Assembly (NCBI GenBank): GCA_023254845.1
Contig: JALRKE010000004.1
Coordinates: 1 to 35,415, forward strand
Direction: 5' to 3'
From: Candidatus Nanopelagicaceae bacterium
GTDB taxonomy: Bacteria > Actinomycetota > Actinomycetes > Nanopelagicales > Nanopelagicaceae
DNA length: 35,415 bases
Positions 1 through 35,415 of this stretch are shown here, piece by piece (the first letter of the stretch is position 1; each line of letters begins with the position of its first letter). A program made the position numbers and the translations under genes. The notes beneath the pieces were generated by a model. That model had not been told where the DNA came from and made no database searches. It saw only the letters and a list, made by a program, of their open reading frames with translations.

Positions 1-122
1 CCACAGAAAAGTAGTTCGAATCCATTTGCCATTACAGCGCGCACATATGCCTGGGCACCGCAACGATCACAACGATCTAATGCGTTGAGGGGAGTGGAAT
101 CGAGAACTACGTTTTCAGTCAT
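1..122 (-). CDS. DUF7455-type small zinc-ribbon protein (partial, runs off left edge)
   Basis: The first 40 codons of a leftward gene are present; the 3' end lies outside the window. The start ATG (complement of 120-122) is preceded by a clear Shine-Dalgarno stretch, GAGAGG, about 8 nt upstream. The visible peptide has an RCDRCGAQAYVRA motif and a later LLFCG, which is the CxxC...C pattern of the small DUF7455 family in actinobacteria, probably a zinc-binding ribbon. In many actinobacteria a member lies beside the principal sigma factor gene and parE; here it is divergent from parE, which fits. The molecular function is unknown. Unlike most genes in the window, it has an SD-led start with a long, structured 5' region. 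Confidence 0.75.
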   Translation of the reverse strand, partial: MTENVVLDSTPLNALDRCDRCGAQAYVRAVMANGFELLFC

Positions 123-153
123 CTGCCTACCTCTCTATGGTTTAAGAATCTGT

Positions 154-191
154 GCAGGGGAACATCAAACCATCTCGGGTTTATTCCCCGC
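154..191 (-). promoter_or_regulatory. Imperfect hairpin/dyad in the 5' region of the DUF7455 gene
   Basis: GGGGAA (157-162) pairs with TTCCCC (184-189), and inside it AAACC (167-171) pairs with GGTTT (178-182) around a 6-nt loop. GC/GC (154-155, 190-191) extends the outer arm past a bulged A. The structure sits about 20 nt upstream of the Shine-Dalgarno site of the leftward gene and more than 100 nt from the parE start. It could be an mRNA leader structure or a DNA operator. There is no T-run, so it does not look like an intrinsic terminator. The rest of the 123-311 gap shows nothing definite except the parE -10 candidate. Confidence 0.35.
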
Positions 192-297
192 AGGCTGAAA
201 TAGATTTTTCTTCGCCTCGGGAGTGTCATTTCCCACCTTTATTGACAAATTCACAGTGTTTTCGGCGCGTAATCCCGATATGTGGAATAGCGCTGGA

Positions 298-303
298 TAC
301 CCT
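298..303 (+). promoter_or_regulatory. Candidate -10 (TACCCT) for leaderless parE
   Basis: A TANNNT hexamer ends 8 nt before the GTG start of parE. That spacing would place the transcription start at or near the start codon. There is no convincing Shine-Dalgarno sequence in front of the GTG. The metF gene shows the same hexamer with the same 8-nt spacing. Confidence 0.45.
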
Positions 304-311
304 TCGCCGTC

Positions 312-2387
312 GTGGCAGATAAAGATACGCGCTCAGTCGAGAGCACATATACCGCTAAAGATCTCTCCGTTTTGGAAGGTCTTGATGCTGTTCGTAAGCG
401 TCCCGGTATGTATATCGGGTCGACTGATGGTCGCGGCCTCATGCATTGCTTGTGGGAAATTATCGATAACGCAGTAGATGAAGCGCTCGCTGGACATTGC
501 AAGAAAATCATTATCAATCTTGAGAAAGATGGATCCATTGAGGTCCATGATGATGGCCGCGGAATCCCAGTAGATAAAGAGCCTAAGACTGGTTTGACCG
601 GCGTAGAAGTTGTTATGACTAAATTGCATGCGGGTGGAAAATTTGGTGGCGGTTCATACGCTGCCACAGGCGGATTGCATGGAGTTGGAGCTTCAGTCGT
701 TAATGCTCTCGCATCTCGCCTTGATGTAGAGGTTGATCGTGACGGGAAGATTTATTGGATGTCATTTAAGCGGGGCGTCGCAGGTGTCTTTGATGGCGAT
801 GGCCCAGGAGCATCATTCGAGCCACAATCTGGACTTCGCACAATTGGAAAAGTCTCTTCTAAGATAACTGGAACTCGCGTTAAGTGGTGGGCGGACAAGC
901 AGATCTTTATAAAAGATTCGCAATACGATATTGAAGATATTTATACCCGCGCTCGTCAGACTTCGTATCTCGTTCCAGGTTTAACGCTAGAAGTTAATGA
1001 CAATCGCACTAAAGAGAAGAAGAGCGAGACCTTCTTCCATAAAGGCGGAATCTCCGAATACTGTAACTTCATCCAGAGCGATGCTCCAGTAGGAGATGTA
1101 ATAAGACTTATCGGCAAAGGGCATTACCAAGAAACAGTCCCCGTCCTTGACGAGAAGGGCCACCTTGAGCCGCAAGAAGTAGAACGGGATATGGATGTTG
1201 ATATCGCCGTTAAGTGGGGAAATGGCTACGAGAGCAATATCCGCTCCTTCGTGAACATCATTGCCACCCCTAAAGGGGGAACGCATGTCCAAGGCTTTGA
1301 GCGCGCTCTAACCAAGTCATTCAATGAGTTTCTCCGCTCAACGGGAACTCTAAAGAAGAATGAACCAGATGTGATCAAAGATGACATCTTGGAAGGAATC
1401 ACTGCGGTAGTAACCGTACGGATGCAAGAACCACAATTTGAGGGCCAAACTAAAGAAGTTCTTGGAACGCCAGCTGTGACAAAGATTGTCCAGCAAGTTG
1501 TTACCGATGAATTGAAGCGATTCTTTACGACCACAAAGAGGATCGATAAGGCAAACGGTCGATTGATTCTTGAAAAAGTGGCCAACGCAGCTCGCACTCG
1601 TATCTCCACCCGCACCCATAAAGATCTACAGCGCCGCAAGAATGCGCTAGAGAGCTCAGCCCTCCCTGCGAAATTATCTGATTGCCGCTCGGAAGATGTT
1701 TCGCGTACGGAGTTATTTGTGGTTGAGGGCGAATCTGCATTAGGAACAACTAAAGCGGCGCGAAACTCAGAGTTCCAAGCAATCTTGCCGCTGCGCGGAA
1801 AGATTTTAAATGTCCAGAAAGCATCGCTCTCCCAGATGTTGGATAACGCTGAGTGCGCGGCAATCATCCAAGTTATAGGAGCCGGCTCTGGAAAGTCATT
1901 TAGCCTTGAAGATGTACGTTACGGCCGAATCATCTTGATGTCAGATGCTGATGTTGACGGTGCACATATCCGTTGCCTACTTCTTACCTTGATTTATAGA
2001 TATATGCAGCCGTTGATTGAAGATGGTCGAGTATTCGCTGCGATTCCACCGCTACACCGGATTGAAGTGATGGGCTCTGGTGGCAAGAAGGGCGAAGTTC
2101 ATTACACATACTCAGATGATGAGATGAAGAAGTTGTTGGCAGATCTAAAGAAGCAAGGTAAGAAGTGGCGTGAGCCGATCCAACGTTACAAAGGCTTGGG
2201 CGAGATGGATGCCGATCAGCTCCGAGAGACCACCATGGACCCGGATCATCGCACGCTCCGCCGAATCACCATTAAAGATGGCGCAGATGCTGAGAAGATC
2301 TTTGAATTATTGATGGGTAACGAGGTAGCGCCACGAAAAGAATTTATCTCCGCTGCTGATATCGATAGAGAGCGGATTGACGCCTAA
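312..2387 (+). CDS. parE: DNA topoisomerase IV subunit B (ParE)
   Basis: ATPase subunit of a type IIA topoisomerase; with ParC it decatenates and relaxes DNA. The 691 residues cover a GHKL ATPase domain: catalytic E49 and N53 in EIIDNAVDEA, DDGRG at 80-84, GLHGVGAS at 121-128. The transducer carries the QTK loop (379-381), and the TOPRIM domain has EGESA at 472-476 and DADVD at 545-549. YKGLGEM follows near the C terminus. The EGESALGTTKAAR form and ILNVQKA are typical of actinobacterial ParE rather than GyrB. I chose the GTG at 312; the ETYTAKDL-like region follows in normal position. It faces parC with a 12-bp gap holding a terminator. The opposite-strand partner arrangement and paralogy to gyrase make ParE the better name, though GyrB cannot be fully excluded without a tree. 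Confidence 0.93.
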   Translation: MADKDTRSVESTYTAKDLSVLEGLDAVRKRPGMYIGSTDGRGLMHCLWEIIDNAVDEALAGHCKKIIINLEKDGSIEVHDDGRGIPVDKEPKTGLTGVEVVMTKLHAGGKFGGGSYAATGGLHGVGASVVNALASRLDVEVDRDGKIYWMSFKRGVAGVFDGDGPGASFEPQSGLRTIGKVSSKITGTRVKWWADKQIFIKDSQYDIEDIYTRARQTSYLVPGLTLEVNDNRTKEKKSETFFHKGGISEYCNFIQSDAPVGDVIRLIGKGHYQETVPVLDEKGHLEPQEVERDMDVDIAVKWGNGYESNIRSFVNIIATPKGGTHVQGFERALTKSFNEFLRSTGTLKKNEPDVIKDDILEGITAVVTVRMQEPQFEGQTKEVLGTPAVTKIVQQVVTDELKRFFTTTKRIDKANGRLILEKVANAARTRISTRTHKDLQRRKNALESSALPAKLSDCRSEDVSRTELFVVEGESALGTTKAARNSEFQAILPLRGKILNVQKASLSQMLDNAECAAIIQVIGAGSGKSFSLEDVRYGRIILMSDADVDGAHIRCLLLTLIYRYMQPLIEDGRVFAAIPPLHRIEVMGSGGKKGEVHYTYSDDEMKKLLADLKKQGKKWREPIQRYKGLGEMDADQLRETTMDPDHRTLRRITIKDGADAEKIFELLMGNEVAPRKEFISAADIDRERIDA

Positions 2388-2401
2388 GACTTAGGCTTTT
2401 T
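2382..2401 (+). terminator. Intrinsic terminator after parE
   Basis: GCCTAA (2382-2387) and TTAGGC (2391-2396) form a 6-bp stem with a 3-nt GAC loop, followed directly by five T residues (2397-2401). The left arm contains the parE stop codon. It is the only clear Rho-independent terminator I see in the window. In the opposite direction the hairpin is not followed by a T-run, so it should act mainly on parE transcripts. Confidence 0.7.
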
Positions 2402-3896
2402 AGGCAATTATTGTGCGACGTGGAGTCGCAAACTTCTTAGCAACTTCACCTAACTCTTCCGAAACCTTGGTCCGGAGCGCAGCCTCATTCTTGAGAAGTG
2501 CTGTTAATGCGGAGATCTCACTCTTCAAGGATTTCTGTTCTGTATCTAACTCAATCTTCGACATCTTTGTGAGTCTGCGTAGCGGCATATCCAAGATGTG
2601 AGTTGCTTGCTCGTCGCTTAACTTAAAGGTCTTCATCAAGGTCGTCTTAGCTTCAGAAGCATCTTCGCTACCACGGACAATCTTTACAACTTTATCGATA
2701 TCAACGATAGCCTTTAGAAGACCCTCTACAAGGGTCAACCGTGCCGAAGCTTTCTCTTTCCGAAAGTTCGATCGGCGTGTGACAACCTCAATTCGATGGT
2801 CAACGAATACTTGAAGTAATTCTTTAAGTCCAAGAGTCTTAGGTTTGCCATTTACTAGGGCAACTGCATTAATCGAGAATGCATCCTCTAGAGGAGTTAA
2901 CTTATAGAGGTTTTCGAGAACTTGTTCTGGCTCAAAGCCATTTTTTATCTCAATTACGACTCGTGTGCCATTCTGCCCATCTGTTAGATCGACGATGTCA
3001 GATATCCCCTGAATCTTCTTGCTTCGAACAAGATCGCTTATCCGCTCCACAACTTTCTCAGGGCCGATGTTGTAAGGCAGTTCTGTGATTGTTATTCCCT
3101 GCTTGCGCGAAGTGACTTTTCCAATCTCAACTTTCGCTCTAACCTTAAAGGCGCCTTTGCCGGACTGGTATGCCTCTAGCACTCCCTCTTTTCCGATAAG
3201 AGTCCCACCAGTGGGGAAGTCAGGGCCGGGAACTAACTTCATTAATTGCTTAACCGTTGCACCTGGATTTTCAATTAGATGTTGAGCAGCGGTAATTACT
3301 TCACCCAGATTATGAGGCGCCATATTTGTGGCCATACCGACTGCGATTCCGGTTGCGCCATTGACCAAGAGATTTGGATATGCGGCAGGAAGTACAAGGG
3401 GCTCCATGATCTGGCCGTCGTAATTTGCGCCGAAGTCAACGGTGTTTTCATCGACTTCATCGACCATCATCTGTGAGGCTGATGCAAGGCGCGCCTCGGT
3501 GTAACGCATCGCCGCAGGGCCGGCATCAAGCGAACCGAAATTTCCATGGCCATCAACAAGTGGCAATCTCATCGAGAAGGCTTGTGCCATACGAACTAGC
3601 GCGTCATAAATGGCGCCATCACCATGCGGATGCAACTTACCCATCACTTCACCAACTACTCGCGCACTCTTTACATGACCGCGGTCGGGGCGAAGGCCCA
3701 TCTCGGACATCTGGTGGAGGATGCGACGTTGGACTGGTTTTAATCCATCGCGCGCATCAGGTAGAGCGCGGGAGTAAATAACTGAGTAGGCGTATTCAAG
3801 AAATGAATCAGATAGCTCACTTGAGACATCGACATCAACTATCTTGCCGGGAAACTCACCAGGCTTTGGTCCACTCTTTGATTCGCGCTTTGCCAC
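2400..3896 (-). CDS. parC: DNA topoisomerase IV subunit A (ParC), lacking the C-terminal beta-propeller
   Basis: Breakage-reunion subunit that partners ParE. The winged-helix and tower regions are intact. Catalytic tyrosine is Y132 in [11 protein letters not shown], preceded by the QRRILHQM and [14 protein letters not shown] motifs. The protein ends at residue 498, just after the coiled-coil/tower region ([17 protein letters not shown] and the following helix). Family members with the wrapping or propeller domain are usually 750-850 residues, so that domain is missing here. The stop lies 12 bp from parE's stop and no propeller-like sequence follows. Start is GTG at 3896. It lies 31 nt downstream of psuK on the same strand, so it may be cotranscribed with psuG-psuK. 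Confidence 0.92.
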
Positions 3897-3927
3897 GGCG
3901 TGATTCTGCCAACGCCAGAGCTACTTT

Positions 3928-4815
3928 CTATGGATTGACTCTCGGTCTAGCGCCGATAGTTGCGACACATTGGGCGGCAACATCCAAAGCGCGAGAGATT
4001 GAGGCATCAAGATCCTTTGATTTGAGCCATGAGGCCAGAAATCCTGCGGCAAATGCATCACCTGCTCCAGTTGTGTCGATTACCTTAGTTTCTCGCGCTG
4101 GTCTAGAAATCGGTTCACCACCATTAAATTTTGCAATTGCTCCCTTTGCGCCACGTTTAATAACAATCAATGGGGCGAACTCTTTAAGTGATTGAAATTG
4201 CTCTTCCTGATTTGTGACACCCGTTATGTACTCAGCCTCAGCTTCATTCATAAATAGCCCAGCAAAACCATTGATTAACGAAATAGCTCGCTCTCTTCCG
4301 AAGGCGCTCATTGTTCCTACCGAAGCTACATCAAAGAAAATTGGAATGCATAATTCCGTTATTGCCTTAATTATTCCAAGGACACCTTCACTTGATTGAG
4401 AGTTGAAGAGGGAGTAGCCCGATAGGAAGACGCCATCAACTCCCGCTAAATCGGGTAGATCAGCGATACTTAAACCGGAGTTAGCTCCAGCATCGGGAAA
4501 CATGGTTCGGTTTCCGTTTTGATCGACTAATACGACGACCGTTCCGGTCTTTGCCCCTTCAAGGGGTGGATTCTCGTGCTGCACCCCAAAGTCGGTTAGC
4601 TCTGCGTGAAAGTTAGCGCCAGAAATGTCTGCGCCAATTCGACCCGCAAAAGAAGTTGTTATATCCAGATGGGCAAGCCAAGTAGCCGTATTTGCAGCTG
4701 CTCCACCTCCATGCATTGATATTTCCGAGAGCGTGTCGCTATTAATGTTTATAGCGCTCTTCATCTGGACGATTACATCAATCATGGCATCGCCAATACA
4801 GAGAACTTTGGTCAT
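3928..4815 (-). CDS. psuK: PfkB-family sugar kinase, probable pseudouridine kinase
   Basis: Ribokinase-fold carbohydrate kinase of 295 residues. The N-terminal GDAMIDVIV and HGGGAAANTA motifs bind substrate. The C-terminal DTTGAGDAFAAGF motif holds the catalytic base D253 and the anion hole. The family alone does not fix the substrate. The gene starts 1 nt after the stop of psuG, and in pseudouridine catabolism the kinase makes pseudouridine 5'-phosphate, the substrate of PsuG. That context supports pseudouridine kinase. Ribokinase or an adenosine-type kinase is the alternative. Confidence 0.82.
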   Translation of the reverse strand: MTKVLCIGDAMIDVIVQMKSAININSDTLSEISMHGGGAAANTATWLAHLDITTSFAGRIGADISGANFHAELTDFGVQHENPPLEGAKTGTVVVLVDQNGNRTMFPDAGANSGLSIADLPDLAGVDGVFLSGYSLFNSQSSEGVLGIIKAITELCIPIFFDVASVGTMSAFGRERAISLINGFAGLFMNEAEAEYITGVTNQEEQFQSLKEFAPLIVIKRGAKGAIAKFNGGEPISRPARETKVIDTTGAGDAFAAGFLASWLKSKDLDASISRALDVAAQCVATIGARPRVNP

Positions 4816-4816
4816 C

Positions 4817-5704
4817 TTAAGAATTTGCGATTTGAGCAGCTAATTTTGAATTGCTCTTTATGATTTCAATATTGACTTTAAGTGATTCACCATCGCTATT
4901 TGCATGGAAAAACTCCAGCAGGAATGGAGTGACATCCTTGCCCGTGACGCTATTTTCACGCGTCTTGGCCAAGCCCTCTTTAAGAAGTCGTTCATGAAGT
5001 CTTGGGTCCATTGGAAGAGGTGTTGGATTCGCGACTACCAAACCCGTATTAGCTGTTCCTACCTCTTTGCGAGCCCGCCAGATAGCGCCAATTTCTGCGG
5101 CGCTCTTTGCTTCATGTTCGATTGTGTATCCACTATCAGGTAGATAAAAACCCGGGAACTTCTTAGTTCGGTAACCAATCAACGGTACCGAGAGAGTTTC
5201 CAAACGCTCCAGGGTTGCTGGGATATCGAGAATTGATTTAACGCCAGCACAAACCACGAGCACCGGGATAGTTGCAAGAGCATGGAGGTCTGCCGATTCA
5301 TCCCAGCTTTCTTGTGCACCTCGGTGCACGCCGCCAAGTCCACCGGTCGCGAAGAATTCGATTCCAGCAAGGTGAGCTATATGAGATGTCGCAGCAACGG
5401 TTGTGGCAGCTGATAAACCATTTGCTGTAGCAGTTGCCAAATCTCTAATCGAAGCCTTTGTAAAGTTTTCATCATTTGCTACTCGATCAAGTTCACTTTT
5501 CTCTAGTCCAACATGTATTACGCCATCGATAATTGCGATAGTTGCTGGGGTTGCGCCTTCGCTTCTAACTATCTCTTCTACCGCAAGGGCAACTTCTAAA
5601 TTCTTCGGCCGGGGTAGGCCGTGGGAGATGATGGTGGACTCCAAGGCAACAAGTGGCCGCTTTTCAGCGAGCGCAGCCCTCACTTCGCTTGAATATTGGA
5701 TCAT
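4817..5704 (-). CDS. psuG: Pseudouridine-5'-phosphate glycosidase
   Basis: Cleaves pseudouridine 5'-phosphate to uracil and ribose 5-phosphate. From the chosen start the protein has 295 residues. Conserved blocks run in order: VALESTIISHG, GATPATIAII, FATGGLGGVHRG, VVCAGVKSILDIP, LIGYRTKKFPGFY, GLVVANPTP and GKDVTPFLL. I chose ATG at 5704 over the upstream GTG (5743) because MIQYSSEVRAAL matches the family's N-terminal ISPEV block, and a TAACCT hexamer sits 8 nt upstream. The start codon abuts the divergent phosphodiesterase start (CATATG). It heads psuG-psuK, perhaps with parC. The pathway salvages pseudouridine from RNA turnover. Confidence 0.93.
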   Translation of the reverse strand: MIQYSSEVRAALAEKRPLVALESTIISHGLPRPKNLEVALAVEEIVRSEGATPATIAIIDGVIHVGLEKSELDRVANDENFTKASIRDLATATANGLSAATTVAATSHIAHLAGIEFFATGGLGGVHRGAQESWDESADLHALATIPVLVVCAGVKSILDIPATLERLETLSVPLIGYRTKKFPGFYLPDSGYTIEHEAKSAAEIGAIWRARKEVGTANTGLVVANPTPLPMDPRLHERLLKEGLAKTRENSVTGKDVTPFLLEFFHANSDGESLKVNIEIIKSNSKLAAQIANS

Positions 5705-6835
5705 ATGTCGGAAGGTTACTGGAAAGATGGGGGTGTGCCCCAAACGTTAGCGCAACTATCACAATCGCTATTTGCAACACTTGGGCTTGGGGGGACAAGA
5801 AACTCGTTAGAACTCCCTTCAAATACAGGTGCGCGTGAGTGTCTCTTACTAGTTGATGGCTTGGGCAAGAACGCGATTGATGAATTTTCCGCTAAGACTA
5901 AATACTTAAACCGCCTCGAATATAAAGAGACCTTAGTTGCCACATTTCCTTCAACGACTGCAACAAGTTTGACCTCACTTGGAACGGGGGTCTCTCCGGG
6001 AGAGCATGGCATGGTCGGCTATACGATGCGCGTTCCTCACAGTGGTTCACCGGAGCGAATCTTGAATGCTCTCAAATGGGACGAGCGAGTCGACCCGGTT
6101 ATCTGGCAATCTCAACCGACCCTCTTTGAAAGGGCAAATCAAGCCGGAATTCGTACTTCGCATGTAGCTGGTAAACGTTATGCCGAGACTGGATTTACCA
6201 GGGCAGCTCTTCGCGGCGGAATTTATCTTGGCGCAAATAGCAATGAAGAACTCACTACCGCAGCCTCCGAAGCCCTTAAGGCTCCTAATTCATTTGCCTA
6301 TCTCTACTTAAATGATGTTGACGATGCCTCTCATAGTTCCGGTTTTGGTTCAGAGAAGTTTCTTGCCGCCCTCGAAAGGGTTGACCAGCTGATTGGGGAG
6401 CTGCTTGAGCGACTCCCGAAAGGCACTCGTCTCTGGGTTACATCAGATCACGGAATGATTAATCGAAAGGACTTTATTGTCGTTGGAAAAGGGAATGACC
6501 TTCTTAGAGATGTAAAGCTAATGGCAGGAGAGCCGCGAGTTAGATACCTATACGTAGACGAAGAGAATATTGCGCAAGTAAAGCGTCGATGGGAGGAGCA
6601 TTTAGGAGATCGGGTGGAAGTCCTTTACCGAAGCGAGGCAATTTCTGCTGGATTATTTGGAGCCCAAGTTCTAGATCATGTAAGAGATCGAATCGGTGAC
6701 TTAATAGTCATCGCCAAAGGCGAATTGATTCTTGTGGAAATTGATCGTGAGCCACAACAGTGCGCAATGGTGGGTCATCATGGGGGAACTACAAAGGCAG
6801 AAGTTGAGATTCCGTTACTTACTTACGCCCTTTAA
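5705..6835 (+). CDS. Alkaline phosphatase superfamily protein (nucleotide pyrophosphatase/phosphodiesterase-like)
   Basis: Metal-dependent phosphoesterase of 376 residues from ATG 5705. LLLVDGLG (about 47-54) supplies the first metal-binding aspartate (D51). FPSTTATSL (81-89) carries the likely nucleophilic threonine. GEHGMVGY, TSDHGM and MVGHHGG supply further metal ligands. No signal peptide is seen, so it is probably cytoplasmic. Substrate unknown. A TTG at 5696 would add three residues; I prefer ATG 5705 because YWKDGGVPQTLAQL fits the family N terminus. No clear TANNNT or SD precedes it. Its stop interlocks with the sepH stop (4-bp overlap). Confidence 0.82.
   Translation: MSEGYWKDGGVPQTLAQLSQSLFATLGLGGTRNSLELPSNTGARECLLLVDGLGKNAIDEFSAKTKYLNRLEYKETLVATFPSTTATSLTSLGTGVSPGEHGMVGYTMRVPHSGSPERILNALKWDERVDPVIWQSQPTLFERANQAGIRTSHVAGKRYAETGFTRAALRGGIYLGANSNEELTTAASEALKAPNSFAYLYLNDVDDASHSSGFGSEKFLAALERVDQLIGELLERLPKGTRLWVTSDHGMINRKDFIVVGKGNDLLRDVKLMAGEPRVRYLYVDEENIAQVKRRWEEHLGDRVEVLYRSEAISAGLFGAQVLDHVRDRIGDLIVIAKGELILVEIDREPQQCAMVGHHGGTTKAEVEIPLLTYAL
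5713..5718 (-). promoter_or_regulatory. Candidate -10 (TAACCT) for leaderless psuG
   Basis: On the minus strand TAACCT ends 8 nt before the psuG ATG (5704). It lies inside codons 3-5 of the divergent phosphodiesterase gene. The same hexamer is seen at aroG. Confidence 0.4.
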
Positions 6836-7629
6836 GACTCGTCTTCGCCATCTTTTTTCTTACTTCTTCCAAACATGATGTCATCCCATGATGGGATAGA
6901 GATTCGACGCGTTACGCCATCTTTCTTTGCATCGGTAGGAATGTCAGTTACTGATGGCGCATCATCTGAAGAAGGATCAGTTCTAACAGCTACGAGGCGC
7001 GGAGGTTGGGGCGAATCTCCTTCGGCCGGAAAGAGGACGCCATGGTCGCTCATTCGATCCTGTTTAGTTGGATGTTTAGAGATCTCCTCGCCACAAATCC
7101 ATTTTGCTCCGTCGTCTTGGGAGATAAAAGTCCGTTTGTTTAGATCAAAGCTCCAAGTTGCCTCACGGTTTCCATCTGAGGATGGATAGCTGAGAACTAG
7201 GTGCCAACTTCCATTATCGAGTCTCCAGGTATTCCAAGAGATTTGATTCATATTTACGCCACGTGGCGCAAGACGTTGAACAACTAATTCACGAAGTGGA
7301 AGCGAAGTTCCTTTAGGTGAAGATTTTTCTGCTTGTTCAATTACCCAGGCGCGTTCTTGCATTATTGGACTTGAGTAACGTTCAATCTTGTTCATTGACA
7401 ACCCGGAAATTCGAGCAACTTCGGCAAAGCTCTCACCGGCTCTAAGTCTTGCTTGGATTTCTTTTATTGAAAATGTCGGCGCATCCTCACTTACAGCGAC
7501 TAACTTTCGCTCGGTCATGGCACTCTTAAGTGAATCATCGATTCTTACGGTGAATGAATTTCCTTCACCATCAGCGAGCTCTATTCGCTCGCCATCGCTG
7601 GTGCGTCCAACAACTCGCAGTTCCGACAT
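6832..7629 (-). CDS. sepH: Septation protein SepH (DUF3071)
   Basis: SepH is an actinobacterial cell-division protein that binds FtsZ and stimulates its assembly. The 265 residues begin with MSELRVVGRTSDGERIELAD, the DUF3071 start. A helix-turn-helix-like segment follows (IKEIQARLRAGESFAEVARISG, approximately residues 56-77), then ISGLSMNKIERYSSPIMQER. A WNTWRLDNGSWHLVL segment ends the conserved region. The C-terminal tail is short and charged, ending in an Asp/Glu-rich stretch. The gene is 41 nt downstream of the MFS gene on the same strand, so it could be cotranscribed. No strict TANNNT is seen upstream (AACCTT is close). Confidence 0.88.
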   Translation of the reverse strand: MSELRVVGRTSDGERIELADGEGNSFTVRIDDSLKSAMTERKLVAVSEDAPTFSIKEIQARLRAGESFAEVARISGLSMNKIERYSSPIMQERAWVIEQAEKSSPKGTSLPLRELVVQRLAPRGVNMNQISWNTWRLDNGSWHLVLSYPSSDGNREATWSFDLNKRTFISQDDGAKWICGEEISKHPTKQDRMSDHGVLFPAEGDSPQPPRLVAVRTDPSSDDAPSVTDIPTDAKKDGVTRRISIPSWDDIMFGRSKKKDGEDES

Positions 7630-7670
7630 GAGGTAAAGGTTGCCATACCTTCGCGCTCAAACAGTGGAAA

Positions 7671-8891
7671 TCACGATGGAATTTCGCTCACTTTCACGCG
7701 CCATTGTTTCCAGAAAGGGAAAATGGATAGCGCAGATAGGCCCATGCAAAGAAGTGGGATTACGAAAGCGACAGAAACCCCTTGATTGTCAATGATGTAA
7801 CCAGTGATAGCCGGTGGTAGGGCGCCGCCAAGATTTAGCGCAGATATAGCCCAAGCTAATACTTCGGTCTTTCGACTTTCAGCCACCGAACGCTCAGCAG
7901 CTGCAAAACCTGCGGTTAAGAGCGGGGCGATAGCAAGTCCATTGAAGAATAGAACTACGCCCATAGCCACTAATTTTTCAGGAATAAGAAGAGCGACCAG
8001 GTAAATGGGAATAGTCAGCAAAAAGAGAAGAATTAGCGACTCCAAGAATCGCGTTGCCTCGCTTCGCTTCCATTTGATCGTTCCGATAATCAAAGCCGAG
8101 ATGCCACTGCCAAAAGACCAGACCGCGATGAAATATCCACTCCACTCACGAATTCCATACTCTTCGCTATAACCAACTATCACTAACCCAGCCGAGCTAA
8201 AGAAAGAACCACAGAGCATCAGGGGGATGAAGAGAGCACGAATGAAGGGGAGTCGAATCAACAGTGAGTGATCGGCGTCCGGTTCTTTTGGATGAGGCGG
8301 CGGTTCTGTTGATTTCTGACTCGCAAAGAGTATGCCACCGGTTGCCACAAATAACATCGCAGCAAATATTGCATATTCTGGCGCGAAGGTAACTGCCAAA
8401 AGAGTTGCGATTACAGGCCCAGATGTAAAGATGACTTCGTCAACAAAGGCCTCAAAAGAGTAAGCCGTATCCGTCAGCGCTCGATCCTCACCAATTGCAT
8501 ATATCCAGCGGCGCCGAACCATCTGGCCAGAGCCAATTACGAATGCCTCAAAGAGGAGAGCTGAGGTAAACCAGAAAAACGTTGGTGCATCGCTCTTGAG
8601 AAGAAATACGAATGCGCCCATAAAAAAGATATGAAGCGGTGCGGTGATGCTCAGAATTCGCCGCTGTCCAAATTGATCTGCCGCCCTAGACCAGAGTGGA
8701 GAAGCAATTGAGAGCACAATTGAAGCTGCCATAGACAGCGCGCCAGCAGTAGCGTACGAATCGGTCTCAGCGACTACAAAGAGAACAATTGCTAGATAGA
8801 GCATTGAGATTGGAAGCCTCAGGATGAATGCTGAAAAGGAAAAACGCCAACCCCCTGAAACCTTAAAGAGCTTTTTGTATGGGGTAAGCAT
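7671..8891 (-). CDS. MFS transporter
   Basis: Integral membrane protein of 406 residues with about 12 hydrophobic segments. An SRAADQFGQRRIL segment between TM2 and TM3 resembles the MFS loop motif (GxLaDrxGrR). The central loop (EPPPHPKEPDADHS) separates the two six-helix halves. No substrate can be read from the sequence; drug/sugar efflux-like MFS permeases are the closest pattern. It is divergent from the inositol-phosphatase gene with a 32-bp gap. A TAGACT hexamer 7 nt before the ATG suggests a leaderless transcript. sepH may follow in the same operon. Confidence 0.82.
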   Translation of the reverse strand: MLTPYKKLFKVSGGWRFSFSAFILRLPISMLYLAIVLFVVAETDSYATAGALSMAASIVLSIASPLWSRAADQFGQRRILSITAPLHIFFMGAFVFLLKSDAPTFFWFTSALLFEAFVIGSGQMVRRRWIYAIGEDRALTDTAYSFEAFVDEVIFTSGPVIATLLAVTFAPEYAIFAAMLFVATGGILFASQKSTEPPPHPKEPDADHSLLIRLPFIRALFIPLMLCGSFFSSAGLVIVGYSEEYGIREWSGYFIAVWSFGSGISALIIGTIKWKRSEATRFLESLILLFLLTIPIYLVALLIPEKLVAMGVVLFFNGLAIAPLLTAGFAAAERSVAESRKTEVLAWAISALNLGGALPPAITGYIIDNQGVSVAFVIPLLCMGLSALSIFPFWKQWRVKVSEIPS

Positions 8892-8898
8892 GTTGGTG

Positions 8899-8904
8899 AG
8901 TCTA
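8899..8904 (-). promoter_or_regulatory. Candidate -10 (TAGACT) for the MFS gene
   Basis: On the minus strand TAGACT ends 7 nt before ATG 8891. No SD is seen. It shares the 32-bp divergent region with the rightward TAGATT box at 8913-8918. Confidence 0.45.
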
Positions 8905-8912
8905 CTTGTGAT

Positions 8913-8918
8913 TAGATT
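8913..8918 (+). promoter_or_regulatory. Candidate -10 (TAGATT) for the inositol monophosphatase gene
   Basis: TAGATT ends 5 nt before ATG 8924, with no SD between. It probably drives a leaderless or near-leaderless transcript. Confidence 0.45.
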
Positions 8919-8923
8919 CCACT

Positions 8924-9715
8924 ATGACTATTAATCAGCAACTCCTTAATTTGGCTGAAGAGATAGCGAAAAAAGCTGGCGATATGTTGATGAAACGACC
9001 CTCAAATTTTGAACTTGATCAGAAGAGTGGCGTTCTCGATTTCGCTACCCAGATGGATCACGAGAGCGAGAAGTTGATTGTTGGCGCGATTCTTAGCGCG
9101 CGACCAGATGATGGAATTATTGGTGAAGAGGGTGCAAATCGAAGTGGGACAAGTGGTTACACATGGGTGATTGATCCAATTGATGGAACCGTTAACTATC
9201 TATATGGAATTCCGGGCTGGTGTATCAGCATCGCGATTAAAGATGCGGCTGGGGGTTTAATCGGAGTGGTTCACGCCCCTTCGATTCAAATGACTTGGAC
9301 AGCCATTCGAGGATCCGGGGCTTTCTGTAACGGTGCGCCAATTAAAAGTAACCAACAAGTCCCGTTAAATCGCGCACTTATCGCTACCGGATTTGCCTAC
9401 GATATTGATCGTCGTAAACCTCAAGCAGACTTTATCCGCGAACTGCTACCCAAGATTCGCGATATAAGAAGAATTGGCGCATGTGCAGTCGATATCTGCA
9501 TGGTCGCATCCGGATCTATTGATGCGCATTTCGAAGCCGGAGTAAATGAGTGGGATTACGCGGCTGCGGGTTTGATTGCTGAGGAATCGGGCGCGCAATT
9601 TAAATACATCAAGGGAATCTGGAATGGGGAGAAGTACTTCGTCTTAGCCGCAGGTTCTGGGCTATTTGAGGCCCTTGCCCAAGAGCTCGCCCCTCACGGA
9701 TTTGACCTTCGATAA
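8924..9715 (+). CDS. Inositol monophosphatase family protein
   Basis: Li-sensitive, Mg-dependent phosphatase superfamily (SuhB/ImpA-like), 263 residues, the usual length. Metal ligands are visible: E68-E69 in GEEG, D84 and D87 in the WVIDPIDGTVNY motif, and D211 in NEWDYAAAG. The likely reaction is dephosphorylation of inositol 1-phosphate or a related sugar phosphate. Histidinol phosphatase and fructose-1,6-bisphosphatase activities occur in the same fold in actinobacteria and cannot be excluded. It stands alone between the MFS gene and rplS. Confidence 0.88.
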   Translation: MTINQQLLNLAEEIAKKAGDMLMKRPSNFELDQKSGVLDFATQMDHESEKLIVGAILSARPDDGIIGEEGANRSGTSGYTWVIDPIDGTVNYLYGIPGWCISIAIKDAAGGLIGVVHAPSIQMTWTAIRGSGAFCNGAPIKSNQQVPLNRALIATGFAYDIDRRKPQADFIRELLPKIRDIRRIGACAVDICMVASGSIDAHFEAGVNEWDYAAAGLIAEESGAQFKYIKGIWNGEKYFVLAAGSGLFEALAQELAPHGFDLR

Positions 9716-9751
9716 CTCCAAAGTTGTAGCGTAAATAGGCCCGGATTTAAC

Positions 9752-9784
9752 AGCGGCCGGCTCTTATGGCAGGATACGGCGGCT
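9752..9784 (+). promoter_or_regulatory. Possible hairpin in the rplS leader
   Basis: AGCGGCCG (9752-9759) can pair with CGGCGGCT (9777-9784) with one mismatch around a 17-nt loop. It lies 33 nt upstream of the rplS ATG and before its AAGGA Shine-Dalgarno site (9806-9810). A TAGCGT hexamer at 9727-9732 could be the -10, which would place this hairpin in the mRNA leader. Function is speculative; ribosomal-protein leaders often carry autoregulatory structures. Confidence 0.25.
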
Positions 9785-9817
9785 AGCAAAGAACAACCAC
9801 TATCTAAGGATTCAATT

Positions 9818-10345
9818 ATGAACGTGCTTGATGCGGTAGATGCCGCCTCCCTCCGTAAGGACATCCCTAACTTCCGCCCCGGCGATGAGTTAAAGGTTCA
9901 CGTCCGCGTTATCGAAGGTAACAAGAGTCGCGTTCAGGTCTTCCAAGGTCTTGTGATTTCACGTCGTGGCTCCGGTATCCGAGAGACATTCACCGTCCGC
10001 AAGATCTCCTATGGTGTTGGCGTCGAGCGCGTCTTTCCAGTTCATGCACCGGTCATTGAAAAAATTGAATTAGTTCGCAAAGGCGAGGTTCGTCGTGCGA
10101 AGCTTTATTACCTCCGCGATCTTCGCGGCAAGGCTGCCAAGATTCGCGAGCGACGTGGTGGCGAAGAGCTAGAAGCGATTTATGCTGAGGCCGCGCCAGT
10201 TGTTGAGGCTCCAGTTGTAGATACTCCAGTCGCGGAGACAGAAGTTGCTGAGGCTCCAGTTATAGATACTCCAGTTGTTGAGGCTCCAGCCGCCGAAGCT
10301 GAAGTTCAAGTTTCTGAAGAGTCTTCAGAGAAGCCACAAGCTTAA
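9818..10345 (+). CDS. rplS: 50S ribosomal protein L19 with an Ala/Val/Pro/Glu-rich C-terminal extension
   Basis: Large-subunit protein at the 30S-50S interface. The L19 domain occupies residues 1 to about 113 ([73 protein letters not shown]). Typical L19 is about 115 residues; this one has 175. The extra 60 residues are built from imperfect repeats such as [11 protein letters not shown] and [11 protein letters not shown] and end in an acidic serine-rich tail. A 29-bp direct repeat encodes part of the extension (10202-10230 and 10247-10275). SD AAGGA lies 7 nt before the ATG. lepB starts 3 nt after the stop. Confidence 0.95.
10202..10275 (+). repeat. Imperfect 29-bp direct repeat inside the rplS 3' end
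   Basis: The unit at 10202-10230 (GTTGAGGCTCCAGTTGTAGA and 9 more bases) recurs at 10247-10275 with two substitutions, and a partial third copy begins at 10277. It encodes the EAPVxDTPV repeats of the L19 tail. Tandem duplication and slippage are a plausible origin. Confidence 0.7.
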
Positions 10346-10348
10346 GGA

Positions 10349-11023
10349 ATGTCTCCTCGCGGAAAGGGTTCCGCACTTCGGGAACTGCCGATACTTCTAG
10401 TCTCGGCGCTCATTCTCTCGATGATTGTGAAAACTTTCTTCGTTCAATTCTTCTATATCCCGTCGGGCTCCATGGAGAACACGCTCTTAGTTAACGATCG
10501 AGTTGGCGTAAATAAATTCGGCGCGCTTTTTAGTGATATCAAGCGAGGCGAAGTCGTGGTCTTTAGAGATCCGGCTGATTGGCTTAGCGTGCCCACTAAT
10601 GAAGAAACTGGCATAAAGAAAGTCGCTAAGGATGCGCTGGTCTTCGTTGGAGTGCTTCCTGATCCGGCTAAGCAGTATTTGATCAAGCGAGTAATTGGAG
10701 TTGGTGGCGATCGAGTCGTCTGCTGTAACGCCAGCGATCAGATTGAGGTAAATGGAACTCCCATCACGGAGCCCTACATCTATCCCGGCGATAAACCCTC
10801 AGATAGCGAGTTTGATGTGACTGTGCCGAAAGGTTTCATCTGGGTAATGGGTGATCATCGTGGCGCTAGCGCAGACTCAAGATTTCACACCCAAGATCCC
10901 AATAAAGGAATGGTTCCGTTAGATAAGGTCACAGGTAGAGCGCTCTTTGTTATCTGGCCGCTATCTAACCTTGGAATTCTTGAAGTTGGTAAGGATTTGT
11001 CGAAGATTCCCGTATCGGGATGA
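10349..11023 (+). CDS. lepB: Signal peptidase I
   Basis: Membrane serine peptidase that removes signal peptides from Sec and Tat substrates. 224 residues. One N-terminal membrane anchor spans about residues 12-32 (ELPILLVSALILSMIVKTFF). The catalytic Ser41 is in IPSGSMENTL and the general-base Lys113 is in LIKRVIGVGGD. The late GDHRGASADSR block is conserved. Its ATG follows rplS by 3 nt, and its stop overlaps the rnhB start in an ATGA arrangement, so rplS-lepB-rnhB are translationally coupled. Confidence 0.95.
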   Translation: MSPRGKGSALRELPILLVSALILSMIVKTFFVQFFYIPSGSMENTLLVNDRVGVNKFGALFSDIKRGEVVVFRDPADWLSVPTNEETGIKKVAKDALVFVGVLPDPAKQYLIKRVIGVGGDRVVCCNASDQIEVNGTPITEPYIYPGDKPSDSEFDVTVPKGFIWVMGDHRGASADSRFHTQDPNKGMVPLDKVTGRALFVIWPLSNLGILEVGKDLSKIPVSG

Positions 11024-11619
11024 TTGAGCGAAAACTTCTCGATTCCGGCATTAAGGCAATTGCTGGAGTGGATGAAGCTGGTCGTGGAGCGTGCGCTGGG
11101 CCACTCGTTATTGCAGCTCTCATTCTTAAGAACCCTAACGATCCATCTTTGCGGCAAGTTAAAGACTCGAAGCGACTCTCGTCAATCCAGCGAGAGAACC
11201 TATACGAGTTAATACTTGATCAAGTGAGCGCGCATGCAATCATCGAAATCTCACCTGAGGAGATAGATACGAGGGGAGTTCATAAATCAAATATCGAAGG
11301 GATGCGCCGAGCAGTAAATGCGCTAGGCGTGACCCCGGACTATGTACTTACCGATGGTTACGAAATTCCAGGTATCCCTTATCCAAATCTCGCGGTCTGG
11401 AAAGGTGATCAGGTCGCTCTAACTATCTCGGCGGCTTCGATAATCGCCAAGGTATACAGAGATAGTTTGATGGTTGAACTAGATCGTAAGTATCCAGGTT
11501 ATGGCCTAGCCGAACATAAGGGTTACGTCACCAAGATCCATAGTGGCGCGATGAAGAAGCTTGGGATTACGCCAATTCACCGTAAGAGTTATGCAAATGT
11601 GGCCAAGCTAATCAAGTAA
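11020..11619 (+). CDS. rnhB: Ribonuclease HII
   Basis: Cleaves the RNA strand of RNA-DNA hybrids and single ribonucleotides in DNA. 199 residues, normal length. The active-site DEDD set begins with D18 and E19 in AGVDEAGRGACAGPL. VLTDGYEIP supplies the next aspartate and AKVYRDSLM the last. Start ATG overlaps the lepB stop by 4 bp. The order rplS-lepB-rnhB-yraN-yifB-dprA is a conserved actinobacterial block. Confidence 0.95.
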   Translation: MIERKLLDSGIKAIAGVDEAGRGACAGPLVIAALILKNPNDPSLRQVKDSKRLSSIQRENLYELILDQVSAHAIIEISPEEIDTRGVHKSNIEGMRRAVNALGVTPDYVLTDGYEIPGIPYPNLAVWKGDQVALTISAASIIAKVYRDSLMVELDRKYPGYGLAEHKGYVTKIHSGAMKKLGITPIHRKSYANVAKLIK

Positions 11620-11663
11620 TCCACAGATCTAATTATTTTTCACCAACGCTACTTCGGCCTGCG

Positions 11664-11669
11664 TACCTT
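11664..11669 (+). promoter_or_regulatory. Candidate -10 (TACCTT) for leaderless yraN
   Basis: TACCTT ends 6 nt before the GTG start at 11676, in the 56-nt gap after rnhB. No Shine-Dalgarno is visible. It suggests an internal promoter for yraN-yifB-dprA-era. Confidence 0.5.
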
Positions 11670-11675
11670 CGCGCC

Positions 11676-12044
11676 GTGGCAAAGAATCCAATTGCAGCAA
11701 AGCTGGGCGAAGTCGGTGAAGAGTTTGTAGCGAACACTCTTACAGCAAAAGGAATGCGACTTCTGGATCGGAATTGGCGGATCAGAGAAGGGGAGATTGA
11801 CCTAGTTGTAGAGGATCGAGAAGGAACAATCATCTTTGTTGAGGTGAAGACTCGTTCCAGCGCCTCACATGGTGACCCACTCGAATCCATCAATAATGAG
11901 AAAGCATTTCGAATCCAGCGCCTAGCCCTTGCCTGGCTCGCTACCCATCAAAGGCTTGGTAGTCGATATCGGATTGATGTTGCAGGAATCCTCGTAGCGC
12001 GCTCGGGCGAATTCTTGTTGGACTATCGCGAGGGAGTTTTATGA
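11676..12044 (+). CDS. YraN/UPF0102 family nuclease-fold protein
   Basis: Small restriction-endonuclease-like fold protein of 122 residues. The conserved blocks are LGEVGEEFVANTL, GMRLLDRNWR, REGEIDLVVED and IIFVEVKTRSS. The E..D..EVK arrangement matches a PD-(D/E)xK-type core. Exact function in the cell is not established; the link to yifB (ComM-like) and dprA suggests DNA uptake or processing. GTG start at 11676 fits the spacing to a TACCTT -10. The stop overlaps the yifB ATG by 4 bp. Confidence 0.88.
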   Translation: MAKNPIAAKLGEVGEEFVANTLTAKGMRLLDRNWRIREGEIDLVVEDREGTIIFVEVKTRSSASHGDPLESINNEKAFRIQRLALAWLATHQRLGSRYRIDVAGILVARSGEFLLDYREGVL

Positions 12045-13558
12045 CACTCGCCCGCACGACTTCGATAAACCTTCTTGGGCTAAAGGGCGAACCAATAGAG
12101 ATTGAAGTGGATGTCTCTAATGGTCTTCCAGCTTATTCATTACTAGGTCTTCCGGATGCGACTCTAAGTGAATCTCGGGATCGAATTAGAGCTGCGATTT
12201 TAAATAGCGGTAGAAATTGGCCCAATAGAAAAGTCACTGTTTCGCTCTCACCAGCATGGCTTCCGAAGAGTGGCTCAGCCTTTGATCTCCCCATCGCACT
12301 TTCAATACTTACTGCATCAGGCCAACTAAGAGAGAGCGATCTATCAAAAGCCTTCTTTCTCGGAGAACTTTCGTTAGAGGGAAATTTGCGGCCCGTTCGG
12401 GGAGTGCTTCCGACTCTAATTGCAGCTAGAGATCTAGGTATAAAGAGAGTGATTGTTCCAAGAGAGAATTTTCAAGAAGCTGGACTATTGAAGGATTTAG
12501 AGGTTCTGGCATTTTCAAATTTATCGCATGTAATTAGCTATTTAGAGAGTGGAGTTCGTGCTGAGAATCCAACGCTCATTGAATTACCTAAAGAGGTCGC
12601 AAAGCATGACATGTCCGAAGTGGCTGGCCATGTAGAGAATAAAGTTGCGCTTGAGATTGCTGCAGCTGGTGGCCATAACTTATTGATGATTGGTGCACCT
12701 GGTTCTGGTAAGACCATGTTGGCCGAGCGATTTTCAACAATCTTGCCACCCCTTGATGAGGATGAAGCGATTGAAGTGAGTGGCATTCACTCCATTGCAG
12801 GAACTCTTAAGGATAGAAATGTACTTAGTACCGAACCACCATTTATCGCTCCGCATCATTCCACGACTATCCCGGCGTTAGTTGGGGGCGGAAGTAACAC
12901 GATAAAGCCAGGCGCATGTTCGCTTGCGCATAGAGGAGTGCTTTTCATCGACGAGGCTCCGGAGTGCGATAGCGGGATACTGGATGCGCTACGCCAGCCG
13001 ATGGAATCTGGCTCAGTAACTATTTCTCGCTCCGCCTTAACTGCTTCTTTTCCAGCTCGATTCATACTCTTACTTGCCGCAAATCCATGTCCATGTGGGC
13101 GATTTGCTGGTCGTGGACGTAGTTGTCAATGCACGTCACTACAGGTGAGAAGGTATTTAGCGAAACTCTCTGGCCCGCTTCTGGATCGAGTAGATATCCG
13201 CCTACGGGTTGAAAGCCCAACTCGAGTTGAGTTATCAACTTCTAACGCCGAGCGGAGCGAATCCATTCGAATCCGAGTGATGAGAGCGCGAGCGATTGCT
13301 GCTGAAAGATTTGCTCCAGAGTCATTTAAATTGAACTCCCAGATTCCGCCAAGTTTGCTCCGAGAGAGATATCGCCCTAGTAAAGATGGAATGGCCTTAT
13401 TGCACGCTCTCTTGGATAAAGAAGAATTGAGCGCACGAGGATTTCATCGCACTATCCGGCTTAGTTGGAGTATCGCCGACATGAGCGGTGTAGATACTCC
13501 GGGAAAGTATGAAGTGGAGCGGGCGCTACTTTTGAGAAGTGGAATACCAGGCGAATGA
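12041..13558 (+). CDS. YifB family Mg-chelatase-like AAA ATPase (ComM-like)
   Basis: 505-residue ATPase. An N-terminal Lon-protease-S5-like domain (about 1-170; VEVDVSNGLPAYSLLGLPDA-like, residues 22-41) precedes the AAA core. Walker A is GAPGSGKT (218-225) and Walker B is LFIDEAPE near residue 300. NPCPCG and C.C motifs follow, as in the Mg-chelatase subgroup. ComM relatives act as branch-migration helicases in natural transformation, which fits the neighbour dprA. Tight 4-bp overlaps with yraN and dprA show one operon. Confidence 0.92.
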   Translation: MTLARTTSINLLGLKGEPIEIEVDVSNGLPAYSLLGLPDATLSESRDRIRAAILNSGRNWPNRKVTVSLSPAWLPKSGSAFDLPIALSILTASGQLRESDLSKAFFLGELSLEGNLRPVRGVLPTLIAARDLGIKRVIVPRENFQEAGLLKDLEVLAFSNLSHVISYLESGVRAENPTLIELPKEVAKHDMSEVAGHVENKVALEIAAAGGHNLLMIGAPGSGKTMLAERFSTILPPLDEDEAIEVSGIHSIAGTLKDRNVLSTEPPFIAPHHSTTIPALVGGGSNTIKPGACSLAHRGVLFIDEAPECDSGILDALRQPMESGSVTISRSALTASFPARFILLLAANPCPCGRFAGRGRSCQCTSLQVRRYLAKLSGPLLDRVDIRLRVESPTRVELSTSNAERSESIRIRVMRARAIAAERFAPESFKLNSQIPPSLLRERYRPSKDGMALLHALLDKEELSARGFHRTIRLSWSIADMSGVDTPGKYEVERALLLRSGIPGE

Positions 13559-14433
13559 ATTTGGCTCTACTTAGACTCTTTTTTGCAACAGATCCGGGCG
13601 ATAAGTTCTGGGCGGCTGAAGTATCCGAAAGAGGCGCCGAAGAAGTTATTGAGCGGATTGAATCTGCTTGTTATGTATCTTCGAAACGTTCTTTCGAAAG
13701 AGTTCGCCAGCGACTACAAGAGCGAAGCTCCGCATCACTCGAAGATGAGGTCGGTAAATCTGGCGGTGAATTTGTAACTCGAGGCGATAAGAAATGGCCG
13801 CACGCACTTGATGACCTACTATCACCGCCGCTTGGGATCATCATCAAGGGATCTCCTCCTAAATGCGACTCAGTATCCCTAGTGGGTACTAGAAATCCAA
13901 CGCAATACGGTGCACGAATCGCAAGTGAGTTCTCATCGGGGTTTGTAGATCGCGGCATTGAGATTATTAGTGGTGGCGCATATGGGATTGATACTCACGC
14001 CCATAGAGGTGCGATTGCTGCAGAAGGAAGAACCACCGCCGTCCTTGCCTCAGGAATCTCAGTTAGATACCCAGCTGGTAACGAGCGACTCTTCGAAGAG
14101 ATTCTTGCTAATGGATCCCTCATTTCAGAGGTTATGCCTAATGAGAAGGCGCGACCTGAAAGATTCTTAACAAGAAATCGTCTAATCGCAGCTTTATCAA
14201 GGGCCACAATTGTCATCGAGGCAGCTTTTAGGAGTGGCTCACTTCGCACTGCGCATGATGCATCGGAATTAATGAAGGTGGTTCTCGCTGTCCCTGGCCC
14301 AATAACTTCACCAACCAGCGATGGATGTCATCGTTTAATTGGGGAGCGATGTGCCGAAATCGTCACATCAGTCTCAGATGCAATGGAGTTCTTGCCTCAG
14401 AGTGCATGTACCCTATGCATTGATGACGCATAA
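13555..14433 (+). CDS. dprA: DNA-processing protein DprA
   Basis: Loads RecA on incoming single-stranded DNA. The Rossmann-like core contains SLVGTRNPTQYG, SGGAYGIDTHAHRGAI, TTAVLASG, RYPAGNERLFEEI, SEVMPNEK and FLTRNRLIAALS, ending with VLAVPGPI. The 292 residues are near the family norm, with a shortened winged-helix tail. Start ATG overlaps the yifB stop (ATGA). YraN, YifB and DprA together suggest transformation or recombination capacity, though no uptake pilus genes are in the window. Confidence 0.94.
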   Translation: MNLALLRLFFATDPGDKFWAAEVSERGAEEVIERIESACYVSSKRSFERVRQRLQERSSASLEDEVGKSGGEFVTRGDKKWPHALDDLLSPPLGIIIKGSPPKCDSVSLVGTRNPTQYGARIASEFSSGFVDRGIEIISGGAYGIDTHAHRGAIAAEGRTTAVLASGISVRYPAGNERLFEEILANGSLISEVMPNEKARPERFLTRNRLIAALSRATIVIEAAFRSGSLRTAHDASELMKVVLAVPGPITSPTSDGCHRLIGERCAEIVTSVSDAMEFLPQSACTLCIDDA

Positions 14434-15334
14434 ATCTGCATTTGTATCAATTGTAGGTAGACCCAATACCGGTAAATCAACTCTTATAAATGCAATGGTG
14501 GGGGAGAAGGTTGCGATTACTTCGCATCATCCAAACACGACCCGCGGCGCAATAAGAGGCATAATTACTGAGCCTGATTTTCAGTTAGTTTTGGTTGACA
14601 CCCCAGGTCTTCATAAGCCCAAAACCACGCTAGGTTCAGCGCTTAATCAAGTCGTAAGTGAAAGTATTGGCGACGTTGACATCATTATTCAATGTATTCC
14701 GGCGATTGAAGCAGTTGGCGATGGCGACCTTTATATCGCCAAACAAATCGGCGCATCTAAGAGTACGATCAAGATTTGCGTTGTGACGATGATTGATATG
14801 GGTAAAGAGAATGAGTTGCCGCAACAGCTAATTGCCGCCTCGGAGTTGGCGAAACGCGCTGGCTTCTCCTGGGACGAGATAGTCCCAGTATCTGCCTTTA
14901 CTGATACCCAGATCGGGCTGCTGATAAAGCTATTAGCGAAGCATGCAAAAGTGGGACCGGCCTTCTATCCAGCCGAGATGAGATCCGATCAAGAGCTAGA
15001 ACTGACCATCTCGGAGTTGATTCGCGAGGCAGTCATCTCCGAACTCTTTGAAGAAGTTCCCCATTCGATTGCAGTCGTAATCGATGATCTATCAAGGCGA
15101 GAAGAGAAAGAGCTTATTGATATTCACGCGTCGATAATTGTTGAGCGAGATAGCCAAAAGGGCATCATTATTGGTGCAAAAGGAACGCACCTAAAAGACA
15201 TCGGAATTCGTGCCCGTAAAGAGATTGAGAAGAAATTGAATTCGAGGGTGTTTCTAGCGCTTCACGTGAAAGTTATTCCAAATTGGCAGAGTGACCCCAA
15301 AGCGCTCTCTAAATTGGGGCTGCTAAATAACTAA
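14423..15334 (+). CDS. era: GTPase Era
   Basis: Ribosome-assembly GTPase acting on 16S rRNA/30S. From ATG 14423 it has 303 residues. G1 is GRPNTGKS (12-19), G3 is DTPG (59-62) and G5 is SA (157-158). G4 reads TMID (122-125) instead of NKxD; actinobacteria often have TKxD, so the Lys to Met change is the unusual part. The C-terminal KH domain has GIIIGAKG (247-254). A longer reading from 14339 overlaps dprA and lacks family similarity, so I rejected it. The chosen start overlaps dprA by 11 bp. Era following dprA is an unusual position. Confidence 0.94.
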   Translation: MTHKSAFVSIVGRPNTGKSTLINAMVGEKVAITSHHPNTTRGAIRGIITEPDFQLVLVDTPGLHKPKTTLGSALNQVVSESIGDVDIIIQCIPAIEAVGDGDLYIAKQIGASKSTIKICVVTMIDMGKENELPQQLIAASELAKRAGFSWDEIVPVSAFTDTQIGLLIKLLAKHAKVGPAFYPAEMRSDQELELTISELIREAVISELFEEVPHSIAVVIDDLSRREEKELIDIHASIIVERDSQKGIIIGAKGTHLKDIGIRARKEIEKKLNSRVFLALHVKVIPNWQSDPKALSKLGLLNN

Positions 15335-16209
15335 GCAGGAATTGGCTGCGTTGAAGGCCTTCGGCTCGCAAAGTAAGAACCGATAAGAACGAGCGGCAGA
15401 CCAATCAATATCGCAAGTGTTATTGGCTCGCTCAAGATAATAATTCCCAGGACTACGGCGACAGCGGTATTTGGATAAACCACTAGAGATGCTCGCGCAG
15501 GTCCAATTTCAGCAAGCACAAGGAAGAAGATCCAGAAAGCCATTCCGCTACATAAGATGCCCAGACCTAGCGTTGCAAGAGTCACATCAAGTGATGGCAT
15601 AGATTCCGGTCTACTCATTAGAGCAAAGGGGGCAAAAATTACTGATGAAATTGTCATCGCAATTCCATTAATCGCAAGCCCAGAGACTCCGGGAGCTTTT
15701 CTTGTAATCATATTTACTGCCCAGGCGTAAGAGACTGAAGCAATTAAAACTTGGGCAAGGGCTGCGAAGTTTCCAAAATCAGAGATGCTCTCTATTCCAA
15801 CAATTAAAGAGATACCAATTAAGCCAATAACTATTCCAATGATTCGGATACGGTGCGCGGCGGTTGAGTCACCGGTCTGGTGCGCAAAGAGAGTTGCCCA
15901 GATTGGCACTGTGGCAACTAGTAGTGCAACTACACCTGAGGAGAGATCTCGTTGTGAACTAGTTATTAACGACCAAGGAATCACCATCTCCAATACGGCG
16001 TAGAGCAATATGTAACGCCAATAAGGGAGTGCTTGCTTTAGAGAGCCTTCTCGCATTGCCAATGGGATCAAAAGGGTTGCGCCAATCAATAAACGCGAGA
16101 AAACTATCATCGGAGTAGAGAGTTCCTCGACGGCAACCTTCATGAAGAGATATGGGATTCCCCAGAGAAGACCGACCAGGCTGAAGAGGAGCCAGCCTTT
16201 ACGTGACAT
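15331..16209 (-). CDS. EamA/DMT family transporter
   Basis: 292 residues with about ten hydrophobic helices in two EamA repeats, beginning LLFSLVGLLWGIPYLFMK. The conserved late block SEPITLAILIGLPLVLIGSYF is near the C terminus. Members export metabolites or amino acids; the substrate cannot be read here. ATG 16209 overlaps the glgA stop as TAATG, so it is translationally coupled to glgA. The stop interlocks with that of era (4-bp overlap). Confidence 0.85.
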   Translation of the reverse strand: MSRKGWLLFSLVGLLWGIPYLFMKVAVEELSTPMIVFSRLLIGATLLIPLAMREGSLKQALPYWRYILLYAVLEMVIPWSLITSSQRDLSSGVVALLVATVPIWATLFAHQTGDSTAAHRIRIIGIVIGLIGISLIVGIESISDFGNFAALAQVLIASVSYAWAVNMITRKAPGVSGLAINGIAMTISSVIFAPFALMSRPESMPSLDVTLATLGLGILCSGMAFWIFFLVLAEIGPARASLVVYPNTAVAVVLGIIILSEPITLAILIGLPLVLIGSYFASRRPSTQPIPA

Positions 16210-17399
16210 TAAATAAGACTCCGATACAAATTGATTGTTTGATTCGCAACCTTATCCCATCCAAAGAAATCCATGGCACGTTTACGACCAGCAACCCCCA
16301 TTCTTGTCGCGAGAGGTTCGTCACTCAACACATGAAGAATTGATTCAGAAAGTTTCTTTTCAAACAACTTCAAATCCGAACTAAATTCAACAAGTAGACC
16401 GGTTTCATTAGCGGAAACAACTTCAGGAATACCACCAACAGCGCTAGCAACTACAGCAGTCTCACATGCCATCGCCTCTAAATTAACTATTCCGAGAGGT
16501 TCATAGACGGAGGGACAGACAAATACTCGTGCGAAAGTTAGTAACGCGACTAGCTCATCATGGGGAAGCATTTCTTTAATCCAGATTACGTTGCCACGAT
16601 CTTGGCGCAATTCATTTATCAGCGATTCAACCTCAGCACCGATTTGGGGTTCATCGGGGCTTCCGGCAGCAAGGACCAACGAATACTCCTTGGGTATTGA
16701 TTTCCAGGACCGTAAGAGATGTGCGAGGCCTTTCTGCCGAGTAATCCTTCCGACAAAGAGGGCATACGGAGTTGTAACGCCATGCTTATCTAGTATTGAT
16801 GAATGAAATGTGGGCTTGAACTTATTGGTATCAATTCCATTTCGAATTGTCACTATCTTTTTAGGATCAACTTGAGGATATGACTTGATTACATCATCTC
16901 GCATTCCATCACTAACAGCGATGATGGAATTGGCGTTCTCGTAGGCTAGTTGTTCAACCCAAGAAGAGATTACATAGCCGCCACCTAATTGCTCAGCTTT
17001 CCAAGGTCGAAGTGGTTCAAGTGAGTGAGCGGTGACTACATGAGGAATCTTGTAAATCTTGCTCGCCAGATATCCAGCAAAGTTGGCGTACCAAGTATGT
17101 GAGTGCACCAGGTCAGCGTTCTTAATCTTCAACGCCATATCCATGTCAATCAATAGCGTTTGAAGGGCAGGATTGATCTCAGTAAATGGTGGCTTCAATT
17201 CATATCCAGTCGCATCTATCCGCGGCGCTCCGAAGCAATGAACCTGGGTGTTGACTTGGAGAGTCTCCTTGAGCGCGTCAACCAAATTCCTCGCGTGGAC
17301 TCCAGCTCCACCATAGATATGTGGTGGCCATTCTCTAGTCAAGAGCGCTACCGAAAGTGACTTCCCGCTATTCACTAAGCAAGAGTATCGTTCACTCAT
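16209..17399 (-). CDS. glgA: Actinobacterial-type glycogen synthase / maltose-1-phosphate synthase (GT4)
   Basis: Glycosyltransferase of the GT4 type seen in mycobacteria and corynebacteria. Conserved parts are [18 protein letters not shown] at the N terminus, a [11 protein letters not shown]-like segment, [16 protein letters not shown], and the donor-site [19 protein letters not shown]. The mycobacterial homologue uses ADP-glucose to make alpha-maltose 1-phosphate (GlgM activity), so the name glgA may be historical. Two starts are possible: ATG 17399, whose start overlaps that of glgC, and GTG 17375. I favour GTG 17375: TACTCT lies exactly 6 nt upstream, and the SVALLTREW strand follows a short leader. 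About 388-396 residues. Confidence 0.9.
17382..17391. promoter_or_regulatory. Bidirectional -10 dyad for glgA and glgC
   Basis: The 10-mer AGAGTATCGT reads TATCGT rightward (17386-17391) and TACTCT leftward (17387-17382), sharing the central TA. TATCGT ends exactly 6 nt before the glgC ATG and TACTCT exactly 6 nt before the glgA GTG at 17375. This is a compact divergent promoter giving two leaderless transcripts from one opening region. Confidence 0.6.
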
Positions 17400-18621
17400 G
17401 GCGCGCTTAGATCTACCACTAGGAATAGTGCTCGCCGGTGGCGAAGGTAAACGCTTGTTGCCGCTAACCGCAGATCGCGCTAAACCCGCCGTTCCTTTTG
17501 GCGGTTCTTATCGTCTCGTTGATTTCGTTCTCTCAAATCTAGTAAACGCAGGATTTCTTCGCATCGCAGTTTTAACTCAATACAAGTCTCACTCGCTAGA
17601 CCGTCACATCACAACGACCTGGCGGATGTCGACGTTATTGGGTAACTACGTTACCCCCGTACCGGCCCAACAGCGCTTAGGTCCTCGTTGGTATACCGGA
17701 AGTGCAGATGCAATCTTGCAGAACTTCAATTTGATTCATGACGAGAATCCCAAGCACGTCATTGTTTTTGGAGCTGATCACGTTTATCGAATGAATCCAG
17801 ATCAGATGTATCAACAGCATCTAGCCACAGATGCCGGAGTTACAGTTGCTGCTATCCGCGTGAAGCGAAGTGAGGCATCTCAATTCGGCGTAATCGAGTT
17901 AGCTGAAGATGGCGTGACCATCAAAGCCTTTCACGAGAAGCCGGAAAATCCACCATCGATGCCCGGTAACCCAGAAATCTCGCTCGTATCTATGGGTAAC
18001 TACATTTTCCGGCGCGACGCCATGGAAGAGGCCTTAATTCTTGATTCTGAGGATATCGATAGTCGCCATGATCTGGGCGGAAACATAATTCCTGCAATGA
18101 CGAAAGCGGGCCTGGCAAAGGCATACGACTTTGCAAACAATGTAGTCCCAGGTGAAACCGATAGAGATCGAGGTTATTGGCGCGATGTGGGAACAATTGA
18201 TTCTTACTTTGATGCGCACATGGATCTAGTTTCAGTACATCCAATCTTCAATCTCTACAACCGCCAATGGCCGATACTTACAAACCCGCCATCTCTTCCT
18301 CCTGCAAAGTTCTCCGAGCGTGGTATCGCCTTTGATTCAGTTGTAGGTGCTGGCTCAATCATCGCTGGTGGTGAGATGCATAGAACTGTCGCTTCTTACG
18401 ATGTTCTAGTGGGCCGAGATGCTCGAGTGGAGCGGACTGTTTTAATGCCATCCGTTCGAATCGGTGATGGCGCCCACGTTAAAAATGCAATCCTAGATAA
18501 AAGCGTTGTAGTCGAACCAGGGGCTCAAATAGGTGTAAATCTGGAGCGAGATCGGGAACGCTTTACCGTTTCCGAGGGTGGAATCGTTGTTGTGGGTAAG
18601 GGCGTAACAGTAACTCGCTAG
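17398..18621 (+). CDS. glgC: Glucose-1-phosphate adenylyltransferase
   Basis: Makes ADP-glucose from glucose 1-phosphate and ATP, the donor for the divergent glgA product. The 407 residues show the N-terminal nucleotidyltransferase signature [23 protein letters not shown]-type (residues 14-36), [22 protein letters not shown], and [13 protein letters not shown] left-handed beta-helix domain follows. Start ATG 17398 lies 6 nt after TATCGT. Its stop interlocks with the ancestral end of the photolyase gene (CTAG, 4 bp). Confidence 0.96.
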
Positions 18622-18770
18622 ATTATTCCTTCTTCTAGACCCTTAGCGACCTCGTTGCCACGCTTGATAGTTGCATCTAAGTCACTTAATTTCTTTAGTC
18701 CACTTAGCTGTTGGAACATTCGATGGTTCTTTTTAAATCGCTCACCATTTCGTGCGATGTAATGCCAATA
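18618..18770 (-). pseudogene. Detached C-terminal frame of the photolyase-like gene
   Basis: After the frameshift near 18766-18772 the conserved end of the family continues in another frame: YWHYIARNGERF, KKNHRMFQQLSG, LKKLSDLD. Its stop at 18618-18620 interlocks with the glgC stop. Family members continue directly from CPFTTLYW into this segment, so the two pieces were once one reading frame. Whether ribosomes still reach it is unknown. Confidence 0.75.
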
Positions 18771-20109
18771 GAGTCGTGAATGGACAAGAGTCCTTCTCAG
18801 TTCGAGTCTTTGGGTTATAGGCGCAGTCGCCACAGTAGTTCGACATTCTTGAGATATAGGCGCCACCTGCAACATATGGCTTCGTGGACATCTTTCCGCC
18901 GTCTGCATGAAGGCTCATCCCAATTACGTTTGGAACCATTACCCAATCTGTTGCATCTATAAATGCCTCGCGCATCCAAGCCAGGAAATCAGCAGGCCTA
19001 ACGTCGGCAAGAGCGGCCAAGTTGCTAAGCACCATGAGACGGGGAATGTGATGAACCCAGGCTCTATCCTCAATTTGCGAGACTATCTCACTGACACATC
19101 TCATCTTTGTCTTTGAGGAATCCGAGAAGACTGGCAAAAGTTTTCGAGTTGAGCCCAGCTCATTTAGATCTCTGTACTCGCGACCAAAGTACCAATAGAG
19201 CCCATTTATATATTCACGCCAACCAATTACTTGGCGAATGAATCCTTCACAGGAGGCAATTGGAACCCCACCCTTCTTAAATCGCTTCAGGGTTTCCGTC
19301 ACAATCTCATCGGCAGTAATCAGTCCAACATTCATATATGTACTAAGTAATGAGTGATTCAAGGCCCAACTCTCACTGGTCATCGCATCTTCATAGGGGC
19401 CAAACTCTTGGAAAGAACTCTTAAGGAATCGATCAAGTTGTTCCAGCGCAGCTTGTCTCGTTGTTCCCCAAGTTCTATCGGTTAAATTTCCAACGAGATC
19501 CAGGGAGGCGATCTCTGCAATTACTTCAAGGTCGATTTCATCCCGTTGATGTTCGGGATACTCCGGCCAGCTATGACCGAGTTTCGGAGGTGGGAGACGA
19601 TTATCTTCATCAAAGTTCCATTTACCGCCAAAAGGCTTACCTTCTTCCATCAAAATATCAAGTCTTTCTCTCTGGAAGCGATAGAAGTTCTCCATCTTGA
19701 GTGATTTTTGCGAACTAGCCCAATTTGCAAAAGTGTCTCTTGAAGTTAGAAAGAAATCATTCGGAACGAACTTCACATCGATATCCGAAAGGCTCTTGGT
19801 GAGGCGATAAGAGGATGGTGCCGTCGCCATTACTGCGGCATAATTTTTGGAGATCTTCCGGATTCCAGTAGCCGTATCGCTCGCCTTTTCATAATGAACT
19901 GTAAATCCCTCTTTCCTTAGCGACTCCGCGAAATGTCTTGCAGCGGAAAGAAGGAAGAAGAGTCGCTGTCTATGCCACCTAGCGCCCGTGAGCATCCGGA
20001 AACTTTCAATAAATACGACCTCGTGCTTCTTCGGGTCAGCATTTTTAAGCGCACCTTTATGGCGATTTAGGTTGTCGTGAGCAAGATAAATCAAGGTCTT
20101 TGACATCAC
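18742..20109 (-). CDS. Cryptochrome/photolyase-related protein (FeS-BCP type), frameshifted near the C terminus
   Basis: Flavoprotein of the bacterial (6-4) photolyase/FeS-BCP family. From ATG 20106 (or GTG 20109) the intact frame has about 455 residues. N-terminal antenna-binding Rossmann part is LIYLAHDNLNRH...EVVFIES. FAD-domain blocks are WREYINGLYWYFG, HHIPRLMVLSNLA and GMSLHADGGKMSTKPYVAGGAYI. The four FeS cysteines appear present: IASCEGF, then YCGDC and DSCPF. After CPFTTL the frame changes and ends 9 residues later (LALHRTKW), losing about 50 family-conserved residues. A net +1 (or 2-nt deletion) restores the frame. TACTCT 7 nt before ATG 20106 suggests a leaderless transcript. Confidence 0.82.
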   Translation of the reverse strand: MMSKTLIYLAHDNLNRHKGALKNADPKKHEVVFIESFRMLTGARWHRQRLFFLLSAARHFAESLRKEGFTVHYEKASDTATGIRKISKNYAAVMATAPSSYRLTKSLSDIDVKFVPNDFFLTSRDTFANWASSQKSLKMENFYRFQRERLDILMEEGKPFGGKWNFDEDNRLPPPKLGHSWPEYPEHQRDEIDLEVIAEIASLDLVGNLTDRTWGTTRQAALEQLDRFLKSSFQEFGPYEDAMTSESWALNHSLLSTYMNVGLITADEIVTETLKRFKKGGVPIASCEGFIRQVIGWREYINGLYWYFGREYRDLNELGSTRKLLPVFSDSSKTKMRCVSEIVSQIEDRAWVHHIPRLMVLSNLAALADVRPADFLAWMREAFIDATDWVMVPNVIGMSLHADGGKMSTKPYVAGGAYISRMSNYCGDCAYNPKTRTEKDSCPFTTLLALHRTKW

Positions 20110-20113
20110 GGAA

Positions 20114-20119
20114 AGAGTA
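20114..20119 (-). promoter_or_regulatory. Candidate -10 (TACTCT) for the photolyase-like gene
   Basis: TACTCT on the minus strand ends 7 nt before ATG 20106. The same hexamer is used at glgA. This spacing favours ATG 20106 over GTG 20109 as the start. Confidence 0.45.
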
Positions 20120-20131
20120 GTGGGGTAGGGG

Positions 20132-20183
20132 TAGAATCGCGCCCTGGATCAGAGTTGATCAATTAATTGAGTCATCGGAGAAG
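20132..20183 (+). promoter_or_regulatory. pfkA promoter/leader with palindrome and Shine-Dalgarno
   Basis: TAGAAT (20132-20137) is a candidate -10. The leader then contains TTGATCAA (20155-20162) and the overlapping perfect 12-bp palindrome TCAATTAATTGA (20159-20170). GGAGAAG (20177-20183) is a strong SD, 7 nt before the pfkA ATG. The palindrome may be an operator or simply AT-rich spacer. pfkA is one of the few operon-leading genes here with an SD. Confidence 0.4.
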
Positions 20184-20190
20184 TTAAAAA

Positions 20191-21216
20191 ATGCGCTTTG
20201 GTGTTCTAACTGGTGGTGGCGATTGCCCAGGTCTTAATGCAGTTATTCGTGCCGTAGTACGTAAGGGCGAGAAAGAGTATGGCTACGAATTCATTGGATT
20301 TAGAGATGGCTGGAAGGGTCCGCTTGAGGGGCTGACAATGACGCTTAACATCAAGGCGACTCGTGGAATTCTGCCTCGCGGTGGAACCATTCTTGGATCC
20401 TCACGAACTAATCCTTTTAAGATTGAAAACGGCGTCGAGCGTATCAAAGAGAACCTCGCAAAAATGAGCGTCGATGCCCTGATTGCAATTGGCGGAGAAG
20501 ATACCTTAGGCGTTGCTACGAAATTAGATGCGCTTGGTGTAAAAGTGATTGGCGTCCCCAAGACAATTGATAATGATTTGAACAATACTGATTACACATT
20601 TGGTTTTGATACAGCTGTGAATATTGCTGTAGAAGCGATCGATCGACTTCATACAACTGCTGAATCACACCATCGCGCTCTGATTGTTGAAGTCATGGGT
20701 CGCCATGCTGGTTGGATTGCCTTGCACTCAGGACTCGCAGGCGGCGCGTCTTGCATTCTCATTCCAGAAGTTCCATTTGATATTGAGAAGGTTTGTAAAT
20801 TAGTCGAATCTCGATTTCAGCAATCGTATGCACCGATTTTGGTTGTTGCTGAGGGAGCACTTCCTAAAGATGGAACCTTGGTGACTAAGGATGGTTCCCT
20901 CGATGCTTTTGGTCACGTCAAGTTATCTGGAATTGGTGAGTGGCTTGCTAAAGAGATTGAAACTAGAACTGGTGCAGAAGCGCGGACTTCAATTCTTGGC
21001 CATATCCAAAGAGGCGGGACTCCAACTGCATTTGATCGAGTTCTCGCCACACGCTTTGGACTTCATGCGATTACTGCAGCACATGAAGGTGATTGGGGCA
21101 AGATGGTTGCGCTTCATGGGACCGATATCGTCCGGGTACCTTTGAAATCTGCCACCGATAAGTTGAAGACAGTAGATCCGCGCTTACTTGCTGAAGCAGA
21201 AGTCTTCTTCGGTTAA
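20191..21216 (+). CDS. 6-phosphofructokinase, probably pyrophosphate-dependent
   Basis: PfkA-superfamily enzyme of 341 residues phosphorylating fructose 6-phosphate. Conserved: GGGDCPGLNAVIRAVV (8-23), GGEDTLG (101-107), PKTIDND (123-129), EVMGRHAGWIAL and QRGGTPTAFDRVLATRFG. In family numbering, position 104 is Asp (Gly in ATP enzymes such as E. coli PfkA) and 124 is Lys (Gly in ATP enzymes). That combination is the recognised mark of PPi-dependent, reversible PFKs, as in some actinomycetes. Cofactor is therefore inferred as PPi. SD-led start; stands before aroG. Confidence 0.9.
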   Translation: MRFGVLTGGGDCPGLNAVIRAVVRKGEKEYGYEFIGFRDGWKGPLEGLTMTLNIKATRGILPRGGTILGSSRTNPFKIENGVERIKENLAKMSVDALIAIGGEDTLGVATKLDALGVKVIGVPKTIDNDLNNTDYTFGFDTAVNIAVEAIDRLHTTAESHHRALIVEVMGRHAGWIALHSGLAGGASCILIPEVPFDIEKVCKLVESRFQQSYAPILVVAEGALPKDGTLVTKDGSLDAFGHVKLSGIGEWLAKEIETRTGAEARTSILGHIQRGGTPTAFDRVLATRFGLHAITAAHEGDWGKMVALHGTDIVRVPLKSATDKLKTVDPRLLAEAEVFFG

Positions 21217-21228
21217 TCAAGTAGCGCC

Positions 21229-21243
21229 TAGAACGCAGTTCTA
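21229..21243. promoter_or_regulatory. Inverted repeat in the aroG promoter spacer
   Basis: TAGAAC (21229-21234), GCA, GTTCTA (21238-21243) is a perfect 6-bp dyad. It lies immediately upstream of the candidate aroG -10 at 21246-21251 and so fills the -35/-10 spacer region, where a repressor could act. It has no T-run, so a terminator for pfkA is unlikely. Confidence 0.35.
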
Positions 21244-21245
21244 CC

Positions 21246-21251
21246 TAACCT
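21246..21251 (+). promoter_or_regulatory. Candidate -10 (TAACCT) for leaderless aroG
   Basis: TAACCT ends exactly 6 nt before ATG 21258, with no SD between. The spacing matches glgC, ogt and yraN. Confidence 0.5.
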
Positions 21252-21257
21252 TCTCCT

Positions 21258-22610
21258 ATGAACGCCTCAACTCCAGCCCCAATTGAGACTCTCTTTGATA
21301 ATTCACTTGAAGCTGCCCAGCAACCAGAGTGGCCGGATAAAGCCAAGCTTGATCATGCAGTTAAAGAGTTAAAAACGCTCCCACCGCTTGTATTTGCCGG
21401 AGAGTGCGACAACCTAAAGGCAAAGATCGCCCAAGCGGCACGAGGTGAGGCATTTTGGCTACAGGGTGGAGATTGCGCTGAAACATTTGCGGGGGCAACA
21501 GCTGACTCGATTCGAAATCGTATAAAGACAATTTTGCAGATGGCGGCAGTCCTTCAATATGGCGCAAGCATGCCAGTCATAAAAGTTGGTCGCATGGCGG
21601 GACAATTTGCAAAGCCAAGAAGTAATAACATCGAAAAGCGCGGTGAAATTGAACTTCCTGCTTATAGAGGCGATGCAGTAAATGATTTGGAGTTCACCCA
21701 ATCTGCAAGGACTCCAGATCCGGCTCGACTTGTTAAGGTTTATCACACCTCTTCAGCAACGCTAAACCTCGTTCGTGCATTTACACAAGGTGGATTTGCC
21801 GATCTACGACTAGTACACGAATGGAATAAGGGCTTTATCAAAGATTCCAATACGGGCACTCGATATGAAGCCCTAGCGAAAGAAATCGGACGAGCACTGG
21901 ATTTCATGCGCTCTGCCGGAATCAATCCAGAAGAATTTAAGACTGTTGATTTCTACTCTTCACACGAAGCGCTAATCCTCGAGTATGAAAAAGCTCTTAC
22001 GCGTATCGATTCGAGAACCGGACTTCCTTATGATGTATCAGCGCACTTTGTATGGATTGGCGAGCGCACCAGACAACTTGATGGCGCTCATATCGATTTT
22101 GCCAAGAAAATAAAGAATCCAATCGGCGTTAAGTTAGGGCCAAAGACAAGCGTCGAAGAGATTATTTCACTTATTGAGGTGTTAAACCCTGAAGATGAAC
22201 CAGGTCGCTTAACCTTCATAACGAGAATGGGAGCTAAAAACATACGAAATGTCCTTCCACCATTAATCGATGCTGTGTCAAAGAGCGGAAAGAGCGTTCT
22301 CTGGGTCTGTGATCCAATGCATGGCAATACTTATGAAGCCCCTAGTGGTTATAAGACGAGAAGTTTTGATGATGTTCTAGATGAAGTGCGTGGATTCTTC
22401 GAGGTACATCATTCGAAGGGGACGCATCCAGGCGGAATTCACATCGAGCTAACTGGAGATGATGTAACTGAATGTGTTGGCGGTGGCGCTGAAATCTCCC
22501 ATGAGGACTTAGCCATGCGGTATGAAACTGCCTGCGACCCACGGCTTAACCACACTCAATCCCTTGAACTCGCCTTCTTGCTCGCAGAAATGCTCCGCGA
22601 TCACAAGTAA
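21258..22610 (+). CDS. aroG: Class II 3-deoxy-7-phosphoheptulonate synthase
   Basis: First enzyme of the shikimate pathway, condensing phosphoenolpyruvate and erythrose 4-phosphate. The 450 residues match the plant/mycobacterial class II family: QPEWPDKAKLDHAV, PPLVFAGECDNLKAKIAQAA, GEAFWLQGGDCAETF, VIKVGRMAGQFAKPRS, YRGDAVND, WIGERTRQLDGAH, WVCDPMHGNT and THPGGIHIELTGDDVTEC. In mycobacteria the class II gene lies near the PASTA kinase pknL, a polyprenyl synthase and a metF-like gene; all are in this window but spread out. Confidence 0.95.
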   Translation: MNASTPAPIETLFDNSLEAAQQPEWPDKAKLDHAVKELKTLPPLVFAGECDNLKAKIAQAARGEAFWLQGGDCAETFAGATADSIRNRIKTILQMAAVLQYGASMPVIKVGRMAGQFAKPRSNNIEKRGEIELPAYRGDAVNDLEFTQSARTPDPARLVKVYHTSSATLNLVRAFTQGGFADLRLVHEWNKGFIKDSNTGTRYEALAKEIGRALDFMRSAGINPEEFKTVDFYSSHEALILEYEKALTRIDSRTGLPYDVSAHFVWIGERTRQLDGAHIDFAKKIKNPIGVKLGPKTSVEEIISLIEVLNPEDEPGRLTFITRMGAKNIRNVLPPLIDAVSKSGKSVLWVCDPMHGNTYEAPSGYKTRSFDDVLDEVRGFFEVHHSKGTHPGGIHIELTGDDVTECVGGGAEISHEDLAMRYETACDPRLNHTQSLELAFLLAEMLRDHK

Positions 22611-22640
22611 TTGCCACTATCCGTTCCAAAGCGGTAGGCG

Positions 22641-22646
22641 TAGGCT
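22641..22646 (+). promoter_or_regulatory. Candidate -10 (TAGGCT) for leaderless ogt
   Basis: TAGGCT ends exactly 6 nt before ATG 22653. The 42-nt gap after aroG shows no SD. Confidence 0.5.
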
Positions 22647-22652
22647 TTCAAA

Positions 22653-23147
22653 ATGCTCAGTAGGGCGGCGTTAAAGACTCCAATCGGTTCGCTCTACCTG
22701 ATTTCACACGAGCACCTATTACTTGCAGCTGGTTTCTCTAACTTCAAAGAGTTAACAAACCAGTTAGATGAAGAAGATCTTGCGCAAGGTATCTCCGAAG
22801 TGAAACGATTGCCAATCATCACTGAGTTGCTTGAGGATTATTTCGCAGGCGATCTTAAGGCTCTTGATGGAATATCCGTTCGTCAACCGGGAGAGAAGTT
22901 CTCGCAATCTGCATGGAAGGCGATGCGCAAAGTTTCCCCCGGTAAAACAATTTCATATGGTGAACTTGCAAAGCGAGCTGGATCTGCAGATGCCGTTCGG
23001 GCCGCGGGGAGTGCCTGTGCTAGAAATCTAATTGCGCTAGTTGTTCCTTGTCACCGAATCGTTAAGACCGGGGGCGCACTTGGGAACTACGCCTATGGTT
23101 TAGATGTAAAAGAGTGGTTACTTCGCCATGAAGGCGCGCTCAAGTAG
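22653..23147 (+). CDS. ogt: Methylated-DNA--[protein]-cysteine S-methyltransferase
   Basis: Suicide repair protein that removes O6-alkyl groups from guanine. 164 residues. The active-site block is LVVPCHRIVKTGGALGNYA with the acceptor C133. Upstream are SAWKAMRKVSPGKTISYGELAKRAG and AVRAAGSACARNLIALV, the DNA-binding helix-turn-helix region. There is no Ada-type N-terminal domain. Its 3' end overlaps the convergent threonine aldolase gene by 30 bp. Confidence 0.95.
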   Translation: MLSRAALKTPIGSLYLISHEHLLLAAGFSNFKELTNQLDEEDLAQGISEVKRLPIITELLEDYFAGDLKALDGISVRQPGEKFSQSAWKAMRKVSPGKTISYGELAKRAGSADAVRAAGSACARNLIALVVPCHRIVKTGGALGNYAYGLDVKEWLLRHEGALK

Positions 23148-24167
23148 TTTCTTAAGAACCTCTACTGCGCTCTGGACGCCAATATCACTTACATCCATAT
23201 GGGTCACCAAGCGGACATATTTTGGTCCCAAAGCGCTAATCCAAATACCCTCTTTCTTAGTTGCCTCTGCAAACTCAGCAGCGCTCCAAGAGGATCCCGC
23301 TAGATCAAGGCCGACAATATTTGTCTCAATCTCATCTGGATTAACAGTTGATGGTGCGACTTGATTACAAGCGAGCGCAAGAGTTTTTGCCTTCTTGTGA
23401 TCATCTGCTAAACGATCTATGTTGTTATCTAGCGCAAAGTGGCCTGCGGCAGCTAATAATCCGACCTGGCGCATTCCCGCTCCATATCGTTTACGCCATA
23501 CTCGAGCGCTCGCTACTCTTTCTTTATTGCTAATCATCAGCGAACCAATCGGAGCCCCCAAACCTTTTGAGAGACAGACACTTATAGTCTCGAAGTGTTT
23601 TCCATATTCCTTTAGAGCCACCTTTGATGCCACATGTGCATTCCAAATTCGGGCGCCATCTAAATGGAGCTTTAAACCGAGGCTCTTAGTAGCTTGCGCC
23701 AATTTCTCAATCTCAGAGATTGGTTGAACTGTGCCACCGCCAAAGTTGTGAGTATTTTCTACTGCAATAGCAGTTGTGGAGACCAGATACGGGCCTGAAT
23801 TGGGGCGGGCAAGCTCTAGAACGGATTGCGCGTCAAGTAGTCCTCGCTTAGTAGTCCAAGTTCTTGTGGTTATCCCACCAAATGTTGCAGCAGCGCCAAG
23901 TTCGGCACGAACTATGTGAGAGTTGCCTTCACATAACAATTCCTCACCAGGAGAGACAAGGGTTCGTATCGCAAGTTGATTAGCTAGAGAGCCGCTAGGC
24001 GTAAAAACCGCAGCTTCTTTACCGAATATTTCTGCAACTCGTTCTTCCAAAGAGTTAACTGTTGGATCATCGCTATAGACATCATCTCCGACCGGCGCAG
24101 CAGCAATTGCAGCGCGCATCGCATCGGATGGGCGAGTAACTGTGTCGGAGCGGAGATCAACTATCAT
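23118..24167 (-). CDS. Low-specificity L-threonine aldolase
   Basis: PLP enzyme cleaving threonine or allo-threonine to glycine and acetaldehyde. The 349 residues start with VDLRSDTVTRPSDAM. Conserved are GDDVYSDDPTVNSLEE, FTPSGSLANQLA, VENTHNFGGG, LHLDGARIWNA, and the Schiff-base lysine K201 in VCLSKGLGAPIGS. Last gene of the six-gene leftward operon; its start overlaps the transporter gene by 11 bp. Confidence 0.92.
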   Translation of the reverse strand: MIVDLRSDTVTRPSDAMRAAIAAAPVGDDVYSDDPTVNSLEERVAEIFGKEAAVFTPSGSLANQLAIRTLVSPGEELLCEGNSHIVRAELGAAATFGGITTRTWTTKRGLLDAQSVLELARPNSGPYLVSTTAIAVENTHNFGGGTVQPISEIEKLAQATKSLGLKLHLDGARIWNAHVASKVALKEYGKHFETISVCLSKGLGAPIGSLMISNKERVASARVWRKRYGAGMRQVGLLAAAGHFALDNNIDRLADDHKKAKTLALACNQVAPSTVNPDEIETNIVGLDLAGSSWSAAEFAEATKKEGIWISALGPKYVRLVTHMDVSDIGVQSAVEVLKKLLERAFMAK

Positions 24168-25020
24168 TTTTTACAGGAGTAACTTTCGGTTGGACGATCA
24201 TGATCATTGCTACGAGAACCATAGAGCCACCAAGAAGTATCCGTAAAGTTAATGGCTCGGCGCCCAGCGCGACGGAGAAGAGGGCGGCGAAGACAACTTC
24301 CATAGTGAGAATTACCGCGACTTTGGTAGCAGAAATGCGAGCTTGCGCCCAGGTCTGGATTACGAAGGCGAAGAATGTTGCAAATACTGCAGTGAAGACC
24401 ACAACTGCCCAGACTTGAGTATCCGGAGGTGCGACGAAACCATTTAGTGAAGCCGGTACCCAAGAAACAACGGCACAGGTGGCCAGCTGTATAAAGGTCA
24501 ACGTATAAGCGTCGAAGTCTTTACTCCATCGACTCAAGAGCAAAATGTGGGCAGCAAATAGAAATGCAGAGATGAGAACAAAGAGCTCCCCAGTACCAAT
24601 TGAGAGTCCGGTAATCGAGAGCACTCCAAGACCAACAGTTGCAAGGGCGATATAAAACCAGGCTTGGATAGTTAATTTCTCTTTAAGAATAAAGGCTCCA
24701 ATAAGCGGCGTTAAGACTACATACAGCCCCGTGATGAAACCAGTAATCGCCGGAGTAGTCCGCTCTAAGCCTAAAGTCTGGAAAATGTAGCCAAGGCCAA
24801 GTGCCGTACCGATTAACGATCCTTTGATTAATAATTCACGATTAAGCCTTGTTATGACCTTTGGATTTGCAACCAACATCACTAGGGCTGCAACTACGAA
24901 TCGAGAGACCAAGAAGCTGTAGACATCTTGCTGATCCAGGATGTCCTTCATCCAGACAAAGGAGATTCCCCACATTGCCGCAACTGCAAGAAGCGCCCAA
25001 GGCGCTAGTACAAGGGCCAC
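24157..25020 (-). CDS. EamA/DMT family transporter
   Basis: 287 residues, about ten hydrophobic helices in two EamA repeats (ALLAVAAMWGISFVWMKD at the N terminus; VILTMEVVFAALFSVALG in the second repeat). The ERTTPAITGFITGLYVVLTPL block is typical of the family. Substrate unknown. It lies next to nfo without a gap (25020/25021) and overlaps the threonine aldolase gene, so amino acid export is one guess from context. Confidence 0.85.
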   Translation of the reverse strand: MALVLAPWALLAVAAMWGISFVWMKDILDQQDVYSFLVSRFVVAALVMLVANPKVITRLNRELLIKGSLIGTALGLGYIFQTLGLERTTPAITGFITGLYVVLTPLIGAFILKEKLTIQAWFYIALATVGLGVLSITGLSIGTGELFVLISAFLFAAHILLLSRWSKDFDAYTLTFIQLATCAVVSWVPASLNGFVAPPDTQVWAVVVFTAVFATFFAFVIQTWAQARISATKVAVILTMEVVFAALFSVALGAEPLTLRILLGGSMVLVAMIMIVQPKVTPVKNDS

Positions 25021-25899
25021 CTATTTATTTCTCAATTTCTTAAGTAGCGCGACTTCCCGGCCATGTTCTGGCTCTTCTCCTGGAGTCTCGAGAATCAGGG
25101 GAGCGTTTACCACAGCTGGATGGCTAAGCAGCTCTTCAAATGGCTTGGTTCCAATTTCGCCCTCACCCAAGTTTGCATGTCTATCCTTTAGAGAGCCGAG
25201 AACATCCATCGAATCATTTGCATGAATCAATTGAATTCGTTCCTTACCCGCAACTTCTACCAAGAGATCTAGAGTCTTGGTCATGCCACCTTTACTTTTT
25301 ATGTCATGGCCGGCCGCAAATACATGGCAGGTATCAAGACAGACTCCAACTTTTGGATGCCACTCCAAAGCCTCAAAGTAATTTTTTAGATCATCTAACT
25401 TCTTTACAAGCGATTGGCCTTGGCCGGCGGTCGGCTCGAGTAGTAGCCAAGGGTCCGCATCGGTTAACTTCTCCAGGATTGGCATGACACCACTTTTTAT
25501 CTGTTTCCAAGCTTTAGGCAGATGAGATTCATCAACTGCAGAACCCGTATGGATTACGACTCCAAGCGCACCAATCTCACGACCTCTGCGAAGCGAGTAA
25601 GAGGTTGAGGCCACTGAATTTTTATAAGTCCCTTCTGTAGGCGAGCCAAGGTTTATGAGAAATGGCGCATGAACGTAAGTTTCAATTCCCAGTTCGCTAG
25701 CTCGCTGGCGAAATGCTGCATCTGCCTCAGGATTTGCATCGGGCATCGCCCAGCCACGGGGGTTCGAGGCGAAGACTTGAATCGCTTCAGCTTTAATTGT
25801 CGAGGCATATTCAATGGAACGCTTTGCCATTCCACCAGATGTAGGAACATGAGCTCCGATTAAGGGGAGCTTTACTTCCTTGCTTGCCTTCTTATTCAC
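25021..25899 (-). CDS. nfo: Endonuclease IV (deoxyribonuclease IV)
   Basis: Zinc-dependent AP endonuclease of base excision repair. 292 residues in a TIM-barrel fold. Blocks: LIGAHVPTSGGM, AIQVFASNPRGW, YVHAPFLINLGSP, GVVIHTGS, LLLEPTAGQGQ, GVCLDTCHVFAAGHD, IHANDSMDVLGSLKDRHANLGEG and LILETPGEE. These carry the usual His/Asp/Glu zinc ligands. Starts 4 nt after pknL. Confidence 0.94.
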   Translation of the reverse strand: MNKKASKEVKLPLIGAHVPTSGGMAKRSIEYASTIKAEAIQVFASNPRGWAMPDANPEADAAFRQRASELGIETYVHAPFLINLGSPTEGTYKNSVASTSYSLRRGREIGALGVVIHTGSAVDESHLPKAWKQIKSGVMPILEKLTDADPWLLLEPTAGQGQSLVKKLDDLKNYFEALEWHPKVGVCLDTCHVFAAGHDIKSKGGMTKTLDLLVEVAGKERIQLIHANDSMDVLGSLKDRHANLGEGEIGTKPFEELLSHPAVVNAPLILETPGEEPEHGREVALLKKLRNK

Positions 25900-25903
25900 C
25901 CCG

Positions 25904-27829
25904 TCACCCTACTGTGATTGTCACAGTAGAGCCACGTTTAACCTTGCTTCCCACCTTAGGAGCGATATTCGTAACAACCTTCGTCTTCTTATTGCCAACT
26001 TTCTTGACCACAACCTTTAGCTCAAGATCTTTAAGCGCTGCAACTGCATTATCTTCAGTCATAGCAAATACATTAGGAATGAAGACGTATTCAGTTCCCT
26101 TTGAGACAATCAAGGTAATTGTGCTGCCTTTATCTGCTTCACCCTTGCCTGGAGTCTGGGAGACTACTGCGCCAGCAGGTAGATCTTCACTGAAGATGTA
26201 TTGAGTCTTGACATCAAATCCTGCTTCAACTAATTCATTAAGGGCTTGCTCGCCACTCTTTCCCTTGTAATCAGAGAACGAGACCTGCTCGACTCCTTTG
26301 GAGATAAAGAGCGTTAAGGAAGTATCGCGCTTGACTCTTTCGCCACGTACCGGAGTAGTCCTAAGAATCAAACCCTTAGGCAGATCACTAGAGAACTCTT
26401 CAACTATCTCACCAACAACCAACTTATTATCTTCTATCAATTCTTGTGCTACCGCAGGTTTAAGCCCCACTAAATCCGGGATGATGAAACGCTCTTTCCC
26501 TTTGGAGACAATTACAGTAACCAAGCCATCGGGATCAACGCGTCCACCGCCAGCTGGATCAGACTTAATAATTTTGCCCTCACCAACATCTTCACTAAAT
26601 GCCTCAACGCCAACTTCTAGCCGCAACCCAAGATCAGATAACTCAGAGCGGGCATCTTTCACGGTAAAACCAGCAAGAGAGGGCACAACTACCTTCGATC
26701 CAGGTCCAGCCCAGATATACCAAGAGGTGAAGAGCAAAACGAGCGCTACGAGCGCTGCAATCCGACGATTCCGCTTAACTCTAGGAGAAACGGCACGTTT
26801 TGATTCCTTCAACTTTTTCTTCGCCATCGAAATCTCCTTTTCGCTCTCTGAGTTAACCTCGGATTTATCTGAAACCTGGGTATTAGCCTTCTTTGTGCGT
26901 GGCTCTTTCTGGCGTTCCCGCACTGGTTGCTTGAGTGGCAATGGCGGTAAATCCAACTCCAAACTTAATTGTCTCTTTTTAGGATCTAACTTCTCAGAGA
27001 TCGTACGGAGCTCCTCTAGAAATACAGCTCCATCGGTCGGGCGTTTATCTGGATTAACATCAGTAGCCCTTAAGACTAGGTCATCCAATTCAGATGGAAT
27101 TGCGCTATTGCGCGTCGAGGGAGCGGGTACGCGATCATTTACATGCCTAATTGCAATTTGAACCGGATCCTCACCTTGGTAAGGCTTCTCTCCGGTTAGT
27201 AACTCAAATAGAACTATTCCAAGTGAGTAAACATCACTTCGCGCATCAGCTATCCCTCGCTGTACTTGCTCCGGCGAGAGGTAAGAAACACTTCCAAGAA
27301 TCACGCTTGACTCGGCTGTCATGGTGCTACCGAGTAGGGCTCCACGCGCCAATCCAAAGTCGGCAATCTTTATTCGGCCTTCTTTAGATACCAAGATATT
27401 TTCTGGCTTGATATCTCTATGAACTATTCCAATTTTATGCGCAGCAGCTAAGGCGCTCGCTACCGGAATAATCAAGGGAATAGCACGTTCTGCAGGAATC
27501 CGTCCCTGTTCATGCAAATAGTCTCGAAGCGTCGCTCCTTCAACTAATTCCATGACGATGAAGACACATGGCGTCCCACCTTGGTTCCATCCCTGATCTA
27601 GTACAGCGACAATATTTGGATGCGAGAGCGAGGCAGCAGCCTTTGCCTCTCGAATAAATCGCTCGACAAACTTCTCATCTTGAGCGAGGTGGGGATGCAT
27701 TATTTTTACTGCTACTTGTCGATCTAGCCGAAGATCTAAGGCAGCATAGATTGTGGCCATGCCTCCGGAGGCAACGACGCGATTTAACTTGTAACGATTA
27801 TCTATAACTTCGCCAGTTAAATCAGACAC
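25904..27829 (-). CDS. PASTA-domain Ser/Thr protein kinase (PknL/PknB-type)
   Basis: Transmembrane receptor-like kinase. Kinase domain spans about 12-275: K42 in VKIM, catalytic HRDIKPEN (137-144), DFG (157-159). A basic linker leads to one TM helix at about 357-374. Four extracellular PASTA repeats follow (about 379-444, 446-512, 514-578, 580-641). PASTA domains bind muropeptides or lipid II. In mycobacteria pknL lies near aroG and a polyprenyl synthase, and a similar neighbourhood exists here; the usual small DNA-binding neighbour (Rv2175c type) is not seen. GTG start, 9 nt after the P-loop kinase gene. Confidence 0.93.
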   Translation of the reverse strand: MSDLTGEVIDNRYKLNRVVASGGMATIYAALDLRLDRQVAVKIMHPHLAQDEKFVERFIREAKAAASLSHPNIVAVLDQGWNQGGTPCVFIVMELVEGATLRDYLHEQGRIPAERAIPLIIPVASALAAAHKIGIVHRDIKPENILVSKEGRIKIADFGLARGALLGSTMTAESSVILGSVSYLSPEQVQRGIADARSDVYSLGIVLFELLTGEKPYQGEDPVQIAIRHVNDRVPAPSTRNSAIPSELDDLVLRATDVNPDKRPTDGAVFLEELRTISEKLDPKKRQLSLELDLPPLPLKQPVRERQKEPRTKKANTQVSDKSEVNSESEKEISMAKKKLKESKRAVSPRVKRNRRIAALVALVLLFTSWYIWAGPGSKVVVPSLAGFTVKDARSELSDLGLRLEVGVEAFSEDVGEGKIIKSDPAGGGRVDPDGLVTVIVSKGKERFIIPDLVGLKPAVAQELIEDNKLVVGEIVEEFSSDLPKGLILRTTPVRGERVKRDTSLTLFISKGVEQVSFSDYKGKSGEQALNELVEAGFDVKTQYIFSEDLPAGAVVSQTPGKGEADKGSTITLIVSKGTEYVFIPNVFAMTEDNAVAALKDLELKVVVKKVGNKKTKVVTNIAPKVGSKVKRGSTVTITVG

Positions 27830-27838
27830 AACCGAATT

Positions 27839-28426
27839 TTAGATGAAGAAGTTGCCATCTACTCGAATTGTGGCGCAATCCCGAGTGTTTTCGCTCTTGA
27901 AGTGCTCTTGCTCACGGATCTGCCAAATGCGCATCTCGGTTTCTAGGTAATCACCATCCCTTCTCAGGACTCTCTGTAATCCGACTTCTGAATCAATATC
28001 AATCCAGATTAATTCATCAGTAAAAGCCCTCGTTGCTTTCTGTCCTGAACCAACTCCCTCCAGGATTAGTAGCTTTGGAAAAGGATGAGAAATTAGATCT
28101 CCAAATGACTTACTTAGCCAATCGTATTTTCGAAATCCAAGTGGTTTGCCTTGAGCAGCAGGCGTAAGTATCTGATTTACAAGTGTTCGCGTGAGCTGTG
28201 CAGTAAGCGCATCTTCCCAACCGTTGTAGAGGTCATCCATATGAATGGTAAGTACTTGGCCACCTTCATAGTTCTCCGAAATGCGATTTGCCAAAGTTGT
28301 TTTTCCTGAGCCCGCGGGTCCATCGATGGATATCGCTCGACTCAATGCAGATTTACGTGGACCTGTGCGTAGTCGCTCCAAAATATTCTCAAGTGAGATA
28401 TTTGCTACTTTCTTAGCTTCAGCCAT
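27839..28426 (-). CDS. Uridine-kinase-like P-loop kinase, substrate unknown (candidate thiamine-salvage kinase)
   Basis: P-loop kinase of 195 residues from ATG 28426. Walker A is GPAGSGKTT, followed by IHMDDLYNGWED (a substrate/catalytic Asp region) and LLILEGVGSGQ. This is a widespread actinobacterial family annotated as uridine kinase-like, with no settled substrate. Position directly after the pnuT-like gene (22-bp overlap) parallels transporter-kinase pairs that trap vitamins by phosphorylation. The thiamine link is inferred from that and from the leader. The longer frame from 28510 lies inside the transporter gene and was rejected. Confidence 0.78.
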   Translation of the reverse strand: MAEAKKVANISLENILERLRTGPRKSALSRAISIDGPAGSGKTTLANRISENYEGGQVLTIHMDDLYNGWEDALTAQLTRTLVNQILTPAAQGKPLGFRKYDWLSKSFGDLISHPFPKLLILEGVGSGQKATRAFTDELIWIDIDSEVGLQRVLRRDGDYLETEMRIWQIREQEHFKSENTRDCATIRVDGNFFI

Positions 28427-28974
28427 CTGACCAATCCGTAGATAGCTACAAGAGCGAAGACTGAATACAAGAGTGCGGTGAAGTAAAATTCTTGACGCGC
28501 ATAGTGCCAAGTTCCAAATAAGTTGATGGCAAACCAGAGCGACCAGGTCTCATGGAATTGGCGGACCATAATTAACTGGGTTATGGCACTTGCTACTAAA
28601 AGGAGAGAGTCAGGCCAGGATGCAGCTGCGCCAATACTTGCGAGAACCGGAGCGGCGATTAACCAGAGCGTCAGCGCTGCTAAAGCCCAGAGCGCTCGTT
28701 CCTTTGTGGTCATATAGCGAGGTTCAACGCCAGTGGGTTTCCAACCGAACCATCCCCAGATTGCCGCGGCAATGAAGACTATTTGTAGTAAAGCGCTGGC
28801 AAGTAAATCAACGTTGAAGAAGAAGAGACCGTAGAGCGAGCGACCTAAAATCCACCATGGCCAGGCCCAGCGAGTTCCGCGAGCACCTAATGTCACTGCT
28901 GTTAAAGAAGTTAGAACTGAGGCAAATTCAAGGTATGAAACTTCATATCCCCAGGCAGTAAAAAAAGTGTTCAT
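28405..28974 (-). CDS. PnuC-family vitamin transporter, probably thiamine-type (PnuT-like)
   Basis: Membrane protein of 189 residues with about 6-7 hydrophobic segments. It has the PnuC-type motif WGWFGWK and a LFGTWHYARQEFYFTALLYSV segment. PnuC proteins facilitate diffusion of vitamins such as nicotinamide riboside, riboflavin or thiamine, and a downstream kinase traps the substrate. A TPP-riboswitch-like leader before the gene points to thiamine or a precursor (PnuT class). SD AAAGGGG lies just upstream of ATG 28974. It heads the operon pnuT-kinase-pknL-nfo-eamA-ltaE. Confidence 0.85.
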   Translation of the reverse strand: MNTFFTAWGYEVSYLEFASVLTSLTAVTLGARGTRWAWPWWILGRSLYGLFFFNVDLLASALLQIVFIAAAIWGWFGWKPTGVEPRYMTTKERALWALAALTLWLIAAPVLASIGAAASWPDSLLLVASAITQLIMVRQFHETWSLWFAINLFGTWHYARQEFYFTALLYSVFALVAIYGLVRWLKLRK

Positions 28975-28980
28975 CTATAA

Positions 28981-29055
28981 CCCCTTTCCAATTCGCATTA
29001 CCGAACTGGTACAACGGTCGACCCGAAGGTCCTCTCAGCCAAATTTTGGCTCCCG
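28981..29055 (-). promoter_or_regulatory. TPP-riboswitch-like leader (variant) of the pnuT operon
   Basis: On the minus strand the order matches the TPP aptamer: CGGGAGCC, a P3-like stem AGCCAAAATTTGGCT (29051-29037), the conserved CTGAGA (29038-29033), a P3a hairpin GACC-TTCG-GGTC (29031-29020), GACCG, then CCAGTTCG-GTAATG-CGAATTGG (29009-28988), whose GTAATG loop matches the conserved L5. CTGAGA reads the pyrimidine ring in known TPP switches. The usual GAU/GCG internal loop that binds pyrophosphate is replaced by AGU/AUU, so P4-P5 can form one continuous 8-bp helix (one G-U). The 3' end contains the SD AAAGGGG, which favours translational control. Confidence 0.72.
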
Positions 29056-29065
29056 ATTGAGAAGA

Positions 29066-29075
29066 AGATTAGCAT
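29066..29075. promoter_or_regulatory. Bidirectional -10 dyad for pnuT and crtYc
   Basis: AGATTAGCAT reads TAGCAT rightward (29070-29075), ending 5 nt before the crtYc GTG. Leftward it reads TAATCT (29071-29066), sharing the central TA. From TAATCT the pnuT transcript would begin at about 29058-29059, at the very edge of the aptamer. An alternative leftward box, TATGCT (29076-29071), would start it about 5 nt earlier and leave room for a P1 stem. Confidence 0.55.
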
Positions 29076-29080
29076 AAGCC

Positions 29081-29413
29081 GTGCTCAAGTTTGCTTACTT
29101 TGCGATGTTGATCTTTACCTTTGTCGGCTCTATTTGGCTAGAGATTTTCCTAAAAGTTGGAGTACTAAGGAGAATCAAACGCGCGATACTAAGTATTTTG
29201 CCAGTTGCCATTATTTTTCTCATTTGGGACTACTACGCAGTCGCTCAAGGGCATTGGTGGTTTGATAAAAATCAAGTTGTTGGAATATTTGGCCCCAAGG
29301 GTGTGCCGCTCGAAGAGTTCCTATTTTTCATTGTAGTTCCGCTTGCGTCATTGCTGACTATTGAAGCCGTCAGAACTCAGAGACCACATTGGAAATTTGG
29401 TGACGAGAAGTGA
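29081..29413 (+). CDS. crtYc: Lycopene cyclase subunit CrtYc
   Basis: First half of the heterodimeric actinobacterial lycopene cyclase. 110 residues with three hydrophobic helices. The family motif GPKGVPLEEFLFFIVVPL contains the PxEE/FF signature. GTG start preceded by TAGCAT at 5 nt, no SD. Its stop overlaps the start of crtYd (GTGA). The paired subunits close the rings of lycopene; beta-carotene is the expected product, but epsilon-type or C50 cyclases share the fold. Confidence 0.87.
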   Translation: MLKFAYFAMLIFTFVGSIWLEIFLKVGVLRRIKRAILSILPVAIIFLIWDYYAVAQGHWWFDKNQVVGIFGPKGVPLEEFLFFIVVPLASLLTIEAVRTQRPHWKFGDEK

Positions 29414-29715
29414 CCTATACTGAACTTGCAATTCTCAGCGTCCTATTTGTGATTGTCGCTGATCGATATCTCCTTAAGGTTCGGTTACTTGAGAAGAAGG
29501 CATACTGGACGTCCTACTCAATAATCATCTTCTTCCAGCTACTTACAAACTGGTGGCTGACCTCTAGAAATATCCTGAGTTATAGCGAAGAAGTGATTAT
29601 TGGATGGCGAATCGCATCGGCACCGGTAGAGGATTTGTTATTTGGTTTCTCAATGGTCACCCTGACTATGTCTCTCTGGATTTTCTGGGGGCGCAAAGGG
29701 ATACAGCGCTATTAG
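29410..29715 (+). CDS. crtYd: Lycopene cyclase subunit CrtYd
   Basis: Second half of the heterodimeric lycopene cyclase, 101 residues. Hydrophobic helices surround WWLTSRNILSYSEEVIIGWRIASAPVEDLLFGF; the PVEDLLFGF motif corresponds to PxEE in CrtYc. GTG 29410 overlaps the crtYc stop. Its stop interlocks with crtB (4 bp). No lycopene elongase is nearby, which favours beta-carotene over C50 carotenoids (inference). Confidence 0.86.
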   Translation: MTYTELAILSVLFVIVADRYLLKVRLLEKKAYWTSYSIIIFFQLLTNWWLTSRNILSYSEEVIIGWRIASAPVEDLLFGFSMVTLTMSLWIFWGRKGIQRY

Positions 29716-30620
29716 CGGGCTCTGATTGCTCTGACCCAGGCCGGTAGAGCAACACTTAATCTTCTTAGCGTGGAAGTCTTTGCTCGATACTTGAAGACCT
29801 CATAGTTGATTTTCTCCACCTCATCAACAATTCCACAGTAAAGCTCACTCGCTGCTTGGATACACGGCCGTGATGCAGCAGATAGCAGCGCAATTCCTTG
29901 ATCGGACTCACGCTTAAGCCTTCGAACTCGGTCAATCTGGAACTTCAATGCAGCGATAATCTGCGGAGTAAGTATCCTGCGTTCTAACATGGCGCGGTCG
30001 ACGCCAAATTCGGCTAACTCACGCCCGGGGAGATAGATACGGCCTCGGTCGAGATCCTCATTAACATCCCTAATGAAGTTTGCTAACTGGAAGGCAATGC
30101 CTAACTTTTCTGCAGCTACTTTCGCCGCCTCCATTTGACCCGGGAGAGTGCCAAGGATGGGGACCATTTGTAGTCCGATTACCGCAGCTGATCCATAGAC
30201 ATATTCCATCAGATCCTCAAAAGTTTCATATTCAGTCTTATCAAGATCCATGGCCATAGAGTGCAAGAAAGCCTCAAAGTAGGAAATTGGGATATTAAAT
30301 CTATTTACGGTATCAACTAAGGCTCTGCCGATGTGATCATCACTTCTTCCGGCCTTGATATCTCGAAGTAATTGAAAGCTCCAAAGTTCTAACTCTTCAC
30401 GCTTCTCCTGAGGGGATAGTTTTGAATCTAAATCATCAACAATTTCGTCCGCGTATCTCGCAAAGCCATAGAGAGCGTGAACAAAGGGCCGTTTACTCTT
30501 GGGAAGTAACTGGGTTGCTAGGAAGTAGGTCTTTCCATGTTGCGAATTAAGTCGCTTGCACTCCAAGTAAGATTGACGCAGGTTTTCATCTTTTATACCT
30601 GCCGCTTCTAACTCATCCAT
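29712..30620 (-). CDS. crtB: Phytoene synthase
   Basis: Condenses two geranylgeranyl diphosphates to phytoene. 302 residues. First aspartate motif YADEIVDDLD (57-66) and second NFIRDVNEDLDRGRIYLP are intact. HALYGFARYADE precedes the first motif, as expected. Last gene of crtE-crtI-crtB; it starts with an 8-bp overlap with crtI. Confidence 0.95.
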   Translation of the reverse strand: MDELEAAGIKDENLRQSYLECKRLNSQHGKTYFLATQLLPKSKRPFVHALYGFARYADEIVDDLDSKLSPQEKREELELWSFQLLRDIKAGRSDDHIGRALVDTVNRFNIPISYFEAFLHSMAMDLDKTEYETFEDLMEYVYGSAAVIGLQMVPILGTLPGQMEAAKVAAEKLGIAFQLANFIRDVNEDLDRGRIYLPGRELAEFGVDRAMLERRILTPQIIAALKFQIDRVRRLKRESDQGIALLSAASRPCIQAASELYCGIVDEVEKINYEVFKYRAKTSTLRRLSVALPAWVRAIRAR

Positions 30621-32091
30621 TTCCAGTTATTCGCTCTGCAGCTAACTTTCCAGAGATTAATACCATCGGAACGCCAACACCAGGCTGAGTTCCACTTCCA
30701 GCGAAGACCACGTTCTCAAATCCTTTAGCCATATTGCCCGGCCTAAATGGACCAGTTTGGAAGAAAGTGTGTGCACTTGCAAAAGGCGCACCCATTTCAT
30801 GTCCCATTGCCTGCCACTCAAGCGGTGTGGTCAGATGCTCAACTTCAATGGAATCGCTAAAACCGGTATATCCGCGTGACTCCATCACACGAACCATCTC
30901 ATCACGATAACGAGCCGCCTCATGCTTCCAATCAATATCAGCGCTTAGATTTGGAGTAGGGAAGAGGATGTAATAGCTCTCTTTTCCTTTTGGTGCGAGC
31001 TCTGGATCATCATGAGATGGAACCGTCACCAGCAAGCTTGGATCAGTCATTAGCCGCTTTTCATCAATTAGCTCTTCGAATACGCCATCCCAGGAGTTAC
31101 CGAAATGAATATTGTGGTGTGCGATGTGGTCATATCGCTTCTTTGAGCCAGCAAGAAGAACTGCGCAAGAAGGGGAGTAATTCAATCGTTTAACTCGTCG
31201 CGGCGTCTTATTGAGGAGTTCTCGATATGCAACTGGAAGATCCGGGCTCAAAATGATGGCATCGCACGGATAGCGGGAGCCATCCTGGGTGATTGCAGCA
31301 GTAACGCGTCCGCCACTCTTTTCGAGTTCTGTTACCTTCGAGTCGTAGTGAATCTTGACTCCATGTTTGGTTGCGGCTCCGGCAAGGGCTCGAGGTAGCG
31401 CATGCATTCCGCCCTTGGGAAAGAAGACGCCATTTACCGAATCCATATATGCAATCACGGCATAAATTGCAAGAGCTTGCTGTGGGGATACCCCGGCATA
31501 CATCGCTTGAAATGAGTAGACCCGTTGAGTTCTCGGGTCCTTTAGAAATTGCGAAACTTTAGGTGCGAGTTTGCGGAACCCACCAATTGCAATCAATCGA
31601 GCGAGATTGGGAGTGAGGAGATTAAATGGAGTGTCAATATTCTTATCGATAAAATCATTCATCTCATACTTATAAAGCTTGGTTACAAAGTCAACATATC
31701 TTCGATAGCCAGCAGCTTCATCGCCACCGATGACTTGGGCAATCTCATCTTCCATCTTGGATGTATCAGCGTGCACGTTGAGGATGCTGCCATCTGAATA
31801 GAAAGCCCGATACAAGGGCGAAAGCGGCATTAATTCAAGCCAATCTTCCAAACTTTCTCCCACACAATTAAGCGCATCTTCGATGAGTGAAGGCATAGTT
31901 AGAACAGTTGGACCGGTATCGAATGAATACCCCTCTTTCTTCAATAATCCATTGCGGCCACCGGGAACCGACTCACGTTCTAAAATTGTTACTTCATGTC
32001 CGGAGCCAGCCAATCGCAGCGCAGCGCTCAGCCCAGAGAGTCCAGCGCCAACAATTACAACTCGATCGCGCTTGCCTTTGACTCTACGCAT
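30613..32091 (-). CDS. crtI: Phytoene desaturase
   Basis: FAD-dependent desaturase converting phytoene to lycopene. 492 residues, the usual length. The N-terminal dinucleotide motif VVIVGAGLSGLSAALRLAG lies at 11-29, followed by ILERESVPGGRNG. The C-terminal signature is VVFAGSGTQPGVGVPMVLISGKLAAE. Lies 7 nt after crtE and overlaps crtB. Confidence 0.95.
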   Translation of the reverse strand: MRRVKGKRDRVVIVGAGLSGLSAALRLAGSGHEVTILERESVPGGRNGLLKKEGYSFDTGPTVLTMPSLIEDALNCVGESLEDWLELMPLSPLYRAFYSDGSILNVHADTSKMEDEIAQVIGGDEAAGYRRYVDFVTKLYKYEMNDFIDKNIDTPFNLLTPNLARLIAIGGFRKLAPKVSQFLKDPRTQRVYSFQAMYAGVSPQQALAIYAVIAYMDSVNGVFFPKGGMHALPRALAGAATKHGVKIHYDSKVTELEKSGGRVTAAITQDGSRYPCDAIILSPDLPVAYRELLNKTPRRVKRLNYSPSCAVLLAGSKKRYDHIAHHNIHFGNSWDGVFEELIDEKRLMTDPSLLVTVPSHDDPELAPKGKESYYILFPTPNLSADIDWKHEAARYRDEMVRVMESRGYTGFSDSIEVEHLTTPLEWQAMGHEMGAPFASAHTFFQTGPFRPGNMAKGFENVVFAGSGTQPGVGVPMVLISGKLAAERITGNG

Positions 32092-32098
32092 CTAAAGT

Positions 32099-33163
32099 TC
32101 AACTCTTTCTTTTAGTAGCGGCAAGGGCCATCTCTTCAAGGCTCTTTGCCACGTTGATATCCAACTCTGGATGCTCGAGGGCAGAGAGAGCTTGATTCAA
32201 CAACCGTTGAATCAACTCTTCACATTCCGCGAGCGCACCCGAATCCTCTATCAATCGTTGGATTTCTGCGACTTGAATTGCGTTGAGAGTTGAATCACCG
32301 AGAGCGCGTTCTATTTTCGCCCGAACGCTCGAATCCGAGCGCTCTGAGGTCATGGCTATCAAGACAGTTCGCTTACCCTCGCGAATGTCATCGCCAGAAG
32401 GCTTTCCAGTCACTTTGGAATCACCAAAGACTCCAAGGATGTCATCGCGAAGTTGGAAAGCTTCGCCCAAAGGAAGGCCAAAGTCGGAGAGAGATTGTTG
32501 TAGCGATTCGCTCGCTCCAGCGAGAGCTGCTCCGAAACGAAGCGGGCGTTCAATCGAATATCTTCCAGATTTGTAGCGAGCAATCTTCCTGGAGCGATCT
32601 AAATCTGATTTCCCTAACGCTCCCTCTAATACATCTAAGTATTGGCCAGCCATCAACTCGGCCCGCATCTCATGAAAAATCGGAATAGCTCGCTTTACTT
32701 GGAGTTCTGTGATTCCAGATTCACTAATCATCTGATCACTCCATGCCAGCGCCAAATCGCCAAAGAGTATGGCGGCAGCAAGGCCAAATTTTTCGGGACT
32801 TCCAGAGTAGGCGCTCTGGCTATGGAGCGCTTCAAATCTCTTATGTAGCGCGGGTTTACTCCGGCGCGAGTCAGAACCGTCCATAACATCATCGTGAATC
32901 AACGCGCAGACATGCACTAGCTCTAAAGCCGAACAGGCTCTGAGAACTTGTTGCGAAGGTGTCGCGCCAGCTGCAAGATGTCCAAGATAGGCAAAAATAG
33001 GTCGGAATCTCTTTCCACCATCTAAGACGTACTCGGATAGCGCTTCGGCTACTGGATTTAGATGAGTATCAATGGCCTTAAGTTCGGATGCTCGACTACG
33101 GGTAAATGAATCTAGTTCGGCATCAATAGCGCTACGAATCTCTGAGATTCCCGGCAAAACCAC
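32099..33163 (-). CDS. crtE: Polyprenyl diphosphate synthase (geranylgeranyl diphosphate synthase)
   Basis: Elongates prenyl diphosphates, supplying GGPP for crtB. 354 residues. FARM is DDVMD (91-95) in ALIHDDVMDGSDSRR; SARM is LRDDILGVFGD followed by KPSGDDIREGKRTVL. YVLDGGKRFRP is near the N terminus. Chain length (GGPP) is inferred from the crt context. GTG start lies exactly 6 nt after TACCGT. Divergent from metF with a 24-bp gap; a polyprenyl synthase beside metF is also seen in mycobacteria. Confidence 0.92.
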   Translation of the reverse strand: MVLPGISEIRSAIDAELDSFTRSRASELKAIDTHLNPVAEALSEYVLDGGKRFRPIFAYLGHLAAGATPSQQVLRACSALELVHVCALIHDDVMDGSDSRRSKPALHKRFEALHSQSAYSGSPEKFGLAAAILFGDLALAWSDQMISESGITELQVKRAIPIFHEMRAELMAGQYLDVLEGALGKSDLDRSRKIARYKSGRYSIERPLRFGAALAGASESLQQSLSDFGLPLGEAFQLRDDILGVFGDSKVTGKPSGDDIREGKRTVLIAMTSERSDSSVRAKIERALGDSTLNAIQVAEIQRLIEDSGALAECEELIQRLLNQALSALEHPELDINVAKSLEEMALAATKRKS

Positions 33164-33169
33164 AGCGCA

Positions 33170-33179
33170 ACGGTACCCT
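33170..33179. promoter_or_regulatory. Bidirectional -10 dyad for crtE and metF
   Basis: ACGGTACCCT reads TACCCT rightward (33174-33179), ending 8 nt before the metF ATG, and TACCGT leftward (33175-33170), ending 6 nt before the crtE GTG. Both share the central TA. No SD is present on either side, so both messages are probably leaderless. Confidence 0.55.
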
Positions 33180-33187
33180 CAACCCGT

Positions 33188-34033
33188 ATGCCGAGCACTC
33201 CATCTTTCTCAGTCGAATTCTTTCCGCCAAAAGATATGGCAGGAGAAGCGCGCCTCTGGGCATCCTTAGATGCGCTCGCTCCATATAAGCCTGACTTTGT
33301 CTCGGTTACTTATGGAGCTGGCGGAAGTACTAGGGATCGCACGATAAGAATCACTAGCGAGATAACAAAGCGCACAGGGCTTCCAACGGTCGCACATCTA
33401 ACTTGCGTTGGTTCGACTGAAGACGAATTACGGGAGACTTTGAAAAATTATCGAAGCGCAGGAATAACCTCAGTACTTGCGCTGCGAGGAGACCCCGAAG
33501 GTGGACCTGCATCTAATTGGCAGAGCACAGCCGGAGGATTCGATCATGCTGACCAACTTGTATCACTTGCTCGAGAATTAGGTTTCGAAGTCGGCGTTGC
33601 TGCATTCCCAGATAAACATCCAGCATCAAGGGACCTCAATCAAGATGTCAAAGTGCTACTTGAGAAAGAGCGACGAGGAGCAACCTTTGCCACAACACAA
33701 TTCTTCTTTGGCGTCGAAAAGTACTTAGAGCTAAAAGAGCGACTTCGAGTGAGTAACTCAAAACTTCCACTGATTGCTGGAATTCTTCCAATAACAAATG
33801 TCAAACAATTAGAGCGGATGGCGCTCTTGAGCGGAACTCCAATCCCGCACGCAATCAAAGCTCGAATAAGCTCACTCGAATCAACTCCTGAATTAGTTAG
33901 AGCGGAAGGTGTGGCAATTGCCGCCGAGCTAGCTCAAGATTTGATTGCCACAGGAACTCCTGGGATTCACTTCTACACCATGAATTCTGCTGAGTCGACA
34001 ATCGAAATTGTAAAACGCGTAGGCATTCGATAA
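33188..34033 (+). CDS. metF: Methylenetetrahydrofolate reductase
   Basis: Reduces 5,10-methylene-THF to 5-methyl-THF for methionine synthesis. 281 residues in a TIM barrel. SVEFFPPKD (8-16) carries the catalytic glutamate E10. VSVTYGAGGSTRDRT, HLTCVGST, LALRGDP and TQFFF complete the folate/FAD pocket. Start ATG 33188; leaderless by promoter spacing. Followed after 8 nt by the CDP-alcohol transferase gene. Confidence 0.94.
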   Translation: MPSTPSFSVEFFPPKDMAGEARLWASLDALAPYKPDFVSVTYGAGGSTRDRTIRITSEITKRTGLPTVAHLTCVGSTEDELRETLKNYRSAGITSVLALRGDPEGGPASNWQSTAGGFDHADQLVSLARELGFEVGVAAFPDKHPASRDLNQDVKVLLEKERRGATFATTQFFFGVEKYLELKERLRVSNSKLPLIAGILPITNVKQLERMALLSGTPIPHAIKARISSLESTPELVRAEGVAIAAELAQDLIATGTPGIHFYTMNSAESTIEIVKRVGIR

Positions 34034-34041
34034 TCAAGAAA

Positions 34042-34683
34042 ATGAGTAGAGGGATGAGCAAAGAAGAGTTATTCTCGAATTGGAGCACGCTTCATGGTGG
34101 CGCCGAAGTTAAGGGAATCGTGCGCGCTTGGCTGACCATTAGTTTTTATATCACCCGACCAATAATTATCTTGAGGCTTTCACCAAATTCATTGTCGCTT
34201 CTCTCTATTTTCGCTGCAGCTGGATTTCTACTTGCGCTAGAGAGTCATTGGGCAATTACGCTGTTGGTGCTCTCACTTTTATTGGATGGGATAGATGGAA
34301 CCGTTGCAATTGCGACTGGGAAGAGCTCAAAATTTGGAGCCCTGGTCGATAGCGTTGCAGATCGATTAGTAGAAGGGTTATGGGCAATGGCGCTCTATCT
34401 TTTGGGCGCTCCTTGGCAGGTAGTGATAACAGCCTGGTTAGCAGCTTTCGTTCAAGAGTACTTACGAGCGCGCGTTGGCGGACTTGGCGTTAATCAAGTT
34501 CTCTTCGTAACCTGGTGTGAACGGCCCGTTCGAGCCACTCTGATTTTTATTCCGCTGATAGGAAGGCTCTTTGGTTTTGACTTATTCGAGTTGGCCGCTT
34601 GGATCTGGGCAATAATGCAGCTAACAAGCGCGCTTACGCTATTTAACTTGCTTCGATTGCAGCTGCAACAATCTCAGCGCTAA
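34042..34683 (+). CDS. CDP-alcohol phosphatidyltransferase family protein
   Basis: Integral membrane phospholipid-synthesis enzyme, 213 residues. The CDP-OH-P signature DGxxA...GxxxDxxxD is seen as LDGIDGTVAIATGKSSKFG followed by ALVDSVADRL. About five or six TM helices. Possible substrates include glycerol phosphate, inositol phosphate or myo-inositol derivatives; the sequence does not decide. Start could be ATG 34042 or ATG 34054; no good SD separates them. Its 3' end overlaps the convergent CrtI-like gene by 41 bp. Confidence 0.8.
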   Translation: MSRGMSKEELFSNWSTLHGGAEVKGIVRAWLTISFYITRPIIILRLSPNSLSLLSIFAAAGFLLALESHWAITLLVLSLLLDGIDGTVAIATGKSSKFGALVDSVADRLVEGLWAMALYLLGAPWQVVITAWLAAFVQEYLRARVGGLGVNQVLFVTWCERPVRATLIFIPLIGRLFGFDLFELAAWIWAIMQLTSALTLFNLLRLQLQQSQR

Positions 34684-35415
34684 GTGCGACCAACGGCAAG
34701 CCCCCACCGGGGTGAGCAGAGCCGCCAACGCAATAGAGATTTTCAATCGGGGAGCGATTACGTGCTCTTAAGAATGCCGAGCGCATTCCATTACTTGAAG
34801 TTCCATAGATGGAACCACCGGGTGCCCGATAATCACGTTCTAGATCCGCTGGAGTTCTAATCTCCATCTTTAATATTCGATCTCTTACATGAATTCCCTT
34901 GCGCTCCATTTGGGAGATGATGTGATTGGCATATTCCTCTTTAAATCCCGCGTGATTCCAATCTGTGCCTAATCCTGGTTCATGACGTGGAGCATTAATA
35001 AGGACAAACCACGCTTCGTGATCAGGCAAAGGCACCATGGTTTGGTCTTGCGGATTGCAGATATAGATTGCAGGGTCTTTCGGTGGCTCCTTGCGCTTAA
35101 AGATTGCATCAAACTCATCATCGTAGTTCTCCGGAAAGATCACCGTGTGATGCTTTAAATCACTCTTGCCTCTTAAAGACAACAGAAGTGAGAAGCCAGA
35201 GAGTGAGGGAGTAGCTCGCTTCAAGGCATTGAGCGCTTTCTCTCCCTTTGGCTCTCCTTTAACAAGCTTCCCATAAAGTTCTGAGGCATCAGTATTTGAA
35301 ATAACGAGATCACAAACAAAGCTTCTGCCGTCGGCCAAGGTAACTCCAGTAGCCCGGCCCGCCTCTGTCTTGATAGCGCTAACCTGTGAATTCAAGTGAA
35401 TCTCAACGCCGAGCT
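34643..35415 (-). CDS. CrtI-like FAD-dependent oxidoreductase (partial, runs off right edge)
   Basis: The last 257 or so residues of a second phytoene-desaturase-family protein; the frame is open to the window edge (GVEIHLNSQVSAI), so the N-terminal FAD-binding part lies outside. The C-terminal signature LYCVGGSAHPGGGLPLVALSAE corresponds to the crtI FAD motif. It is clearly distinct from crtI at 30613-32091. Possible roles are a carotenoid ketolase/desaturase or another polyene oxidoreductase. Convergent 41-bp overlap with the CDP-alcohol transferase gene. Confidence 0.88.
   Translation of the reverse strand, partial: LGVEIHLNSQVSAIKTEAGRATGVTLADGRSFVCDLVISNTDASELYGKLVKGEPKGEKALNALKRATPSLSGFSLLLSLRGKSDLKHHTVIFPENYDDEFDAIFKRKEPPKDPAIYICNPQDQTMVPLPDHEAWFVLINAPRHEPGLGTDWNHAGFKEEYANHIISQMERKGIHVRDRILKMEIRTPADLERDYRAPGGSIYGTSSNGMRSAFLRARNRSPIENLYCVGGSAHPGGGLPLVALSAEIVAAAIEAS

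Follow-up and report, generated by a model that had tools for sequence, protein, structure and literature searches.

A TPP-type aptamer predicted to lack the diphosphate-contacting loop precedes pnuT in the Nanopelagicaceae

The leader of pnuT in Candidatus Nanopelagicaceae bacterium, a member of one of the most abundant freshwater bacterial groups (Nanopelagicaceae, acI), carries a variant of the TPP aptamer. It was studied in a stretch of 35,415 nucleotides (contig JALRKE010000004.1, positions 1 to 35,415), here called the window, and in the genomes of relatives. Judged from sequence and alignment, the element is almost certainly the scaffold of the TPP aptamer from which the internal loop contacting the diphosphate has been removed. 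The variant is conserved throughout the family, its remodelled helix covaries, and within the family it is restricted to pnuT. About an even chance is given to the full explanation, a family-wide variant that acts as an off-switch on a thiamine-uptake operon and has thiamine or TMP as its likeliest ligand.

Anatomy of the aptamer

The element runs on the minus strand from the first C of CGGGAG (29055) to the last G of the Shine-Dalgarno sequence AAAGGGG (28981). The sequence from CGGGAG to the Shine-Dalgarno sequence reads CGGGAGCCAAAAUUUGGCUGAGAGGACCUUCGGGUCGACCGUUGUACCAGUUCGGUAAUGCGAAUUGGAAAGGGG and is followed by the ATG at 28974. The following parts were assigned:

28981-29055, minus strand: whole element, variant TPP-type aptamer with Shine-Dalgarno sequence (RF00059 match; 103.8 bits with the family model R1, the window being within the R1 training set)
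29015-29055, minus strand: P2, enclosing P3, J3-2 and P3a; CGG 29055-29053 pairs with CCG 29017-29015 (RF00059 alignment)
29038-29050, minus strand: P3, GCCAA/UUGGC (RF00059 alignment, leader alignment)
29033-29038, minus strand: J3-2, CUGAGA, the pyrimidine-reading T-loop (sequence; role according to PMC3764141)
29020-29031, minus strand: P3a, GACC-UUCG-GGUC (sequence, RF00059 alignment, folding)
29002-29009, minus strand: 5' strand of the fused P4-P5 helix, CCAGUUCG; the canonical J4-5 A61-U62 is absent
28996-29001, minus strand: L5 loop, GUAAUG
28988-28995, minus strand: 3' strand of the fused P4-P5 helix, CGAAUUGG; J5-4 C77-G78 is absent
28981-28987, minus strand: Shine-Dalgarno sequence AAAGGGG, beginning directly behind P4, with 6 nt to the ATG at 28974
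29066-29071, minus strand: -10-like TAATCT (consensus match)

A preliminary description of the window had named a CTGAGA motif, a P3 stem and a GTAATG P5 loop upstream of pnuT. All of these were recovered, the motif as CUGAGA at 29038-29033 and the loop at 29001-28996. The continuous pairing of the two P4-P5 strands over 8 bp was likewise borne out: CCAGUUCG (29009-29002) pairs with CGAAUUGG (28995-28988), both when folded alone and within the minimum-energy fold. Three of its statements held in part. The UUCG-capped P3a is present in the window, but among the leaders read it was limited to part of the window's genus. The diphosphate loop, thought to be replaced by AGU/AUU, is indeed gone, but according to the RF00059 alignment it was excised (2+2 nt) and not merely replaced. 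The Shine-Dalgarno sequence, placed in the 3' strand of the helix, adjoins the helix but starts right after P4 and is not part of it.

At a relaxed threshold, RF00059 matched positions 28969-29066 with 42.3 bits (E 4.6e-7), all model positions from 1 to 105 being covered. The gathering score of RF00059 is 54.3 bits, and no Rfam family reached its gathering score anywhere in the window; the leaders of relatives scored about 30-46 bits. The alignment lacks two model positions on either strand of P4-P5 and is otherwise clean except for P1 and small changes of loop length: the consensus ACCUgAUccGG..CCggCGuAGG becomes ACCAG--UUCG..CGAA--UUGG in the window. The absent part is the 2x2 internal loop, A61-U62/C77-G78 of E. 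coli. In the TPP aptamer, G60, C77 and G78 are highly conserved and bind the metal that holds the diphosphate, the only direct contact being made by G78; U39-A43 make up the pyrimidine-reading T-loop, L5 docks on P3, U59-A80 is a conserved P4 pair, and the junction is closed onto P2 by A56-G83 and A53-A84 (PMC3764141). In the family variants U59-A80 is replaced by A-U, C-G or G-C, and position 83 is an A instead of a G. With the pyrimidine side and L5 kept, the loop lost and these positions altered, only one half of the pocket is affected. An alternative register with a normal J4-5 was rejected, as RF00059 itself puts the deletions there and P4-P5 folds as 8 bp; scoring of the element with RF00059, which had been proposed as a check, also turned up no strong canonical match with a normal J4-5.

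Conservation, covariation and target genes

RF00059 matches from 100 relatives were read, and a further 40 loci later. A family model, R1, built on 34 pnuT leaders, matched in 274 of the 296 genomes of the order, which rules out decay in a single MAG. R1 scores formed two groups, one of pnuT variants at about 72-104 bits and one of canonical TPP switches at about 13-51 bits; the leaders from f39, another family, and from f32 scored 59-71 bits, between the groups or just under the pnuT variants. Among 69 pnuT leaders of the family, drawn from many genera, the P4-P5 helix was an unbroken 8 bp in 37, 8 bp with one bulge in 29 and irregular in three; the single extra nucleotide of the 29 sits on the 3' strand and is an A, C, G or U. 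CGGGAG, GACCG and CUGAGA were unchanging across the 34 aligned leaders, and CUGAGA was found in every further leader read. Invariance was also observed for CUGAGAGG, found in every leader read, and, by sequence, for UAAUG, found in 74 of 74 variant elements (69 of the family and five from outside it), counts to be read with the caution that the leaders were located by models and patterns including these motifs.

The alignment of leaders from related pnuT genes, also suggested beforehand, revealed an element conserved in relatives with a covarying P4-P5. In the inner six pairs of 24 distinct sequences 95 % of the cells were paired, two-sided changes occurred in four of the six pairs, and the covariation score was 0.556 versus 0.276 for shuffled alignments (0 of 500), a test inflated by sequence kinship. 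Pairing fell to 8-49 % when the 3' strand was shifted by 1-3 columns; together with the recurrence in different genera, this control speaks for a real helix. The fifth and sixth pairs from the loop, located at the canonical unpaired J4-5, alternate between G.U, G-C and A-U and between A-U, G-C and C-G, respectively. The G.U of the fused helix is common, not invariant.

Twenty-three family genomes with no or a weak R1 match were checked at the protein level. Of these, G197 alone had a close pnuT ortholog; the leader of this gene lies at a contig edge and has the variant form, though poorly scored by the model. Wherever the leader of a pnuT ortholog could be read, it was of the variant form, and the search by protein for a canonical leader before pnuT elsewhere in the family found none. 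In a sample of the phylum, PnuT relatives were limited to matches of 27-32 % in three distant genomes. RF00059 found no second TPP element in the window's genome, in an assembly 77 % complete.

The other TPP switches of the family precede thiO-like, thiC, cytosine-permease-like and thiamine-SBP genes, and 11 of 12 keep C77-G78; the exception is a thiamine SBP leader in G043 (L062:833-941) with UA in its place. Family genomes with canonical switches had no close pnuT ortholog. Outside the family, with f39 and f32 set aside, CG was kept in 41 of the 43 loci read from the class, and the two exceptions were Streptomyces-like. Since the site is kept almost always before the family's other thiamine genes, the loss at pnuT is not part of a general relaxation.

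Similar losses were encountered elsewhere in the Actinomycetes. A genus with genomes of 9 Mb (that of G078), apparently Streptomyces-like, has TPP-like leaders without C77-G78 and with a covarying P5 before a thiamine-binding SBP (TIGR01254). These leaders (L197, L199 and L214-L223 among the loci) had a match in 50 of 61 genomes, and most matches fit ACCU[CUG]GCCC[AGC]GGUCAUUC[UCG]GGGUAGG; the diphosphate loop was probably lost independently there. In a third family (G620) a CCUGGUCAG/CUGACAAGG leader precedes a fused ECF transporter with an S-component that we take to be YkoE-like (Pfam label ABC_cobalt). The TPP-like leader at L145:401-501 (52.2 bits) has its J4-5 down to a G/A mismatch and is followed by a gene whose product joins a YkoE-like ECF S-component to two ATPase domains. 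Loss of the loop before thiamine transporter genes thus seems to recur in Actinomycetes. The wider proposal of a natural class that reads thiamine or TMP instead of TPP, has its diphosphate site excised, is dedicated to uptake genes and has arisen repeatedly (acI pnuT, Streptomyces-like SBP, YkoE-type ECF) is put forward tentatively, its chances being judged below even.

The pnuT operon

Two overlapping genes follow the leader:

28405-28974, minus strand: pnuT, PnuC/NMN_transporter family, 189 aa (PF04973, 4.5e-37, 128 bits; TIGR01528, 71.6 bits over 42.45)
27839-28426, minus strand: P-loop kinase gene, sharing 22 nt with the end of pnuT (NF005115/PRK06547, 3.8e-32; uridine-kinase-like matches)

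PnuT-type import is facilitated diffusion and requires trapping of the substrate. PnuT matches the PnuC of 4qtn by sequence. Its substrate would be thiamine and not nicotinamide riboside, to judge from the leader, the distribution of ThiL and TPK and PMC5301498, which reports acI genomes to be auxotrophic for thiamine, to carry a THI element before pnuC/pnuT and to lack enzymes for the use of HMP. ThiL was present in 20 of 20 tested genomes, TPK_catalytic (PF04263) in 0 of 20. A strong ThiE was seen only in the three tested genomes with canonical biosynthesis switches; the pnuT genomes gave two composite matches marginally above the cut-off, neither of them convincing. As import needs trapping and ThiL needs TMP, a thiamine kinase is missing, and the overlapping kinase gene is the natural candidate. 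The candidate kinase may turn imported thiamine into TMP.

The kinase gene directly follows pnuT in every sufficiently long locus, mostly overlapping it or separated by a gap of a few nucleotides, and it adjoins pnuT at the four f39 loci too. It also occurs in genomes without pnuT but with a thiamine-binding ABC protein (SBP) and in one Streptomyces-like genome, hence it is not exclusive to the pnuT operon; it was not found in the tested g6 and g15 genomes. Beside pnuT the window holds a carotenoid cluster (29081-35395) with phytoene synthase-like, phytoene desaturase-like and polyprenyl synthase-like ORFs. A split lycopene cyclase pair (29081-29413 and 29410-29715) belongs to this region, the cyclase gene and pnuT diverging from an intergenic stretch of about 106 nt. 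The carotenoid and protein-kinase genes that flank the operon in the window's family were not found at the four f39 loci, and a tRNA gene lies immediately upstream of the pnuT leader at three f39 loci (L142, L143, L146).

Regulation, ligand and relation to known riboswitches

P1 found no support: the 5' leader was no more complementary to the stretch downstream of P4 in matched than in mismatched partners (10.6 and 10.8, sd 0.25). Pairing of P1, or of the 5' leader with the Shine-Dalgarno sequence, was rejected as the platform of the family: some genera pair, but no more than mismatched sequences do. A P2/Shine-Dalgarno swap in the minimum-energy fold of the window is absent from relatives. 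Nor is the missing P1 a special trait of the variant, as the family's canonical switches appear to lack it as well. The motif TANNNT was located 14-16 nt before CGGGAG, with 66 matches at three positions over the 74 elements, tallied by position. This clustering suggests the -10 box of a promoter and a transcription start that is probably not far from P2, and the family's canonical switches present the same picture.

The first A's of the Shine-Dalgarno sequence are aptamer positions 83-84. A transcript beginning near P2 without P1 would bind a thiamine vitamer in the pyrimidine pocket, the two arms would dock, and the P2/P4 junction would close. With positions 83-84 held in the junction, docking would hide the start of the Shine-Dalgarno sequence and lower import, so that the element would be a translational off-switch. 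The core of the Shine-Dalgarno sequence is unpaired within the aptamer, and its occlusion would therefore follow from the geometry of the junction. In the regulated operon, PnuT would bring in thiamine by facilitated diffusion, the overlapping kinase would probably trap it as TMP, and ThiL would then make TPP.

The conservation of the pyrimidine half speaks for a thiamine compound as ligand. Within the family, the diphosphate half is missing only from switches that control an importer of unphosphorylated thiamine, which points to free thiamine, or TMP, rather than to TPP held by its diphosphate. Most of the affinity of the known TPP aptamer comes from the diphosphate; a thiamine sensor would thus need compensating contacts, and none is visible in the sequence. 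The arm is two layers shorter, and docking of L5 in the known way might fail.

It is possible, though rather unlikely in our judgement, that the element is a simplified TPP riboswitch, in which TPP is bound by its pyrimidine with the phosphates loose against the helix; a weaker affinity would suit a B1 auxotroph with high intracellular TPP. The whole pyrimidine arm and L5 are unchanged, TPP is the end product usually sensed, and one unpaired nucleotide is retained on the 3' strand in 29 of the 69 leaders. The f39 leaders have a bulge of 2-3 nt on this side, perhaps an intermediate stage or a remnant of the site. However, the contacts of G78 and C77 to the diphosphate are gone in the commonest form, the extra nucleotide elsewhere is any of the four bases, and the family's other thiamine-gene switches keep the site almost without exception. 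Streamlined genomes lose regulation, and the absence of P1 covariation and the low RF00059 score would also fit a decayed aptamer without ligand, kept as a structured ribosome-binding leader. This is improbable, because across the family P3 and P3a are free to vary, whereas neither the pocket nucleotides CUGAGAGG nor the docking loop UAAUG shows any change, and because the canonical switches also seem to start near P2, so that the missing P1 is no sign of decay. Sensing of a pyrimidine-only precursor or degradation product of thiamine (HMP, AmMP) would agree with the conservation of the pyrimidine-reading arm only, but is very improbable, as acI genomes lack HMP-using enzymes according to PMC5301498, the tested pnuT genomes have no convincing ThiE, and a thiamine uptake operon has no need of it.

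With the RF00059 TPP riboswitch (THI element) the variant shares P2, P3, P3a, CUGAGA, J2-4, the UAAUG of L5, a full-length model match and its place before a thiamine gene; it differs in the score below gathering, the absent A61-U62/C77-G78, the changed U59-A80, the A in place of G83 and the unsupported P1. For four acI genomes, Kang et al. (2017, PMC5301498) described THI elements before pnuC/pnuT. As gene, position and lineage are shared, ours is very probably the same element. That study takes it for an ordinary TPP riboswitch, and the passages found do not mention an altered diphosphate site, a restriction to pnuT or the kinase. The HMP-PP riboswitch (thiS motif, PMC6478431) likewise senses a metabolite of the thiamine pathway, but has an unrelated fold with an aptamer overlapping the terminator, and was absent among the Rfam matches of the window up to E 10. 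Closest in kind are the variant classes for 2'-dG, WCo and cAMP-GMP (PMC7266159), in which a familiar scaffold is likewise altered nowhere but in the binding pocket and is limited to a particular gene context. Those classes have assigned ligands and arose by base swaps, whereas the pnuT variant has lost part of its pocket and its ligand is deduced. No description of a natural TPP aptamer that lacks the diphosphate site with the rest under selection was found in the open-access literature; the element is already known as a THI element, its changed pocket, as far as found, is undescribed.

The presence of both switch forms in one family, sorted by the gene they control, offers a ready comparative system. 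Should thiamine or TMP prove to be the ligand, one of the best-studied riboswitches would gain a new specificity; should it be TPP, the diphosphate loop would be shown to be dispensable. Whichever the ligand, this vitamin B1 switch of a very abundant group of freshwater bacteria falls below the Rfam cut-off and is missed, and the conserved kinase gene beside it is a candidate for the missing step from thiamine to TMP in acI.
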